Shown: positions 1 through 64,000 of the stretch, in pieces
How the letters are laid out: each line of letters starts with the position of its first letter
Position numbering within the stretch: the first letter of the stretch is position 1
From: Mycobacterium kubicae
GTDB taxonomy: Bacteria > Actinomycetota > Actinomycetes > Mycobacteriales > Mycobacteriaceae
Direction of reading: 5' to 3'
Assembly (NCBI RefSeq): GCF_015689175.1
Contig: NZ_CP065047.1
Span: 1,302,001-1,366,000, forward strand
DNA length: 64,000 bases
Position numbers and translations under genes: made by a program
The notes under the pieces: generated by a model
The model's database searches: none
The model's input: only the letters and a program-made list of their open reading frames with translations
What the model was told of the DNA's origin: nothing

Positions 1-68
1 CGGTCGTGTCCGGTCCGCTCGGCGATCATCTGCGCCGCCTGCCGGGCGAGTTCGGCCGGGTCAGTCAC
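1..68 (-). CDS. deoD: Purine nucleoside phosphorylase, N-terminal fragment (cut by window edge)
   Basis: Only the first 22 codons are present, read leftward from a GTG at 66-68; the rest lies outside the window. The peptide (start MTDPAELARQAAQ, then MIAERTG) resembles what I recall of mycobacterial DeoD, which phosphorolyses purine nucleosides for salvage. The gene is divergent from amiB1, with only 61 bp between the two starts, the same arrangement as deoD/amiB1 in M. tuberculosis. The call rests on this short similarity plus gene order. Confidence 0.6.
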   Translation of the reverse strand, partial: MTDPAELARQAAQMIAERTGHD

Positions 69-129
69 AGTGGCGAGCCTAATCCGGCGATGGTGTGAGT
101 CCGCTGCGCGCCGATGGGATACTGGCTAG

Positions 130-1323
130 ATGTCCGCAGCCAGCGCCCTGGATAGTGTCGAGGAATTGGTGCGGCGCCGGCGCGGCGATCTGGTCGAACT
201 GTCCCACGCCATCCACGCCGAGCCCGAGCTGGCGTTCGCCGAGCACCGCAGCTGCGCGAAGGCCCAAGCCCTGGTCGCCGAGCGCGGTTTCGAGATGACC
301 GCGGCCGCCGGTGGTCTGGACACCGCGTTCCGGGCCGACTTCGGCAGCGGACCGCTGGTGGTGGGTATCTGCGCCGAATACGACGCGCTGCCTGACATCG
401 GTCATGCCTGCGGGCACAACATCATCGCCGCCTCGGCCGTGGGCGCCGCCCTGGCGTTGGCCGAAGTGGCCGATGACCTGGGCATAAAGGTGGCTCTGCT
501 GGGCACTCCGGCCGAAGAATCTGGCGGCGGAAAAGCCTTGCTGCTCGAGGCCGGCACATTCGACGATGTCGCGGTGGCTGTGATGGTGCATCCGGGACCG
601 ATCGACATTGCGGGGGCCCGGTCGCTGGCCTTGTCGGAGGTGACCGTCGAGTACCGCGGCAAGGAATCGCACGCCGCCGTCGCGCCCCATCTCGGGCTCA
701 ACGCCGCCGACGCGGTGACCGTCGCCCAAGTGGCCATCGGGCTGCTGCGCCAGCAGTTGGCGCCCGGACAGCTGGTGCACGGCATCGTCACCAACGGCGG
801 ACAGGCCGTGAACGTCATTCCCGGGCGCGCCGCGCTGCAATATGCGATGCGCGCCGTCGAGTCGGACTCGCTGCGCGACCTCGAAGGCCGGATGTACGCC
901 TGCTTCGCCGCGGGCGCGCTGGCCGCCGGCTGTGAATACGACATCGAAACGCCCGCGCCGGCGTACGCCGAACTGCGGCCCGACCAGTGGCTGGTCAATG
1001 TGTTCCGCGACGAGATGCGTCGGCTGGACCGCGAGCCGGTACCGGCGGAGATCGAGGCGGCGCTGCCGATGGGCAGCACCGATATGGGCAACGTGACGCA
1101 CGTGATCCCGGGGATCCATCCGGTCATCGGCCTCGACGCCGGCGGCGCCACCGTGCACCAGCGCGCGTTCGCCGCCGCGGCCGCCGGTGCCAGCGCCGAC
1201 AAGGCGGTGGTGGACGGGGCGATCATGTTGGCGCGCACCGTCGTTCAGCTTGCTGCGCAGCCCGACCAGCGAGACCGCGTGCTGGAGGCGCAGCAGCGCA
1301 GAAGCAGCGGGGCCGACGCATGA
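130..1323 (+). CDS. amiB1: M20 family amidohydrolase AmiB1
   Basis: A 397-residue cytosolic metallo-amidohydrolase or peptidase of the M20D (AbgB/hippurate hydrolase-like) family. These enzymes cleave N-acyl or amino acyl amide bonds using two metal ions. The metal-binding stretches are EYDALP (residues 83-88) and GHACGHN (91-97); an ESGGGKA stretch (about 136-142) holds the catalytic Glu region. No signal peptide is seen. The stop overlaps the start of the paralogue amiA1 by 4 nt (ATGA), so the pair is translationally coupled. The natural substrate is unknown. The start ATG at 130 fits the family length. Confidence 0.88.
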   Translation: MSAASALDSVEELVRRRRGDLVELSHAIHAEPELAFAEHRSCAKAQALVAERGFEMTAAAGGLDTAFRADFGSGPLVVGICAEYDALPDIGHACGHNIIAASAVGAALALAEVADDLGIKVALLGTPAEESGGGKALLLEAGTFDDVAVAVMVHPGPIDIAGARSLALSEVTVEYRGKESHAAVAPHLGLNAADAVTVAQVAIGLLRQQLAPGQLVHGIVTNGGQAVNVIPGRAALQYAMRAVESDSLRDLEGRMYACFAAGALAAGCEYDIETPAPAYAELRPDQWLVNVFRDEMRRLDREPVPAEIEAALPMGSTDMGNVTHVIPGIHPVIGLDAGGATVHQRAFAAAAAGASADKAVVDGAIMLARTVVQLAAQPDQRDRVLEAQQRRSSGADA

Positions 1324-2489
1324 GCCTGGTCGACAGCACCGAGTCGTGGCTTGCCGCCCACTACGACGACCTGGTCGCGTGGCGCCGGCACATCCACCGC
1401 TACCCCGAACTAGGTCGGCAGGAGTACGCCACCACCCAGTTCGTGGCCGAACGGCTGGCCGAGGTCGGACTCAACCCCAAAGCATTGCCCGGCGGTACCG
1501 GGCTGACCTGTGACTTCGGCCCCGAACACCAGCCGCGGATCGCGCTGCGCGCCGACATGGACGCGCTGCCCATGGCCGAGCGCACCGGGGCGCCCTACGC
1601 CTCGACGATGCCCAACGTCTCGCATGCCTGCGGTCATGACGCGCACACCGCGATCCTGCTGGGAACCGCGCAGGCGTTGGCGGCGGTGCCCGAATTGCCG
1701 GTCGGGGTGCGGTTGATCTTCCAGGCCGCCGAGGAGCTGATGCCCGGCGGCGCCATCGACGCGATCGCGGCCGGTGCGCTGTCGGGGATCTCCCGAATTT
1801 TCGCCCTGCACTGCGACCCGAGGCTGGAGGTCGGCAAGGTCGCCACCAGGCACGGCCCGATCACGTCGGCGGCCGACCGGATGGAGATCACGCTGTACTC
1901 ACCCGGCGGGCACACCTCACGCCCGCACTTGACCGCCGACCTGGTCTACGGGCTGGGGACGCTGATCACCGGAGTGCCCGGGGTGTTGTCGCGTCGTCTC
2001 GACCCGCGCAACAGCACGGTGCTGGTGTGGGGTGCGGTCAACGCGGGGGTCGCCGCCAACGCCATTCCGCAGACCGGCGTGCTGGCCGGGACCGTGCGCA
2101 CGGCCAGCCGGCAGGCCTGGGTCGACCTCGAGGACATCATCCGCGAGGCCGTCGACGCGCTGCTGTCGCCGCTGCGGATCGAGCACACACTGAGCTACCA
2201 CCGCGGGGTCCCGCCGGTAGTCAACGAGGACGTCTCGACCCGCATCCTCATTCACGCGATCGACGCCCTGGGCCCCGACGTGCTGGCCGACACCCGCCAG
2301 TCCGGCGGCGGCGAGGACTTTTCCTGGTATCTGGAGGAAATCCCCGGCGCCATGGCCCGCCTCGGGGTGTGGTCGGGCGAGGGCCCGCAGCTGGACCTGC
2401 ATCAGCCGACGTTCGACCTCGACGAGCGGGCGCTGGGCATCGGGGTGCGGGTGATGGCCAACATCGTCGAGCAGGCCGCCAAGTTCTAA
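1320..2489 (+). CDS. amiA1: M20 family amidohydrolase AmiA1
   Basis: A 389-residue paralogue of the preceding gene, M20D family. Signature motifs are RADMDALP (77-84), SHACGHDAH (101-109) and FQAAEE (134-139, catalytic Glu pair), all intact, so it is probably an active metal-dependent N-acyl-amino-acid or aminoacyl hydrolase. The frame is open well upstream, but the ATG at 1320 is chosen because it overlaps the amiB1 stop as ATGA and places the family start motif correctly. A palindromic repeat begins directly at the stop codon and may act as a 3' hairpin. Confidence 0.9.
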   Translation: MSLVDSTESWLAAHYDDLVAWRRHIHRYPELGRQEYATTQFVAERLAEVGLNPKALPGGTGLTCDFGPEHQPRIALRADMDALPMAERTGAPYASTMPNVSHACGHDAHTAILLGTAQALAAVPELPVGVRLIFQAAEELMPGGAIDAIAAGALSGISRIFALHCDPRLEVGKVATRHGPITSAADRMEITLYSPGGHTSRPHLTADLVYGLGTLITGVPGVLSRRLDPRNSTVLVWGAVNAGVAANAIPQTGVLAGTVRTASRQAWVDLEDIIREAVDALLSPLRIEHTLSYHRGVPPVVNEDVSTRILIHAIDALGPDVLADTRQSGGGEDFSWYLEEIPGAMARLGVWSGEGPQLDLHQPTFDLDERALGIGVRVMANIVEQAAKF

Positions 2490-2557
2490 CCCGCGAGCGT
2501 GCGTGTCTGTACAGCGACACGCCGCTGCGGCTGACATTCTGCGCACGCTCGCGCGGG
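2490..2557 (+). repeat. Palindromic element, left copy of an inverted pair
   Basis: An imperfect hairpin of 68 nt. The outer arms, CCCGCGAGCGTGCG at 2490-2503 and its complement at 2542-2557, pair over 14 bp with a 2-nt bulge. Inside is a second palindrome, TGTCTGTACAGCGACA (2504-2519), with TGTC/GACA arms around TGTACA. A near-identical copy lies in the opposite orientation at 3484-3550; the first 34 nt are identical and the whole matches at roughly nine positions in ten. It starts at the amiA1 stop codon. It looks like a REP-type or MITE-like element; its family is not known to me. Confidence 0.8.
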
Positions 2558-2597
2558 TGAATTGTGGGCCGCTCGCGGCGCCCCGACCATAGCCCGC

Positions 2598-3479
2598 ATG
2601 AATACCGGGCTCACCCACCTGTTAGAGACCCAAGGTGGCGTCGTAACCTGCGCGCAGGCGCTCACCTTCCTGACCCGGCGCGGGCTCGAGGAGCAGCTGA
2701 GAACGGGTGCGCTGCAAAAGGTTTGGTACGGCGTATACGGTCGCGGCGACGTGACCACCGAGTTGCGGCTTCGCGGACTCGACCTGGCCGCCGGCAAAAC
2801 CGTCGCGGCCTGCATGGGAACCGCTGCCGCGGCGTACGGCTTCGACACCGAACGAACCGCCGATGTGCACGTGCTCAATCCGGGTGGAAGTCAATTGCGA
2901 TCGGCCGACGGGCTGGTTGTGCATCGGCGTACCGGCGCGCCGTTAACCGTGGTCGGCGGGCGACTCCTCACGGCTCCGGCGTGGACGGCGATCGAGGTGG
3001 CGCGCGTGCTGCGCCGGCCGCGAGCACTCGCGACGCTGGACGCGGCGCTGCGCAGCGGCACGTGCAGTCGAGCCGAACTGGGGCTGGCGATCAAGCAGCA
3101 GTCCGGTCGCCGGGGCATCGTGGCCGCACGCGAATTGCTCAGCCTGGCGTCGCCGCTGGCCGAGTCACCGATGGAAAGCGAGGCGCGGCTGGTCATGATC
3201 GACGGCGGCTTGCCGCAACCGGTCCTGCAATACGAGATCGTCGACACGCAGGGCCGGCTTTGGCGACTCGACTTCGCCTGGCCCGAATTCCGGTTGGCAG
3301 CCGAATACGACGGGGTCGACTGGCACAGCGGTCCGCAAGCCTTCCTTCGTGACCGTCGGCGCGGCGCAGCGCTGCAGGACCTGCGCTGGGTGGTCGTGCC
3401 GATTGTGGCCGAGGACGTGCGGTACCGGCCGCAGGAACTGGTCGATCGTCTGGCGACGCGACTGCAACGAGCCGCATGA
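2598..3479 (+). CDS. AbiEi antitoxin-like winged-helix/DUF559 (Vsr-like nuclease fold) protein
   Basis: A protein of 293 residues. The first ~50 residues resemble the winged-helix domain of AbiEi-type antitoxins (GGVVTCAQAL, then a VWYGVYGRGD strand). The C-terminal ~80 residues resemble DUF559, a restriction-endonuclease-like fold related to very-short-patch repair nucleases: LDFAWPEF (224-231), AAEYDG with E236 and D238, WH, then RDRRR and a WVVVPI strand. The D225/E236 pair could be catalytic. The start is ATG 2598; an in-frame codon at 2562 lies almost against the left repeat. No toxin gene is adjacent. The gene sits alone between two inverted palindromic repeats, which suggests a mobile cassette. 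Function is unproven. Confidence 0.7.
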   Translation: MNTGLTHLLETQGGVVTCAQALTFLTRRGLEEQLRTGALQKVWYGVYGRGDVTTELRLRGLDLAAGKTVAACMGTAAAAYGFDTERTADVHVLNPGGSQLRSADGLVVHRRTGAPLTVVGGRLLTAPAWTAIEVARVLRRPRALATLDAALRSGTCSRAELGLAIKQQSGRRGIVAARELLSLASPLAESPMESEARLVMIDGGLPQPVLQYEIVDTQGRLWRLDFAWPEFRLAAEYDGVDWHSGPQAFLRDRRRGAALQDLRWVVVPIVAEDVRYRPQELVDRLATRLQRAA

Positions 3480-3483
3480 CCTG

Positions 3484-3550
3484 ACCGCGAACGTGCGCAG
3501 AATGCCGGCCGCGACGGCGTGTCGCTGTACAGACACGCACGCTCGCGGCC
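3484..3550 (-). repeat. Palindromic element, right copy of an inverted pair
   Basis: Inverted counterpart of the element at 2490-2557. Read on the minus strand it begins CCGCGAGCGTGCG, contains TGTCTGTACAGCGACA, and ends GCGCACGTTCGCGG. Differences from the left copy are clustered in the loop after ACACGCCG and at one base of the distal arm. It begins 4 nt after the stop codon of the nuclease-like gene, so the two copies bracket that gene tightly. Confidence 0.8.
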
Positions 3551-3556
3551 AAACGG

Positions 3557-3584
3557 CGGCAGAAGGCGGCAGAAGCGGCAGAAG
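3557..3584 (+). repeat. Short tandem repeat, CGGCAGAAG x3
   Basis: Three copies of CGGCAGAAG at 3557-3565, 3567-3575 and 3576-3584, the first two separated by a single G. The array fills the gap between the right palindromic element and the stop codon of the minus-strand glutamylcyclotransferase-like gene. It could be a site of slippage variation. Confidence 0.7.
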
Positions 3585-4064
3585 CTAGGACGAGGTGCCG
3601 GGGCCGATGTTGCGGGCCGGGCGGGTCCGCAAATCGTGCACGTAATCCTCTGGCGCACCGGCTATTTCAGCGGCGTCGGCCATCACCCCGAGATACCGCG
3701 CCGACGGCAGCCCGCCCTCCCAGGCGTCCAGCACATACAGCCAGGCCAGCACGGGATCGGTGGTGGTGTCCGACGACAACCGCTCGACGCGGCAGCGGAT
3801 CTTCTTGTGCACGCCGAACTCCGAGCCCTCCCACTGGTCGAGATTGATCTCGTCGGCCGGCGTCATGTCGTAGAGGACGACGAACACCTTGGAATCGGGG
3901 TCCTCGACGACCGTCGCCAGGGCCCCTTCCCAGCCGATGTCCTCGCCGCCGAAGGTCAGCCGCCAGCCGTGTAACCAGCCGGTTCCGGCCATCGGGGAGT
4001 GGGGTGCCCGCTTGAGCATCTGCTCGGGATGCATGTTCGACCCGTAGGCGGCGTAGATCGGCAC
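3585..4064 (-). CDS. Gamma-glutamylcyclotransferase-like protein (Rv3304 homologue)
   Basis: A 159-residue cytosolic protein with the YGSN motif (7-10) that binds the gamma-glutamyl substrate in GGCT/AIG2-like folds, followed by GWRLTFGG. Family members release 5-oxoproline from gamma-glutamyl amino acids or peptides, but this subgroup has no assigned substrate. Length equals that of the M. tuberculosis homologue as I recall it. The gene is divergent from lpdA. Confidence 0.75.
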   Translation of the reverse strand: MPIYAAYGSNMHPEQMLKRAPHSPMAGTGWLHGWRLTFGGEDIGWEGALATVVEDPDSKVFVVLYDMTPADEINLDQWEGSEFGVHKKIRCRVERLSSDTTTDPVLAWLYVLDAWEGGLPSARYLGVMADAAEIAGAPEDYVHDLRTRPARNIGPGTSS

Positions 4065-4164
4065 GGAGAAAGCTTAGACGGCGGGTGAACGTTCGGCGTC
4101 CATCCAAGCGATCGCACCTCACGTCACACTGCGGCGCGCGCGACGATCAAGCTAGGTTGGCACT

Positions 4165-5580
4165 GTGGTGACCCGCATCGTGATCATTGGTGGCGGCCCG
4201 GCGGGTTACGAAGCCGCGGTGGTGGCCGCGACGTCGCATCCGGACACCACCGAAGTCACCATCATCGACTCCGAAGGCATCGGCGGCGCCGCGGTGCTCG
4301 ACGACTGCGTGCCCTCCAAGACGTTCATCGCCTCCACCGGGTTGCGCACCGAGCTGCGCCGCGCCCCCGACCTGGGCTTCGAGATCGACATCGAGGACGC
4401 CAAGATCTCGTTGTCGCAGATCCACGCCCGGGTCAAGCGGCTGGCGGCGGCCCAATCCGACGACATCACCGCGTCGCTGCAGAGCATGGGCGTGCAAGTG
4501 GTCGCCGGGCGCGGCGAGCTGATCGACCCCACCCCGGGCCTGGCCCGGCACCGGGTCAAGGCCACCGCTCCCGACGGCAGCACCAGCGAACTCGAAGCCG
4601 ACGTCGTGCTGATCGCCACCGGGGCCAGCCCGCGGATCCTGCCGTCGGCCCAACCCGACGGCGAACGCATCCTGACCTGGCGCCAGCTCTACGACCTCAA
4701 GTCGCTCCCCGAGCACCTCATCGTGGTGGGCTCCGGGGTCACCGGTGCCGAGTTCGTCAACGCCTACACCGAGTTGGGAGTGCCGGTGACGGTGGCGGCC
4801 AGCCGCGACCGGGTGCTGCCCTACGAGGACGCCGACGCCGCCGCCGTGCTGGAGGAGTCCTTCGCCGAACGCGGCGTCAAGCTGTTCAAGAACGCGCGCG
4901 CCGAATCGGTGACCCGCACCGACAGCGGAGTGCTGGTCACCATGACCGACGGACGCAAGGTCGAGGGCAGCCACGCGCTGATGACCATCGGATCGGTGCC
5001 CAACACCGGCGGCCTGGGCCTGGAACGCGTCGGCATCGAACTCGGTCCCAACAACTACCTGACCGTCGACCGCGTCTCGCGCACCTCCGTGCCGGGCATC
5101 TACGCCGCCGGCGACTGCACCGGGCTGCTGCTGTTGGCCTCGGTCGCCGCCATGCAAGGCCGCATCGCGATGTACCACGCGCTGGGTGAGGGCGTCAGCC
5201 CGATCCGGCTGCGCACGGTCGCCGCAACCGTGTTCACCCGGCCCGAGATCGCCGCGGTCGGGGTGCCGCAATCGATGATCGACGACGGCTCCATCCCCGC
5301 CCGGGTCATCATGTTGCCGTTGCGCACCAACGCGCGGGCCAAGATGTCGGGGCTGCGGCAAGGGTTCGTCAAGATCATTTGCCGCCGCTCCACCGGTGTG
5401 GTCATCGGCGGGGTGGTGGTCGCACCCATCGCCTCGGAGCTGATCCTGCCCATCGCGGTGGCCGTACAGAACCGCATCACCGTCAACGAGTTGGCCCAGA
5501 CACTGGCCGTTTACCCGTCGTTGTCGGGCTCGATCACCGAGGCCTCCCGGCGGCTGATGGCCCACGACGATCTGGACTGA
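4165..5580 (+). CDS. lpdA: NAD(P)H quinone reductase LpdA (flavoprotein disulfide reductase family)
   Basis: A 471-residue flavoprotein of the dihydrolipoamide dehydrogenase superfamily. FAD site GGGPAG (9-14), NAD site GSGVTGAEF, and C-terminal dimerisation domain are present. The usual redox disulfide CxxxxC is lost: Ala43 stands at the first Cys position while Cys48 (CVPSK) remains. That fits LpdA, known to act as a quinone/quinol reductase rather than a lipoamide dehydrogenase. The protein ends at AHDDLD, about 20 residues before where I recall the M. tuberculosis protein ending. Two adjacent GTG codons (4165, 4168) could start it. glpD2 follows, as in M. tuberculosis. Confidence 0.92.
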   Translation: MVTRIVIIGGGPAGYEAAVVAATSHPDTTEVTIIDSEGIGGAAVLDDCVPSKTFIASTGLRTELRRAPDLGFEIDIEDAKISLSQIHARVKRLAAAQSDDITASLQSMGVQVVAGRGELIDPTPGLARHRVKATAPDGSTSELEADVVLIATGASPRILPSAQPDGERILTWRQLYDLKSLPEHLIVVGSGVTGAEFVNAYTELGVPVTVAASRDRVLPYEDADAAAVLEESFAERGVKLFKNARAESVTRTDSGVLVTMTDGRKVEGSHALMTIGSVPNTGGLGLERVGIELGPNNYLTVDRVSRTSVPGIYAAGDCTGLLLLASVAAMQGRIAMYHALGEGVSPIRLRTVAATVFTRPEIAAVGVPQSMIDDGSIPARVIMLPLRTNARAKMSGLRQGFVKIICRRSTGVVIGGVVVAPIASELILPIAVAVQNRITVNELAQTLAVYPSLSGSITEASRRLMAHDDLD

Positions 5581-5647
5581 TGGGCCACTTGACCCCACCG
5601 GACAAACTAGCCTGGGGAGGGCAACGTATTACCGGCCAGTAACTGAC

Positions 5648-5652
5648 AGGAG
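5648..5652 (+). promoter_or_regulatory. Ribosome binding site deciding the glpD2 start
   Basis: AGGAG here lies 9 nt before the GTG at 5662 but only 3 nt before the in-frame GTG at 5656, which favours 5662. Confidence 0.6.
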
Positions 5653-5661
5653 TCTGTGGTC

Positions 5662-7413
5662 GTGAGCAATCCGCTATCGGAGATCCAGCCGCTGCTGTCG
5701 GCTGCGTCCCTGAACCCCGCGCAGCGGGCGTCGGCGTGGGAGCGACTCGGCGCCGAGCAATTCGACGTGGTGGTGATCGGCGGCGGCGTGGTGGGCTCGG
5801 GGTGCGCGCTGGATGCGGCGACTCGCGGGCTCAAAGTGGCGCTCGTCGAAGCCCGGGACTTCGCCTCCGGCACCTCGAGCCGCTCGTCGAAGATGTTCCA
5901 CGGCGGCCTGCGTTACCTCGAACAACTGGAATTCGGGCTGGTGCGCGAGGCGCTCTACGAGCGCGAACTGTCGCTGACCACGCTGGCGCCCCACCTGGTC
6001 AAGCCGCTGCCCTTCCTGTTCCCGCTCACCAAACGGGTGTGGGAACGTCCCTACATCGCCGCGGGCATTTTCCTCTACGACACCCTGGGTGGGGCGAAAT
6101 CCGTTCCCGCACAAAAGCATTTGACCCGAGCCGGGGCGTTGCGGCTGAGCCCCGGGCTCAAGCGCAGTGCGCTGGTCGGCGGGATCCGCTACTACGACAC
6201 CGTCGTCGACGACGCCCGGCACACCATGACGGTCGCGCGCACCGCCGCCCATTACGGCGCGGTGGTGCGCTCCTCCACCCAGGTGATAGCGCTGCTGCGC
6301 GAAGGTGATCGGGTCACCGGCGTGCGCGTCCGCGACTCCGAAGACGGCGCGATCACCGAAGTCCGCGGCCACGTCGTGGTCAACGCCACCGGGGTCTGGA
6401 CCGACGAGATCCAGGCACTGTCCAAGCAGCGCGGCCGTTTTCAGGTGCGCGCGTCAAAGGGCGTGCACGTGGTGGTGCCGCGCGATCGTATTGTCAGCGA
6501 CGTCGCGATCATCCTGCGTACCGAGAAGTCGGTGATGTTCGTCATCCCGTGGGGCAGCCACTGGATCATCGGCACCACCGACACCGACTGGAACCTGGAC
6601 CTGGCGCATCCCGCGGCCACCAAAGCCGACATCGACTACATCCTCGGCACCGTCAACACGGTGCTGGCCACCCCGTTGACGCACGCCGACATCGACGGGG
6701 TGTACGCCGGGCTGCGGCCGTTGCTGGCGGGGGAAAGCGAGGAGACGTCCAAACTCTCGCGCGAGCACGCCGTGGCGGTGCCGGCCCCCGGCTTGGTGGC
6801 TATCGCCGGCGGCAAGTACACCACCTATCGGGTGATGGCCGCCGATGCGATCGACGCGGCGGTGCAGTTCGTTCCGGCCCGCGTCGCGCCGTCGATCACC
6901 GAGAAGGTGGGCCTGCTGGGCGCCGAAGGATACTTCGCCCTGGTCAATCAGGCCGAACACGTCGGCCAACTGCGCGGATTGCACCCCTACCGGGTGCGCC
7001 ACCTGCTGGAGCGCTACGGGTCGCTGCTCGACGAGGTGCTCGCGCTGGCCACCGACCGCCCCGAACTGCTGACGCCGATCACCGAGGCACCGGGCTACCT
7101 GAAAGTCGAAGCCCTCTACGCCGTCGCCGCCGAGGGGGCGCTGCACCTGGAAGACATCCTGGCCCGGCGCATGCGGATCTCCATCGAATATCCGCACCGC
7201 GGCGTCGACTGCGCCCGGGAAGTCGCCGACGTCGTCGCGCCCGTGCTGGGCTGGAGCGCGGCCGACGTCGAGCGGGAAGTGTCCAACTACAAAGCCCGGG
7301 TGGAAGCCGAGATCCTGTCCCAGGCGCAGCCCGACGACGTTTCGGCAGATACGTTGCGCGCCAGCGCACCCGAGGCGCGCGCGGAGATCCTCGAGCCGGT
7401 ACCGCTCAATTGA
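5662..7413 (+). CDS. glpD2: Glycerol-3-phosphate dehydrogenase (aerobic, FAD-dependent) GlpD2
   Basis: A 583-residue enzyme oxidising sn-glycerol 3-phosphate to dihydroxyacetone phosphate and passing electrons to the respiratory quinone pool at the membrane. The FAD-binding motif GGGVVG (40-45) follows IGG; the family signature GTSSRSSKMFHGGLRY is intact, and GGKYTTYR near residue 390 belongs to the DAO fold. The C-terminal DAO_C domain runs to the end. The neighbour lpdA also reacts with quinones, so the pair may be redox-linked. Unlike M. tuberculosis, no phoY1 follows. Confidence 0.94.
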   Translation: MSNPLSEIQPLLSAASLNPAQRASAWERLGAEQFDVVVIGGGVVGSGCALDAATRGLKVALVEARDFASGTSSRSSKMFHGGLRYLEQLEFGLVREALYERELSLTTLAPHLVKPLPFLFPLTKRVWERPYIAAGIFLYDTLGGAKSVPAQKHLTRAGALRLSPGLKRSALVGGIRYYDTVVDDARHTMTVARTAAHYGAVVRSSTQVIALLREGDRVTGVRVRDSEDGAITEVRGHVVVNATGVWTDEIQALSKQRGRFQVRASKGVHVVVPRDRIVSDVAIILRTEKSVMFVIPWGSHWIIGTTDTDWNLDLAHPAATKADIDYILGTVNTVLATPLTHADIDGVYAGLRPLLAGESEETSKLSREHAVAVPAPGLVAIAGGKYTTYRVMAADAIDAAVQFVPARVAPSITEKVGLLGAEGYFALVNQAEHVGQLRGLHPYRVRHLLERYGSLLDEVLALATDRPELLTPITEAPGYLKVEALYAVAAEGALHLEDILARRMRISIEYPHRGVDCAREVADVVAPVLGWSAADVEREVSNYKARVEAEILSQAQPDDVSADTLRASAPEARAEILEPVPLN

Positions 7414-7420
7414 GCGCGCC

Positions 7421-8278
7421 GTGAGAGCCGCGCCGCTGCCCGTTCGCGACGGACTGGGACCCGCGCGGGTACGGCTGCGCGGCGGGCCGGTGCTGGACGA
7501 GCTGACGGCACGATTCGGCGCCCCGGCCCGCGCCAAAGTGCTTGCCGGACAAGTCGTCGACGCCGACGGCGCCGTCATCAATGACAGTTCGGTGCTGCCC
7601 GGCGGCGCCACCGTCTACCTCTACCGCGACCTGCCCGACGAAGTACCGGTGCCCTTCGACATACCGGTGCTCTACCAGGACGCCAACATCGTGGTCGCCG
7701 ACAAGCCGCACTTCCTGGCGACCATGCCCCGGGGCCGCCACGTCGCACAGACGGCGCTGGTGCGGTTGCGGCGCAGCCTCGGCTTGCCGGAGTTGAGCCC
7801 GGCCCACCGCCTGGACCGGCTCACCGCCGGCGTGCTGGTGTTCACCACCCGCCGCGAGCTACGCGGCCGCTACCAGACACTGTTCGCGCAAGGCGCCGTG
7901 CGCAAGACCTACCTGGCGCGCGCCGCGGTGCACCCCGATCTGGTGCTGCCGCGGGTGGTGCGCAACCGCATCGTCAAACGCCGGGGACACCTGCAAGCGG
8001 TGAGCGAGCCCGGCGTACCCAACGCCGAGACGTGGATCGAGTTGCTGTCACCGGACGGGCTGTACCGGTTGACGCCGCGCACCGGGCGCACCCACCAACT
8101 GCGGGTGCACATGGCATCGCTGGGGATACCGATTGCCGGAGACCCGTTGTATCCGAACGTGATCGATGTCCCCGAGCACGACTTCAGCACGCCGCTGCGG
8201 CTGCTGGCGCAGCGTATCGAGTTCGATGACCCGGTGACCGGGTTGACTCGGGTGTTCGTCAGCGGTCTCGAGATCTAA
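7421..8278 (+). CDS. RluA-family pseudouridine synthase (Rv3300c homologue)
   Basis: A 285-residue rRNA/tRNA pseudouridine synthase. The catalytic motif HRLDR (129-133, Asp132) is present, followed by LTAGVLVF; TGRTHQLRVHM forms the late RluA signature. The N-terminal ~65 residues look like a short S4-like extension. Target uridine unknown. The GTG start lies 7 nt after the glpD2 stop, so the genes are probably co-transcribed. Its stop overlaps the convergent small secreted-protein gene by 4 nt. Confidence 0.88.
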   Translation: MRAAPLPVRDGLGPARVRLRGGPVLDELTARFGAPARAKVLAGQVVDADGAVINDSSVLPGGATVYLYRDLPDEVPVPFDIPVLYQDANIVVADKPHFLATMPRGRHVAQTALVRLRRSLGLPELSPAHRLDRLTAGVLVFTTRRELRGRYQTLFAQGAVRKTYLARAAVHPDLVLPRVVRNRIVKRRGHLQAVSEPGVPNAETWIELLSPDGLYRLTPRTGRTHQLRVHMASLGIPIAGDPLYPNVIDVPEHDFSTPLRLLAQRIEFDDPVTGLTRVFVSGLEI

Positions 8279-8610
8279 GCCGTGGCGTGGTGCCGCGGGC
8301 AGAATGCGGCGATGCTGACGCCGACGAAGTACCCGGCGCGGTACCCGTCGAGGTTGCTGTTGGCGCTCAGGTCGTTGGCCACGTCACCCTTTTGCCGGCC
8401 CAGGTCGAGTTCGTCGCAGACCTGGTGCCCGGCGATGATCGCGGCCTGTGGTGAGGCGAAGTTGATGCCTTTGGCTTTCACCGCGTTGAGGAACGCGTCG
8501 TCGACCCCATCGGCATGGGCGCTGGAAGTCCCCGCGATGACCAGGCACACGGAGACGACGGCAAGCAGGCCGAGGAACGGCGCACGCCTGCGGGCTTTGC
8601 TGATCACCAT
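8275..8610 (-). CDS. DUF732 small secreted protein
   Basis: A 111-residue precursor. An N-terminal signal peptide (basic SKARRR, hydrophobic stretch, SSAHA cleavage site near residue 33) precedes a DUF732 domain: helical, with a Cys pair (HQVCDEL and AAFCPR) that likely forms a disulfide. DUF732 proteins are common, secreted and uncharacterised in mycobacteria. The ATG at 8610 is preferred over upstream codons because GGGGAGGT precedes it at good spacing and it gives a clean signal peptide. Confidence 0.78.
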   Translation of the reverse strand: MVISKARRRAPFLGLLAVVSVCLVIAGTSSAHADGVDDAFLNAVKAKGINFASPQAAIIAGHQVCDELDLGRQKGDVANDLSANSNLDGYRAGYFVGVSIAAFCPRHHATA

Positions 8611-8820
8611 CGCAATAACCTCCCCGACGCATGATTGGTGGAACCCAGCCGAAATACCCAGCTTACCCAGCCAAAACACGAGCGATAATCGCGGCGTAGT
8701 TGGCGCAGATCTGTCGGGCCGGTGAATTGATCAGAAACTGCGCTTGAACTCGCGGCCGCCGAGTGCCAACGCCCTGATCGGGCACGGTGGTGCACCGGCG
8801 GATCCTTGTTATCATGCCGC

Positions 8821-9948
8821 ATGACTGCGATCCTTCTCGCGTGGCGTCGAGGAATCTCCCTGAGCTCAAATAAGTTTGGCGTTGTGGCGATCGTGGCGGT
8901 GCTGCTCTCGGGGTGCGGGAGCGACAACAACGCCAGCGCACCGAGCGCGACGACCACGACGGCGGCCTGTGGCGGCAAGTCGACGTTGAAGGCCAGCGGT
9001 TCCACCGCCCAAGAGAACGCGATGACCCGGTTCGTCAAGGCTTTCGAACAAGCCTGCGCCGGACACTCGGTGAATTACACGGCCAACGGTTCTGGTGCCG
9101 GCATCAGCGAATTCCTCAGCAACCAAACGGACTTCGCTGGGTCGGACTCACCGCTGAGCAAGGACGAATACGCCCGCGCGCAGCAGCGCTGCGGCTCCCC
9201 GGCGTGGAACCTGCCAATGGTGTTCGGGCCCATCGCCATTGCCTACAACGTCAAGGGCCTGACGTCGTTGACCCTGGACGGCCCGACCGCGGCGAAGATC
9301 TTCAACGGCGCCATCACCAGCTGGAACGATCCCGCGATCGGGGCACTCAATGCCGGCGTCGTCTTACCCGCCGAACCCATTCGTGTCGTTTTCCGCAGTG
9401 ACGAGTCCGGCACCTCCGACAACTTCCAGAGGTATCTGGATACGGCTTCGGGCGGTGCGTGGGGCAAGGGCGCCGGCAAGGCGTTCAACGGCGGAGTCGG
9501 TGAGGGCGCCAAGGGCAACGAGGGTGCCGCTGCGGCAGTCGGCACCGCCGAAGGTTCGATCAGCTACGTCGAATGGTCGTTCGCCCAGGCGCAGCACCTG
9601 AATACGGCGAAGGTCATCACCTCGGCCGGCCCGGACGCCATAGCAATCAACCCGGACTCGGTGGGCAAGACCATTTCTGCTGCGTGGTTCACCAAGGAGG
9701 GCAACGACCTGGCCTTCGACACCATCTCCTTCTACCGGCCCAACCAGCCCGGCGCGTACCCGATCGTGCTGGCGACCTACGAGATCGTCTGCTCGAAGTA
9801 CGCCGACCCGCAGGTCGGGGCGGCGGTCCGCGCGTTTCTGCACAGCGCGCTAGGCCCGGGACAAAGCGGTCTGGTCGACAACGGCTATATCCCCATTCCC
9901 GACGAGTTCAAGGGGCGGTTGTCGACCGCGGTCAACGCCATCGGGTGA
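8821..9948 (+). CDS. PstS-family phosphate-binding lipoprotein
   Basis: A 375-residue lipoprotein. The lipobox LLSGC places the lipidated Cys at residue 32; a Ser/Thr/Ala-rich linker follows, then the periplasmic phosphate-binding protein. The binding segments [16 protein letters not shown] and [12 protein letters not shown] are intact and closely resemble PstS2/PstS3 of M. tuberculosis as I recall them. Its role would be to capture inorganic phosphate for an ABC permease, but no pstC/pstA/pstB is next to it. ATG 8821 is chosen; no strong ribosome site is visible, and TTG 8806 is possible. This gene and the next one occupy the place of atsB in M. tuberculosis. Confidence 0.87.
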
Positions 9949-10039
9949 TTCCGCCGACTCGAGATGTTCCGGGCTTCTTCCCGTTGTCGTCAACGTAACG
10001 TTTCCGGGAATTTTTCTTTCATGGTCAAATAGCGGTGCT

Positions 10040-11194
10040 GTGGAATTCATAACGTTGCCTCCCGAGATCACCTCGGCCTTGATTCACTCGGGACCGGGCG
10101 CGGAATCATTGATCGCAGCGTCGGATGCCTGGGAGCGATTGGCGACCGAATTGGAAGAGTCCACCCGCTTGTACTCTCCGGTGCTGGCGACGCTCGCCGA
10201 GGGCTGGAGCGGTCCGTCTGCAGCGGTGATGACCGACGCTGTCGCTCCTTACCTCGCGTGGCTGCAAACCACCGCCCAGCAGTGCCAACAGCTGAGTGCC
10301 TCGGCGCAAGCCGCCACCGCCGCCTTCGCATCGACGCTTGCCAGCGTCGTGCCTCCCTCGGTGGTCACCGCCAACCGGACCCAGCTGGCGCAGTTGCTGG
10401 CCACCAACCAATTCGGCAAGAACCTGCCGGCCATCGCCCAGACCGAAGAGCAGTACGAGAACATGTGGGTGAACAACTCCGCGGCGATGTCTCGCTATCA
10501 GACGGCCACCCAACAAGCCCTCGCGCTGCCGCAGTTCACCTCGCCTCCCGCGATCACCGATCCGGCGGGTACCAACAGACAGGCCGCTGCCGTGTCGGCG
10601 GCCGCTGCTCCCGCGGCCTCGGCGGGGGCCGCGGCGGCCCCCGCCGAGGCCGTCTCTCCGCTGGATTCGTTGTTCCAGGCCTTCGGCGTGGGCTTCAACC
10701 CGAACAGCGGCTGGTTCGGCTTGGCCAACACCTACGCCAACCAGTTCCTCTCCTCCGGATTCCCCATCAACCTGCTCAGCTATCTGGCGCAGAACACCTC
10801 GGCCCAAGCCCTGCAGTCGGTCGCCCCCGAAATTGGAGAAGGCCTCTCCGAAGGCGAAGCGGCGCTGGGGGATACGGTGGCCAGCCTGTCGCGAGCCGTG
10901 GGCGCGGCGGAACCGACCGCCGCGCTGGGCGTCGGAGTGTCGATGGGCAACCTGACCGCACCACCGGCGGTGGTCGGGCTGCTGCCCGCGGCGCAGACCC
11001 CCGTGCAGCTCGCCTCGGCGGCGACGCCGCTGGCAGCGGGCGACGCTGGGTTCCCGATGCTGCCCCCGCTGATGCCGCCGCCCATCTCGGCCGGTAGTGG
11101 CTGGCGCAAGCGCAAGCAGCAGAAGTACGAAGACCTGGCGATGGGCATGGAGCTCAAGGGCACGTTCATGCCGCGACCCCCCTCGGCGGGCTGA
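10040..11194 (+). CDS. PPE family protein
   Basis: A 384-residue PPE protein: PPE motif at residues 7-9, WSG (56-58) in the helical hairpin, an Ala-rich helical region to about residue 180, then a C-terminal domain. A degenerate form of the SVP-type motif appears as GVSMGNLTAPP; the tail RKRKQQKYEDLAMG is charged and resembles ends of other PPE-SVP members. No PE partner gene adjoins, which is unusual for ESX-secreted pairs. Export by a type VII system to the mycomembrane is expected from the family. GTG start. It follows the PstS-like gene by 91 bp. Confidence 0.88.
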   Translation: MEFITLPPEITSALIHSGPGAESLIAASDAWERLATELEESTRLYSPVLATLAEGWSGPSAAVMTDAVAPYLAWLQTTAQQCQQLSASAQAATAAFASTLASVVPPSVVTANRTQLAQLLATNQFGKNLPAIAQTEEQYENMWVNNSAAMSRYQTATQQALALPQFTSPPAITDPAGTNRQAAAVSAAAAPAASAGAAAAPAEAVSPLDSLFQAFGVGFNPNSGWFGLANTYANQFLSSGFPINLLSYLAQNTSAQALQSVAPEIGEGLSEGEAALGDTVASLSRAVGAAEPTAALGVGVSMGNLTAPPAVVGLLPAAQTPVQLASAATPLAAGDAGFPMLPPLMPPPISAGSGWRKRKQQKYEDLAMGMELKGTFMPRPPSAG

Positions 11195-11267
11195 GCAAGT
11201 CGAAAATTGGGGTCAAGTAACCGAGGTCATCATCCGGGTCGCGGACGGGCTGGGTAATTTGGCGGTC

Positions 11268-12182
11268 ATGCCTTGGGCCCGACTGCTCTCGCTCGCCGCC
11301 CTCGCGGTCGTGCTCTGCGCGTGCGGGCGGCCGGTTTCGGCGGCCAGTTCCCATAATGACCCGGGAGCCTTCAAGTTCGGCGGGATGAACCGGACCTACA
11401 CCGTGCACGTGCCCCCGGGTCCGCCCGCCGGCCTGGTGCTCAATCTGCACGGCGGTGGTGGCACCGGGGCTGGGCAGCAGGGCCTGACCAACTTCGATTC
11501 GGTCGCCGATATCAACAACTTGTTGGTGGTCTACCCGGACGGCTACGACAAGAGCTGGGCCGACGGCAGAGGTGCCGCGCCGGCTGACCGCCGCCATCTC
11601 GACGACATCGGCTTCCTGGTCGCTCTGGTGGACAAGGTGGCCAAAGAGTTCAGCGTGCCTGCCGGGCACATCTTCGCCACCGGGATGTCCAACGGCGGCT
11701 TCATGTCCAATCGGCTGGCTTGCGATCACGCCGATCTTTTCGCCGCCATCGCCCCGATCTCCGGCACACTGGGCGCCGGGGTGTCCTGTAACCCGTCCCG
11801 GCCGGTGTCGGTGTTGGCCGCGCACGGCACCGCCGACCGCGTGGTGCCGTTCAACGGCGGCGACGTCCGCGGGCGCGGCGGGGTCAGTCGCGCCATCTCG
11901 GCTACCAGCATGGTGAACGAATGGCGCACGGTGGATCGCTGCCAGGGGGAGCCGACCGAGCAGACCCTGCCCAACGTCGGGGATGGGACCGTCGTGCGGC
12001 GCTTCGAATCCACCACCTGTGCCGACGGCACCGCGGTGGTGTTCTACCAGATCGACAACGGCGGGCACACCTGGCCGGGCGCCAAGCAATATCTGCCCAA
12101 GCCCGTCATCGGGTCCACCACCCGGGCCTTCGACGCGTCCCAGATCATCGCGCAGTTCTTCGTGGCGCACGGCCGGGACTGA
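11268..12182 (+). CDS. lpqC: Lipoprotein esterase LpqC (poly-hydroxyalkanoate depolymerase/feruloyl esterase-like)
   Basis: A 304-residue lipoprotein with lipidated Cys19 (VLCAC). It has an alpha/beta-hydrolase fold of the PHB depolymerase/CE1 group: oxyanion region LHGGGGTG (60-67), nucleophile elbow GMSNGG (139-144, Ser141), then GTADRVVP (Asp) and GGHTWPG (His). Likely a cell-surface serine esterase. The frame is open upstream, but ATG 11268 gives the signal peptide and the length of the M. tuberculosis protein. Its stop faces nei2 convergently, 6 nt apart. Confidence 0.88.
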   Translation: MPWARLLSLAALAVVLCACGRPVSAASSHNDPGAFKFGGMNRTYTVHVPPGPPAGLVLNLHGGGGTGAGQQGLTNFDSVADINNLLVVYPDGYDKSWADGRGAAPADRRHLDDIGFLVALVDKVAKEFSVPAGHIFATGMSNGGFMSNRLACDHADLFAAIAPISGTLGAGVSCNPSRPVSVLAAHGTADRVVPFNGGDVRGRGGVSRAISATSMVNEWRTVDRCQGEPTEQTLPNVGDGTVVRRFESTTCADGTAVVFYQIDNGGHTWPGAKQYLPKPVIGSTTRAFDASQIIAQFFVAHGRD

Positions 12183-12188
12183 GCCGGT

Positions 12189-12944
12189 TCAGCGCTGGCA
12201 GGTCGGACACCAGTAGGTCACCCGGTCGCCGCTGCCGTCGTAGTTGATCGGTGTGCCGCAGCGCCGGCAGCGCTGCCCGGCGCGGCCGTAGACCCACAGC
12301 TGCCGGCCGTTGCGGGTGTCCCCGGTGGTGCAGCGGTTCCAGCGAAACCTGTTCAGCCACAACATTTCCCGGGCGCGGACCAGCAACCGCTGGGGGTCGC
12401 TGACCGCGCTCACCGGGGCCGTGGGCAGATGCCCGGTGACGAAACACAGTTCGTTGGCGTAGACGTTGCCTACCCCGGCCAGCACCCGCTGGTCGAGCAG
12501 CGCCTCGGCGAGGGGTCGGTCCGGATCGGCCGTCAGATTGGCCGTGGCGACCTGCGGATCCCAGTCTTCGCCCAGCAGATCGGGTCCCAGGTGCGCGACG
12601 GCCGCGTCGTCCTGATCGCGCTCGAGGATCTCCAGCACACCCAGGTCGTAGCCGACGGCCCGAATAGGCCCCGCTTCCAACACAATTCGTGCCCGGTAGT
12701 CGATCCTGACCGCTCGCTCACCGACGCGCCAGCTGCCGTCCATCTTCATGTGGGAGTGGATGCTGGCCGGGCCGACCCGGATGAACAGGTGCTTGCCGCG
12801 ACTGATCACCTCGTCGACCACCTGACCGGTGAGGTCGACCGTGGCATAGCGAGGCACCCGGACATCGCAGCGGGTGAGCGTGCGGCCGACCAGATGTTCG
12901 CGCAGCTTGGCCGCGGTATGCCAGACGGTGTCCCCTTCGGGCAT
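12189..12944 (-). CDS. nei: Endonuclease VIII-type DNA glycosylase Nei2
   Basis: A 251-residue Fpg/Nei family base-excision-repair enzyme that removes oxidised bases and nicks the abasic site. After Met1 removal Pro2 is the catalytic residue (PEGD at 2-5). The conserved K in GKHLF and the late NVYANELCF motif are present, and a C-terminal zinc finger is formed by CRRC and CPTC. The start lies 3 nt after the lhr stop, so it is probably expressed with lhr as a repair unit. Confidence 0.9.
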
Positions 12945-12947
12945 GGC

Positions 12948-15900
12948 TTATCGCAGTCGCAATCCGCGCGGCGTGCGGGCGAATCCGGCGTCGACGAGCG
13001 CGTCGGTCACCGGGGCCGGTGCACCGGGTTGCAGTACCGGCGCCCCGTCGACCCGCTCCACCAGCAGGGAGGCCACCCGGCGGTTCGCGACCAACTCGGC
13101 CAGCGCGGTGGCCGCCGCGCCGTTGGCGCCCGGATCGTCGGTGAAGGTCAACAGCGAACGTCCACCGCGCTCCAAGAACCAGGCCAGCGCACCGTCGACC
13201 AGCACCACCAGGGCGCCGGCTTTCCGGCCCGGCCGGGCCGAGCCGTCGCCCTCGGTGCTCGGCCAGGGTAGGGCAGCGCCGTAGGGGTTGGCCGGATCGG
13301 CGGCGGCAAGCACCACCGCCCGGTAGTCCGGCCGTTCGGGATCCACACCGTCGGAGTAGCTGCGCAGCCGGTCGACGGTCGACGCGACGGCGAACTGCGC
13401 CCCGCCCAACGACTCGACGAAGTAACCGCGCTGGCAGCGGCCGGCATCCTCGAACGCGCTCAAAACCTTGTAGAGAGTGGCGAACCCGCCGGGCACGCCC
13501 TCGGTGGCGACCGCGCCCTTGGTCAGCACACCGTGCCGGTTGAGCAGCAACTCCGCCTGGTAATGGGCGCGCAGCGTCGAATCCGGCTCGGGCGTCGGCA
13601 GCGCCGACCACCGGCCGGCCACCGTGGGGTCGGTGCGGGTCTGCGCGTGCGCGACGCTGTACCGGCTCAGGCGCGGGGGCCGGTGCGACCGATGCGCCGG
13701 CGCCGAGCGTTTGCGCGCCCCCGAGGCGCCGCCCAGCAGCGCCCGCACCGGTGCGAAGGTGTCGCCGGTGATCCAGCCGGCCCAAATCAGTTCCCACAGC
13801 GCGGCTTTCAAGTCAGCCTCGCTATGACCGTGCTGGGGCAGCTGGCGGAAGAAGTAGGCGCCGCCACCGGCCAGGCTGTTTAGGATCGCCCGATGGACGT
13901 CGGTGAAGTCGATCTCGGCCGGTGCGGCCAGGGTCAACGGCGCTGTCTCGGCCGGGTGCAGGGCGATCCAGCCGTCGCTGCCCGAGATCGACCCGGCGCC
14001 CGACCAGGTGACCTCCCCGGTCGCCAGCAACTCGTCGAGCAGCGCCGGGGAGTAGTCACGCACCCGCGGGCCCAGCACCAACGGTTCCAGCGCCGAGGCC
14101 GGCAACCGCACCCCGGCGAGCTGATCGATGACCGCCGTCAGCCCGTCCAGACCCGCATATGCCGAAGAGGAATCCGTGCCGACGTGATGCCAGGCCGGCA
14201 GGAAGCGACCGTAGGCGGCGGTGCTGACCGGTTCCACCTGGGCGCGCAACGCGGCCAGCGAACGGCGTCGCAGGATGCGCAGCACCTCGGCGTCACACCA
14301 TTGTTCGGCGCCCGATGTCCCCGTAGGTCCCGCGGTGGCGACGAAGTCGCCGCGGACCAACCGCCCGTCACTGGCCAACCGGCCCAGCACGTCGGCGGTC
14401 ACCCGCAGTCCCAGTCCGAACCGGGCGGCGGCTTCGGCGGTGGTGAAGGGGGTGCGGGTGCGCGCATAGCGGCCCAGCAGCTCTCCCAGGGGGTCGGCCA
14501 CCGCCTCGGTGAAGCTGGCCGGCAGGCCCACCGGAACCGCGGCGCCCACGCCGTCGCGCAACCTGCCGATGTCCTCGACGGCGACCCACCAATTCTGGCC
14601 GGCGAAAGACACGGTCAGCGCGCGTCGGGCGGCGCGCAATCCTTCCAGCCAGCCGCCGACATCGGAGGCATCCGAGCGGGCGGCGATCTCATCCTCGGTG
14701 AGCGGGCCCAGCAGGCGCAGTAGGTCGGCGACACCTTCGGCGTCGCGGGCGTGCCGGTCGTCGGACAGGTGTTGCAACTGGCGGCCGGTGCCGGCGATCA
14801 CGTCGGGGTCGAGCAGTTCGCGCAGCTCGACGCGGCCCAGGAGTTCGGCGAGCAGCGTGCTGTCCAGCGACAGCGCGGCGGCGCGCCGCTCGGCCAGCGG
14901 AACGTCGCCCTCGTACATGAACGCGCCGACGTAGCCGAACAGCAGTGACGCCGCGAACGGGGAAGGCCGGGCCGTCTCGGCTTCCAGCACCCGGATGCGC
15001 CGCTGGGCGATCTCATTCATCAACCGGACCAGCGTCGGGACGTCGTAGACGTCTTGCAGGCATTCGCGCACGGTTTCCAGCACGATCGGGAAGTCGGGGT
15101 ATTTGCGGGCGACTTCCAGCAGTTGGGCGGCGCGTTGCCGCTGATGCCACAGCGGCGACCGGCGGCCGGGATTGCGGCGGGGCAGCAGCAGGGCGCGCGC
15201 CGCCGATTCCCGGAACCGAGACGCGAACAGCGCCGAATTGCCCACTTCGGCGGTCACGATCGGGTCGATCTCGTCGGCGTCGAAGACGAACAACTCGGCG
15301 CCGGGCGGGGCGTCGGTGCCGGTGTCGGAGACCGTGTCGGGCAGGCGCACCACGATGCCGTCGTCGGAGGCGGTCGGCTTCTCGTCGATGCCGTACCGGT
15401 CGCGCAGTCGCCGGCCCACCGCCAGCGCGAGTGGCCCGTGCACCCGCAGCCCGTACGGCGAGTGCAGGATCACGCGCCAGTCGCCCAGCTCGTCGCGGAA
15501 CCGCTCGACCAGCAAGGTGGTGTCGGTGGGCACCACGCGGGTGGCGGTGCGCTGCTCGTCCAGCAGCACCCACAGGTTGTCCGTCGCATAGTCGTCGAAA
15601 CCCAGCTGTGCGCAACGTTTTTGGAAGGCATTGCGGTCCAGCCCGGCCAGTTCGCCGGTGAACGCGCCCAGCGCGGCGCCGAGTTCGGCGGGGCGCCCGA
15701 CGTCGTCGCCGCGCCAGAACGGCAACCGGGCCGGCTGGCCCGGCGCCGGGATCACCAGCACCCGGTCATGGGTGATCTCGGTGATCCGCCAACTGGTGGC
15801 GCCCAGCGAGATGACGTCCCCGGGCCGCGACTCGTACACCATTTCCTCGTCGAGTTCGCCGACCCGCGACGGGGTTTCGGAGTCGGTGGCCAGGTAGACG

Positions 15901-17513
15901 GTGAACAGCCCGCGGTCGGGGATGGCGCCGCCGGAGGTGACGGCGAGCCGCTGCGCGCCGGGCCGTGCGGTCAGCGTGCCGGAGTCGCGGTCGTACACCA
16001 GCCGCGGCCGCAGCTCGGCGAATTCGGTCGAGGGGTACTTGCCGGACAACAGGTCCAGCGTGGCCTCGAAGACGCTGCGCGGCAGCGTGGCGAACGGGGC
16101 GCTGCGGCGCACGGTGTCGAACCAGGCGTCGGCGTCCAACGGCTCCAGCGAGGCGGCCGCCACCGTCTGTTGGGCCAGGATGTCCAGCGGGTTGGCGGGC
16201 ACCCGCATGGTCTCGATCTGGCCGGCCAGCATGCGTTGCACGCTGACCGCGCAGCCGATCAAGTCGGTGCGGTGCTTGGGGAACAGCACCCCGCGCGACA
16301 CTTCACCGACCTGATGGCCGGCTCGTCCGATGCGCTGCAGGCCGCTGGCCACCGACGGCGGCGCCTCCACCTGGATCACCAGATCGACCGCGCCCATGTC
16401 AATGCCCAGTTCCAGGCTCGAGGTCGCGACCACCGCTTTGAGCTCGCCCCGTTTGAGGTCCTCTTCGACGATGGCGCGCTGTTCCTTACTGACCGACCCG
16501 TGATGCGCGCGGGCCAGCAGCGGCGGCGCTCCGAAGGTCTGGCCGCTGCCCATGATGTAGGCCGGCGCACCCCCGGGAACCTGCGGGTTGGCGTCGGACG
16601 GCGGGGCGATGCCGGAACGCTCGGCGTGGATTTCGTTCAGCCGTGCGGTGAGCCGCTCGGCCAGCCGGCGCGAGTTGGCGAACACGATCGTCGAGTTGTG
16701 CGACTCGATGAGGTCGACCAGCCGCTCCTCCACATCCGGCCAGATCGAGTTGTTGTCCAGGTTGGCCATGTCGGGCACCGGGACCTGGACCGAAAGGTCC
16801 ACCGTCTTGGCCGAGGGCGGCGCGACGATGGTGGTGGGGGACTGGCCGGACAAGAACCGCGCGAGCTCCTCGGGCGGGCGAACGGTCGCCGACAGCCCGA
16901 TGCGTTGCGCGGGCCGCTCCGGTGACAGCTCGTCGAGGCGCTCCAGGGACAACGCCAGATGCGCACCCCGTTTGGAGGCGGCGATGGCGTGGACCTCGTC
17001 GACGATGACGGTTCGCACCCCGGTCAGCGTTTCGCGCGCCGCCGAAGTCAACATCAGAAACAGTGACTCCGGGGTGGTGATCAGCACGTCGGGTGGATGA
17101 GAGATGAGCTGGCGACGCAGCGCCGGCGGGGTGTCACCGGAACGGACGCCCACGCTGATGTTCGGTGCGGGCAGTCCGCGGCGCTCGGCCAGCCGGGTCA
17201 ACCCCGCGAGCGGGGTGCGCAGGTTGCGTTCGACGTCGACGGCCAGCGCCTTGAGCGGGGAGACATAAAGGACACTGGTTCCCTTCGGCCGTTCCGGCGC
17301 GGCGGCCAGGCTGTCCAGCGCCCACAGGAACGCCGCGAGCGTCTTGCCGGAACCCGTCGGCGCGATGACCAACGTGTTGTCCCCGGCGGCGATCGCCGAC
17401 CACGCACTGGCCTGGGCGGTGGTGGGCGCGGGAAATGTGCTGGCGAACCAGTCGCGGGTGATCGCGCTGAATCGGCCGAGGGATTCGGCGGGCAGGGACG
17501 GGGCGGAGCTCAC
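12948..17513 (-). CDS. lhr: ATP-dependent helicase Lhr
   Basis: A 1521-residue superfamily 2 3'-to-5' DNA helicase (long helicase-related). The N-terminal core has Walker A APTGSGKT (51-58), DEVH box (172-175), GLSATVRPP (motif III) and QRIGRAGHQ (motif VI, near 390), followed by a winged helix, beta-barrel and the long C-terminal domain typical of Lhr-Core plus CTD. It is a DNA-damage-associated translocase in mycobacteria. The TetR gene directly upstream runs in the same direction, 30 bp away. Full length; no frameshift seen. Confidence 0.94.
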   Translation of the reverse strand: MSSAPSLPAESLGRFSAITRDWFASTFPAPTTAQASAWSAIAAGDNTLVIAPTGSGKTLAAFLWALDSLAAAPERPKGTSVLYVSPLKALAVDVERNLRTPLAGLTRLAERRGLPAPNISVGVRSGDTPPALRRQLISHPPDVLITTPESLFLMLTSAARETLTGVRTVIVDEVHAIAASKRGAHLALSLERLDELSPERPAQRIGLSATVRPPEELARFLSGQSPTTIVAPPSAKTVDLSVQVPVPDMANLDNNSIWPDVEERLVDLIESHNSTIVFANSRRLAERLTARLNEIHAERSGIAPPSDANPQVPGGAPAYIMGSGQTFGAPPLLARAHHGSVSKEQRAIVEEDLKRGELKAVVATSSLELGIDMGAVDLVIQVEAPPSVASGLQRIGRAGHQVGEVSRGVLFPKHRTDLIGCAVSVQRMLAGQIETMRVPANPLDILAQQTVAAASLEPLDADAWFDTVRRSAPFATLPRSVFEATLDLLSGKYPSTEFAELRPRLVYDRDSGTLTARPGAQRLAVTSGGAIPDRGLFTVYLATDSETPSRVGELDEEMVYESRPGDVISLGATSWRITEITHDRVLVIPAPGQPARLPFWRGDDVGRPAELGAALGAFTGELAGLDRNAFQKRCAQLGFDDYATDNLWVLLDEQRTATRVVPTDTTLLVERFRDELGDWRVILHSPYGLRVHGPLALAVGRRLRDRYGIDEKPTASDDGIVVRLPDTVSDTGTDAPPGAELFVFDADEIDPIVTAEVGNSALFASRFRESAARALLLPRRNPGRRSPLWHQRQRAAQLLEVARKYPDFPIVLETVRECLQDVYDVPTLVRLMNEIAQRRIRVLEAETARPSPFAASLLFGYVGAFMYEGDVPLAERRAAALSLDSTLLAELLGRVELRELLDPDVIAGTGRQLQHLSDDRHARDAEGVADLLRLLGPLTEDEIAARSDASDVGGWLEGLRAARRALTVSFAGQNWWVAVEDIGRLRDGVGAAVPVGLPASFTEAVADPLGELLGRYARTRTPFTTAEAAARFGLGLRVTADVLGRLASDGRLVRGDFVATAGPTGTSGAEQWCDAEVLRILRRRSLAALRAQVEPVSTAAYGRFLPAWHHVGTDSSSAYAGLDGLTAVIDQLAGVRLPASALEPLVLGPRVRDYSPALLDELLATGEVTWSGAGSISGSDGWIALHPAETAPLTLAAPAEIDFTDVHRAILNSLAGGGAYFFRQLPQHGHSEADLKAALWELIWAGWITGDTFAPVRALLGGASGARKRSAPAHRSHRPPRLSRYSVAHAQTRTDPTVAGRWSALPTPEPDSTLRAHYQAELLLNRHGVLTKGAVATEGVPGGFATLYKVLSAFEDAGRCQRGYFVESLGGAQFAVASTVDRLRSYSDGVDPERPDYRAVVLAAADPANPYGAALPWPSTEGDGSARPGRKAGALVVLVDGALAWFLERGGRSLLTFTDDPGANGAAATALAELVANRRVASLLVERVDGAPVLQPGAPAPVTDALVDAGFARTPRGLRLR

Positions 17514-17543
17514 CTCACCATGGTGCCAACGGGCACCGACAAC

Positions 17544-18221
17544 TTATTGTCGCGGGACCACTCGGGCGGTGGCCATCGCGTGCGCCAGCTCTTCCGGGAT
17601 CCCCGGTACCCGGCCGATCGAGTCGAGCAGCGTGTGGGCGCAGGCGTCGGCAAGCCGGTCGGCGTCGGTGGTCGGGTCCATGATGCGCTGGCGGCAGATC
17701 TCGAAGGTGAACGCCAGCCAGCCGTGGATGATGACCCGCAGATCGCGCTCCACTTCCGCCTCCAGCGGGCTGGAGCCGGGAATCCCCCCGACCACCTCGC
17801 CGATGCGGGTCATGATGTGTTCCATCTGACGGTTCTTGGCTTCGTCGTCGATGCCCAGCAGGACCGGGTCCGACCGGCCCAACCCGACATAGGCGGCCCA
17901 GGCCGCTTCCGGGTTCTGCTGGTGGTAGGCCATGTAGGCCAGCACGCCCATCCGGATTTCTTCGAACATGGTGAGTCCGGGCGCGGGCTGCACGTTGGTG
18001 GCCTCGTACAACCGGTCGGCCTCGTCCTTGACGACGGCAGCGAAGAACGCCCGCTTGTCGGGGAAGTAGTGGTACATCAGGGCGCGCGACACCCCGGCCC
18101 GCTCGGCGATCTCGTCGATACGAACCTCGTCGTAGGGACGCTTGCCGAAGACTTCTGCCCCCAGAGCGAGCAATTCAGCCCGTCGATCCTCCGGGGATAA
18201 GCGCCTTCTGGCCGTCGCCAT
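17544..18221 (-). CDS. TetR/AcrR-family transcriptional regulator (Rv3295 homologue)
   Basis: A 225-residue repressor-like protein. The N-terminal helix-turn-helix runs about residues 14-60 (IDEIAERAGVSRALMYHYF recognition region), and the C-terminal ligand/dimer domain has no recognised ligand. It is the first gene of a likely TetR-lhr-nei2 operon. A perfect inverted repeat, ACTCA-N9-TGAGT, lies 14 nt upstream of its ATG and could be an autoregulatory operator. Confidence 0.85.
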   Translation of the reverse strand: MATARRRLSPEDRRAELLALGAEVFGKRPYDEVRIDEIAERAGVSRALMYHYFPDKRAFFAAVVKDEADRLYEATNVQPAPGLTMFEEIRMGVLAYMAYHQQNPEAAWAAYVGLGRSDPVLLGIDDEAKNRQMEHIMTRIGEVVGGIPGSSPLEAEVERDLRVIIHGWLAFTFEICRQRIMDPTTDADRLADACAHTLLDSIGRVPGIPEELAHAMATARVVPRQ

Positions 18222-18234
18222 AAGCAGAGATACT

Positions 18235-18253
18235 ACTCACGCAAAATATGAGT
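18235..18253 (-). promoter_or_regulatory. Candidate TetR operator
   Basis: Inverted repeat ACTCA-N9-TGAGT, 14 nt ahead of the TetR start codon. Size and placement suit a TetR-family autoregulatory site; binding is not shown. Confidence 0.4.
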
Positions 18254-18454
18254 CCGGCTAGGACGATTGTGGCCGGATTTTCCGCTTCGCCGCAGGAGGC
18301 GTGCGCGGGACCGATTCGCGAGCAAATTCGCCATGAAGTCAGCCCCGCACAGCGACACTCTGGCGTCGCCACCGCCGGCCGCCGGCCCCGTGGTCCTGCC
18401 GTCCCGGCGCAGCGCTGCGGGTGGCTATTTCGGCGCTGTGACCTGCACCGCAAG

Positions 18455-18480
18455 CGTTTGTAGTGGCTTGTTGCTGGGTA
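18455..18480 (+). promoter_or_regulatory. SigF-type promoter upstream of the Rv3289c-like gene
   Basis: CGTTT at 18455-18459 and GGGTA at 18476-18480, with a 16-nt spacer, match the mycobacterial SigF consensus GGTTT-N15-17-GGGTA except for the first base. It lies about 100 bp before the membrane-protein gene that begins the usfY-rsbW-sigF series. Confidence 0.65.
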
Positions 18481-18586
18481 CAGGTGCAAAAGCGGCCTCC
18501 ACATTGGTGTAACTAAAGCGGTAGCCGACGCGACGTAGCTAACGATCGATCAAGCTCATCGAAGCGGGATTCAGAGGGGGCTTCCG

Positions 18587-18970
18587 ATGCAGGAAGTACA
18601 TCAGCGGTTGCCTGGGGATCGCCTGGGGCGAGCAGACCACGAGGTGCATTCGGCCGCGCGGTTCGCCGTCTTGACCACGGCCGCGGGGGTGGCCTTCCTG
18701 GTCATGGCCGCGCTGTGGGTCAGTACCTGTCCCGGCGTGAGCGTCGATACCGTCGCCTGCGGCGCCCCGCAGCGGACCATGCTGGCGTTCGGTGCACCCC
18801 TGATCCTGTTGGCCGGCGGTTTGTGGGCCTTCCTGCGCACCTACCGGGTGTGGCGCGACGACGGCACCTGGTGGGGATGGCACGGCGCCGGATGGTTCCT
18901 GCTCACGGTGATGGTGCTGACGGTGTCCATGGGAGTGCCGCCGATCGCCGGACCCGTGCTGGCGCTCTAG
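18587..18970 (+). CDS. Membrane protein of the sigF locus (Rv3289c homologue)
   Basis: A 127-residue protein with three predicted transmembrane helices (about 28-47, 64-82 and 102-123) and an N-terminal cytoplasmic tail. No domain with known function is recognised. Two Cys residues (STCPG, VACGA) lie in the loop between helices 1 and 2. A SigF-type promoter precedes it, so it probably belongs to the SigF regulon together with usfY. Confidence 0.72.
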   Translation: MQEVHQRLPGDRLGRADHEVHSAARFAVLTTAAGVAFLVMAALWVSTCPGVSVDTVACGAPQRTMLAFGAPLILLAGGLWAFLRTYRVWRDDGTWWGWHGAGWFLLTVMVLTVSMGVPPIAGPVLAL

Positions 18971-19075
18971 CCGCCACTTCCGATATTCGTTCCTCCTGGC
19001 CCTCCCCAACCGGATGGGCGAGTTCTACCGTTGATGTATCGCCTGGTGCAGGGCGGATTCGCGGAAGGAGGAGCC

Positions 19076-19387
19076 ATGGGGGATACCTTTCGAGACCCCG
19101 TCGACCACTTGCGGACGACGCGGCCACTCGCCGGTGAATCGCTGATCGATGTGTTGCACTGGCCCGGTTACCTGTTGGTCGTCGCGGGGGTCATCGGTGG
19201 CGTCGGATCCCTGGCCGCTTTCGGCAGCGGACACCACGCCGAAGGCATGACCGCGGGGGTGGTGGCGGTCGTCGCCGCGGTCTGCGGCCTGGTGTGGTTG
19301 GCGGTCGAACATCGGCGGATCCGCCGCATCGCCGATCGGTGGTACGCCGAACATCCCGAGGTGCACAGGCAGCGGTACGCCAGCTAG
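19076..19387 (+). CDS. usfY: UsfY protein (upstream of sigF)
   Basis: A 103-residue small membrane protein: N-terminal MGDTFRDPVDHLRTTRP, two hydrophobic helices (about 26-46 and 54-74), then a charged tail with EHRRIRRIADRW. Function unknown; the name reflects its position. The start at ATG 19076 is set by AAGGAGG at 19065-19071; an earlier in-frame codon at 19031 would add 15 residues not expected from the homologue. rsbW and sigF follow after a 403-bp gap. Confidence 0.82.
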   Translation: MGDTFRDPVDHLRTTRPLAGESLIDVLHWPGYLLVVAGVIGGVGSLAAFGSGHHAEGMTAGVVAVVAAVCGLVWLAVEHRRIRRIADRWYAEHPEVHRQRYAS

Positions 19388-19790
19388 ACCGGCGGGCATC
19401 GAAAAACGCGAATTTGCGTCGGAGAACACAATTTCTCGTGGTTTTACCCTGAGCTGCGTCGGGGTATCAGGTGTAGACCATGATGAATACCGGCACTTTT
19501 GCGTCAGCGTGGCTGCCCCATCATGGGGTCGAAAATCACGAATTCACCGACACCAGTCCATACGGCGACCCTGCTCGGCAGCACCGGCGTGCTCGCGGCC
19601 ACTATCGCAAAGCGGTAGTGCCGACGCGCCGCCCTGGTGCCGGTCACGTGTGCCGCACCGGCGACTGGTTGAATAGCCGATGGCGATCATGAGCAACCGG
19701 CTAGAACCCCAGCTTCAGGACGGAACCCCTAGCAGTATGGGTGGGGTCCCGGCCAGCGGTGGTGTCGGTCAAACATTGCCGGGAGGCCAC
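19388..19790. other. Long leader between usfY and rsbW
   Basis: 403 bp with no convincing gene. It holds the SigF promoter at 19440-19466, leaving a predicted 5' leader of roughly 315 nt before rsbW. A 70-codon open frame starts at ATG 19480, only a few nt after the predicted transcription start; it lacks a recognisable product and is not called as a gene. The leader may carry regulatory RNA structure. Confidence 0.5.
19440..19466 (+). promoter_or_regulatory. SigF promoter for rsbW-sigF autoregulation
   Basis: GGTTT at 19440-19444 and GGGTA at 19462-19466 with a 17-nt spacer: an exact match to both SigF hexamer cores. It matches the known autoregulated sigF promoter upstream of rsbW in mycobacteria. 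Predicted transcription start is near 19474. Confidence 0.8.
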
Positions 19791-20228
19791 ATGACCGATG
19801 CGGAGCTACGCACTGAGGGGCGCCATCGCGGGGCTCGCGCAGTCGAGTTGAGCGTTGATGCGCGCCTGGAGAACCTGGCGATGCTGCGCACTTTGGTGGG
19901 TGCCATCGGAACCTTCGAGGACCTCGACTTCGACGCCGTGGCGGACCTGCGGCTGGCGGTCGACGAGGTGTGCACCCGGTTGATCCGCTCAGCCACGCCG
20001 GACGCGACACTGCGGTTGGTGGTCGATCCGCGCGACGACGAACTCGTGGTGGAAGCCTCGGCGTCTTGCGATACTCACGACGTGGTTGCGCCCGGAAGCT
20101 TCAGCTGGCATGTCCTGACGTCGCTGGCTGACGACGTCAAGACCTTCCACGACGGTCGTCAGCCCGACGCTGCCGGCAGCGTCTTCGGTATCTCGTTGAC
20201 CGCGCGACGGGCGGCGCCTGGCAGGTGA
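19791..20228 (+). CDS. rsbW: Anti-sigma F factor RsbW (UsfX)
   Basis: A 145-residue GHKL-ATPase-fold anti-sigma factor that binds and holds SigF until an anti-anti-sigma protein displaces it. Sequence is near that of M. tuberculosis UsfX, which has the same length in my recollection. The helix where RsbW-type kinases carry the N-box Asn reads LAVDEVCTRLI, without an obvious Asn, so kinase activity is uncertain. The start at ATG 19791 is set by GGGAGG at 19781-19786; the frame is open further upstream. It overlaps the sigF start by 4 nt (GTGA), which keeps the two proteins near stoichiometric. Confidence 0.92.
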   Translation: MTDAELRTEGRHRGARAVELSVDARLENLAMLRTLVGAIGTFEDLDFDAVADLRLAVDEVCTRLIRSATPDATLRLVVDPRDDELVVEASASCDTHDVVAPGSFSWHVLTSLADDVKTFHDGRQPDAAGSVFGISLTARRAAPGR

Positions 20229-21013
20229 CAACACCTTCCGCCGGCGGTTCGAATTCGCGACCGAACGAATACGCCGATGTCCCCGACATGTTCCGTGAGC
20301 TGGCGGGATTGCCGACCGACTCAGCGGAATTCCAGAGCCACCGAGACAAAATCGTCGAACGCTGCCTGCCGTTGGCCGATCACATCGCCCGGCGCTTCGA
20401 AGGTCGCGGGGAACCGCGCGACGATCTGATTCAGGTAGCGCGGGTGGGCCTGGTCAACGCCGTCGTCCGGTTCGACGTCGAAACCGGTTCGGATTTCGTG
20501 TCTTTCGCGGTGCCGACCATCATGGGGGAGGTCCGCCGCCACTTCCGCGATAACAGCTGGTCGGTCAAGGTGCCGCGGCGCCTCAAGGAACTGCATCTGC
20601 GGCTAGGCACCGCCACCGCCGACTTATCGCAACGACTGGGCAGAGCACCCACTGCCACCGAACTCGCCGCGGAACTCGGGATGGACCGCGGCGAGGTCGT
20701 GGAAGGGCTGGTCGCGGGCAGCTCCTACAACACGCTGTCCATCGACAGCGGCGGCGGCAGCGAAGACGACGACGCCCGTGCCATTGCTGACACGTTGGGC
20801 GACGTCGACTCGGGGTTGGACCAGATCGAGAACCGGGAAGCCCTTCGCCCATTGCTCGAGGCCTTGCCCGAGCGGGAACGGACCGTGCTGATCCTGCGGT
20901 TCTTCGAGTCCATGACGCAGACTCAGATCGCCGAGCGGGTGGGCATCTCGCAGATGCACGTGTCCCGCCTGCTGGCTAAGTCGTTAACACGGCTCCGGGA
21001 TCAGCTGCAGTAG
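20225..21013 (+). CDS. sigF: RNA polymerase sigma factor SigF
   Basis: A 262-residue group 3 (SigB/SigF-type) sigma factor for stress and stationary-phase genes. Region 2 runs about residues 40-110 (DDLIQVARVGLVNAV), region 3 about 125-190, and region 4 about 205-260, with a helix-turn-helix MTQTQIAERVGISQMHVSRLL recognising the -35 element. GTG start overlapping rsbW. The last 30 bp overlap the 3' end of a convergent STAS gene, not present at this place in M. tuberculosis. Confidence 0.95.
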   Translation: MTTPSAGGSNSRPNEYADVPDMFRELAGLPTDSAEFQSHRDKIVERCLPLADHIARRFEGRGEPRDDLIQVARVGLVNAVVRFDVETGSDFVSFAVPTIMGEVRRHFRDNSWSVKVPRRLKELHLRLGTATADLSQRLGRAPTATELAAELGMDRGEVVEGLVAGSSYNTLSIDSGGGSEDDDARAIADTLGDVDSGLDQIENREALRPLLEALPERERTVLILRFFESMTQTQIAERVGISQMHVSRLLAKSLTRLRDQLQ

Positions 21014-21382
21014 ACCCGGTTCGGTCTCGGCGGTGTCGTTGATCGAATCCGTGATCGGCAATGCGCCGTCGGGATCGCAGACCCGCAGTAGCCGGGACAC
21101 CTCGCGGCTGGGCACCATCGCCCAGTGGGCGTTGGCCGCCGAGCACACCACGTTGATTCGGTGCAGGGCCGAAAAACCGGCCGTGCCAATGAAATCCACG
21201 CCGCGTAGGTCCAGGACAAGGCGCTTGCAGTGTTTGGTGCAGCGCTGGACGTAATCGGCGAACTCGTCGGCGTTGGCCGCGTCGAGCTCACCTTGGGCGG
21301 TGATCACCCCGGCCGCAGATCCCCAATGGGCGGAGAATTCTGCGGTACCGGTGCGAAGACGAGAGTGGTTCACAGATGACAT
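20984..21382 (-). CDS. STAS-domain anti-anti-sigma-factor-like protein
   Basis: A 132-residue SpoIIAA-like protein. The core motif VLDLRGVDFIGTAGFSAL (residues 56-73) is the STAS signature, but the residue aligned with the phosphorylated Ser58 of SpoIIAA is Ala68; Thr67 lies beside it. Cys residues at 48, 52, 80 and 102 are notable because the M. tuberculosis antagonist RsfA is redox-controlled through cysteines. It probably binds an RsbW-type protein, and RsbW lies next door. ATG 21382 is chosen from GGAG at 21389-21392, 6 nt away. The gene is convergent with, and overlaps, sigF by 30 bp. Confidence 0.82.
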   Translation of the reverse strand: MSSVNHSRLRTGTAEFSAHWGSAAGVITAQGELDAANADEFADYVQRCTKHCKRLVLDLRGVDFIGTAGFSALHRINVVCSAANAHWAMVPSREVSRLLRVCDPDGALPITDSINDTAETEPGLLQLIPEPC

Positions 21383-21614
21383 ATGTGGCTCCATCAGTCG
21401 AAAAAGGTTCGTACTGTGGATCACGTCAAGGGTGCGAAGAGCCGCTGATGAGGCGAGAAACCGCCTCCACCGTTAGGCCCCGAACAATTACAGGACGTAT
21501 TCCGGGCGGCTGTGAACTCAACCTCTCTGTACCCTACCCGGGGGAGGTGACAGACGACAACGTCTCTAATCTCATTCTCAGTTTCCCTGGTCAGATGGCC
21601 GCTGTTGTGCTTGC
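21383..21614. other. Intergenic region between accA3 and the STAS gene
   Basis: 232 bp with no gene. On the minus strand a weak SigF-like pattern is seen: CGTTG at 21558-21562 and GGGTA at 21535-21539, spacer 18 nt. It could drive the STAS gene, but the -35 match is poor and the spacer long. Confidence 0.3.
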
Positions 21615-23408
21615 CTATTTGATTTCGGCGAGCACTGTCCCCTGGGTGATGGCGGCGCCGGGTTCCACGGCCAGACCGGTGATGACGCCGTCCTTGTGGG
21701 CCGTCACCGGGTTCTCCATCTTCATCGCCTCGAGGACCACCACCAGGTCACCGGCGGCGACCTCCTGACCCTCCTCGACCGCGACCTTGACCACAGTGCC
21801 CTGCATGGGTGCGGTGACCGCGTCACCGGAGGCCGCCGCGCCGGCGTTGGCGCCGCGCTTGCGCGGCTTGGGCTTGCGGCGGATGACCCCCACGGCGTCG
21901 GGCGCGCCGTTGGCCAACGCGAGATCGCCGGGCAGCGACACCTCGATGCGGCGGCCGTCGACCTCGACGACCACCTTCTGGCGCGGCCGGGACTCGTCCT
22001 CGTCGAGGGGCTCACCGCCGGTGAACGGCTCGACGGTGTTGTTCCACTCGGTCTCGATCCAGCGGGTGTGCACCGAGAAGCCATTGTCGTCGCCGATGAA
22101 CGCCGGGTCGGACACCACCGCGCGGTGGAATGGGATGACGGTGGCAAGCCCTTCGACGTGGAACTCGTCGAGGGCGCGGCGGGCGCGCGCCAGCGCCTCT
22201 TGGCGGTCGGCGCCGTACACGATCAGCTTGGACAGCATCGAGTCGAACTGGCCACCGATGACCGAACCGGCCTCGACCCCGGAGTCCAGCCGGACCCCAG
22301 GACCGGTGGGGATGTCGTACCGGGTGACCGGGCCGGGCGCGGGCAGGAAGCCGCGGCCGGCGTCCTCGCCGTTGATCCGGAACTCGATGGCATGCCCGCG
22401 CGGAGTGGGGTCTTCGGTCAGTTCCAGCCGGTCGCCGTTGGCGATCTTGAACTGCTGCAGCACCAGGTCGATGCCGGCGGTCTCCTCGGTGACGGGGTGC
22501 TCGACCTGCAGGCGGGTGTTGACCTCGAGGAACGAGATCAGCCCGTCCTGGCCGACCAGGTATTCGACGGTGCCGGCGCCGTAGTAGTGCGCCTCTTTGC
22601 AGATCCGTTTGGCGGACTCGTGGATCTCCTTGCGCTGGGCGTCGGTCAGGAATGGTGCCGGCGCCTCTTCGACCAGCTTCTGGAAGCGGCGCTGCAGCGA
22701 GCAGTCGCGGGTTCCGGCGACGATGACGTTGCCGTGCTGGTCGGCGATGACCTGGGCCTCGACGTGGCGGGGCTTGTCCAGATAGCGCTCGACGAAGCAC
22801 TCGCCGCGGCCGAACGCGGCGGTGGCCTCGCGCACCGCCGACTCGTACAGCTCCGGAATCTCCTCGATGGTGCGGGCCACCTTCATGCCCTTGCCGCCGC
22901 CACCGAACGCGGCCTTGATCGCCACCGGCACGCCGTATTCCTGGGCGAATGCCACCACCTCGTCGGCGTCCTTCACCGGGTCCGGAGTGCCCGGCACCAG
23001 CGGCGCCTGCGCGCGGGCGGCGATGTGGCGCGCGGTGACCTTGTCGCCGAGGTCGCGGATGGACTGCGGGCTGGGTCCGATCCAGATCAGCCCCGCGTCG
23101 ATGACCGCCTGGGCGAAGTCGGCGTTTTCCGAGAGGAAGCCGTAACCGGGGTGCACGGCGTTGGCGCCCGATTTGGCGGCGGCGTCGAGCAGCTTGCCGA
23201 AATCCAGGTAGGACTCCGCGGAGGTCTGCCCGCCCAGCGCGAACGCCTCGTCGGCCAACCGCACGTGCGGGGCGTCGGCGTCAGGTTCGGCGTAGACCGC
23301 CACGCTAGCCAGCCCGGCATCGCGGGCCGCCCGGATCACCCGGACTGCAATTTCGCCGCGATTGGCGACTAGCACCTTGGAGATCCTCGAGCTGGCGTGA
23401 CTAGCCAC
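21615..23408 (-). CDS. accA3: Acyl-CoA carboxylase alpha subunit (biotin carboxylase + BCCP) AccA3
   Basis: A 597-residue cytosolic protein: N-terminal biotin carboxylase ([12 protein letters not shown]-grasp loop [19 protein letters not shown]) followed by a C-terminal biotin carboxyl carrier domain with EAMKM at 560-564, the biotinyl lysine being K563. It carboxylates biotin for AccD-type beta subunits to make malonyl-CoA, methylmalonyl-CoA or long-chain carboxyacyl-CoA. accD5/accE5 lie 3 kb away and birA next to them. GTG start preceded by AGGAGG. A 5-bp-arm palindrome lies about 45 nt upstream. Confidence 0.95.
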
Positions 23409-23452
23409 TGCGCCTCCTGTATGGCATATCTGCGGGCGACTCTTGCCGCTGT

Positions 23453-23465
23453 TTCTCTAAGAGAA
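23453..23465. promoter_or_regulatory. Palindrome upstream of accA3
   Basis: Perfect inverted repeat TTCTC-TAA-GAGAA in the gap before accA3, 45 nt from its GTG. It sits in an AT-richer stretch and could be an operator; no regulator is identified. Confidence 0.35.
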
Positions 23466-23531
23466 TTTCTTACAACGATGTCGAAGTCTAAGCGCTGCGC
23501 CGTAAGCCGAGTTAGGCGGTGTCCCCCAAAG

Positions 23532-23951
23532 TCATCCGGCTTGGCGTAGCCGGCGCTTGATGCGCGTCAGCATCGCTGACATTCCGCGCAGCCGCAGGGG
23601 GCTGATCAGCGCGGCCAGCCCCAGTTCGGTGTAGAAATCGTCGGGCACCGCCAGGATGTCGGCGGCGGGTTGTTCGTCCAGCCCGGTCGCCAGGATCGAC
23701 GCAAAACCGCGGGTGGTCGGTGCCTCGGCGGGGGCGCTGAAATACAGCCGCACCCGGTCGGGGTCGTCGGCGTCGACATGCAGGAAAAGCGGGGATTGGC
23801 ATTCTGGCACCGGTTCCATCGCCGCCTCGGCCAGATCGGCCGGCAGCGGCGGCAGTTCGTCGGCGAATTCCAGCAGCAGCCGCAGCTTGTCCTGGCCCTG
23901 CACTTCGGCGAAGTCGGACACCACCTCGGCTAAGGGAGCGGGCAGGCTCAT
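23532..23951 (-). CDS. SufE-like cysteine desulfurase accessory protein (Rv3284 homologue)
   Basis: A 139-residue SufE-fold protein. The persulfide-accepting Cys51 sits in [13 protein letters not shown], typical of SufE/CsdE. It would take sulfur from a cysteine desulfurase and support Fe-S cluster or thiol transfer. The gene follows sseA, itself a sulfurtransferase, 10 nt after its stop, giving a sulfur-transfer pair. ATG 23951 is chosen; GTG 23981 would overlap sseA by 20 nt and add 10 residues. Confidence 0.82.
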
Positions 23952-23961
23952 GGCAGACGAG

Positions 23962-24855
23962 TCATCGAGCGGGCACTTCACCTGGGCTCTCGCCGGCCAC
24001 GATCGGCACCCGCACGGTGTTGCCCCATTCGGTCCAGGAGCCGTCGTAGTTGCGCACTCCCGGTTTGCCGAGCAGGTGGGTCAGCACGAACCACGTGTGG
24101 CTGGACCGTTCCCCGATGCGGCAGTAGACGATGGTCTTGTCGTCGGGGGTGATGAAGCCGTAGATCTCCTCGAGCTCCTCACGGCTGCGGAACCGGCCGC
24201 TTTCGTCGGCGGCCTTGGCCCACGGGATGGAGCGCGCGGTCGGGATGTGGCCGCCGCGTAACGCCCCCTCTTCGGGGTAGTCGGGCATGTGGGTGCGTTT
24301 GCCGGTGTATTCGTCCGGGGAGCGCACGTCGATCAGCGGCCCGCTGCCCAGAGACTCGAGGACGTCGTCTTTGAACGCCCGGATCGGTGCGTCGTTACGC
24401 TGCACGACGGGGTAGCCGGTGGACGTCTTGGTCGGCACTTCGAGCGTGGTTTCCCGGCCTTCGGCCAGCCACAGGTCGCGGCCCCCGTTGAGCAGCCGCA
24501 CGTCGGGGTGGCCGAACAGCGTGAAGACCCACAGCGCGTACGCCGCCCACCAGTTGCTCTTGTCGCCGTAGATCACCACGGTGTCCTCGCGCGCGATGCC
24601 CTTGCTGTTCATCAGTTCGGCGAACTGTTCGCCGTCGATGTAGTCGCGCACGCGCGGGTCGTTCAGGTCGGTATGCCAGTCGATCTTGACGGCTCCGGGG
24701 ATGTGGCCGATGTCGTAGAGCAGCACGTCTTCGTCGGATTCCACGATGGCCAGACCCGGTGCGCCCATGTTGGCGGACAGCCAGTCCGCCGTCACGAGCC
24801 GTTCGGGGTGGGCATAACCGAGCAGGGTGGGACTTGGATCAGGAGGCAACGGCAC
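23962..24855 (-). CDS. sseA: Thiosulfate sulfurtransferase (rhodanese) SseA
   Basis: A 297-residue two-domain rhodanese. The inactive N-terminal domain ([11 protein letters not shown] near 51-61) precedes the active C-terminal domain with the catalytic Cys245 in [17 protein letters not shown] is a mycobacterial variant of the CRxGx(R/T) loop. It transfers sulfane sulfur from thiosulfate or mercaptopyruvate to thiophilic acceptors in the cytosol. It is followed directly by the SufE-like gene. The upstream neighbour is a PPOX gene, 38 bp away. Confidence 0.9.
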
Positions 24856-24893
24856 GTTGCCAGCCTACTCACCGGCACCGCCGCGGTCGTCGA

Positions 24894-25385
24894 TCAGTGC
24901 TTGCGTACCACTCGTTCCGGCGCGCCCGGCTTCCAGACGCTGATGTCGAGGTGGCCGTCTTGCAGGACGACGGCCGACCCCCCGGTGATCTCGGTGCCGA
25001 ACAGCGGGTATGGCTGTCCGCGCAAGTCCATTCCGGTCTCCTGTAGCAGGTCGACGGCGAAGCGGTGCCGCAGCGCGTCGTCGGTGCAGTAGCGCGCCAG
25101 GCCCCACAGCTTCGCGTCGCCCTCACTGACCTGGGTGTCAACGGTGGCGGTGTGGAGGCAGAATCGGGGGTCGCGGCTGAGGTCGGCGAATTTCGTGGTG
25201 GCGGGCATGCCGGGCAGCCACAGTCGGTCCTCGAAGAACCGGGGCTCCATCGGACTGATCCGCGGGAACCCGTCGGAGCGCAGGGTGGCCAACAGGCACA
25301 GGTTGCCGGTGGCGCGGTGGCGACGGGCGAAGATGGCGGCGATCTGCGGCGCTTGGGCGGCGAACTCGGTCCAGGTGGTCTGCAT
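24894..25385 (-). CDS. Pyridoxamine 5'-phosphate oxidase-fold (PPOX) protein
   Basis: A 163-residue split-barrel flavin/F420-binding-fold protein. The N-terminal segment has LATLRSDGFPRISP, the typical beta-strand where such proteins bind FMN or F420. No catalytic assignment is possible. M. tuberculosis has maf next to sseA with nothing between as I recall, so this is an extra gene inserted in the operon; codon usage looks like that of its neighbours. maf ends 3 bp upstream. Confidence 0.75.
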   Translation of the reverse strand: MQTTWTEFAAQAPQIAAIFARRHRATGNLCLLATLRSDGFPRISPMEPRFFEDRLWLPGMPATTKFADLSRDPRFCLHTATVDTQVSEGDAKLWGLARYCTDDALRHRFAVDLLQETGMDLRGQPYPLFGTEITGGSAVVLQDGHLDISVWKPGAPERVVRKH

Positions 25386-25388
25386 GGC

Positions 25389-26036
25389 TCAGGCGGGGTT
25401 GGCTGCCCACAACGCGGCTAGCGACACCCCGGCGCGGTGCAGCAGCGACCGGGTCACCGGCAGCCCGATGCCCACCACCGCAGACGGGTCACCGTCGACG
25501 CGGTCGATGAACCAGCCCCCCAACCCGTCGAGGGTGAAGCCTCCGGCAACCCGCAACGATTCCCCGGTCCCCAGGTAAGCCTCCAGGTCTGCTGCCGACG
25601 GAGTGCCGAAATACACTGTGGTGACTGAGGTTTCGCCGCCCTGATAGACGACTCTGTTGTCCGTCATGCGGATGAGGCAGTGGCCGGTGAGCAGTTGACC
25701 GGCGCCGCCGGCCATGGACAGCCAGAGGTGGCGGGCCTCGTCCACGGTCCGCGGCTTGCCGCACAGCCGGCCGTTGAACAGCAGCATCGAATCACAGCCG
25801 ATCACGACGCAGTCGGCGGCCACGATGCTTTGCGGTCCCACCAGCATGGTGGTCACCTGCTCGGCTTTGACGCGCGCCAGCGCGGCCACCACGTCGGCGG
25901 GCGCGGAGTGTGGGCCCAGCGCGGCCATCACCGCATCTTCGTCGATGCCCGACACCACCACCAGCGGATCGATGCCGGCTTGACGAAGCACTTTGAGCCG
26001 GCCGGAGGACGCGGACCCGAGCACCAGCCGGGTCAT
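25389..26036 (-). CDS. maf: Maf-family nucleotide pyrophosphatase
   Basis: A 215-residue Maf/YhdE-like protein that hydrolyses non-canonical nucleoside triphosphates to monophosphates. The N-terminal [14 protein letters not shown] (the SxxR motif that binds the phosphate), [15 protein letters not shown] and a late Asp region match the family. ATG 26036 overlaps the accE5 stop as ATGA, so the open frame further upstream is not used. A role in nucleotide-pool cleaning fits; its link with the acc genes is positional. Confidence 0.87.
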
Positions 26037-26272
26037 TGGCGCATGTGGATCATTTCCTGCAGCGTGATCTTCTGCCAGCTGAAGACCGGGTAGCGCAGCT
26101 TGTCGACTGGAAGGCCCCACCGGGTGGGTTCGGGCGCGGGCGGCGGGGGCGGGCTGCCGACGCTGCCCAGCACCGCGATGAGCGCGGCCAGTTCGGCGTC
26201 GGTGGGTTGCCCCTTGAGCACCCGGATGTGCGGTTCCGACGGCTGTGGCTGGTCGGTCGGCTCAGCGCTCAT
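26033..26272 (-). CDS. accE5: Acyl-CoA carboxylase epsilon subunit AccE5
   Basis: A 79-residue protein. Its start overlaps the accD5 stop and its stop overlaps the maf start, each as ATGA, so translation is coupled on both sides. The epsilon subunit helps AccA3 and AccD5 assemble into an active propionyl/acetyl-CoA carboxylase. It has the [13 protein letters not shown] segment of the family and a Pro-rich linker ([10 protein letters not shown]), with a C-terminal tail. It is much shorter than the 177 residues I recall for the M. tuberculosis protein, which has a longer N-terminus. Confidence 0.87.
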
Positions 26273-27909
26273 AGCGGGATGTTCCCATGCTTCTTCGGCG
26301 GTTGCTGGGAGATCTTGCGTTCCAGCAACCGCAGGGCGGTCCCGATGTAGCCGCGGGTGTAGGACGGCGGGATCACGGCGTCGACGTACCCGCGCTCGGC
26401 GGCCACATACGGGTTGACCAGAGTGTCTTCGTACTCCTGCTGCAAATGCAGGCGCAGCGCCTCGACATCCTCGCCGGCCTCGGCCGCTTCCTTGAGCTTC
26501 TGGCGGTAGACGAAGCCGACGGCGCCCGAGGCGCCCATCACCGCGATCTGGGCGGTCGGCCAGGCCAGGTTGACGTCGCACCCCATGTCCTTGGAACCCA
26601 TGACGCAGTACGCGCCGCCGTAGGCCTTGCGGGTGATGACGGTGATCTTCGGGACGGTCGCCTCACCGTAGGCGTAGAGCAGCTTGGCGCCGCGCCGGAT
26701 GATGCCGTTGTATTCCTGGCCGGTGCCGGGCAGGAAGCCCGGCACGTCGACCAGCATGACGATCGGGATGTTGAAGCAGTCGCAGGTCCGCACGAACCGC
26801 GCGGCCTTCTCCGAGGCGTTGATGTCCAGGCAGCCGGCGAAGTGCGTCGGCTGGTTGGCCACGATTCCGACCGGACGGCCGTCGATGCGGCCGAACCCGA
26901 CCACGATGTTCTGGGCGTAACCACCCTGGATCTCGAGGAACTCGTCCTCGTCGAGAATGCGGGTGATCACCTCGTGCATGTCATAGGGCTGGTTTGGTGA
27001 GTCCGGGATCAGCGTGTCGAGTTCGAGGTCCTCATCGGTCAGGTTTTCCTCGATGGCGCCAGCCGGCACCGGAACCGGTTCGTGTGGCGGGTCGGTGAAG
27101 TTGTTGGGCGGCAGGTAGCTGAGCAGCTCGCGGACCCACTCGAAGGCGTCCTGCTCGCCGGAGGCGACGTAGTGCAGGGTGCCCGACTTGGCCATGTGGG
27201 TGTGGGCACCGCCGAGTTCCTCCATGGTGACGTCCTCACCGGTGACGGTCTTGATGACGTCGGGGCCGGTGATGAACATCTGGCTGGTCTGGTCGACCAT
27301 CACGACGAAGTCGGTCAGGGCGGGGGAGTAGACGTGCCCGCCGGCGGCGGCTCCCATGATCAGCGAGATCTGCGGGATGACACCGGAGGCCAGGATGTTG
27401 TTGCGGAAGATGCGGCTGTACAGGCCCAGCGAGACGACGCCCTCCTGGATGCGGGCGCCGGCGCCGTCGTTGATGCCGATCAGCGGGCGACCGGTCTTGA
27501 TCGCCAGTTCCTGCACCTTGACGATCTTCTCGCCGTAGACCTCGCCCAGGCTGCCGCCGAACACGGTCGCGTCCTGGCTGAAGATGCACACGTCGCGGCC
27601 GTCGATGGTGCCGTAACCGGTCACCACACCGTCGCCGACCGGGCGGTTCTTCTCCAGCCCGAAGTTGGTGCTGCGGTGTTTGGCCAGGGCGTCGAGTTCG
27701 ACGAAGGAATCCTCGTCCAGCAGCGCGTAGATCCGTTCCCGCGCGGTGAGCTTGCCCTTGGCGTGCACCTTGTCGACGGCGGCCTCGCCGACCGGATGCA
27801 ACGACTCTTCCCGGCGCTTGTGCAGCTCCGCCAGCTTGCCGGCGGTGGTGTGGATGTCGATGGTGTGCTCGGCGGCGGGCTCGGCGGTGTGGTCGGTAAC
27901 GCTCGTCAT
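26269..27909 (-). CDS. accD5: Propionyl/acetyl-CoA carboxylase beta subunit AccD5
   Basis: A 546-residue carboxyltransferase subunit. The crotonase-like N-half ([14 protein letters not shown]) and C-half ([28 protein letters not shown]) carry the acyl-CoA and carboxybiotin oxyanion sites. It transfers CO2 from AccA3-biotin to propionyl-CoA for methylmalonyl-CoA, a precursor of methyl-branched lipids. ATG 27909 follows the homologue start MTSVTD; 9 more codons upstream are open. Divergent from birA, 85 bp apart. Confidence 0.95.
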
Positions 27910-27994
27910 GGGAATCGATGGTATCGGCAGGCGCATCGGCGGTCGGTTCCCGCACCACTCATGTCGGCTACCCGCCGTTCTTTAGGCTGGGGAG

Positions 27995-28819
27995 GTGACC
28001 GACCGTGAAAAGCTGAGGGTGCCCCTGGACGCCGCTGCGTTGCGGGCGGAGGTGATCGGCGGCACGTCATTCTGGCGGCAACTCGACGTCGTCGAGCAAA
28101 CCGGATCCACCAACGCCGACCTGCTGTCCCGGGCGGCTGCGGGTGCCGATATCGACCGGTCGGTGCTGATCGCCGAACACCAGACCGCCGGCCGGGGGCG
28201 GCACGGACGTGGCTGGTCGGCGGCGCCGCGCGCGCAGATCACGCTGTCGGTCGGGGTGCGGGTGGATGACGTCCCACCCGCGGCCTGGGGGTGGCTGACG
28301 CTGGCCGCGGGACTGGCGGTGGTCGACGCGGTGGCGACGGAAACCACCGTCGAGGCGGGCCTGAAGTGGCCCAACGACGTGCTCGCCGGCGGCGGCAAGC
28401 TGGCCGGCATCCTGGCCGAAGTCGCGCAGCCCTACGCGGTGATCGGGATCGGGCTCAACGTCACCCAAGCACCGCAGGAGGTCGAGGGAGCCGGCGCGAC
28501 CTCGCTGCTGGACCAGGGCGTCACCGCGCCGGACCGCGACCTGCTGGTTCGCCGGCTGCTGCGCGAACTCGCCGAGCGCATCGCCGGCTGGCGACAAGCC
28601 CGCGGCGCCGACGCGCAGTTGATGGCCGACTACCGGGCGCGCAGCCTGACCATCGGGTCCCAGGTGCGCGCCGAACTGCCCGGCGGTCGCCGACTCGTCG
28701 GCATCGCCCGCGACATCGACGATCATGGGCAACTGCGCTTGGAGACCGGGCTCGACGACTCCGGCAAACCGCCCGAGATCGTCGTCGTCTCCGCTGGTGA
28801 CGTGGTGCATTTGCGGTAG
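27995..28819 (+). CDS. birA: Biotin--[acetyl-CoA carboxylase] ligase BirA
   Basis: A 274-residue biotin protein ligase that makes biotinyl-AMP and attaches biotin to the BCCP lysine of AccA3-type subunits. Biotin-binding GSTNADL (37-43), adenylate loop GRGRHGRGW (66-74) and LKWPNDV are intact. There is no N-terminal DNA-binding domain, so it is not the E. coli-type repressor. It sits divergent to accD5, which needs it indirectly. Start GTG at 27995. Confidence 0.92.
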   Translation: MTDREKLRVPLDAAALRAEVIGGTSFWRQLDVVEQTGSTNADLLSRAAAGADIDRSVLIAEHQTAGRGRHGRGWSAAPRAQITLSVGVRVDDVPPAAWGWLTLAAGLAVVDAVATETTVEAGLKWPNDVLAGGGKLAGILAEVAQPYAVIGIGLNVTQAPQEVEGAGATSLLDQGVTAPDRDLLVRRLLRELAERIAGWRQARGADAQLMADYRARSLTIGSQVRAELPGGRRLVGIARDIDDHGQLRLETGLDDSGKPPEIVVVSAGDVVHLR

Positions 28820-28850
28820 CTTCGCCCGGCCGGGCACTAGGGTCACCGTC

Positions 28851-29369
28851 ATGAGCTATCCGGACAATGCCCTGGCCGCGGGCGAACAGGTGGTGTTGCA
28901 TCGTCACCCGCACTGGAAGCGTCTGATCTGGCCCGTGGTGGTGCTGATCCTGGTGACCGCGCTGGCGGCCACGGGCTCGGGCTTCGTCAACTCCACGCCG
29001 TGGCAGCAACTGGCCAAGAACATCATCTACGGCGTCGTCTGGGGCATTTGGCTGGTGATCGTGGGCTGGCTGACGCTGTGGCCGTTTTTGACCTGGCTGA
29101 CCACCCATTTCGTGGTGACCAACCGGCGGGTGATGTACCGGCAGGGAGTGCTCACCCGCAGCGGCATCGACATCCCGCTGGCCCGGATCAACAGCGTGGA
29201 GTTCCGGGACCGGATCTTCGAACGGATCTTCCGGACCGGGACGCTGATCATCGAGTCGGCGTCACAAGATCCGTTGGAGTTCCACAACATTCCGCGGCTG
29301 CGCGAGGTGCACGCGCTGCTGTATCACGAAGTCTTCGACACCTTGGGGACCGAGGAGTCGCCCAGCTGA
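28851..29369 (+). CDS. PH domain (bPH2, YdbS-like) membrane protein (Rv3278c homologue)
   Basis: A 172-residue protein. Two hydrophobic helices (about 25-47 and 62-86) are followed by a bacterial PH domain: TTHFVVTNRRVMYRQGVL, then INSVEFRD and GTLIIESA. Similar proteins sit at the inner membrane and are of unknown function. ATG 28851 gives the same length as the M. tuberculosis protein. The 3' end overlaps the convergent gtrA-type gene by 46 bp. Confidence 0.82.
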   Translation: MSYPDNALAAGEQVVLHRHPHWKRLIWPVVVLILVTALAATGSGFVNSTPWQQLAKNIIYGVVWGIWLVIVGWLTLWPFLTWLTTHFVVTNRRVMYRQGVLTRSGIDIPLARINSVEFRDRIFERIFRTGTLIIESASQDPLEFHNIPRLREVHALLYHEVFDTLGTEESPS

Positions 29370-29986
29370 GCGGTGCCCTTGCCGCGCCGGCCGCGCCAGG
29401 CCCGCAGCAGGGTCACGTTGCCACCCTCGAGTTCGTCCTCGAACACCTCGGCGATGCCGCCGGCGGTCAGCGCCGACTCCAGCGCCTTGTCCGGGTTGCG
29501 CGCGAACTGGTCGGGGAACACCCAGCGCCGGAAGGCCCAGAACCGGAACGCCATCTGCAGCAGGTTTCCGATGATGTAGGCGGAGATGAAGTCGGCGATG
29601 TTCTCCAACGTCAGCGACACCATGGGCACACGTAGCTCGAGGACGTAGCTCGAGATCCACAGCGGTGCCATGCTCAGCAACACACCGACGCCGCTGAAGG
29701 CGAAGAACAACAGCGCTTCGTGGTGGCGTTCGCGGCCGCCGCGGTCGCGGAAGCTCCACTCCCGGTTGAGCACGTAGGACGCGATGACGGCGACGATTCC
29801 CGCGATGACCTTGGCCGTCACCGGCTTCGGCTCGAGAATTGTCAGCTTGAGGGTGTAGAAAATTGCCGAGTCGATGATGAATGTCGTGCCGCCCACGATG
29901 GCGAATTTGATCAATTCGTGGTGGCGTTCCGCGACGGGCTGCATGACCTTGGGCAGGCGCGCAATTGTGGCATCGGCAAAGGACAC
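29324..29986 (-). CDS. GtrA-family membrane protein (Rv3277 homologue)
   Basis: A 220-residue protein with four transmembrane helices typical of GtrA (KFAIVGGTTFIIDSAIF, then VLNREWSF, a Ser/Gly-rich third helix, and a fourth). GtrA proteins are thought to flip polyprenyl-linked sugars across the membrane. A hydrophilic C-terminal tail follows. GTG 29986 is chosen from similarity to the homologue start VSFADAT; ATG 30034 would add 16 residues. The gene is divergent from purK. Confidence 0.82.
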   Translation of the reverse strand: MSFADATIARLPKVMQPVAERHHELIKFAIVGGTTFIIDSAIFYTLKLTILEPKPVTAKVIAGIVAVIASYVLNREWSFRDRGGRERHHEALLFFAFSGVGVLLSMAPLWISSYVLELRVPMVSLTLENIADFISAYIIGNLLQMAFRFWAFRRWVFPDQFARNPDKALESALTAGGIAEVFEDELEGGNVTLLRAWRGRRGKGTAQLGDSSVPKVSKTS

Positions 29987-30085
29987 AACTCGGCAGTCTA
30001 CGGTCGTACGCGAAAGCGGTGCAAAATAATACATAACGATTTGGTTCCGCAGCCGCTAAACACGCCGGTCAGACGCCATGACACC

Positions 30086-31312
30086 ATGATGGCCGTGCCG
30101 AGTCCCCGCACCCCTGTTGTCGCCATGGTCGGCGGTGGTCAGCTGGCCCGGATGACCCATCAGGCCGCCATCGCGCTGGGCCAGAACCTGCGCGTCCTGG
30201 TCACCGCGGCCGACGAGCCGGCCGCGCAGGTCAGCCCGAACGTGGTGATCGGGTCCCACACCGAGCTGGACGACCTGCGCCGAGTGGCCAGCGGCGCCAC
30301 CGTGCTGACCTTCGACCACGAACACGTCCCCACCGAGCTGCTGGAAAAGCTCGTCGCCGAGGGCGTCAACGTCGCGCCGCCGCCGCAGGCCCTGGTGCAT
30401 GCCCAGGACAAGCTGGTGATGCGCCAGCGCCTGGAAGCGCTGGGCGCGCCGGTACCCCGCTACACCGGAATCGACAACCTCGACCGCCTGGGCGAGCTGG
30501 ATGCGTTCGCGGCCGGCCTGGACGCCCCCGGCGACGCCGGCCTGGTGGTCAAGGCGGTCCGCGGGGGTTACGACGGGCGCGGTGTGCGGATGGCGCGTGA
30601 TCTGGCCCAAGCCCGCGACATTGCCCGTGAGTACCTGGAAGGCGGGGTGCCGGTGCTGGTCGAGGAGCGGGTGCAGCTGCGCCGCGAACTGTCGGCGCTG
30701 GTGGCGCGTTCGCCGTTCGGGCAGGGCGCGGCGTGGCCGGTGGTGGAAACCGTGCAGCGCGACGGGATCTGCGTGCAGGTGATCGCGCCTGCCCCGGACC
30801 TGCCCGATGACGTGGCTGCCGCCGCTCAGCAGCTCGCGCTGCGGTTGGCCGCCGAGCTGGGCGTTGTCGGTGTGCTCGCCGTCGAGCTGTTCGAGACGGT
30901 CGAGGGCGGGCTGCTGATCAACGAGTTGGCGATGCGCCCGCACAACTCCGGGCACTGGACCATGGACGGGTCCAAGACGAGCCAGTTCGAACAGCATCTG
31001 CGCGCGGTGCTGGACTACCCGCTCGGCGACACCGAAGTCACCGTGCCGGTGACGGTGATGGCCAACGTGCTCGGTGCCGCCGAGGCGCCGGCCATGTCGG
31101 TCGACGAGCGGTTGCATCATCTGTTCGCCCGCATGCCGGACGCGCGGGTGCACCTGTACGGCAAGGCGGAGCGGCCCGGACGCAAGGTCGGGCACATCAA
31201 CTTCCTCGGCGCGGACCCCGCGGCGCTGCCGCAGCTGCGGGAACGGGCGGAGCTGGCGGCGCACTGGTTGGCGCACGGGCAGTGGGCGGATGGATGGGAT
31301 GCGCATTCATGA
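30086..31312 (+). CDS. purK: 5-(Carboxyamino)imidazole ribonucleotide synthase PurK
   Basis: A 408-residue ATP-grasp enzyme of purine synthesis that joins AIR, bicarbonate and ATP to give N5-[14 protein letters not shown] opens the N-terminal domain; [13 protein letters not shown] is the nucleotide loop, EERV and [12 protein letters not shown] are metal/substrate motifs. Two adjacent ATGs (30086, 30089) could start it. Its stop overlaps the purE start (ATGA), so the two enzymes of this step are coupled. Confidence 0.94.
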
Positions 31313-31830
31313 CAGAGCCTGAGCACCGACCCCGGGTCGGGGTCATCATGGGCAGCGACAGCGACTGGTCGGTGATGGCCGATGCCGCCGCGGCGCTGGC
31401 CGAGTTCGACATTCCGGCCGAGGTGCGGGTGGTCTCGGCCCATCGCACGCCGCAGGTGATGTTCGACTACGCCCGCAGCGCGGCCGACCGCGGCCTCGAG
31501 GTGATCATCGCCGGGGCAGGCGGCGCGGCGCACCTGCCCGGCATGGTCGCCGCGGCGACGCCGTTGCCGGTGATCGGGGTCCCGGTGCCGCTGGGCCGCC
31601 TCGACGGCCTGGATTCGCTGTTGTCGATCGTGCAGATGCCGGCCGGGGTGCCGGTGGCCACGGTGTCCATCGGCGGCGCCCGCAACGCCGGGTTGCTGGC
31701 GGTGCGGATCCTGGGGTCGTCCGACCCGCAGCTGCGGGCGCGCATCCTGGCGTTCCAAGACGAGCTGGCGCAGAGCGTGCGGGCCAAGGATGCGGCGCTG
31801 CGCGATTCTCAGGGTAAAGTTACTGGCTAG
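31309..31830 (+). CDS. purE: N5-CAIR mutase PurE
   Basis: A 173-residue class I PurE, which rearranges N5-CAIR to [13 protein letters not shown] (phosphate-binding loop), SAHRTP and GGAAHLPGM are the family signatures, with the catalytic His in the AHR segment. It overlaps purK by 4 nt and precedes fadE25 after 84 bp. Confidence 0.95.
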
Positions 31831-31914
31831 TAGCCTGGCGAGTGTTTGTTCCTCGCGGGCCCAGCACCGGCCCGGGAGATACGGCGCCGTAGGCATAGCG
31901 CAAGGAGGCTCGAG

Positions 31915-33084
31915 ATGGCCGGTTGGGCCGGAAACCCGACGTTTGATCTGTTTCAGTTACCCGAAGAGCACCAGGAATTGCGGGCCGCGATCCGGGCGCT
32001 GGCGGAAAAGGAGATCGCTCCCCACGCCGCCGACGTGGACGAGAACTCCCGCTTCCCGCAGGAAGCTCTGGACGCGCTGAATGCTAACGGCTTCAACGCC
32101 GTACACGTCCCGGAGGAGTACGGCGGCCAGGGCGCTGACTCGGTGGCGGCCTGCATCGTCATCGAGGAGGTGGCCCGCGTCGACGCCTCGGCGTCGCTGA
32201 TCCCGGCGGTCAACAAGCTGGGCACCATGGGTCTGATCCTGCGCGGCTCCGACGAACTGAAGAAGCAGGTGCTGCCCTCGATCGCCGACGGCACGGCCAT
32301 GGCCTCCTACGCCCTGAGCGAACGGGAAGCCGGTTCGGACGCCGCGGCGATGCGCACCCGCGCCAAGGCCGACGGCGACGACTGGATCCTCAACGGCGCC
32401 AAGTGCTGGATCACCAACGGCGGCAAGTCGTCGTGGTACACCGTCATGGCCGTCACCGACCCGGACAAGGGCGCCAACGGCATCTCGTCGTTCATGGTGC
32501 ACGTCGACGACGAGGGATTCACCGTCGGCCCGAAAGAAAAGAAGCTGGGCATCAAGGGTTCGCCCACCACCGAGTTGTACTTCGAGAACTGCCGCATTCC
32601 CGGCGACCGCATCATCGGCGAGCCGGGCACCGGCTTCAAGACCGCGCTGGCCACCCTCGATCACACCCGCCCCACCATCGGCGCCCAGGCCGTCGGCATC
32701 GCCCAGGGCGCGGTCGACGCCGCGATCGCTTACACCAAGGAACGCAAGCAGTTCGGCCGCCCGGTCAGCGACAACCAGGGTGTGCAGTTCATGCTCGCCG
32801 ACATGGCGATGAAGGTGGAAGCGGCGCGGCTGACCGTCTACCACGCCGCCGCCCGCGCCGAGCGCGGCGAGTCCAACCTCGGCTTCATCTCCGCGGCGTC
32901 GAAGTGCTTTGCCTCCGACGTGGCGATGGAGGTGACCACCGACGCCGTGCAGCTGTTCGGCGGCTACGGCTACACCCAGGACTTCCCGGTGGAACGCATG
33001 ATGCGCGACGCCAAGATCACCCAGATCTACGAAGGCACCAACCAGATTCAGCGCGTGGTGATGAGCCGCGCCCTGCTGCGCTGA
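31915..33084 (+). CDS. fadE25: Acyl-CoA dehydrogenase FadE25
   Basis: A 389-residue flavoprotein that introduces the first double bond of beta-oxidation. The FAD/substrate signatures ASYALSEREAGSDAAAM and GGYGYTQDFPVERMMRDA are intact, with the catalytic Glu in YEGTNQIQ near residue 368. ATG 31915 is placed by AAGGAGG at 31902-31908. Strongly conserved and abundant in mycobacteria. The two-component/PP2C genes begin 251 bp later. Confidence 0.94.
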   Translation: MAGWAGNPTFDLFQLPEEHQELRAAIRALAEKEIAPHAADVDENSRFPQEALDALNANGFNAVHVPEEYGGQGADSVAACIVIEEVARVDASASLIPAVNKLGTMGLILRGSDELKKQVLPSIADGTAMASYALSEREAGSDAAAMRTRAKADGDDWILNGAKCWITNGGKSSWYTVMAVTDPDKGANGISSFMVHVDDEGFTVGPKEKKLGIKGSPTTELYFENCRIPGDRIIGEPGTGFKTALATLDHTRPTIGAQAVGIAQGAVDAAIAYTKERKQFGRPVSDNQGVQFMLADMAMKVEAARLTVYHAAARAERGESNLGFISAASKCFASDVAMEVTTDAVQLFGGYGYTQDFPVERMMRDAKITQIYEGTNQIQRVVMSRALLR

Positions 33085-33335
33085 TCCCCGTTCACCTCAA
33101 CCGCAACCGGCCGGCCGGAAACCCCGGCGTGATGTCGGCGTATCTGCAGGGAAAGGCCAGCCATACCGCATAGGATGCACGCGGGCAACCAATCCGCACG
33201 CTATCGGGCGGCCGGCGGGGGTCGAAGGTCACGCGCGCAGTCTGTGATGCTGCCGACTATTGTCGTTCTTCGTCCTACTCGAGCAGACGGGTGTTACCAC
33301 GGCCAGGGGGTGTTACTTGAAGGACGTTGGCTGCC
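33085..33335. other. Intergenic region before the PP2C signalling genes
   Basis: 251 bp with no gene and no clear promoter. AAGGA at 33319-33323 is the presumed ribosome binding site of the phosphatase gene. Whether the region marks one end of an insertion relative to M. tuberculosis cannot be seen from flanking repeats; none is visible. Confidence 0.5.
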
Positions 33336-34562
33336 GTGCGTGCGCCACATGAACCCGAACTGACGCCAGGTATCGCTCCCGGCCTCGACTCGACGGCTCA
33401 TTGGCAATCGCTTTCGCTCCTGTTGGTCGAAGACGACCGCGGTGACGCGGTGTTGGTGGAAGACCTGATCGCCGACGCCGTCGCCAACATCGACGTCGTG
33501 TGGGCCCAATCGATGGCGCACGCGGAGCGCGAACTCGCCTCGTCCCGCCCAGACTGCGTACTGCTCGACCTGAACCTGCCCGACGCCAACGGCATCGACG
33601 CGTTGGACCGCATCCTCAAAAGTGACGCCACCGTCCCGATCGTGGTGCTGACCGGACTGAACGACGAGTACTTCGGCGCTTCGGCCGTGGCCGCCGGTGC
33701 GCAGGACTACCTGGTCAAGGGCCGCGTCGAGCCGGAGATGCTGCGCCGGGCGCTGTTGTATGCGATCGAGCGCAAACGCGCCGAACTCATCGCGGCCGAC
33801 CTGCATGCCACCCAGCTGCGCGCCCGGGAGAACGCCCTGCTGGAACGGGGGCTGCTGCCCTCGCCGATTTTGCTGGAGAACCCGGGCGTCGACATCGTCA
33901 CCCGCTACCGGCCCAGCCGGGAGAACGCGCTGCTGTGCGGAGACTTCTACGACGTCGTCCAGATGCCGGACCGGGTCGTGCACGTCCTGATCGGTGACGT
34001 CGCCGGGCATGGCCCGGACGAGGCGGCCCTGGGCGCGGCACTGCGGATCGCCTGGCGCACGCTCACCTTCTCCGGCATTCACGGTGTCGACCTGATGCGC
34101 CGCCTCGAGCGGGTCCTGCACGCCGAGCGCACCGACACGGGGATCTTCGCGACGGTGCTCAGCCTGGCGATCCATCCCGACAGCTCCCGCGTCACCGCCG
34201 TCCGCGCCGGCCACCCCGGAATGTTGTTGCAAAGCGCGGACACGGTGGAGTGGATCGAGCCGCCGGGCGGCCCCGCGCTGGGCCTGCGTTTCGACCACTG
34301 GCCGCACTACGACTTCGACCTGCCGCCCGGTCAGGGCCTGCTGCTGCTCACCGACGGGTTGTTCGAAGGCTATTCCGGTCGTGGCATCGAACGCCTCGGC
34401 GAGGACGGTCTGCTGGCGCTGGCACGCTCGCACGTCAACCTGCCGGGCCCCGCGTTCGTCGACGCGCTGATCGACGGCGCTCAAGAACGTGCCCAATCGC
34501 GCGGTGGGCTCACCGACGACATTGCCGTGGTGCGCGTCGAGCGCACGATGGGGATGCCCTGA
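33336..34562 (+). CDS. Response regulator with PP2C-type (RsbU/SpoIIE-like) phosphatase output
   Basis: A 408-residue protein. The receiver domain (about 25-150) has VEDD (31-34) and the phosphoacceptor Asp78 in LLDLNLPDANG. A short coiled linker (ERKRAELIAADL) leads to a PP2C domain (about 185-405) with metal Asp in CGDFYD and GDVAGHG, then LLLTDGLFE and GLTDDIAVV. Such proteins dephosphorylate anti-anti-sigma factors. GTG 33336 is chosen; TTG 33327 is possible, the ribosome site lying 12 or 3 nt away. It overlaps the kinase start by 1 nt. It is not at this place in M. tuberculosis. Confidence 0.87.
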   Translation: MRAPHEPELTPGIAPGLDSTAHWQSLSLLLVEDDRGDAVLVEDLIADAVANIDVVWAQSMAHAERELASSRPDCVLLDLNLPDANGIDALDRILKSDATVPIVVLTGLNDEYFGASAVAAGAQDYLVKGRVEPEMLRRALLYAIERKRAELIAADLHATQLRARENALLERGLLPSPILLENPGVDIVTRYRPSRENALLCGDFYDVVQMPDRVVHVLIGDVAGHGPDEAALGAALRIAWRTLTFSGIHGVDLMRRLERVLHAERTDTGIFATVLSLAIHPDSSRVTAVRAGHPGMLLQSADTVEWIEPPGGPALGLRFDHWPHYDFDLPPGQGLLLLTDGLFEGYSGRGIERLGEDGLLALARSHVNLPGPAFVDALIDGAQERAQSRGGLTDDIAVVRVERTMGMP

Positions 34563-36190
34563 TGGCCGAGGCGTCGGCGCCCCTGCGGGGAGCGCAGCTC
34601 ACGGTGCGCGGCTGGCAGGCGCTGGTCTTGTCGGTCATGGGCGCGGTGGTGCTCATCGGCGCGATAGCCAGCGCCGTGTTGCTCCACCGCACCGACGAGA
34701 TGTCGCGCCAGCTGCGCGACGAAGTTCAGCCGGCGCGCGTGCAGGCGGCGCTGCTGCAGTCGGCCCTGCGCGACCAGGAGACCGGGGTGCGCGGCTACCT
34801 GATGGCCGCCGATCCCCAGTTCCTCAGCCCCTATTACGACGGCCAACGCGCCGAGAAAGCGGCGGCCGACGACATCCGCCGCCGGGTGAGTCACCGCCCG
34901 GAGCTGCTAGCCGACCTGGACGCCATCGAAGGTGCCGCCGCCATCTGGCGGACGAGTTATGCCGAGCCGCTGATCGCCACCGTGATCCCAGCCTCTCCGA
35001 CCGTCATGAACAGCGATATAGCCACCCTGGGAAAGACCCAATTCGACCATCTCCGAACGCTTTTCAATGTCCAGAACGACAAGCTTGCCGCGGCTCGCGA
35101 CGACGGGGCCGCCAACGTCGAACGCTTCAACCGCTGGCGGAATCGGGTGCTGGGCTTCATCGTGCTGGTGTTCATCACGACGGCGGCACTGTTGGGCCTG
35201 CTGATTCGGCGCGCGGTGACCACTCCGCTCGCATCGTTGGCCGCGTCATGTCGGCGGATCACCGAAGGCGACTTCGAGGAATCGATCGTCGCGCCCGATC
35301 GGCCCAAAGACATCCGCGATATCGCCAATGATGTGGAGAACATGCGCCAGCGCATCGTGGCAGAGCTCAACGCGTCGCGTTCGGCCCAAGCTCTGCTGGA
35401 CGAGCAGGCGATCGAGTTGCGCCGCTCGAATGCCGAACTCGAACAGTTCGCCTACGTCGCGTCGCACGACCTGCAGGAGCCGCTGCGCAAGGTCGCCTCG
35501 TTCTGCCAGTTGCTCGAGAAGCGATACGGCGACAAGCTCGACGAGCGCGGCCTGCAATACATCGAATTCGCCGTCGACGGAGCCAAGCGGATGCAGGTGC
35601 TGATCAACGACCTGCTCAGTTTCTCCCGGGTCGGCCGGCTGGGCACCAAGTACGGCGAGGTCACGCTGGACACAGCGCTGGACGCCGCCATCGCCAACCT
35701 GTCCACCGCGGTCGAGGAATCGGGCACCCGCATCGAGCGCCCGAAGCGGCTGCCGCAGGTCATGGGCGACCCGACGCTGCTGACCATGTTGTGGCAGAAC
35801 CTGATTGGCAATGCGGTGAAGTTCCGGCAAGAGGGCGTGCCGCCGTGCATCGTCATCGACTGCCAACCGGGAACCGGTGACCGGGACGGGCAATGGCTGT
35901 TCAGCGTGACCGACAACGGCATCGGTATCCCCGAAGAGTTCGCCGACAAGGTCTTCGTCATATTCCAGCGCCTGCACGGTCGCGATGTGTACGGTGGTAC
36001 CGGCCTGGGTCTGGCGCTGTGCAAGAAGATCATCGAGCACCACGGCGGCCGTGTTTGGATCGATACGTCCTACTCGGATGGAACCCGGTTCGAGTTCACG
36101 CTGCCCGTTGCCGAAGCCACCCCCGAGCCCCCTGCCCACCCCGTGGGCGCACCCGACGACTTAGCCATTACGGGAGGAACGCAGAGATGA
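34562..36190 (+). CDS. CHASE3-domain sensor histidine kinase
   Basis: A 542-residue membrane kinase. First membrane helix about residues 19-41, an extracytoplasmic CHASE3-like sensor domain (contains RDQETGVRGYLMA), a second helix (VLGFIVLVFITTAALLGLLI), a HAMP linker, a coiled coil, the HisKA domain with His302 in SHDLQEPLRK, and an HATPase domain with NLIGNAVKF, DNGIGI and GTGLGLALCKK. All catalytic boxes look intact. The kinase probably signals to the receiver-PP2C protein and/or the following response regulator. It overlaps both neighbours. Confidence 0.9.
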   Translation: MAEASAPLRGAQLTVRGWQALVLSVMGAVVLIGAIASAVLLHRTDEMSRQLRDEVQPARVQAALLQSALRDQETGVRGYLMAADPQFLSPYYDGQRAEKAAADDIRRRVSHRPELLADLDAIEGAAAIWRTSYAEPLIATVIPASPTVMNSDIATLGKTQFDHLRTLFNVQNDKLAAARDDGAANVERFNRWRNRVLGFIVLVFITTAALLGLLIRRAVTTPLASLAASCRRITEGDFEESIVAPDRPKDIRDIANDVENMRQRIVAELNASRSAQALLDEQAIELRRSNAELEQFAYVASHDLQEPLRKVASFCQLLEKRYGDKLDERGLQYIEFAVDGAKRMQVLINDLLSFSRVGRLGTKYGEVTLDTALDAAIANLSTAVEESGTRIERPKRLPQVMGDPTLLTMLWQNLIGNAVKFRQEGVPPCIVIDCQPGTGDRDGQWLFSVTDNGIGIPEEFADKVFVIFQRLHGRDVYGGTGLGLALCKKIIEHHGGRVWIDTSYSDGTRFEFTLPVAEATPEPPAHPVGAPDDLAITGGTQR

Positions 36191-36627
36191 CCCCAGAAGG
36201 TCGCGCGATCGACATCCTGCTCGTCGAAGACGACCCAGGCGACGAGCTGATCACCCGAGAGGCGTTCGAGCACAACAAGCTCAAGAACAGGCTGCATGTC
36301 GCGCACGACGGCGAAGAGGGTCTGAACTACTTGTACCAGCGCGGTGCCTACCAGCACGCGCCGCGGCCGGATCTGATCCTGCTCGACCTGAACCTGCCCA
36401 AATACGACGGCCGGCACCTGCTGGAAAAAATCAAGTCCGACCCCGACCTGTGCCGCATTCCGGTCGTGGTGCTCACCACGTCCTCGGCCGAAGAGGACAT
36501 TCTGCGCAGCTACAAGCTGCACGCCAACGCCTACGTCACCAAGCCGGTGGACCTCGACCAGTTCATGACGGCGGTGCGGCAGATCGACGAGTTCTTCCTG
36601 CAGGTCGTGCGGCTGCCGCAGGGCTGA
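36187..36627 (+). CDS. Single-domain response regulator (Rcp1-like)
   Basis: A 146-residue stand-alone receiver. VEDD (13-16), phosphoacceptor Asp67 in LLDLNLPKYDG, TTSSAEEDI and the Lys in VTKPVD near the C-terminus are present. There is no DNA-binding domain. Like cyanobacterial Rcp1-type regulators paired with CHASE or phytochrome kinases, it is expected to act by protein contact. Its ATG overlaps the kinase stop. It is the last gene of a three-gene unit and ends 15 bp from the convergent SulP gene. Confidence 0.88.
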   Translation: MTPEGRAIDILLVEDDPGDELITREAFEHNKLKNRLHVAHDGEEGLNYLYQRGAYQHAPRPDLILLDLNLPKYDGRHLLEKIKSDPDLCRIPVVVLTTSSAEEDILRSYKLHANAYVTKPVDLDQFMTAVRQIDEFFLQVVRLPQG

Positions 36628-36642
36628 CCGACGCCGTTGGCG

Positions 36643-38901
36643 TCAGTGCGTGTCGGCGGTCTCGGCCTCGACGATGCCGTGCGCGTCCACCTCGTGCACA
36701 TGGACCGTCGCGAAATCGAAGAACATGCCCACGACCTGTAGGGCACCGGACTGCACCGCGGGAGCCAGGATGGGATGGCGGGTCAGCCGCTCCACCTGGA
36801 TGGCCACGTTCACGATCGCCAATTGGTCGACTTCGCTGAAGGCAAAGCCATTGGAGGTGGCGCTGCGGCGCGCCGGGTGTCCGTCCCGGAAGGCGGCCAG
36901 ACTCTCACTGGCGTGACGCAGCCAATCGCCCATCGGGGCGGTGGTGTCGTCGGCGGCGTTCTCCAGCAGCGCCTTCATCGCCCGGCAGGACGAATGTCCG
37001 CACACCACAACCGATGTCACGCCGAGTTGGTTGACGGCGAAGTCGAGTGCGGCGTCGACCGAGCGTTCGGTGGATTCCGTCGGCACCAGGTTGCCGACAT
37101 TGCGGACGATGTACAGGTCACCGGGCCGGCTCGCGGTGATGACGTCCGGCAAGATCCGGGAGTCGGCACAGGTGAGGAACACCGTGTCCGGGTTCGGCGA
37201 ATCGATCAGCTCGGGAACGTGGTGATGCAGCGACTCCACCCCGTTGCGGTGGTACTCCCGGACGCCGTGCCGAATCGAAGCCTCGTCGTCGTCGTGATGA
37301 GTGTCGCGCCGAGACGGCCACGGTGCCTCACGCAGGGACCGGGAGTGGAAGTGGCGCTTGGGCGGACGGCTGTGCGCGCTCACCAGGTTGGCCGGCGACG
37401 TCTCCACAATGGTGACCGTTCCGCCGGTCGTCTCGTGCCCCGTCTTCCAGTCCGAGATCGCCTCGGACACCGAATGATCGATGTAGTCCGCGTTGATGTG
37501 TAGCGTGACGTCGGAGCCGCGCGGCAGCGTCGAGAGCACGTTGGTCAGCCGCGGCAGCAGCAGGAAGCTCAGGGTTCCGTCGATGTCGACTTGCCACTGC
37601 TTGGCCTCTCCGCCCACCGGCCTGGCCTCGATGGGCGCGCGCACCACCCGGATCAGCAGGAACAGGATTGCGATGGCGAGTCCGATGGCCACGCCCTCGA
37701 GCAGGTTGAGGAATACCACGCACCCGATGGTGATGACGTAGACCACGAAATTACCCGTGCGCCAAGCCAATCGGATGTGGGCCAGCTTGATCAGCCGCAC
37801 GCCGACGACGATGAGCAGACCGGCCAGCGCTGCCTTGGGAATCATCTCCACCAGGTTGGTGAACAGCGACGCGAACAGCAGCACCCAGACGCCGTGCAGG
37901 ATCGCCGACATCCGGGTGCGAGCACCGGCGGCCACGTTGGCCGAGCTACGCACGATGACGCCGGTGACGGGCAGTCCGCCCAGAAACCCGGACAACATGT
38001 TGGCGCTGCCCTGGCCGATCATCTCCCGGTTGAAGTTGGTGCGCGGGCCGTTGTGCAGCTTGTCGACCCCGACCGCGCACAGCAGCGATTCGACACTGGC
38101 GATCAACGCGATGGTCAGGACGCCGATGGCGATGGCGCCGATTGACTGGGTCCAGGGCTGGCCGTCGGGTGTTTTCGCGGCGAAGTGGGGCAAGCTGATC
38201 GCTTGGAAGAAGTTGCCGGACAGGTTGATTCGCTCGACGTCCAGTCCGGCGATTTTGGCCAGCGCCGTCGCCGCCACGATCGCGATCAGGGCGCCGGGGA
38301 TCATCCGCACCCGGGGCGGCAGCTTGTTCCAGAACACCAGGATGAGGATGACCGACCCGCCGACGATGACTTCGTGGAGTTCGTGATGCAGGATGCCGTT
38401 GGGCAGCGCGACGATGTTCTTCCAGGCCGAGCTGCGCGATGTCCCACCCACCAGCACGTGGATCTGCTGCAGCGCGATGGTGATCCCGATGCCGGCCAGC
38501 ATGGCGTGCACCACCACCGGGGCGATGGCCAAGGCGGCACGGGCCATGCGGCTCACCCCGAACATGATCTGTAGGGCGCCGGCGCCGATGGTCATGATGC
38601 ACAGCATCGGCCAGCCGAGTTGGTCGATCAGGTCGGCGACCACCACGGTCAGACCGGCCGCGGGTCCGCTGACCTGGACCGCGGACCCGCCCAACGATCC
38701 GGCGACGATGCCGCCCACCACCGCGGCGATCAGCCCGGCCGCCAGCGGAGCGCCGGACGCGATGGCGATGCCCAGCGAAAGCGGCAGTGCCACAAGGAAC
38801 ACCACCAGCGATGCCGGGAAGTCGTGCCGCAGGTTGGAGATCAGCGAATGCGCTCGGGACGGGGCTGCAGCAGCGGGGGGATTCTGGACAGCGGTGCTCA
38901 T
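36643..38901 (-). CDS. SulP-family anion transporter fused to beta-carbonic anhydrase (Rv3273 homologue)
   Basis: A 752-residue fusion. The N-terminal ~420 residues form a SulP permease with many membrane helices (SLGIAIASGAPLAAGL; PVTGVIVRSSANVAAGARTR). A linker rich in polar residues then leads to a beta-carbonic anhydrase with zinc ligands in CADSR (Cys, Asp) and the HSSC (His, Cys). It probably transports bicarbonate or sulfate and interconverts CO2 and bicarbonate at the membrane. Start ATG 38901. Divergent from nothing nearby; a 265-bp gap follows. Confidence 0.9.
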   Translation of the reverse strand: MSTAVQNPPAAAAPSRAHSLISNLRHDFPASLVVFLVALPLSLGIAIASGAPLAAGLIAAVVGGIVAGSLGGSAVQVSGPAAGLTVVVADLIDQLGWPMLCIMTIGAGALQIMFGVSRMARAALAIAPVVVHAMLAGIGITIALQQIHVLVGGTSRSSAWKNIVALPNGILHHELHEVIVGGSVILILVFWNKLPPRVRMIPGALIAIVAATALAKIAGLDVERINLSGNFFQAISLPHFAAKTPDGQPWTQSIGAIAIGVLTIALIASVESLLCAVGVDKLHNGPRTNFNREMIGQGSANMLSGFLGGLPVTGVIVRSSANVAAGARTRMSAILHGVWVLLFASLFTNLVEMIPKAALAGLLIVVGVRLIKLAHIRLAWRTGNFVVYVITIGCVVFLNLLEGVAIGLAIAILFLLIRVVRAPIEARPVGGEAKQWQVDIDGTLSFLLLPRLTNVLSTLPRGSDVTLHINADYIDHSVSEAISDWKTGHETTGGTVTIVETSPANLVSAHSRPPKRHFHSRSLREAPWPSRRDTHHDDDEASIRHGVREYHRNGVESLHHHVPELIDSPNPDTVFLTCADSRILPDVITASRPGDLYIVRNVGNLVPTESTERSVDAALDFAVNQLGVTSVVVCGHSSCRAMKALLENAADDTTAPMGDWLRHASESLAAFRDGHPARRSATSNGFAFSEVDQLAIVNVAIQVERLTRHPILAPAVQSGALQVVGMFFDFATVHVHEVDAHGIVEAETADTH

Positions 38902-39166
38902 CGTTTCTGACTCCTCCGAGCCGGTACACAGGTCGTCGGTGGCGGCCCACTGCCGCAGGCAGATGACCCTTCATGATCGGCGTGAACGTGAGCTGTCAAT
39001 TAGGTGTCCACCCGGCGTCGTATGCGAGGTCAAATAGCGAGCAGCAAATTCAGGCCGCCCACATAAGGTATGTGAGAAATGGTGCGTGCTGGCCACAGCG
39101 AATCGGCGGGCCTAGCGCGAATTCATTGCCAATTCAAAGAATTGCGCTGTCCGCGTAGCGCGGTGC
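38902..39166. other. Intergenic region upstream of the SulP gene
   Basis: 265 bp between the SulP start and the CoA-transferase stop, both minus-strand. A 61-codon frame at 38973-39158 has no recognisable product and is ignored. Composition is noticeably AT-richer than the genes, consistent with a promoter; no element is assigned. Confidence 0.5.
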
Positions 39167-40348
39167 TTAGGATTTGGCGAGAAACGCGTCATTGTGCTGG
39201 CCGGGGGACGGCGGCGGTTCGCTGACCACGGCGGTGAAGCTCGAGTAACGCGCCGGGGTGCGGATCACCGTGACGGCCTGTTCGCCGGCGCCGACCCGCA
39301 AGGCGAGATCGTTCTCGGCGAACAGGGGAGTGTCGACGACCTGCTTCCAGGTATAGGCCAGACAGGCCATCAGCCCGCCCTCCTGCAGCAATGCCACCCA
39401 TTCCGCGGCGGTCTTGCCGGCCAGCGCTTTCTCCAGCTCTTCGGTCAACTCCGGGTAGTTCAGCGCCCGAGCCCGCTGGTCGACGAAGCGCTCGTCGTCC
39501 AAAAGGTCGGGCCTGCCGATGATTTCGCACAGCTTCGCCCAGTGCTTGGGCACGTACGCGCTGATGACGAGGTAGCCGTCGGCGGCCTTGAAGGCATCCG
39601 AGGGCTGAGTTGCGAAGCCGACGCTCTTGCGCCGCTTGGTGTTCGGTGCGCCGGCGGGTTTGGGCCGGGGTTCACTTGGGCGGTTGAGGTGCATGGTCAG
39701 CTGGTTGGCCTGCAGGCTCACCGCGACGTCGTACATCGCGACCCGCACGGTGTCGCCCACCCCGTGCCGCTCCCGGTTGAGCAGCGCGGCCAGCACCGCC
39801 TGGGCCAGCACGTGCCCGCTGGCGTTGTCGACGAGCTGGAACGGGATGATCTGCGGCTTGCCGTCGGGCGTCGGCATTCCGGTGGTCATGCCGGCCTCGG
39901 CGGCGACCATCAGATCGACCCCGGGCCGGCTGCCGTGCGGGCCGTTGCCGCCGTAGGCCGACAGCCGCGCGTAGATGAGTCGGGGATTGCGGCTCCGCAG
40001 GTCCTCAGGCCCTAAGCCCTTGCGTTCCATGACGCCGGGGCGAAACCCTTCCAGCACCACGTCGGCGGTGTCGGCCAGTCGCAGAATCTGCTGTTTGGCC
40101 TCCGCGGTGGCCAGGTCCACGGTCACCGACTTCTTGCCGCGGTTGTTGGGCAGGAAGTAGGTGGCCAACGGTGGTCGCCCGGGCAGCACGGAGGTGATCT
40201 GGCGGGCCGCCTCACCGCCCGGGGCCTCGACCTTGATCACTTCGGCGCCGAGGTCGGCCAGGATCTGCCCGGCCAGCGGGCCGGCCACGTTCTGGGTGAA
40301 GTCCAGTACCCGGAACCCGTCGAGGGGTTTGGCGGCGCCGTCGGTCAT
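39167..40348 (-). CDS. CoA-transferase family III (CaiB/BaiF) protein (Rv3272 homologue)
   Basis: A 393-residue class III CoA-transferase. The N-terminal [29 protein letters not shown] and the RPGVDLMV segment with the candidate nucleophilic Asp match the family. It moves CoA between carboxylic acids; the substrate is unknown. The frame continues far upstream, but ATG 40348 is set by the ATGA overlap with the methyltransferase stop and by the homologue length. Confidence 0.88.
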
Positions 40349-41271
40349 CGAAGCCCTTCCTTTGCGGCGGTGCAGTAATAGTTCTGGGCGAACGGGGCCT
40401 GTTCGGTGACGGGTCCGTCCACCGCGTGCGGGGCGAAGCCGTTGTCGGTCAGCAGCTGATTGATGGCGGTACGGGCCACCCGCCAGCCGTGGCCTTCTAA
40501 GTAGGTCGCCACGTCGTTGCGGTCGCCGGGGAAGCCGAGTTGTTCGATGTTGACGTCGAGTCCGTGCTGATACCAGCGCGCGTAGATGGCGTCGAAGAGG
40601 TCCCGGTTGGCCGGGGCGCTGAAGAACACCTCCGCGGTCAGCCGGCTGTGCTGCGCGCTGAGCGCGGTGATGTCGTCGAGCAGCCGGTCCTGCGACTGCG
40701 GTGGCAGGTATCCGAAGAGTCCTTCGGCGGCCCAGGCGGTGGGTCGCCGTTCGTCGAAGCCCGCCCGGCGCAGCGCGCTGGGCCAGTCGTGGCGCAGGTC
40801 CGCGGGGACCCCTCGCACGTCGGCGGTCGGGACGGCGCCCAGGGCGGCCATGGCGGCGGCCTTGAATTCCAGCACCTGCGGCACGTCGATCTCGAAGACC
40901 GTGGTGCCCGCCGACCAGGGCAGCCGATAGCCGCGCGCGTCCAGGCCGGAGGCGAGCAGGACCACTTGGCGGATCCCGGCGCCGTCGGCGGCGCGGAAGA
41001 AGGTGTCGATGTAGCGGGTGCGGGCCGCCTGCTGGTCGGTCATGCGCTGCATGCCCCACGGAGAATCCGGGATGTCGACGTCGGTGGGGTCCAGTTCGCC
41101 GCTGGCCCAGCGGGTGAAGAAGTCGATGCCGACCGCCCGCACCAGCGGTTCGGCGAACGGGTCGTCGATCAGCGCGGCCCGGGTGGCGCGGGCGCGTCCG
41201 GCCGCCACCATGGCGGCGGTGGCGCCCACACTGGACGCCACGTCCCAGGTGTCGTTGGCGGTGCGCCCCAT
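40345..41271 (-). CDS. SAM-dependent methyltransferase, TIGR00027/PF04072 family (copy 1)
   Basis: A 308-residue protein of the large mycobacterial family of leucine-carboxyl-methyltransferase-like enzymes. Family signatures are [13 protein letters not shown], the SAM loop [15 protein letters not shown] and FEIDVP, and [13 protein letters not shown]. Substrate unknown. ATG 41271 ([10 protein letters not shown]) agrees with the paralogue start at 42971; the longer frame is not used. The stop overlaps the CoA-transferase start. Copy 2 lies 0.8 kb away on the other side of a membrane-protein gene, so one likely arose by duplication. Confidence 0.88.
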
Positions 41272-41362
41272 TGCGATCCCCTCGACGGCCCCGATACTGC
41301 TTAGCCAGATTAACCACAAGCGTTGCGGCAATTCGGCCGGTCCAGCCTTTACCATCGTCGAG

Positions 41363-42040
41363 ATGGAGATGTCCCCGGCTCAGGTCACTGCCGACACCTG
41401 CTGCGACACGGCCACCCATGCCGCGCCGGGGCGGGACGCGGCGTGGCAGCGCGATGCTCGATGGGCGCGGCTGCTGGCCTGGCTGAGCCTGGCGGTGATG
41501 CTGTCCGAGGGAGTCGTCGGTCTGTGGCAGGGCCTGGCGGTGGGGTCCATCGCACTGACCGGCTGGGCGCTGGGCGGCGGGGCCGAAGCGTTGGCCAGCG
41601 CGATGGTGGTGTGGCGTTTCAGCGGGGCCCGGACGTTGTCGCACACCGCCGAGCGGCGCGCCCAGCGCGGCGTTGCGGTGTCGTTCTGGCTGACCGCGCC
41701 GTACATCGCCGCGGAGTCGATTCGCTACCTGGCCGGCGAGCACCACGCCGAGACCTCGGTGATCGGCATCGCCCTGACCGCCGGCGCGCTGGTCCTCATG
41801 CCGGTGCTGGGCTGGGTCAAACACCGGCTCGCCGTCCGGCTGGGTTCGGCGGCGACCAAGGGCGAGGGCACCCAGAACTACCTGTGCGCGGCGCAGGCGG
41901 CCGCCGTGCTGGTCGGCCTGGCGGTCACCGCGTGGTGGGCCGGGGGGTGGTGGGTCGATCCCGCCATCGGGTTGGCCATCGCCGCGGTCGCGGTCTGGCA
42001 AGGCGTGCGCGCCTGGCGAGGCCTGGACTGCGGCTGCTGA
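41363..42040 (+). CDS. Cation-efflux-like integral membrane protein (Rv3271c homologue)
   Basis: A 225-residue protein with about six transmembrane helices resembling the membrane half of cation diffusion facilitators ([37 protein letters not shown]). The N-terminus has Cys and His residues (TCCDTATHA) and the C-terminus ends GLDCGC, both possible metal-binding tails. In M. tuberculosis its neighbour is the metal ATPase ctpC, of which only a remnant is left here. ATG 41363 or 41369 may start it. Both methyltransferase copies flank it. Confidence 0.75.
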
Positions 42041-42047
42041 TCTCAGC

Positions 42048-42971
42048 TCAGGGTCGCGACGTGGCCCGGTGCAGGACCGCGGTGCAGTAGTAGTTCTTGC
42101 TGAACGGCGCGTCGGGGTCGGTGGGCTGCAACGGCAGGCCGGTATCGCTCAGCAACTGGTTCAGCGGCGTGCTCACCGGCTCCCATCCGCGCTCGGCGAG
42201 GTAGGCCGCCACATCGTTGCGGTCGCCGGGGAAGCCCAGGTCGTCGAGCACCAGGTCCAGGCCGTGTTCGCGCCATTTCTCGGCGGCACCGTTGAGCGCC
42301 TGCTGGTTGGACGCGGTGTTCTCGAACACCTCGGCGACCAGCCGGCTGCCGTCGCCGCTGAGCGCGGTGATGTCGTCGAGCAGCCGGTCCTGGGCCTGCG
42401 ACGGCAAGAAACCGAGCAGCCCTTCGGCGGCCCACGCGGTGGGTTGCTCGGCGGCGAACCCCGCCTGGCGCAGCGCGGCCGGCCAATCGTGGCGCAGGTC
42501 GACGCCCACGGCACGCACCTCGGCGGTCGGGTCGGCGTCCAGGGCCGCGATGGTGCTGGTCTTGAAATCGATCACTTGCTGCTGGTCGATCTCGAACACC
42601 GTCGTCCCGGCGGGCCACGGCAGCCGATAACCCCGCGCGTCCAGCCCGGCGGCCAACAGGACCACCTGGCGGATGCCCGCGTCCGCGGCTTGGGCGAAGA
42701 AGGCGTCGATGTAGCGGGTGCGGGCCGCCAGGAGGTCGGTCATGCGTTGCATCCCCCACGGGGCGTCGGGGGTGTCGACGTCACTCGCGTCGAGTTCGCC
42801 TGCGGCCCAACGCGTGAAGAAGTCGACGCCGACCGCGCGCACCAGCGGCTCGGCGAACGGGTCGTCGATCAGCCCGGTCCTGGTCGCCCTGGCCCGTCCT
42901 GCGGCGACCATGGTCGCGGTAGCCCCCACGCTGGTCGCCAGATCCCAGGTGTCGTTGTCGGTACGCCCCAC
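42048..42971 (-). CDS. SAM-dependent methyltransferase, TIGR00027/PF04072 family (copy 2)
   Basis: A 307-residue paralogue of the protein at 40345-41271, with the same signatures: [35 protein letters not shown] and [13 protein letters not shown]. Similarity runs over nearly the whole length, strongest in the N-terminal half. Substrate unknown. It lies between the membrane-protein gene and the ctpC remnant, a place where M. tuberculosis has none, so this copy or the pair may have come with the rearrangement that removed ctpC. Confidence 0.88.
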
Positions 42972-43054
42972 CTCGAAAGTCCCTTCTGCCGCCGTGGTCC
43001 CACTCTTTAGACAGGGTAACGACGGGGGGCTCGGGACTGGGTTGGAGTTTCCTG

Positions 43055-43490
43055 TCAGTCCAGGCGGTACCGGATCAGCCGGGAGCTGTTGGCCACCACC
43101 GCCACCGAGGATGCGTTGTGCAGAATCGCGGCCAGCACCGGCGACAGCGCGCCGCCCGCCCCGATCAGCAGCCCGGCGGCGTTGACGGCGATCGACATGC
43201 CGTAGTTCTGCCGGATCACGTCCACGGCCCGCGCGCCCAGGTCCCGCACGTCGAGCAGGCGATGCAGGTCGTCGTTGGCCAGCGCCACATCGGCGGTCTC
43301 CACCGCGACGTCGGTGCCGGCCAGCCCCATCGCGATGCCGATGTCGGCGGCGGCCAGGGCGGGGGCGTCGTTGATGCCGTCACCGACCATGCCCACGACG
43401 TAGCCGTGGTCTTGCAGCTCGCGCACCACCTCGAGCTTGTCCTCGGGCATCACCTCGGCGCGCCACTCGTCGATGCCCAGCTCGTCGGAA
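43055..43490 (-). pseudogene. ctpC: 3' remnant of metal-transporting P-type ATPase ctpC
   Basis: About 145 codons matching only the C-terminus of a P1B-type ATPase. It begins around GIDEWRAEV, then [29 protein letters not shown] (hinge Asp motif), and the last two membrane helices, ending [11 protein letters not shown]. The phosphorylation site DKTGT, ATP site and first six helices are gone. Upstream of about 43490 the frame turns into a shadow of the next gene. An ATG at 43450 could make a 131-residue peptide, but a working transporter is impossible. The M. tuberculosis neighbour Rv3269 is also absent. Confidence 0.85.
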
Positions 43491-43512
43491 CCTGGCCGCG
43501 CCCGGGCCACGT

Positions 43513-44232
43513 CTAGAGCGACCGGGTGACCTTTTCGGTCTCGATGCGGCGCGGCAGCGCCGCCGCGTCGGCATGGGCGACCTGCACCAACGACGCACCG
43601 ACGGACAGCACCGCCAGCAGGCCGTCCACCAGCTCGTCGGGAGTGGTCCACGAGGCCGTGGACAGCACCCGGTCGGCGGCCGTCAAACCCCGTGTCGCGG
43701 CGGAGGTTTCGCAGTCGGCCAACACCTGCTCCACCGAACGGCCGGCCAGCGCCGGACCGGGCCGGCCCTCGGGAACGATCTGGTCGCCGTGGACGCGCAC
43801 GGCGGTCGCGTAGTCGGTGACGCCCACGGGCAGGTCCGCGGCCGGCTTGCCGAAGGGGTCGAGCGACAACACCGCGACCTCCCCGCCGGCGACGGCGGCG
43901 TCGGCCTCGTCCAGCCGCTCGGCGGTGCACAGCGCGAGGTCGGCAGCGTCGGGTTCCAACAGGACCTCGGCGCCGATCCACCACACCCCGAACAACACGG
44001 CGGCGGTCTGCCAGTGCGCCGGCAGCAGCACCGCGACCCGGCTGCCCGGCCCGGCGCCCAGCTCGTCGCGCAACAGGTTGGCGGTCTTGGCGGCCCAGTT
44101 GGCCAGGGTCACCGCGGACAGTTCGATGCGTTCACCGGTGGCATCGTCGTAGTAGGTGATGCGCGGGCCGACGGGGTCGGCGCGCAGCATCGGGTCCAGG
44201 ATGGCGCCGCTGAGCGTGGTCAGCTGATGCAT
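43513..44232 (-). CDS. TIGR03089 family protein, acyl-CoA-synthetase-like (Rv3268 homologue)
   Basis: A 239-residue protein resembling the N-terminal part of AMP-forming ligases ([16 protein letters not shown], then [19 protein letters not shown]) but without the ATP-binding SGTTG-type motif or a C-terminal lid. Probably not an active ligase by itself. It overlaps the lcp1 stop by 13 bp and is probably co-transcribed with it. The ctpC scar begins about 20 bp after its stop. Confidence 0.78.
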
Positions 44233-45686
44233 TCGGGCTTGTCGGAACCGGCGGTCAGAATCGGCGAGGGCGGGGGAGCGGTGTCGGTGTTGGAGCCGAC
44301 GATGTTGGCCCGAGCCGGCGTCACGGTGCCGCCGCCTTCCAGCCCGGAGCCCGGGCCGGTGTAGTCGTTGGCCAGCACCACCCGCACCGCTCCGGCCGCC
44401 AGCGACGGGTCGGAAATCACCGGCAATCCACCCAGTTCCTTGGCGACCTGCTGCGCGCCCAGGTCATCGGTCTTGTTGGCGCGCACCTGGCTGGCCTTCA
44501 CGTGCCCGCCGTCGTTGTTGCCGACGTTGCCCGTGCTGAAGCCTTTGCCGGACAAAACATCTGACACCGCCGCGGCCAGGCCGTTGATATCGGTGTCGTT
44601 GACGACGTTGACCGTGGTCTTGGCCGGGGTGTAGGCCAATTCTTCGGTCTTGCCCTGATCTTGCTCGTGCAGCAGGCTGCCAACCCAGTCCTGCACCTGG
44701 TGGGCGTCCACCCGGACCACGCTTTGCATGCCGTCGTCACTCCACCCCGCCCCGTCTTGCACCGGAATGGTGGCAAAGGCGACGTTGCCGCCGGCCAGCT
44801 GTTGCAGCTGGCGGACGAAGTCCATGATGTCCCAGCCGGAGGACAGCACCACCGAGCGCTGCACGGCCTGCTCCAGTCGCTTGAGCGTGGTGGGGCTCGA
44901 CAGGGTCTTGCCGGAGATGACGCGGTGGGCCAGTGAGGCCATCACCGCCTGTTGGCGCACCACCCGGTCGAGGTCGCCGCGAGGCAACTCGTGGCGCTGC
45001 CGGACGAAGCTGAGCGCTTGGGGCCCGTTGAGTTTCTGCTGCCCGGCGGGGAAGTCGGCGCCCGAAAGTGGTTCGAACACCGGCTCTTTGAGGCAGACGT
45101 CGACACCGCCGAGCGCGTCGGCGATCAACGCGAAGCCGAGCAGCCCGATCTCGGCGTAGTGGTCGACCGTGACGCCGGTGAGGTCGGCGACCGTCTTGAT
45201 CAGCGCCTCACGCCCGGCCTCGGTGCCCGCGGCGGCGGCTTCGGTGGCCGACGCCCCGGCCTTCACCAACGTCGTGCGCTTGGCTTCCCGGGTCTGGCCG
45301 TAGACGCCGTTGATCTTCGTCTTGCCCAGCCCCGGTGCCTGCACATAGGAGTCGCGGGGGATGGAGATCGCCGTCGCGGACTTCCCGTTGTTGGGGATGC
45401 GGACCAAGATGATCGTGTCGGTGTTGGTGGCTTCCTCGTCACCGGCGCGCAGGGTGGCCAGTTCTTCGGCGGTCAGCGGGTTGCCGTGCGCGTCGGTGCG
45501 GCTGTCCAGGCCGACCAGCAGGATGTCGATCGCGCCGTCGTCGGCGCCGTGGCCCAGCGACGGCGCCGACATGTGGAAGATGCCGTCCTCGAAGGACTTG
45601 ACGTTGGTCCACGCGACTCCGGTGCCAAGGACGATGGCGAGGGTCAATGCGGTGGCAACCGCGCGAACCACACGTTGCACAGGCAT
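44220..45686 (-). CDS. lcp1: LytR-CpsA-Psr ligase Lcp1 (arabinogalactan-peptidoglycan)
   Basis: A 488-residue protein with a short cytoplasmic N-terminus, one signal-anchor helix (about 8-27) and a large extracytoplasmic LCP domain (DILLVGLDSRTD, TDTIILVRI, SIPRDSYV, INGVYGQ, LSFVRQRH). A C-terminal LytR_C domain (VNVVNDTDINGLAA) follows. Lcp1 joins arabinogalactan to peptidoglycan through the rhamnose-containing linker, whose genes rmlD and wbbL are divergent from it, 67 bp away. Starts at ATG 45686; GTG 45689 is just upstream. Confidence 0.9.
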   Translation of the reverse strand: MPVQRVVRAVATALTLAIVLGTGVAWTNVKSFEDGIFHMSAPSLGHGADDGAIDILLVGLDSRTDAHGNPLTAEELATLRAGDEEATNTDTIILVRIPNNGKSATAISIPRDSYVQAPGLGKTKINGVYGQTREAKRTTLVKAGASATEAAAAGTEAGREALIKTVADLTGVTVDHYAEIGLLGFALIADALGGVDVCLKEPVFEPLSGADFPAGQQKLNGPQALSFVRQRHELPRGDLDRVVRQQAVMASLAHRVISGKTLSSPTTLKRLEQAVQRSVVLSSGWDIMDFVRQLQQLAGGNVAFATIPVQDGAGWSDDGMQSVVRVDAHQVQDWVGSLLHEQDQGKTEELAYTPAKTTVNVVNDTDINGLAAAVSDVLSGKGFSTGNVGNNDGGHVKASQVRANKTDDLGAQQVAKELGGLPVISDPSLAAGAVRVVLANDYTGPGSGLEGGGTVTPARANIVGSNTDTAPPPSPILTAGSDKPECIS

Positions 45687-45753
45687 CACTGTAGGCTACT
45701 TGTGTCACAGCCGCTTTCCGGGTAGCCGAGCCCGGCGTGCCAGACTCGGGACC

Positions 45754-46644
45754 ATGTCGCGAAGGATCGTGATCACGGGTGCGGGCGGGCAGTTGGGCGG
45801 CCATCTGGTGGCGCTGGCCGGACGCCAGGGCCGCGACCTGCTCGCCAAGACCTCCTCGGAGTGGGACATCACCGACCCGGCGGCCGCCGAGCGGTTCATC
45901 CAGGACGGCGACGTGGTGCTCAACTGCGCGGCCTACACCGACGTCGACGGTGCGGAAAGCGACGAAGCGGGCGCCTACGCCGTCAACGCCACCGGTCCCG
46001 AGCACCTGGCCCGCGCCTGCGGGCGGGTGGGCGCCGACTTCGTGCATGTCTCGACCGACTACGTCTTCAACGGGGACTTCGGCGGCGCGCCGCCGCGCCC
46101 GTACGAGCCCGACGACCAAACGGCGCCGCAAGGGGTGTACGCCCGCAGCAAACTCGCCGGCGAGCAGGCCGTGCTGGCCGCACTGCCGCAGGCCATCGTG
46201 GTGCGCACCGCCTGGGTCTACACCGGGGGAGCCACCAAGGACTTCGTCGCCGTCATGCAACGGCTGGCCGGCTCAGACGGCCCGATCAAGGTCGTCGACG
46301 ACCAGACCGGCTCGCCGACCTACGCCGCCGACCTGGCCGCCGCGCTGCTGGAACTCGCCGACTCCTTGCCGAACGACAACGCGCGCGGACGGGTGCTACA
46401 CGCCGCCAACCAGGGCGCGGTGTCCCGGTTCGGGCAGGCGCAGGCGGTGTTCGAGGAAAGCGGCGCCGACCCGCGGCGCGTGCACCCGGTGAGCAGCGAC
46501 GAGTTCCCGCGCCCCGCCCCCCGGCCGTCGTATTCCGCGCTGTCGGGACGGTCCTGGGAGGCGGCCGGCCTGACACCGCTACGGCCTTGGCGCAGTGCAC
46601 TTGTCGCTGCGCTGGCGGCTGCCAACCAAGCCACCGCGAAGTGA
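45754..46644 (+). CDS. rmlD: dTDP-4-dehydrorhamnose reductase RmlD
   Basis: A 296-residue SDR enzyme, last step of dTDP-L-rhamnose synthesis. NAD(P)-binding TGAGGQLG (8-15), DWDI-like segment, NCAAYTDVDGAE, STDYVFNG and catalytic YARSK are present. ATG 45754 is chosen inside a much longer open frame. wbbL, which uses the product, follows 16 bp downstream. Confidence 0.93.
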   Translation: MSRRIVITGAGGQLGGHLVALAGRQGRDLLAKTSSEWDITDPAAAERFIQDGDVVLNCAAYTDVDGAESDEAGAYAVNATGPEHLARACGRVGADFVHVSTDYVFNGDFGGAPPRPYEPDDQTAPQGVYARSKLAGEQAVLAALPQAIVVRTAWVYTGGATKDFVAVMQRLAGSDGPIKVVDDQTGSPTYAADLAAALLELADSLPNDNARGRVLHAANQGAVSRFGQAQAVFEESGADPRRVHPVSSDEFPRPAPRPSYSALSGRSWEAAGLTPLRPWRSALVAALAAANQATAK

Positions 46645-46660
46645 GCGTTACCCTCTACGC

Positions 46661-47572
46661 GTGACTGACGTCCTGCCGGTGGTTGCGGTGACCTATTCGC
46701 CGGGTCCGCACCTGGAGCGCTTCCTGGCGTCGTTGTCGCTGGCCACCGATCGCCCGGTCAGCGTCCTGCTGGCCGACAACGGCTCCACCGACGGAACCCC
46801 GCAGGCCGCCGTCGAGCGCTACCCCAACGTGCGGTTGCTGCCGACCGGAGCCAACCTCGGTTACGGAACCGCGGTCAACCGCACCGTAGCCCAACTCGAC
46901 GGGCTGGCCGACGAAGCCTGGATGCAGGACTGGGTCATCGTCGCCAATCCCGACGTGCAATGGGGCCCGGGCAGCATCGATGCCCTGCTGGAGGCGGCCC
47001 AACGCTGGCCCCGGGCCGGGGCGTTGGGGCCGCTGATCCGCGATCCCGACGGCTCGGTCTACCCCTCGGCGCGCCACCTACCCAGCCTGGTCCGCGGCAG
47101 CATGCACGCCGTGCTCGCGCCGATCTGGCCGCGCAATCCGTGGACCGCGGCCTACCGGCAGGAGCGCCTGGAACCCACCGAACGACCGGTGGGCTGGCTG
47201 TCCGGGTCGTGCCTGCTGGTCCGCCGGGCGGCGTTCAGCGAAGTGGGCGGGTTCGACGAGCGCTACTTCATGTACATGGAGGACGTGGACCTCGGCGACC
47301 GGCTGGGCAAAGCGGGCTGGCTGTCGGTCTACGTGCCGTCCGCCGAAGTTCTGCACCACAAGGGGCATTCGACGGGACGGGACCCGGCTAGTCACCTGGC
47401 CGCCCATCACCGCAGTACCTATATCTTCTTGGCGGATCGCCATGCCGGTTGGCGGCGCGCTCCGTTGCGCTGGATGCTGCGCGGATCGTTGGCGATGCGC
47501 TCGCGCCTGATGGTGCGCCGCGAACTGCGCAAGGGGCGGCGCGAACTGAACCTGGCAGAAGGGCGGCACTGA
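46661..47572 (+). CDS. wbbL: Rhamnosyltransferase WbbL (arabinogalactan linker)
   Basis: A 303-residue GT2 glycosyltransferase that adds L-rhamnose to decaprenyl-diphospho-GlcNAc, forming the arabinogalactan linker. ADNGSTDGT and VANPDVQW (DXD-type) bind sugar nucleotide and metal; VGWLSGSCLLVRR and MYMEDVDLGDR follow the GT2 pattern. Membrane association through basic C-terminal helices is likely. GTG 46661 is chosen within an open frame. It ends 1 nt before the mpg1 start. Confidence 0.93.
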   Translation: MTDVLPVVAVTYSPGPHLERFLASLSLATDRPVSVLLADNGSTDGTPQAAVERYPNVRLLPTGANLGYGTAVNRTVAQLDGLADEAWMQDWVIVANPDVQWGPGSIDALLEAAQRWPRAGALGPLIRDPDGSVYPSARHLPSLVRGSMHAVLAPIWPRNPWTAAYRQERLEPTERPVGWLSGSCLLVRRAAFSEVGGFDERYFMYMEDVDLGDRLGKAGWLSVYVPSAEVLHHKGHSTGRDPASHLAAHHRSTYIFLADRHAGWRRAPLRWMLRGSLAMRSRLMVRRELRKGRRELNLAEGRH

Positions 47573-47573
47573 G

Positions 47574-48653
47574 TTGGACACCCACCAAGTCGATGCGGTG
47601 GTCCTGGTCGGCGGCAAAGGCACCCGGCTGCGGCCCCTGACCCTGTCGGCGCCCAAGCCGATGCTGCCGACCGCCGGGCTGCCGTTCCTGACCCATCTGT
47701 TGTCGCGGATCGCCGCGGCCGGCATCGAACACGTGATCCTGGGGACGTCCTACCGCGCCGAGGTGTTCGAGGCGGAGTTCGGCGACGGGTCCAAGCTGGG
47801 CCTGCAGATCGAGTACGTGACCGAGGAAAATCCGCTGGGCACCGGCGGCGGGATCGCCAATGTGGCCGGCAAGCTGCGCCACGACACCGTGCTGGTGTTC
47901 AACGGCGACGTCCTGTCCGGCGCCGACCTAGGCCAGCTGCTGGACTTCCACCAAGCGCATCAGTCCGACGTCACGCTGCACCTGGTGCGGGTGGGTGATC
48001 CGCGCGCGTTCGGCTGCGTGCCCACCGACGCCGACGGCCGGGTCACCGCATTCTTGGAGAAGACCCAGGATCCGCCGACCGACCAGATCAACGCCGGCTG
48101 CTACGTCTTGGAGCGCCACGTCATCGACCGCATCCCCCGGGGCCGCGAGGTGTCGGTGGAGCGGGAGGTGTTCCCGACGCTGCTGTCGGCCGCCGACGTC
48201 AAGGTGTGCGGCTACGTCGATGCCACCTATTGGCGGGACATGGGTACCCCGGAGGACTTCGTGCGCGGATCCTCCGACCTGGTCCGCGGCATCGCGCCGT
48301 CGCCGGCCCTGCACGGCCACCGCGGCGAGCAGTTGGTGCACGACGGTGCCGCGGTGTCTCCCGGCGCGGTGCTGATCGGCGGCACCGTCGTCGGGCGCGG
48401 CGCCGAGATCGGCCCCGGTGTGCGGCTGGACGGTGCGGTGATCTTCGACGGTGTGAAGGTGGAAGCGGGCAGCGTGATCGAGCGTTCGATCATCGGCTTC
48501 GGTGCGCGGATCGGCCCGCGGGCGCTCATCCGCGACGGTGTCATCGGTGACGGCGCCGACATCGGTGCGCGCTGTGAGCTGCTGCGTGGTGCGCGGGTGT
48601 GGCCGGGGGTGTCGTTGCCCGACGGCGGGATCCGCTACTCCTCGGACGTCTGA
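47574..48653 (+). CDS. manB: Mannose-1-phosphate guanylyltransferase Mpg1 (Rv3264c homologue)
   Basis: A 359-residue nucleotidyltransferase that makes GDP-mannose from mannose-1-phosphate and GTP. The pyrophosphorylase signature GGKGTRLRPLT (13-23), Lys in the PKPMLP segment, FNGDVLSG and a C-terminal left-handed beta-helix of hexapeptide repeats (GAEIGPGVRL and similar) are present. The start is TTG at 47574, immediately after the wbbL stop. The 3' end overlaps the convergent Nudix gene by 19 bp. Named manB in M. tuberculosis annotation, not the mutase of the same name. Confidence 0.9.
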   Translation: MDTHQVDAVVLVGGKGTRLRPLTLSAPKPMLPTAGLPFLTHLLSRIAAAGIEHVILGTSYRAEVFEAEFGDGSKLGLQIEYVTEENPLGTGGGIANVAGKLRHDTVLVFNGDVLSGADLGQLLDFHQAHQSDVTLHLVRVGDPRAFGCVPTDADGRVTAFLEKTQDPPTDQINAGCYVLERHVIDRIPRGREVSVEREVFPTLLSAADVKVCGYVDATYWRDMGTPEDFVRGSSDLVRGIAPSPALHGHRGEQLVHDGAAVSPGAVLIGGTVVGRGAEIGPGVRLDGAVIFDGVKVEAGSVIERSIIGFGARIGPRALIRDGVIGDGADIGARCELLRGARVWPGVSLPDGGIRYSSDV

Positions 48654-49174
48654 GTCGCGCGGGCGACCAGATACTTCAGCCCGTCGTCGGCATCGGGCGG
48701 CAGCGCATCCGGCGGCCACCACCGCAGATCCACCGACTCGTCGCTGATCGCGATCTGCGCCCCGGCCGGCGCGTGCGCCAGGAATTGCAGGTCCAGGTGC
48801 CGAGTCGGCACGCCCAGCGAGCACACCACCGGGTGCACATGGATGGCGACCAGGTCGGGCGCCATCCGCAAGCCGGCGATGCCGGATTCCTCGGTGGCCT
48901 CGCGCAGCGCCGCGGCCAGGATGTTCTCGTCGTCCTCGCAATGGCCACCCAGTTGCACCCAGCGGCCGATGCGCGGATGCAGGGTGAGCAACACCTGTCC
49001 GCCGTCGTCGACCACCAGCGCCGATGCCGTGACGTGCCCGGGCGTGCAGTCCCGACGGCAGGCGTCGGTGCGGGCCTCGACGAAGGCCAACACCGCATGA
49101 CGCACTGAGTCCTGCCCCGGGTCCGGGGCCTGCCAGTCGGTGAGGGTCGCGATGACCGAGTCGCGCAGCGTCAC
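48635..49174 (-). CDS. Nudix hydrolase
   Basis: A 179-residue Nudix-fold protein. The Nudix box is GGHCEDDENILAAALREATEESG (residues about 76-98), containing the REATEESG core for metal-dependent pyrophosphate cleavage; nucleotide or dinucleotide substrate unknown. GTG 49174 overlaps the mamA stop as GTGA, so it is the last gene of fbiA-fbiB-mamA-Nudix. Upstream in-frame codons are ignored. I do not recall it at this place in M. tuberculosis. Confidence 0.85.
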   Translation of the reverse strand: MTLRDSVIATLTDWQAPDPGQDSVRHAVLAFVEARTDACRRDCTPGHVTASALVVDDGGQVLLTLHPRIGRWVQLGGHCEDDENILAAALREATEESGIAGLRMAPDLVAIHVHPVVCSLGVPTRHLDLQFLAHAPAGAQIAISDESVDLRWWPPDALPPDADDGLKYLVARATQTSEE

Positions 49175-50748
49175 CGCGCCCCTCGCTTGCGCCGACGATC
49201 CCGCAGCGTCGCCCACGCTTCGCGGCACCCGGCGACCAGTTGCGGCGACCAGCCCAACCGCTCGACCAGCACCCGCCGATCGACCAGGTCGAGTGCCTTC
49301 TCGACCTCGCCGGCCCGCAACAACAGGTCGACGTCTGCGGCGAGTTCGGTGTCGGCGGGCGTCGGCGCGGGAATCGGCAGCTGCTCGGCTTCGGCGGGTT
49401 CCAGCTCCAAAATGCCGCCGCCGTAGCTGCGGCCCAGGATCTCGGCGAACGCGAAGGTGGCGCTGTTGTGGAACACCGCGGCCAGCGCGGTCGGATCCAC
49501 CTCCGCCTTGACGCGGACCCGATGCACGGTGTCGGTGCTCGTGGCGGCCGCGGCGTTGACGGTCAGCCGTGGCGCCCGGTGAATCTGGCGCAGCAGGAAC
49601 AGGTCGGGAACCCACAGTGACGGCGTCCGCCACCACGGCGTACGCACCGAGCACTTGTAGCCCTGCTGCACACCGGCTTGTTCGCCGGAGGCGATGTGGG
49701 CCAGCAGCGCCGGGTCACTGGGTTCCGGTGGCGCATTGAGCAGCCAGGTGCGGTGGTGCGTCGCCAGATCGCCGGCGCGGCAACCACTGTCGTACACCAG
49801 GCCGGTGAGCTGGGCGCTGCGCGAAACCAGCGGGACGCAGTGGTCGCGGAGGCCCAGTGTGTGCGCGTCGGCGTCGGTGAAGGTGAAGAAGCTGTTGCGG
49901 CCGGTCACGATGCCCACGTCGACCTCGGCCAGCCGGCCCATCCTGGTGAGCGAGTCGGAGCGCTTGAGGGTCCGCAACAAGTCGATCGCGGCAGGGTCGA
50001 GGAAGTACTTGGTCCACTTCTCCTGCTCGTGCAGCAGCGCCGGGGCCCACTCGACCTGAAGATCGGCGTGCGCCAGCGCGTCGGCGTCGCGCACCGCCAC
50101 AGTGCGGATCCGCGCCGGAGCCGGTGCGCGGCCGACCACGCCGCAGAACAACACGACCTCCTGCAGGATGCCGTCGAACACCAGGCGCTGGAAGCTGATC
50201 AGCGTGATCTCCCGATACCGGCGCAGCAGGAACTCGCGGAGCTGCGCGGCGTAGCCGACTTGCAGCAACTCCGCGGGCAAGACCAGCCCGACGCGCCCGC
50301 CGTCGCGCACCAGCGTGGTGCTGGCCACGACGAACGGGACCCAGGCATTGGTCAATTTGGTGGGGCGCAACCCTTCGCGGGCCAGCAGCGCCAACGCCGG
50401 CTCACGCTGCTCGGACGCCCAGTTGCCGAAGCGGATGTAGGGCGGGTTGCCGGCCACGCCGTCCCAGCCGCCGCCATCGGGAACCCAGGTGAAGAAGTCT
50501 TCGGTGTCGACGGAGGCGAACCGGCGAGCCTTGGCCGCCTCCTGGCCGTCGAGTTCCACCCCGTGCGCACGATGGCTGCGGGCGGCAAGCTCGCGCAGGA
50601 TGCGGCCGTCGCCGCAGGCGGGTTCCAGGACGCGCGGGCCGGCCTGACACACCCAGTCGGCCAGGAACCGCGCGACGGGCGCGGGGGTGTAATAGCCGCC
50701 GCGGACCTTGTCGGCCGAGGCGGGCGCCTTGCCCGCGAACGTCGTCAC
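49171..50748 (-). CDS. mamA: N6-adenine DNA methyltransferase MamA (Rv3263 homologue)
   Basis: A 525-residue type IIG-like orphan methyltransferase. SAM motif [10 protein letters not shown] (41-50), catalytic NPPY (101-104) and, in the N-terminus, [10 protein letters not shown] mark a gamma-class m6A enzyme; the C-terminal part is a target-recognition domain with no nuclease motif seen. In M. tuberculosis MamA methylates CTCCAG/CTGGAG and affects promoter activity. GTG 50748 overlaps the fbiB stop (GTGA), tying its expression to F420 biosynthesis. Confidence 0.9.
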
Positions 50749-52106
50749 TTGCGGAGCAACAGGTCGGTGACGGCCACCGGGTCACGCGGCCCGGCGGGCT
50801 CGGCCGGGTAGCCGACGGCGATGGCGCCCAACGGTTCCCAGTCGGCGGGCAGCTCCAGCACTTCGCGAACCAGATCGGCGGCGAAGATCGTCGAGCCGAT
50901 CCAGCAACTGCCCACCTCGCGCACCGCCAGCGCGACCAGCAACGCCTGTACGGCCGCGCCGACCGGCACGGTGAACATGGTGTGCTCGGCTTCGGTACGG
51001 GCGGCGTCGGGGTAGCTGTGCGCGCCGTCGGGAACCAGGAAGGGGATGACGACTTCCGGTGCGTCATAGAGGATCTGGCCGCGTGCCACCCGGCGTTCGA
51101 TCGACTCGGCGGGCCTCCCGTCACCGGCGAGGTCGGTGCGCCACTTGTCTTTCATGCGGTCGAGCAGGCGGGTGCGGGTGGCCTGGGTGGTCAGCCACAC
51201 GAACCGCACCGGGCGGGTGTGGTGCGGGGCGGGTGCGGTCAGTGCCTCGGCGACGGCGGCCTCGACCAGTTCGGCGGGTACCGGCTCGTCGCTGAACCGG
51301 CGCACCGACCGTCGCAGCAGTTGCGCCTGCCGGCGGCCCAGGTCGATCGCTTCGGCGGTGCCGAGCCAGAACAGGTCTTCTTCACCGGCGCGCAGCAACT
51401 GCCGGGCCGTCGAGCCGTCATCGGTCAGGGTCAGCCCGCGCACCACCGCCACCGGCAGCGCGGTCAGTTTGCCCTTCACCAGATCGGCCGCGGCCGCGAT
51501 CTCGTCGGCCACCGCTATCTCGGTGACCACCAGTTCATTGCCGTAGGCGTCGACGGCACCGGAATAGTTGTGCAGCACCGGCAACCCGGCCGCGCCCACC
51601 GCGGCGTCGATCTGGCCGTTGCGCCAGGCACGGCCCATGGTGTCGGTGATGACCACGCCGACGTTGACACCGAGCCGTTCGCGCAGCCCCGCGCGCACCG
51701 CCGCGGCACTGGCATCGGGATCCTCAGGCAGCAGCGCCAGCTCGGACCGCTCGACATTGGAGCCGTCCACTCCGGCGGCCGCCTGGATCAGCCCGAACCG
51801 GTTCTCGGTGATCAGGGTGCGGCCCTTGCGCGCCAGCACTCGCACCGCCTCTTGTTCGACGAGCTTGCGCCGCAACCGGTCTCGCTCTTCCTCGTCGGCC
51901 GGTGCGGGCACCAGTCGGCCTTCGCACTTGGAGATCACCTTGCTGGTCACCACGACGACGTCACCGTCGCGCAGCCACGGCGCGGCCGCGGCCAGGGCCG
52001 CGCCCACGTCGTCACCGGGACGGAACTCCGGCAGCCCGATCACCGGCAGGATCTCGATCGTCGCGGCCGCGCCGTGCTCGCCGGGTGGGTCCGCCGGACG
52101 GGTCAC
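50745..52106 (-). CDS. fbiB: Coenzyme F420:L-glutamate ligase FbiB
   Basis: A 453-residue two-domain enzyme. N-terminal (about 1-250): gamma-glutamyl ligase CofE-like ([31 protein letters not shown]). C-terminal (about 255-453): FMN-dependent nitroreductase-fold domain ([12 protein letters not shown]) that reduces dehydro-F420-0. It adds the polyglutamate tail of F420. GTG 52106 overlaps the fbiA stop (GTGA). Confidence 0.94.
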
Positions 52107-53092
52107 GGGGCCACGCCCGCAAGCTCGAGGCCCGCGCGCACCATCTCGGCGGTCGCTTTCGGATCGCTCATCAACAGCGGTATCGCTCGCACCGCCACCC
52201 CGTCGATGTCGGCACGATCGCCCTCGTGGACGAGCCAGCAGTCCAGTATCCCGGTGCCCCGGCGGGCACCGTAGTGCTGACCGACCGCCTCGGCGGTGGA
52301 CTCCACTCCGATGACGGACAGACAGGCATCGGCCATGCCGCGCAACGGTTTTCCGCCGATAATGGGGGAGTAGCCGACGATTGGGGCGCTCGCTGCGCGC
52401 AACGCCGCGCGGATACCGGGGACGGCCAGGATGGCGCCGACGCTGACCACCGGATTGGACGGTGCCACCAGGATGACGTCGGCCTCGGCGATGGCCGCCA
52501 CCGCTTCGCTTGTGGCGGCCGCCTTTTCGGCACCGATGAAGGCGAAGCTGTGCGTGGGCACCTGCGCGCGGTAGCGCACCCACCATTCCTGGAAGTGAAT
52601 GGCCCGCGTGGTCTGGTCGGCCGGATCGGTGATCACCACGTGCGTTTCACAACGGTCGTCACTGGCCGGGAGCAGCAGCGCACCGGGTTGCCAGCGGTCA
52701 CACAACGCCGCGGTGATCTGGGTCAGTCGGTAGCCGGCATTGAGCATTTGCGTGCGCACCAGATGGGTGGCCAGGTCGCGGTCCCCGAGTTGGAACCAAT
52801 CGGGCTGCACGCCATAGGCGGCCAACTCCGCCATGGCATTCCAGGTTTCGCCGCGGTGGCCCCAGCCGCGCTGTGGGTCAACGCCACCGCCGAGGGTGTA
52901 CATGCAGGTGTCCAGATCCGGGCACACGCGCACCCCGTGAATCCACGCGTCGTCACCGATGTTGACCACGGCGCGCAGCTCGTGACCCGGCTCGGAATGC
53001 GGTGGGGCATACTGGCCTAGACCGAGCAACTGCTGGACCCCGACCAGAAACCGGGCGCCGCCGACTCCACCGACTAGAACGGTGACCTTCAC
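52103..53092 (-). CDS. fbiA: LPPG:FO 2-phospho-L-lactate transferase FbiA
   Basis: A 329-residue CofD-like transferase that joins the phosphoenolpyruvyl/lactyl guanosine donor to FO, forming (dehydro-)F420-0. [11 protein letters not shown] (N-terminal), [10 protein letters not shown] (metal Asp) and [11 protein letters not shown] match the family. GTG 53092 is chosen. First gene of the fbiA-fbiB-mamA-Nudix unit, divergent from whiB2 over a 316-bp gap. Confidence 0.94.
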
Positions 53093-53408
53093 ACCGCAGG
53101 ACAGTACCTGCCGGTGCCGCACGGATCTTCGGCGCTAGAGCCACCCGCGGAACCTGTGATCAGTAACACCAGACACGCCGGTATCCATTCACAACAGAAA
53201 CGCCGAAAATTGGTCACGAACTGATATGGAAATGCGGCGAAACGCTTGCGCGAACCTGTGAACCCGTGTCTAATCACATCAGTGTCATTTCCCGGTTGGC
53301 CGGCCGGTTCCGGTGTCGCAGACCGAGATTCGATCACTTGTTCGAATTAGGTAGCTGTACATCAAAACAGTGGCAACCATTTCACTCTATTAGTGAGGAG
53401 GCGGAGGC
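53093..53408. other. Divergent promoter region between fbiA and whiB2
   Basis: 316 bp without a gene. It should hold promoters for fbiA (minus) and whiB2 (plus). Near the whiB2 end is a perfect inverted repeat TCACT-CTATT-AGTGA at 53382-53396, whose right arm touches the Shine-Dalgarno AGGAGG at 53396-53401, a layout suited to controlling whiB2 translation or transcription. No other element is assigned. Confidence 0.55.
53382..53396 (+). promoter_or_regulatory. Inverted repeat abutting the whiB2 ribosome binding site
   Basis: TCACT (53382-53386) and AGTGA (53392-53396) pair around a 5-nt loop, ending at the first base of AGGAGG. It may be an operator or a small hairpin. Confidence 0.4.
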
Positions 53409-53780
53409 ATGTCCTATGAGCACCTTAGGGGCCTGATGGGTAGCGCACCGCACACCACTGCCGGATCGGCGACGGTGCCCCCTGTGGCACCCATGCGTCC
53501 TCACCTGAGCGTGGTTCCCGATGCGCCGGTCGCATTCGAACCTGAACCCGAACCGGTGCCGGCCGATCAGTGGCAGGACCGCGCGCTGTGCGCGCAAACG
53601 GATCCCGAGGCGTTCTTCCCAGAGAAGGGCGGCTCCACCCGCGAGGCCAAGAAGATTTGCCTGGGGTGCGAGGTCCGTCACGAATGCCTCGACTACGCCC
53701 TGGCTCATGACGAGCGCTTCGGTATCTGGGGCGGTCTGTCGGAGCGGGAGCGTCGCCGCCTCAAGCGCGGCATCATCTGA
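53409..53780 (+). CDS. whiB2: WhiB2 iron-sulfur regulator of cell division
   Basis: A 123-residue Wbl protein. The four cluster ligands are Cys61, Cys84, Cys87 and Cys93 (CLGC, then CEVRHEC), binding a [4Fe-4S] cluster; GIWGGL (105-110) is the beta-turn and the basic RERRRLKRG tail binds DNA. It works with SigA in septation control (WhmD in M. smegmatis). The long N-terminus (about 55 residues, acidic/Pro-rich EPEPEPVP) is like WhmD; AGGAGG at 53396-53401 supports ATG 53409. Confidence 0.94.
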   Translation: MSYEHLRGLMGSAPHTTAGSATVPPVAPMRPHLSVVPDAPVAFEPEPEPVPADQWQDRALCAQTDPEAFFPEKGGSTREAKKICLGCEVRHECLDYALAHDERFGIWGGLSERERRRLKRGII

Positions 53781-53793
53781 CCGCTTGCGTCAG

Positions 53794-54330
53794 TCAGTCA
53801 TCGATCGTCGGGTCGATGACCGAGGGCTCTACGTCCAGGTAGATCGCCACCTGGGCCACCAAGATCTCGTGCAGTAACTCAGCGAGCTCGACGGTGTCTT
53901 TCGCGCGTCGCTCAATTGGCTTGCGAAACAACACAATCCGCGCCCGCGTTGCGTTGCCGCGAACGTCGACCCCGGCGGGGATCAACCGGGCCAGCGCGAT
54001 GGGTCCATCGGCGATGACCTCCGGCGGCCATTGCACACTCTCGGGATCCTTGGCCGCAATGCGCGGAATCTCGTCGACCGCGACGTCAAGTTCTGCCACC
54101 CGGTCGTGCCAGCGCCGCTCGATGGGTTCGTATGCCTCGAGCACCGCCATGTCGAAGCGCTCGGCGCGACTGCGCCACCCCGGGACGGTCGGCGGCAACA
54201 ACGGACCCCGCAGATCTCGCCCCCGCCGCCGCCCCCGGTGGGCGGGCGGCCGTACCGACCCGGGCTCGAACCGACCGCTTCGCGGGAAGCCGTGCGGATC
54301 GCTCACGCGCCGATCGTAACGGTTAGACAT
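53794..54330 (-). CDS. Zincin-like metallopeptidase-family protein, possibly inactive (Rv3259 homologue)
   Basis: A 178-residue protein. The C-terminal ~120 residues resemble the PF06262 zincin-like family, but its HExxH reads HEILV within ELLHEILVAQVA, so the second metal His is missing and peptidase activity is doubtful. The N-terminus is basic (RGRRRGRDLRGP) and may be disordered. GTG 54306 is an alternative start that drops 8 residues. Convergent with whiB2 (13 bp between stops) and divergent from the DUF3499 gene. Confidence 0.72.
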   Translation of the reverse strand: MSNRYDRRVSDPHGFPRSGRFEPGSVRPPAHRGRRRGRDLRGPLLPPTVPGWRSRAERFDMAVLEAYEPIERRWHDRVAELDVAVDEIPRIAAKDPESVQWPPEVIADGPIALARLIPAGVDVRGNATRARIVLFRKPIERRAKDTVELAELLHEILVAQVAIYLDVEPSVIDPTIDD

Positions 54331-54391
54331 CGAACGCCGGATGCGCGTGTCCGTCGCTTCGGCGGCGTTGCCGCACGATAGCCTTTCGAAC

Positions 54392-54913
54392 GTGAACGTA
54401 CCCCGTCGCTGCTGCCGGCCCGGGTGTCCGCACTACGCAGTGGCAACGTTGACGTTCGTCTACTCGGACTCGACTGCCGTGGTGGGTCCGCTCGCTACCG
54501 CGCGCGAACCCCACTCCTGGGATTTGTGCGTCGGTCATGCCGGCCGCATCACCGCACCGCGTGGGTGGGAGCTCGTGCGCCACGCCGGACCTCTTACCCT
54601 CGAGCCCACCCATCCCGACGAGGATGACCTGGTGGCGCTGGCGGATGCCGTGCGCGAAGGCCGTTCCGGCGCAACCCGGTCCTACGCCGGCGCTTCGGGC
54701 GCGCCGCTCAACGGTTACCTGAATGGCTCCGACACGTACGACGGTTACGGGGACGACGTGCCCCCGCCCTCGGTCGGAGTTGCGAGTGATCCGCACCTGC
54801 AGTCCGCCGGGGCACATGCCGCCGCACCCAGCGGTGGGGTGCTCGCACCCCCCGAGCGTCGGTCCGGACGCCGGCGGGGACATCTTCGGGTATTGCCCGA
54901 TCCCGCCGACTGA
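54392..54913 (+). CDS. DUF3499 protein (Rv3258c homologue)
   Basis: A 173-residue protein. The N-terminal ~80 residues are the actinobacterial DUF3499 domain: VPRRCCRPGCPHYAVATL and LCVGHAGRITAPRGWELV carry Cys and His residues laid out like a zinc ribbon. The C-terminal half is low-complexity, rich in Gly, Pro and Ser. Function unknown. GTG 54392 is preferred to earlier codons because the conserved domain begins there. Confidence 0.78.
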   Translation: MNVPRRCCRPGCPHYAVATLTFVYSDSTAVVGPLATAREPHSWDLCVGHAGRITAPRGWELVRHAGPLTLEPTHPDEDDLVALADAVREGRSGATRSYAGASGAPLNGYLNGSDTYDGYGDDVPPPSVGVASDPHLQSAGAHAAAPSGGVLAPPERRSGRRRGHLRVLPDPAD

Positions 54914-55003
54914 CGGTCCGACCGTTTGGGGCCGCCCCTTCGCCGGGCGGATAGGCTGACGCCAAGAGTTGAATAACACCAAGGTCGTCAGGAGACCCCG
55001 AGA

Positions 55004-56401
55004 ATGTCTTGGCCCGCCGCGGCTATCCACCGTGTCATCAAGGCGTATGACGTTCGCGGACTCGTCGGTGAGGAGATCACCGAACCGCTGGTAAACGACG
55101 TCGGCGCGGCGTTCGCCGGGCTCATGCGCGGCGAAGACGCAAGCCAGGTGGTCATCGGTCACGACATGCGCGACAGCTCCCCGGCGCTGGCCGCGGCGTT
55201 TGCGGCCGGGGTCACCGGCCAGGGGCTCGACGTGGTGCGCATCGGTTTGGCGTCGACCGACCAGCTCTACTTCGCTTCCGGGTTGCTCGACTGCCCCGGC
55301 GCGATGTTCACCGCCAGCCACAACCCGGCGGCCTACAACGGCATCAAACTGTGCCGGGCCGGCGCCAAACCGGTCGGCGCCGACACGGGATTGAAGACCA
55401 TCAGCGACGCCCTGATCGCCGGGGTTCCCGGGTTCGACGGGCCGGCGGGAAACATCACCGACAAGGACGTGCTGGCCGAGTACGGCGACTTCCTGCGATC
55501 GCTGGTGAACACCACCGACTTGCGGCCGCTGCGGGTGGCGGTGGACGCGGGCAACGGCATGGCCGGTCACACCGCGCCGGCGGTACTGGGCGCGATCGAG
55601 TCGATCACCTTGTTGCCGTTGTATTTCGAGCTCGATGGAGCTTTCCCCAATCACGAAGCCAATCCGCTGGACCCGGCGAACCTGGTCGACCTGCAGGCCT
55701 ATGTGCGCGACACCAATGCCGACATCGGCCTGGCGTTCGACGGCGACGCCGACCGGTGCTTCGTGGTCGACGAGCGGGGCCAGCCGGTATCGCCGTCGAC
55801 GGTCACCAGCCTGGTGGCCGCGCGGGAGTTGCAGCGCGAGATCGGCGCCACGGTCATCCACAACGTGATCACCTCGCGTGCGGTGCCCGAACTGGTCGCC
55901 GAGCGCGGCGGCACCCCGTTGCGCTCACGCGTAGGACACTCCTATATCAAGGCGATGATGGCCGACAGCGGCGCCATCTTCGGCGGCGAACACTCCGCGC
56001 ACTATTACTTCCGGGACTTCTGGGGCGCCGATTCCGGCATGCTGGCCGCCCTGTACGTCCTGGCCGCCCTCGGCGAACAGGACCGGCCGCTGTCCGAGCT
56101 GACCGCGGACTACCAACGCTATGAGTCGTCCGGGGAAATCAACTTCACCGTGGCCGACGCATCGGCCTGCGTGGAAAGCGTGCTGAAGTCGTTCGGCAGC
56201 CGCATCCACTCCATCGACCACCTGGACGGCGTCACGGTCGACCTGGGCGACGGCAGCTGGTTCAACCTGCGCAGCTCCAACACCGAGCCGTTGCTGCGGC
56301 TCAACGTCGAGGGCCGCAGCACCGAAGATGTCGACACCGTCGTGCAACACGTCAGCGCGGAAATCGCGGCCCATACAACGCAGGAGAAGGGCGGACCATG
56401 A
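55004..56401 (+). CDS. manB: Phosphomannomutase ManB (Rv3257c homologue)
   Basis: A 465-residue alpha-D-phosphohexomutase converting mannose-6-phosphate to mannose-1-phosphate. Phosphoserine Ser105 in TASHNPAAYNG, metal loop DGDADR (246-251) and a late RSSNTEPLLRLNVEG phosphate loop are present. AGGAG lies 9 nt before ATG 55004. It overlaps the next gene (ATGA) and supplies Mpg1 with substrate. Confidence 0.92.
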   Translation: MSWPAAAIHRVIKAYDVRGLVGEEITEPLVNDVGAAFAGLMRGEDASQVVIGHDMRDSSPALAAAFAAGVTGQGLDVVRIGLASTDQLYFASGLLDCPGAMFTASHNPAAYNGIKLCRAGAKPVGADTGLKTISDALIAGVPGFDGPAGNITDKDVLAEYGDFLRSLVNTTDLRPLRVAVDAGNGMAGHTAPAVLGAIESITLLPLYFELDGAFPNHEANPLDPANLVDLQAYVRDTNADIGLAFDGDADRCFVVDERGQPVSPSTVTSLVAARELQREIGATVIHNVITSRAVPELVAERGGTPLRSRVGHSYIKAMMADSGAIFGGEHSAHYYFRDFWGADSGMLAALYVLAALGEQDRPLSELTADYQRYESSGEINFTVADASACVESVLKSFGSRIHSIDHLDGVTVDLGDGSWFNLRSSNTEPLLRLNVEGRSTEDVDTVVQHVSAEIAAHTTQEKGGP

Positions 56402-57498
56402 GCGCCACCCAGGTCATCGACTTCGAAGACACCGATGGCCTGATCGCCGCCGACCGGGACGCACTGCTGCGGTCGGCGTCCATGGCCGGCGCGCAGGTGC
56501 GTGCGGTCGCCGCAGCCGCCGACGAGGGCGACCTGGACTTGCTGCGCAGCGACGAGCGTCCGCGCACCATCATCTGGGTGGCTACGCGAGGCGCGGCCGA
56601 GACCGCCGGGACCATGCTCGCCGCGACCCTGAGCGGCGCGGCCGCGGAGCCCATCGCGGTGGCCACCGAAGCGCCGGCGTGGGTGGGGCCGCTGGACGTG
56701 TTGATCGTCGCCGGAGACGACCCCGGTGACCCAGGGCTGATCGCGGCGGCGGCGACCGGAGTGCGCAGGGGCGCAAGGGTTTTGGTGGTGGCGCCTTATG
56801 AGGGTCCGCTGCGGGACTCCACGGCCGGGCGGGTCGCGGCGCTGCCCCCGCGGCTGTTGGTCCGCGACGAGTTCGGGTTATGCCGCTACTTGGCCGCGGG
56901 GTTGGCGGCCATGCGAACCGTCGACCCGAGGCTGCCCATCGATCTGGCGGCCCTAGCCGACGAACTCGACGCCGAGGTGCTGCGCAACAGCGCGGGCCGG
57001 GATGTGTTCACCAATCCGGCCAAGACCCTGGCCGCCCGCATATCCGACCATCAGGTCGCACTGGTGGGTGACAACGCGGCCACCGTGGCGCTGGCCCGGC
57101 ACGGCAGTTCGGTCCTGCTGCGCATTGCCCACCAGGCCACCGCCGCGGCCGGACTGGCCGACGCCGTGGTGGCGCTGCGAGACCGGCCGGCCGCCGGTCT
57201 TCCCGACGCGGCCGAGGGCCTGTTCCACGACGAAGAGCTCGACGGTCCGCTGCCGCAGCGGCTGCGGGTGTTGGCGCTGACGCTGGCCGAAGAGCGCACG
57301 GTGGTCAGCGCCCGCGTCGCCGGGCTCGACGACGTCGTCCTGGTCTCGGCCCACGACGTGCCCGATGCGGCCGAGGGACTCGACGCCACGGCGGCGCCGG
57401 TGGCGCCGGGGGGCGCCGGACGCACCGAACAGCAACTGGCAGTATTGGCCGTTCGGCTGGAGATGGCCGCCGTTTATCTGCGATTGGTCCGGGGATAG
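56398..57498 (+). CDS. TobH-like SIS/phosphomannose-isomerase-related protein (Rv3256c homologue)
   Basis: A 366-residue protein. A SIS-like sugar-phosphate fold is suggested by VLIVAGDDPGDPGLI and DNAATVALARHG, resembling parts of bifunctional phosphoglucose/phosphomannose isomerases and the TobH family. Catalytic role not established. It overlaps the ManB stop as ATGA and precedes manA by 7 bp, so a regulatory or accessory function in mannose metabolism is reasonable. Confidence 0.7.
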   Translation: MSATQVIDFEDTDGLIAADRDALLRSASMAGAQVRAVAAAADEGDLDLLRSDERPRTIIWVATRGAAETAGTMLAATLSGAAAEPIAVATEAPAWVGPLDVLIVAGDDPGDPGLIAAAATGVRRGARVLVVAPYEGPLRDSTAGRVAALPPRLLVRDEFGLCRYLAAGLAAMRTVDPRLPIDLAALADELDAEVLRNSAGRDVFTNPAKTLAARISDHQVALVGDNAATVALARHGSSVLLRIAHQATAAAGLADAVVALRDRPAAGLPDAAEGLFHDEELDGPLPQRLRVLALTLAEERTVVSARVAGLDDVVLVSAHDVPDAAEGLDATAAPVAPGGAGRTEQQLAVLAVRLEMAAVYLRLVRG

Positions 57499-57505
57499 AG
57501 AGACC

Positions 57506-58732
57506 GTGGAACTGCTGCGGGGAGCGTTACGCACGTACGCGTGGGGGTCGCGTACCGCCATCGCCGAGTTCACCGGACGGCAGGTCCCCGCGGCGCACCC
57601 GGAGGCGGAACTGTGGTTCGGCGCGCACCCGGGTGACCCCGCCTACTTGGCGACCCCCGACGGTGAAAAGTCTTTGCTGGAGGCGTTGGTCGCCGACCCA
57701 GAGGGGCAGCTGGGCTCCGGCGCGCGCGCGCGTTTCGGTGACGTGCTGCCGTTTCTGGTCAAGGTGCTGGCCGCGGACGAGCCGCTGTCGTTGCAGGCCC
57801 ATCCCAGCGCCGAACAGGCCGTCGAAGGGTACTTGCGCGAAGAGCGCCTTGGCATTCCGGTCAACTCTCCGATCCGCAACTACCGCGACACCAGTCACAA
57901 GCCGGAGCTGCTGGTGGCGCTGCAACCGTTCGAGGCGCTGGCCGGGTTTCGTCACGCGGCCCGCACGGCGGAGCTGTTGCGGGCGCTCAACGTCTCCGAC
58001 CTCGACCCGTTCATCGGGTTGCTGAGCGATCAGTCCGACGCCGACGGACTGCGCGCGCTGTTCACCACCTGGATCACCGCCCCGCAGCCCGACATCGACG
58101 TGCTGGTGCCCGCCGTCCTCGACGGCGCCATCGGGTACATCAGCTCGGGCGCCACCGAATTCGCCGGTGAAGTCAAGACGGTCCTCGAACTCGGCGAACG
58201 CTATCCCGGCGACGCCGGCGTGCTGGCCGCGCTATTACTCAACCGCATCACGCTGGCCCCCGGGGAGGGGATCTTCCTCCCGGCCGGCAACCTGCACACT
58301 TATCTGCGCGGCTTCGCGGTGGAAGTGATGGCCAACTCCGACAACGTGTTACGTGGCGGACTGACCCCCAAACACGTCGACGTGCCCGAACTGTTGCGGG
58401 TGCTGGACTTCACCCCCACCGCCGAATCGCAGCTGCGGGCGCCGATCGTGCGCGACGGGCTGGGCCTGGTGTACGACACCCCGGCCGTGGAGTTCGCGGT
58501 GGCACAGCTGGTGCTCGACGGCGAGCACCTGGGCCACGAGGTCGACGCGCCCTGCCGTCACGACGGCCCGCAGATCCTGCTGTGCACCGAGGGCTCCACG
58601 ACGGTGTGTGGCAAGTCCGGCTCGGTCACGCTCGAGCGGGGCGCCGCGGCCTGGGTGTCCGCCGACGACTGCCCGATCCGGCTGAGGGCGCAGGAACCCG
58701 CGACGTTGTTCCGGGCTACGGTCGGCTTGTAA
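57506..58732 (+). CDS. manA: Mannose-6-phosphate isomerase ManA
   Basis: A 408-residue type I phosphomannose isomerase that links fructose-6-phosphate to mannose-6-phosphate. Zinc ligands are in QAHPSAEQ and in the Glu/His of SHKPELL, and the PAGNLHTYLRGFAVEVMANS segment matches the family. GTG 57506 gives the 408-residue length I recall for the homologue. Last gene of manB-TobH-manA. Its 3' end overlaps the convergent FAD protein by 17 bp. Confidence 0.92.
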   Translation: MELLRGALRTYAWGSRTAIAEFTGRQVPAAHPEAELWFGAHPGDPAYLATPDGEKSLLEALVADPEGQLGSGARARFGDVLPFLVKVLAADEPLSLQAHPSAEQAVEGYLREERLGIPVNSPIRNYRDTSHKPELLVALQPFEALAGFRHAARTAELLRALNVSDLDPFIGLLSDQSDADGLRALFTTWITAPQPDIDVLVPAVLDGAIGYISSGATEFAGEVKTVLELGERYPGDAGVLAALLLNRITLAPGEGIFLPAGNLHTYLRGFAVEVMANSDNVLRGGLTPKHVDVPELLRVLDFTPTAESQLRAPIVRDGLGLVYDTPAVEFAVAQLVLDGEHLGHEVDAPCRHDGPQILLCTEGSTTVCGKSGSVTLERGAAAWVSADDCPIRLRAQEPATLFRATVGL

Positions 58733-60134
58733 CCGCTCGGCGCTCTTCGGTGTGCCCGCGCAGCTCGCGGCGCTCTTTGAGCCACAGCCGCATGTTGTGG
58801 GCGATGGTGCGACCGACGATGCGCGGCGGCGGAATCATGTACAGGCTGTCGAGCAGGGAGAACCGGCGCAAAAACCATTCGGCCAGCACCGGTTCGGTCT
58901 CGGCCGCGCCGAGGAATTGGTCGAACAGTGCGCCCGACGGCCGCCACCACCACGGGATGGGCCCGGTCTCGGCGTGGTGGAAGGTGATGTCGCCGATGGC
59001 GTTCATCATCCACACCGGATAGGTGGTCTTCGCGGTGAGCCGAGCCAGTTCGGTGGCCAGATCTTTGTCGGTGGCTTCCAGCGCCTTGCGCAGATGACCC
59101 GCCTGCAACGACGTCATGGTCATGCCCTGCCCGAACGTCGGGTTGAAGCTGGCCACCGCGTCACCGAACGGCACGATGCCGCCGGGGAACCGCTTGAGCT
59201 TGTGATAGCGGCGCCACCTGCTCGCCGGGAAGGCGTGATATGCCGGTTCGCCGATGGGAGTGGCTTTCGCCAGCGCCTCGTTGAAGTGGGCGGGCAGCAG
59301 TTCCTCGGCCAGCGCGAGCATCTCGGGGAAGGTCCGCGGGGGTTTGGCGTTGGCCACCCCGAACGTGGTCAGCACCCAGGTGCCGTCTTCGTAGTGCAGC
59401 ATGCCCAACCCCAGTGACTGGTCGTGCGACGCCCCGGCGACCACCACCTTCTCCCGCAGCGTGCCCTCGGGCAGCCGGAACTGATGGGTGGCGTAGTGGA
59501 TGCCGATGTCGATGATCGCCTCCGGCGCGCGCGGGTAGCCCCACTGCTCGAGCCACACCGGCAACCGGGTGCCGCGCCCGGCCGCGTCGACCACCAGGTC
59601 GGCGGCGACGAACTCCGGCTCCCCACCCGGGCCGTCGGCCGGGGGATCGAGCAGCACGCCCGTCACCTTGCGCTGAGCGCGGTCGTACCGCGGCTCGAAC
59701 ACGTTGCGCTGCACGATCTCGACGTTGTCGATGTCACGGACCCGGCGCCGGATCTGCCACTCCAGGTGCGGCCGGCTGGGCACGTAGGCGGTGAACTCGT
59801 CGCGCAAGGTATGACCGGTGCCCAGCACATGGCCCGCGGCGCCCAGATGGATGCAGTCGGGCCGGTTTTCCAGCATCGGCACACCGGCGGCCACCATGTC
59901 GTCCAGCAACCCGGGGAAGTGGCTTTCGAACTCGTTGGCCCCGCGCGCCATCAGCATGTGCAGGTGCCGGTCCTGGGGGACCGTGGCGCGGTTGGCCGGC
60001 GCGCTGGGCAGGTTGTCCCGCTCGTAAACCGTTACCCGGTCGAAAAAGTCGGAAAGGACCCGTGCGGCGCACAAGCCGGCGATGCTGCCGCCGATGACTA
60101 CCGCGTGGTCTCTGTCTTGAACGCTCCCCCGCAT
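58716..60134 (-). CDS. FAD-dependent oxidoreductase (monooxygenase-like; Rv3254 homologue)
   Basis: A 472-residue flavoprotein of the geranylgeranyl-reductase/aromatic-hydroxylase clan. The N-terminal dinucleotide fold VVIGGSIAGLCAARVL (GxSxxG variant) and the FGDAVASFNPTFGQGM segment that binds the FAD ribityl are intact. Substrate unknown. No signal peptide. It is convergent with manA, and divergent from the permease, 64 bp away. Confidence 0.85.
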   Translation of the reverse strand: MRGSVQDRDHAVVIGGSIAGLCAARVLSDFFDRVTVYERDNLPSAPANRATVPQDRHLHMLMARGANEFESHFPGLLDDMVAAGVPMLENRPDCIHLGAAGHVLGTGHTLRDEFTAYVPSRPHLEWQIRRRVRDIDNVEIVQRNVFEPRYDRAQRKVTGVLLDPPADGPGGEPEFVAADLVVDAAGRGTRLPVWLEQWGYPRAPEAIIDIGIHYATHQFRLPEGTLREKVVVAGASHDQSLGLGMLHYEDGTWVLTTFGVANAKPPRTFPEMLALAEELLPAHFNEALAKATPIGEPAYHAFPASRWRRYHKLKRFPGGIVPFGDAVASFNPTFGQGMTMTSLQAGHLRKALEATDKDLATELARLTAKTTYPVWMMNAIGDITFHHAETGPIPWWWRPSGALFDQFLGAAETEPVLAEWFLRRFSLLDSLYMIPPPRIVGRTIAHNMRLWLKERRELRGHTEERRAVTSRP

Positions 60135-60198
60135 TCCCGCAGACTACCCACTACTGTGCTGGTCCAGCGGGTGACCCACGACAACAGGGACGGTTGAC

Positions 60199-61674
60199 AT
60201 GGCCGGTCGATGGCGCATCAAGTCGGTGGAACAGTCGATCGCCGACACCGATGAGCCCACCACCCGACTGCGCAAGGAGCTCACCTGGTGGGACCTGATG
60301 GTGTTCGGCGTCTCGGTGGTGATCGGCGCGGGCATCTTCACCGTCACCGCGTCGACGACCGGCGACATCACCGGCCCGGCGATCTGGATCTCGTTTCTGA
60401 TCGCCGCGGCCACCTGCGCGCTGGCGGCACTGTGTTACGCCGAATTCGCCTCCACCCTGCCGGTCGCCGGCAGCGCCTACACCTTTTCCTACGCCACCTT
60501 CGGCGAGCTCCTGGCCTGGATCATCGGCTGGAACCTGGTGCTGGAACTGGCGGTCGGGGCCGCGGTGGTCGCCAAGGGCTGGTCCAGCTACTTGGGCACC
60601 GTGTTCGGGTTCGGCGGAGCCACCGCGCGTTTCGGGTCGTTTCAGCTGGACTGGGGCGCGCTGGTGATCGTCGCCGCGGTGGCGGTGCTGCTGGCGCTGG
60701 GCACCAAGCTGTCGTCGCGGTTTTCCGCCGTCGTCACCGCCATCAAGGTGTCGGTCGTTTTCTTGGTGGTGATCGTCGGCGCGTTCTACGTCAAGGCGGC
60801 CAACTACTCACCGTTCATTCCCAAGCCGCAGGCCGAGCAGGAGGGCAGCGGCGTGGACCAGTCGGTGCTGTCGCTGGTCACCGGCGCCGGCGGCAGCCAC
60901 TACGGCTGGTACGGCGTGCTGGCGGGTGCATCGATCGTGTTCTTCGCGTTCATCGGGTTCGACATCGTCGCCACCATGGCCGAGGAGACCAAGTACCCCC
61001 AGCGCGACGTCCCGCGCGGCATCCTGGCTTCCTTGGGCGTCGTCACCCTGCTCTACGTGGCGGTGTCGGTGGTGCTCTCGGGCATGGTGTCCTACACGCA
61101 ACTGCGGACCGGCGCCGGCGGCGGGCAGGCCAACCTGGCCACCGCGTTCTCGGCCAACGGGGTGCACTGGGCCAGCGGCATCATCTCGGTCGGCGCGCTG
61201 GCCGGGCTGACCACCGTGGTGATGGTGCTGATGCTCGGGCAGTGCCGGGTGTTGTTCGCGATGGCGCGCGACGGCCTGCTGCCGCGGCAGTTGGCCAAGA
61301 CCGGGTCGCGGGGCACCCCGGTGCGGATCACCGTGCTGGTCGCGGTGGTCATCGCCGCGACCGCGTCGGTGTTCCCGATCACCAAACTCGAGGAAATGGT
61401 CAACGTCGGGACGCTGTTTGCCTTCGTGCTGGTCTCGGCCGGGGTGATCGTGCTGCGCCGCAGCCGCCCGGACCTGGAGCGCGGGTTCCGCGCGCCGTGG
61501 GTTCCGGCACTCCCGATCGCCTCGGTGTGCGCGTGTCTGTGGCTGATGCTGAACCTGACCGCCCTGACCTGGATCAGGTTCGCGGTCTGGCTGGTGCTCG
61601 GCGCCGCCATCTACTTCGGGTACGGCCGGCGCCATTCGGTGCAGGGCCGCCGGGAAGCCGGCGCCCAAATCTAG
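60199..61674 (+). CDS. APC-superfamily cationic amino-acid permease (Rv3253c homologue)
   Basis: A 491-residue permease with twelve or more predicted helices. The N-terminal helix GAGIFTVTAS and YAEFASTLPVAGSAY are APC hallmarks; FFAFIGFDIVATMAEETK is typical of the cationic amino-acid transporter subgroup. It would take up amino acids by proton or sodium symport. Start ATG 60199. The alkane operon begins about 100 bp after. Confidence 0.88.
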   Translation: MAGRWRIKSVEQSIADTDEPTTRLRKELTWWDLMVFGVSVVIGAGIFTVTASTTGDITGPAIWISFLIAAATCALAALCYAEFASTLPVAGSAYTFSYATFGELLAWIIGWNLVLELAVGAAVVAKGWSSYLGTVFGFGGATARFGSFQLDWGALVIVAAVAVLLALGTKLSSRFSAVVTAIKVSVVFLVVIVGAFYVKAANYSPFIPKPQAEQEGSGVDQSVLSLVTGAGGSHYGWYGVLAGASIVFFAFIGFDIVATMAEETKYPQRDVPRGILASLGVVTLLYVAVSVVLSGMVSYTQLRTGAGGGQANLATAFSANGVHWASGIISVGALAGLTTVVMVLMLGQCRVLFAMARDGLLPRQLAKTGSRGTPVRITVLVAVVIAATASVFPITKLEEMVNVGTLFAFVLVSAGVIVLRRSRPDLERGFRAPWVPALPIASVCACLWLMLNLTALTWIRFAVWLVLGAAIYFGYGRRHSVQGRREAGAQI

Positions 61675-61693
61675 CTCTGGTTTACAAAACAGC

Positions 61694-61713
61694 GTTTCGT
61701 GTCTAGACATGAG
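61694..61713 (+). promoter_or_regulatory. Palindrome in the alkB promoter, candidate AlkX operator
   Basis: Perfect palindrome TGTCTAGACA at 61700-61709, extended imperfectly on both sides, about 60 nt before alkB. The TetR-type repressor encoded at the operon end (AlkX) is reported to bind its own promoter; this is the best site I see. Not confirmed. Confidence 0.5.
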
Positions 61714-61772
61714 ACTCCGAGCGCGGTATTGTCCAAATCCAACGTGGTGTGACTCACAAGGAGGTTTGGCAT

Positions 61773-63011
61773 ATGACCACCCAGTACCAATCCGAACTCC
61801 CCGAGCTGCCCGCAGCACAGTGGCGCGACAAGAAGCGCCACCTGTGGCTGCTGGGCCTGATCGCCCCGACGGCGCTGTTCGTGATGCTGCCGATCATCTG
61901 GGCTATGAACCACCTGGGCTGGCACGCCGGCGCACAGGTGCCGCTGTGGATCGGCCCGATCCTGGTCTACGTCCTGCTGCCGCTGCTGGACCTGCGCTTC
62001 GGACCCGACGGCCAGAACCCGCCTGATGAGGTGATGGAGCGGCTGGAAAACGACAAGTACTACCGCTACTGCACCTACCTCTACATCCCCTTCCAGTACC
62101 TGAGCGTGCTGCTGGGCGCCTACCTGTTCACCGCGTCGGACCTGCACTGGCTGGGCTTCGACGGCGGACTGGGGTGGGCCGGCAAGCTCGGCCTGGCGCT
62201 GTCGGTCGGTGTGCTCGGCGGCGTCGGCATCAACACCGCGCACGAGATGGGCCACAAGAAGGACTCCCTGGAGCGCTGGCTGTCCAAGATCACGCTGGCG
62301 CAGACCTGCTACGGCCACTTCTACATCGAGCACAACCGCGGCCACCATGTCCGCGTCTCGACGCCGGAGGACCCCGCCTCGGCGCGCTTCGGGGAGACGT
62401 TCTGGGAGTTCCTGCCGCGCAGCGTCCTCGGCAGCCTGCGTTCTGCGGTCAAGCTGGAGGCGCAGCGCATCCGCCGCCAGGGCAACAGCCCGTGGCACCC
62501 CAAGACCTACCTGTCCAACGATGTGCTCAACGCGTGGGCCATGTCGCTGGTGCTGTGGGGCGCGTTGATCGCGGTGTTCGGGTGGGGCCTGCTGCCGTTC
62601 GTCGTCATCCAGGCGGTCTTCGGCTTCAGCCTGCTGGAAGCCGTCAACTACCTCGAGCACTACGGGCTGTTGCGGCAGAAGAACGCGAACGGCCGCTACG
62701 AGCGGTGCGCGCCGGTGCACAGCTGGAACTCCGACCACATCGTCACCAACCTGTTCCTCTACCACCTGCAGCGGCACAGCGACCACCACGCCAACCCCAC
62801 CCGGCGCTACCAGACGCTGCGCAGCATGGAAGGGTCGCCGAACCTGCCCAGCGGGTACGCGTCGATGATCTCGCTGACCTACTTCCCGCCGTTGTGGCGC
62901 AAGGTGATGGACCACCGGGTACTCGCGCACTACGACGGCGACATCACCAAGGTGAACGTGCAACCGCGGCTGCGGGAGAAGATGCTGGCTCGGTATGGCG
63001 GTGCCGCATGA
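61773..63011 (+). CDS. alkB: Transmembrane alkane 1-monooxygenase AlkB
   Basis: A 412-residue integral di-iron hydroxylase that oxidises n-alkanes to 1-alkanols. The His-box clusters are HEMGHK (from 157), EHNRGHH (186-192), NYLEHYGL and LQRHSDHH (from 332), all intact; six hydrophobic helices anchor it. Electrons come from rubredoxins, which follow. ATG 61773 is set by AAGGAGG at 61758-61764. The stop overlaps rubA (ATGA). Confidence 0.96.
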
Positions 63012-63196
63012 CGAGCCCGGCGTCAAACGCCTACCAGTGCCCTGTCTGCGACTACGTCTACGACGAGGCCAAAGGCGACGCCCGCGAAGGCTTCCCCCCG
63101 GGCACCGGATGGGACCAGATCCCCGAGGACTGGTGCTGCCCGGACTGCTCGGTGCGCGAAAAGGTCGATTTCCAACCGATAGGAGCGAGCAAATGA
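63008..63196 (+). CDS. rubA: Rubredoxin RubA
   Basis: A 62-residue rubredoxin; iron ligands Cys11, Cys14 (CPVC), Cys44 and Cys47 (CCPDC). It carries single electrons to AlkB. It starts at ATG 63008 on the alkB stop and overlaps rubB by 4 nt. Confidence 0.95.
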
Positions 63197-63387
63197 GCGA
63201 CCAGGCCAACGACTACAAGCTGTACCAGTGCGTTCAGTGCGGCTTCGAATACGACGAGGCGCTGGGCTGGCCCGAAGACGGCATCGCGCCCGGCACCCGC
63301 TGGGACGACATCCCGGAGGACTGGAGCTGCCCGGACTGCGGCGCGGCCAAGTCCGACTTCATCATGGTCGAGGTGGCTCGGCCGTGA
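63193..63387 (+). CDS. rubB: Rubredoxin RubB
   Basis: A 64-residue second rubredoxin with ligands Cys13, Cys16 (CVQC), Cys46 and Cys49 (CPDC). It differs clearly from RubA outside the Cys knuckles; paired rubredoxins in alkane operons often differ in partner use. Overlaps both neighbours by 4 nt. Confidence 0.95.
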
Positions 63388-64000
63388 GCGCCTCGAACAC
63401 GACTATTGTCGCGCCTGTGAAGCGCATTCCTTACGCCGAGGCGTCGCGAGCCCTGCTCCGGGATTCGGTGCTGGATGCGATGCGCGACCTGCTGCTCACC
63501 CGCGACTGGTCGGCGATCACCCTGTCCGACGTCGCGCGCTCCGCGGGCATCAGCCGGCAGACCATCTACAACGAGTTCGGCTCCCGGCAGGGCCTGGCGC
63601 AGGGCTACGCACTGCGCCTGGCCGACCGCCTGGTCGACGAGGTGCATGCCGCCCTCGAGGCCAACGTCGGCAACATCTACCAATCCTTCCTGCAGGGGTT
63701 CCGGGCGTTCTTCACCGAGTCGGCGGCCGATCCGCTGGTGATCTCGCTGCTCACCGGCGTCGCCAAGCCGGACCTGCTGCAGCTCATCACCACCGACAGT
63801 GCGCCCATCATCACCCGCGCCTCGACCCGGCTGGCCACCGCTTTCACCCAGACCTGGGTGGCCACCAGCGACGACGACGCCAACGTGCTGTCGCGGGCGA
63901 TCGTGCGGCTGTGCCTGAGCTACGTGTCGATGCCGCCGGAGGCCGACCACGACGTCGCGGCGGACTTGGCCCGGTTGATGACGCCGTTCGCCGAGCGGCA
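63384..64000 (+). CDS. alkX: TetR-family regulator of the alkane operon, AlkX (cut by window edge)
   Basis: The first 205 codons are present. The N-terminal helix-turn-helix contains [20 protein letters not shown]; the rest is the ligand-binding part, expected to respond to alkane-derived fatty compounds. GTG 63384 overlaps the rubB stop (GTGA); GTG 63417 is a possible later start. It runs off the right edge only a few codons before the expected end (M. tuberculosis homologue about 211 residues). Probably represses alkB-rubA-rubB-alkX. Confidence 0.9.

Follow-up and report, generated by a model that had tools for sequence, protein, structure and literature searches.

RAYT transposases and the REP elements they mobilise (REPtrons) are the closest described parallel to the locus analysed here. 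According to excerpts of PMC8049555 and PMC3733652, RAYT enzymes are vertically inherited while the repeats are mobile. The excerpt of PMC3733652 also places the REPs of known RAYT systems next to gene 3′ ends, and describes CGTC REPs as apparently without a dedicated transposase. Enzyme and repeat co-evolve, and REP elements are the substrates of RAYTs (PMC8266576, excerpt). Two further systems concern the fold of the enzyme. What homing enzymes drive is the reading frame that encodes them, and the EDxHD homing endonuclease I-Bth0305I dimerises on nearly 60 bp (both from the excerpt of the review PMC3943268). AbiE systems pair the antitoxin AbiEi with the toxin AbiEii. For mycobacteria, a dispersed stem-loop family of M. 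tuberculosis, Myt-1, is described as 72 bp long and tabulated as 75(70) without comment; the excerpt of PMC2267715 names no enzyme for it. Among the matches listed in searches of the open-access literature, none described an enzyme–palindrome pairing of the kind reported here. The letters of the palindromes appeared there in two papers, only as parts of primers.

The window is the whole 64,000-nt stretch of Mycobacterium kubicae DNA that was analysed, at 1,302,001-1,366,000 of the genome. In it, an M20-peptidase gene is followed by a left palindromic element, a nuclease gene, a right palindromic element and an AIG2-like gene. The left element (2491..2553, + strand) starts 1–2 nt past the stop codon of the M20-peptidase gene and has outer arms (CGCGAGCGTGCG/CGCACGCTCGCG) and an inner hairpin (GCGTGTC..GACACGC). 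It ends 44 nt before the start codon of the nuclease gene (2598..3479, + strand; ATG start, TGA at 3477-3479), which encodes 293 aa. The right element (3486..3548, − strand) is an inverted copy. The two inverted arms (2491-2553 and 3486-3548) are 63 nt long, 92% complementary and separated by 932 nt. The near-identical, opposite elements enclosing one gene that a first-pass annotation of this DNA had reported are hence real. Its distance of 4 nt between the nuclease stop codon and the right element holds if the element is begun 2 nt earlier; as aligned, the element starts 6 nt past the stop codon. Each element had also been called a hairpin, and both indeed folded better as DNA than their shuffled versions (z −3.88 for the left and −2.80 for the right element, 200 shuffles each). 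The 32-nt left part of the element occurred twice in the window (≤3 mismatches), compared with no occurrence in 100 shuffles. An Rfam scan of positions 2300-3800 returned a single match, Ms_AS-1 (E 0.52), under the gathering score and off the elements. A known Rfam element was thus ruled out as the identity of the repeats.

In a structure model, residues 1-185 of the protein match AbiEi antitoxins and residues 188-293 match the Vsr/I-Bth0305I nuclease fold, so that the fold assigned in the first-pass annotation (AbiEi-like plus Vsr-nuclease fold) was correct. The modelled 293-aa chain thus combines the AbiEi antitoxin fold with a nuclease domain of Vsr/EDxHD type. The closest named protein relatives belong to Mycobacterium. 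A Pfam scan of the protein gave REase_MTES_1575 only, below threshold (29.4 bits vs 38.2). For the homologs listed, the precomputed Pfam assignment was PF09407, mostly together with PF18741. The NCBIfam scan gave one match, far under the cut-off, and a search of solved structures with the protein sequence gave one match at chance level. Residues E193, D225, E236, D238, H243 and D252 were invariant across 54 sequences and may include the E, D, H and D of an EDxHD active site.

The predicted Vsr-like nuclease fold is common to the window protein, the EDxHD homing endonucleases (I-Bth0305I) and Vsr. In contrast to the homing enzymes, the gene is mostly stationary here and it is a short flanking element that is dispersed. 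The AbiEi fold is common to the antitoxin of type IV systems (6y8q, Rv2827c), whereas the window protein adds a nuclease domain of its own. The three neighbour genes tested encode the M20 peptidase, the AIG2-like protein and, further downstream, a pyridine nucleotide-disulphide oxidoreductase. An adjacent AbiEii (DUF1814) toxin gene was absent among them, unlike in AbiE systems, and a plain AbiE toxin–antitoxin operon was rejected on the identity of these neighbours.

A search of the 6.0-Mb genome with a 71-nt element query found 22 places at E ≤4.6e-6 (the next match had E 0.2), solitary copies included. The element is dispersed, and the possibility considered in the first-pass annotation, that the repeat is found only here, therefore does not hold. 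The alignment of 18 genome copies gave the consensus ccGCGAGCGTGCGTGTctGtaCagcGACACGCCG..gccG.cattCtGCGCACgcTCGCg with unconserved flanks; a first pattern guess for the element had given matches at chance level only. A coding-like stop codon was located ≤100 nt from 48 of 50 solo copies (nearly all ≤25 nt), compared with 10.4% of random positions (n=2000). The 50 copies comprise 16 of the 22 own-genome places and 34 of 39 AAGCCCCC-type places, with 300 nt available on both sides. Relative to the adjacent gene, seven elements had the same and six the opposite orientation (hand count; three convergent cases left out), i.e. no clear bias, and a hand tally of the genome copies by replication strand showed nothing clear. 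End tags were rare: of the 36 ends of 18 own elements, none had GTAG and five had CGTC, and the respective values for 40 GAGCAGAC-type palindromes were 2 and 1 of 80 ends. A compensation test on the inner eight pairs of 37 elements, in which the search pattern had fixed one half of every element, gave 4.92 vs 3.73 for re-paired halves (top of 1000 shuffles: 4.68), a modest effect.

Homologs of the nuclease were found in all 118 genomes of the genus sample. The genome studied here contains six more, with 32-36% identity. Three of these paralogs have their own inverted repeats, unrelated to those of the window (L033: 1443-1500/2379-2436; L036: 1229-1323/2371-2465; L037: 1380-1441/2388-2451). The others (L032, L034 and L035) were below the flank-match threshold, although visual inspection showed shorter repeats on either side of L035.

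The 350-nt flanks of 96 mycobacterial loci (7 of this genome, 29 top hits and 60 fetched) were searched for an inverted match with a score of at least 25, and the controls were spans with the same geometry taken from other parts of the 60 fetched loci. An inverted match was present in 83 of 96 loci compared with 1 of 840 control spans; the 13 loci under the threshold include the three paralogs mentioned above. In the sets from other families and from the phylum (see below), some long matches ran through coding or low-complexity stretches; both sets and the 96 loci were therefore rescored more strictly, which for the latter gave 71 of 96 loci and 0 of 840 control spans. The downstream element was ≤30 nt from the match end in 72 of 80 loci (80 of the 83 loci were used) and hence as regular as the upstream one. 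In a second collection of named loci, 75 of the best 80 of 323 had an inverted flank match, a result that is not independent of the 96-locus result because the species, and probably the loci, overlap. Eight of its 76 outer-arm controls passed, all of them convergent stretches of one coding family and not palindromes. The fetched loci (60 from the genus, 20 from the order) were picked from ranked best-match lists and are not a random sample. Other related nuclease genes thus adjoin such repeats, often with a different repeat sequence, and the second possibility considered in the first-pass annotation, that DUF559 genes elsewhere never adjoin the repeat, does not hold either. At the level of sequence, these comparisons show that each mycobacterial nuclease clade tends to have ~60-nt inverted palindromes of its own on both sides of the gene, and that these also occur singly at gene 3′ ends.

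Most flank elements belong either to a large GCGAGCGTGCGTGTC-type group or to a large group of GCGAGCAGACGCA-type palindromes. The inner stems of the latter (e.g. AAATCGCAC, AAAGCCCCC, AAATGTCCCC, AAACCCGTAC and AAAGGGCCGC) are mostly matched across the two sides of one gene. The best match of the left element was the right element of the same gene in 47 of 83 loci, and the right element was within the best three in 63 of 83. Protein identity and element similarity were correlated (Mantel rho 0.71; 0 of 999 permutations as high; the 83 of 96 loci with a score ≥25), where the pairs are non-independent and related loci share ancestry. The same applies to the partial tests. A domain test within the window's own clade, with L087 excluded, was weak (partial r at most 0.18).

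An exact pattern search of the 118 genomes separated two types of enzyme. Ten genomes hold 3–59 matches of the type of their enzyme and none of the other type; one palindrome may count twice in these numbers, once per strand. The genomes of four AAGCCCCC-flanked enzymes (L149-L152 in G080, G045, G074 and G121) contained 59, 21, 31 and 47 matches of their own pattern and no match of the AATCGCAC pattern. For six AATCGCAC-flanked enzymes (L125, L126, L131 and L134-L136 in G078, G001, G052, G116, G054 and G114), the numbers were 6, 3, 5, 10, 7 and 11, with no match of the AAGCCCCC pattern in these genomes. Read backwards, both patterns had 0 matches in all 118 genomes. Fetched GAGCAGAC-type enzymes come from a further 16 genomes (hand count), 12 of which hold neither pattern. 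Copies of the AAGCCCCC and AATCGCAC patterns were found in G006 (8 and 11), G023 (11 and 0), G107 (9 and 1) and G089 (0 and 2) without a type-identical enzyme among the fetched loci; other homologs in these genomes are outside the set. G067 had 23 and 1 matches and no homolog better than 1.2e-24. Across the compared loci, palindrome and nuclease were shown to change together.

Solo copies were compared at orthologous sites between species. At the junction of the solo element L006, an element of this general type is present in 6 of 29 genomes. G124 and G007 have a AGATGTCC variant there, like that beside their own nucleases (L078 and L079). The rest of the 29 comprise one remnant, one GAGCAG-type palindrome, six gaps of 29-46 nt, and other palindromes or genes. 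A second site is filled with the AAGCCCCC type in G007 and empty in G124, with a 661-nt left flank of 94% identity. This site has an AAGCCCC type in G074, AATCG(C)-like types in G010, G116, G017 and G052, the window's general type in G016, and GTCCCCGG-type elements in G110 and G117, like those beside the G110 nuclease L122. At a third site, palindromes with differing inner stems were found in 10 of 14 genomes, this genome included. Empty sites, which the first-pass annotation had named as support for its reading, were found here for solo copies and between species, alongside filled and switched ones. The palindromes thus turn over, whereas gene ends remain the address (48 of 50 solo copies near stop codons). 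Visual inspection of the sole close junction pair (G007/G124) revealed no target-site duplication; at the second G007 site examined for a duplication, both genomes are filled.

Some separate observations were made at these sites. L170, L174 and L180 (G009, G004 and G013) have further palindromes, of the GGGCGCGGTTTCGTGCG and TTTGTGTGCGCTTAGGAGC types, after the stop codon at the L006 junction. At the third site, this genome carries a GAGCAGACGCAGAATCGCAT palindrome (L327), yet no homolog here is close to the clade carrying such palindromes, i.e. it is an orphan palindrome. Several of the G007 draft contigs with L210, L211, L212, L216 and L217 end within ~1 kb of palindromes. The hairpins seem to break the assembly, and copy counts in drafts may be low.

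The nuclease gene, in contrast, is no free traveller. A context analysis of 94 of the 96 loci (L089 and L145 were left out because a stop interrupts their matched frame) gave 23 genomic contexts, and 110 of 121 pairs with at least 75% identity share their context. Moves are rare (e.g. L120 and L121, 87% identical, are in different places). By our own reading of the window's junction in 24 genus loci, the nuclease gene is present in nine. Without the gene, the neighbours are only 24–41 nt apart in six loci, a remnant element is left in one and other genes are found in six; the remaining two have one solo element beside another gene and one unrelated palindrome. The latter (TTTGCCCGCCTC...GAGGCGGGCAAA, in L040 of G010) is situated between both neighbour genes. 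In family f14 of the same order, a nuclease homolog is located between the same two neighbours (L254, L255, L260 and L271), and in family f16 of this order an AIG2-like gene is near the homolog (L239, L243, L246, L249 and L256). The repeats of these f14 and f16 loci have nothing visibly in common with those of the window. The same junction in another family means that the gene is old at this address, that empty junctions may be losses and that the repeats changed around the gene. Species without the cassette at the window's junction may well have lost it, given the co-located pairs and the homologs of another family at the same junction. Judged by these contexts, the gene appears mostly stationary, rarely moving and kept by descent, and the earlier idea of a freely mobile gene cassette was unsupported.

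Beyond the genus, homologs were found in 174 of 200 genomes of the order. In its other families, 18 of 31 loci had an inverted flank match by the stricter scoring, with quite different sequences (31 of 33 loci were used; L246 and L253 were too short). Examples are GATCATGAAGTTCGGG-like repeats in L239, whose protein is from Blastococcus, and in L249, and GTTGATCAAGGAGTTTG in L263 and L264. Beside the homologs of L255, L261 and L271, short units (CGTGTTGCGGA, GTCCGTCACGTATGTCC and ATCACGCGTGTCGTCC) seem to be repeated head to tail, unlike single palindromes. Across the phylum, 73 of 246 genomes had homologs. Among 25 distant loci (L272 and L274-L297, all used; L272 is from the same order), a detectable inverted flank was present in seven, or in five by stricter scoring. 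Palindrome pairing is therefore a feature of part of the protein family. A viral carrier was rejected, as none of the 25 pattern matches in viral_contigs encoded a relative.

The parallel with REP elements and RAYT genes drawn in the first-pass annotation is strongly supported by the solitary copies, the flanked relatives, the cognate co-variation and the filled and empty solo sites. Common to both systems are an enzyme gene flanked by copies of a dispersed palindrome, and extragenic repeats near gene 3′ ends (here 48 of 50). As with RAYTs, the window enzyme is vertically inherited at a conserved place (110 of 121 pairs; four loci of another family at the same junction). Unlike a RAYT, it has the AbiEi plus Vsr/EDxHD-type nuclease fold and is no HUH Y1 tyrosine transposase, and the palindromes of its system are without a conserved GTAG or CGTC end tag. 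A search of 15 element-bearing genomes for the Y1 transposase family PF01797 came up empty in 12, this genome included. As the defining HUH enzyme was looked for and not found, we rate the window system as REP-like by behaviour and not as a REP member. Myt-1, of similar size and from the same genus, may be related to the GCGAGCAGACGCA palindromes.

We consider that the locus is probably a single unit of a REP-like system whose driving enzyme is a nuclease of unrelated fold. The AbiEi-like winged-helix part would bind the palindrome, probably as a dimer on two half-sites; the dimer of I-Bth0305I on nearly 60 bp (PMC3943268, excerpt) fits the ~60-nt element. The Vsr/EDxHD-type domain would cut or nick the palindrome, as duplex or as extruded hairpin. 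Through host repair, breaks at gene ends would then receive copies of the palindrome and older palindromes would be overwritten, so that the type of the resident nuclease would take over. The nuclease gene itself would rarely move and would mostly be kept in place by descent, RAYT-like. Cutting and spreading of the palindromes by the nuclease, and every catalytic step, are what we infer from comparing sequences between species.

The strongest alternative is a function in RNA or termination at 3′ ends, in which the palindromes are transcribed 3′-end hairpins (terminators or mRNA stabilisers), the protein is a cognate regulator or RNA processor, and spread is incidental. The position at 3′ ends does not discriminate between this role and a REP-like system, because the REPs of RAYT systems are also beside 3′ ends (PMC3733652, excerpt). 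We regard an RNA role as unlikely, as it does not by itself account for the flanking of the gene by inverted copies, for dispersed copies whose flanks are unconserved (18 aligned), for the orientation without clear bias (7 same, 6 opposite) or for the empty orthologous sites. Alternatively, the AbiEi part could repress its own gene via the flanking palindromes, and the dispersed copies could be decoys that control how much of a harmful nuclease is free. Autoregulation via inverted repeats is described for AbiEi proteins (PMC7319586, excerpt), and only 44 nt separate the left element from the start codon. One operator would be enough, yet a downstream copy occurs with the same regularity as the upstream one (72 of 80 within 30 nt), and most gene-end copies are outside promoter position; such titration is very doubtful.

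The palindromes could also be spread by another enzyme, e.g. a resident HUH (RAYT/IS200) transposase, with the nuclease gene as a passenger. REP elements are known RAYT substrates (PMC8266576, excerpt), but PF01797, the only family searched, was unmatched in 12 of 15 element-bearing genomes including this one, and a passenger gene does not explain why the palindrome type follows the nuclease clade. This is highly improbable, and a resident RAYT of family PF01797 was rejected, without a match in this genome. Similar hairpins near unrelated genes could, finally, be shared terminators or chance, without a functional link. Gene 3′ ends often carry hairpins, which is in favour of this reading. The flank matches (83 of 96 loci vs 1 of 840 control spans), the Mantel rho of 0.71, the dissociation of the exact patterns and the backwards patterns with 0 matches in 118 genomes rule chance out, and the probability left to it is negligible.

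The REP-like reading, with the nuclease as driver, can be extended to a class. We see about even chances that there is an independent palindrome-drive class across mycobacteria and other Actinomycetes, in which a homing-endonuclease-type enzyme fused to an AbiEi module would amplify its own ~60-nt gene-end palindrome. Enzyme and palindrome would have co-diversified into many mutually specific pairs, and unrelated repeat families would share a common kind of author. REP-type repeats have been tied to HUH transposases. The palindromes scattered through mycobacterial genomes are paired here with a nuclease that is not homologous to these. The gene-end palindromes may affect termination or mRNA ends. 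If true, the origin of these mycobacterial repeats would be explained, many natural enzyme–target pairs with long recognition sites would be available, and there would be a second, independent case for why domesticated mobile enzymes persist so long.
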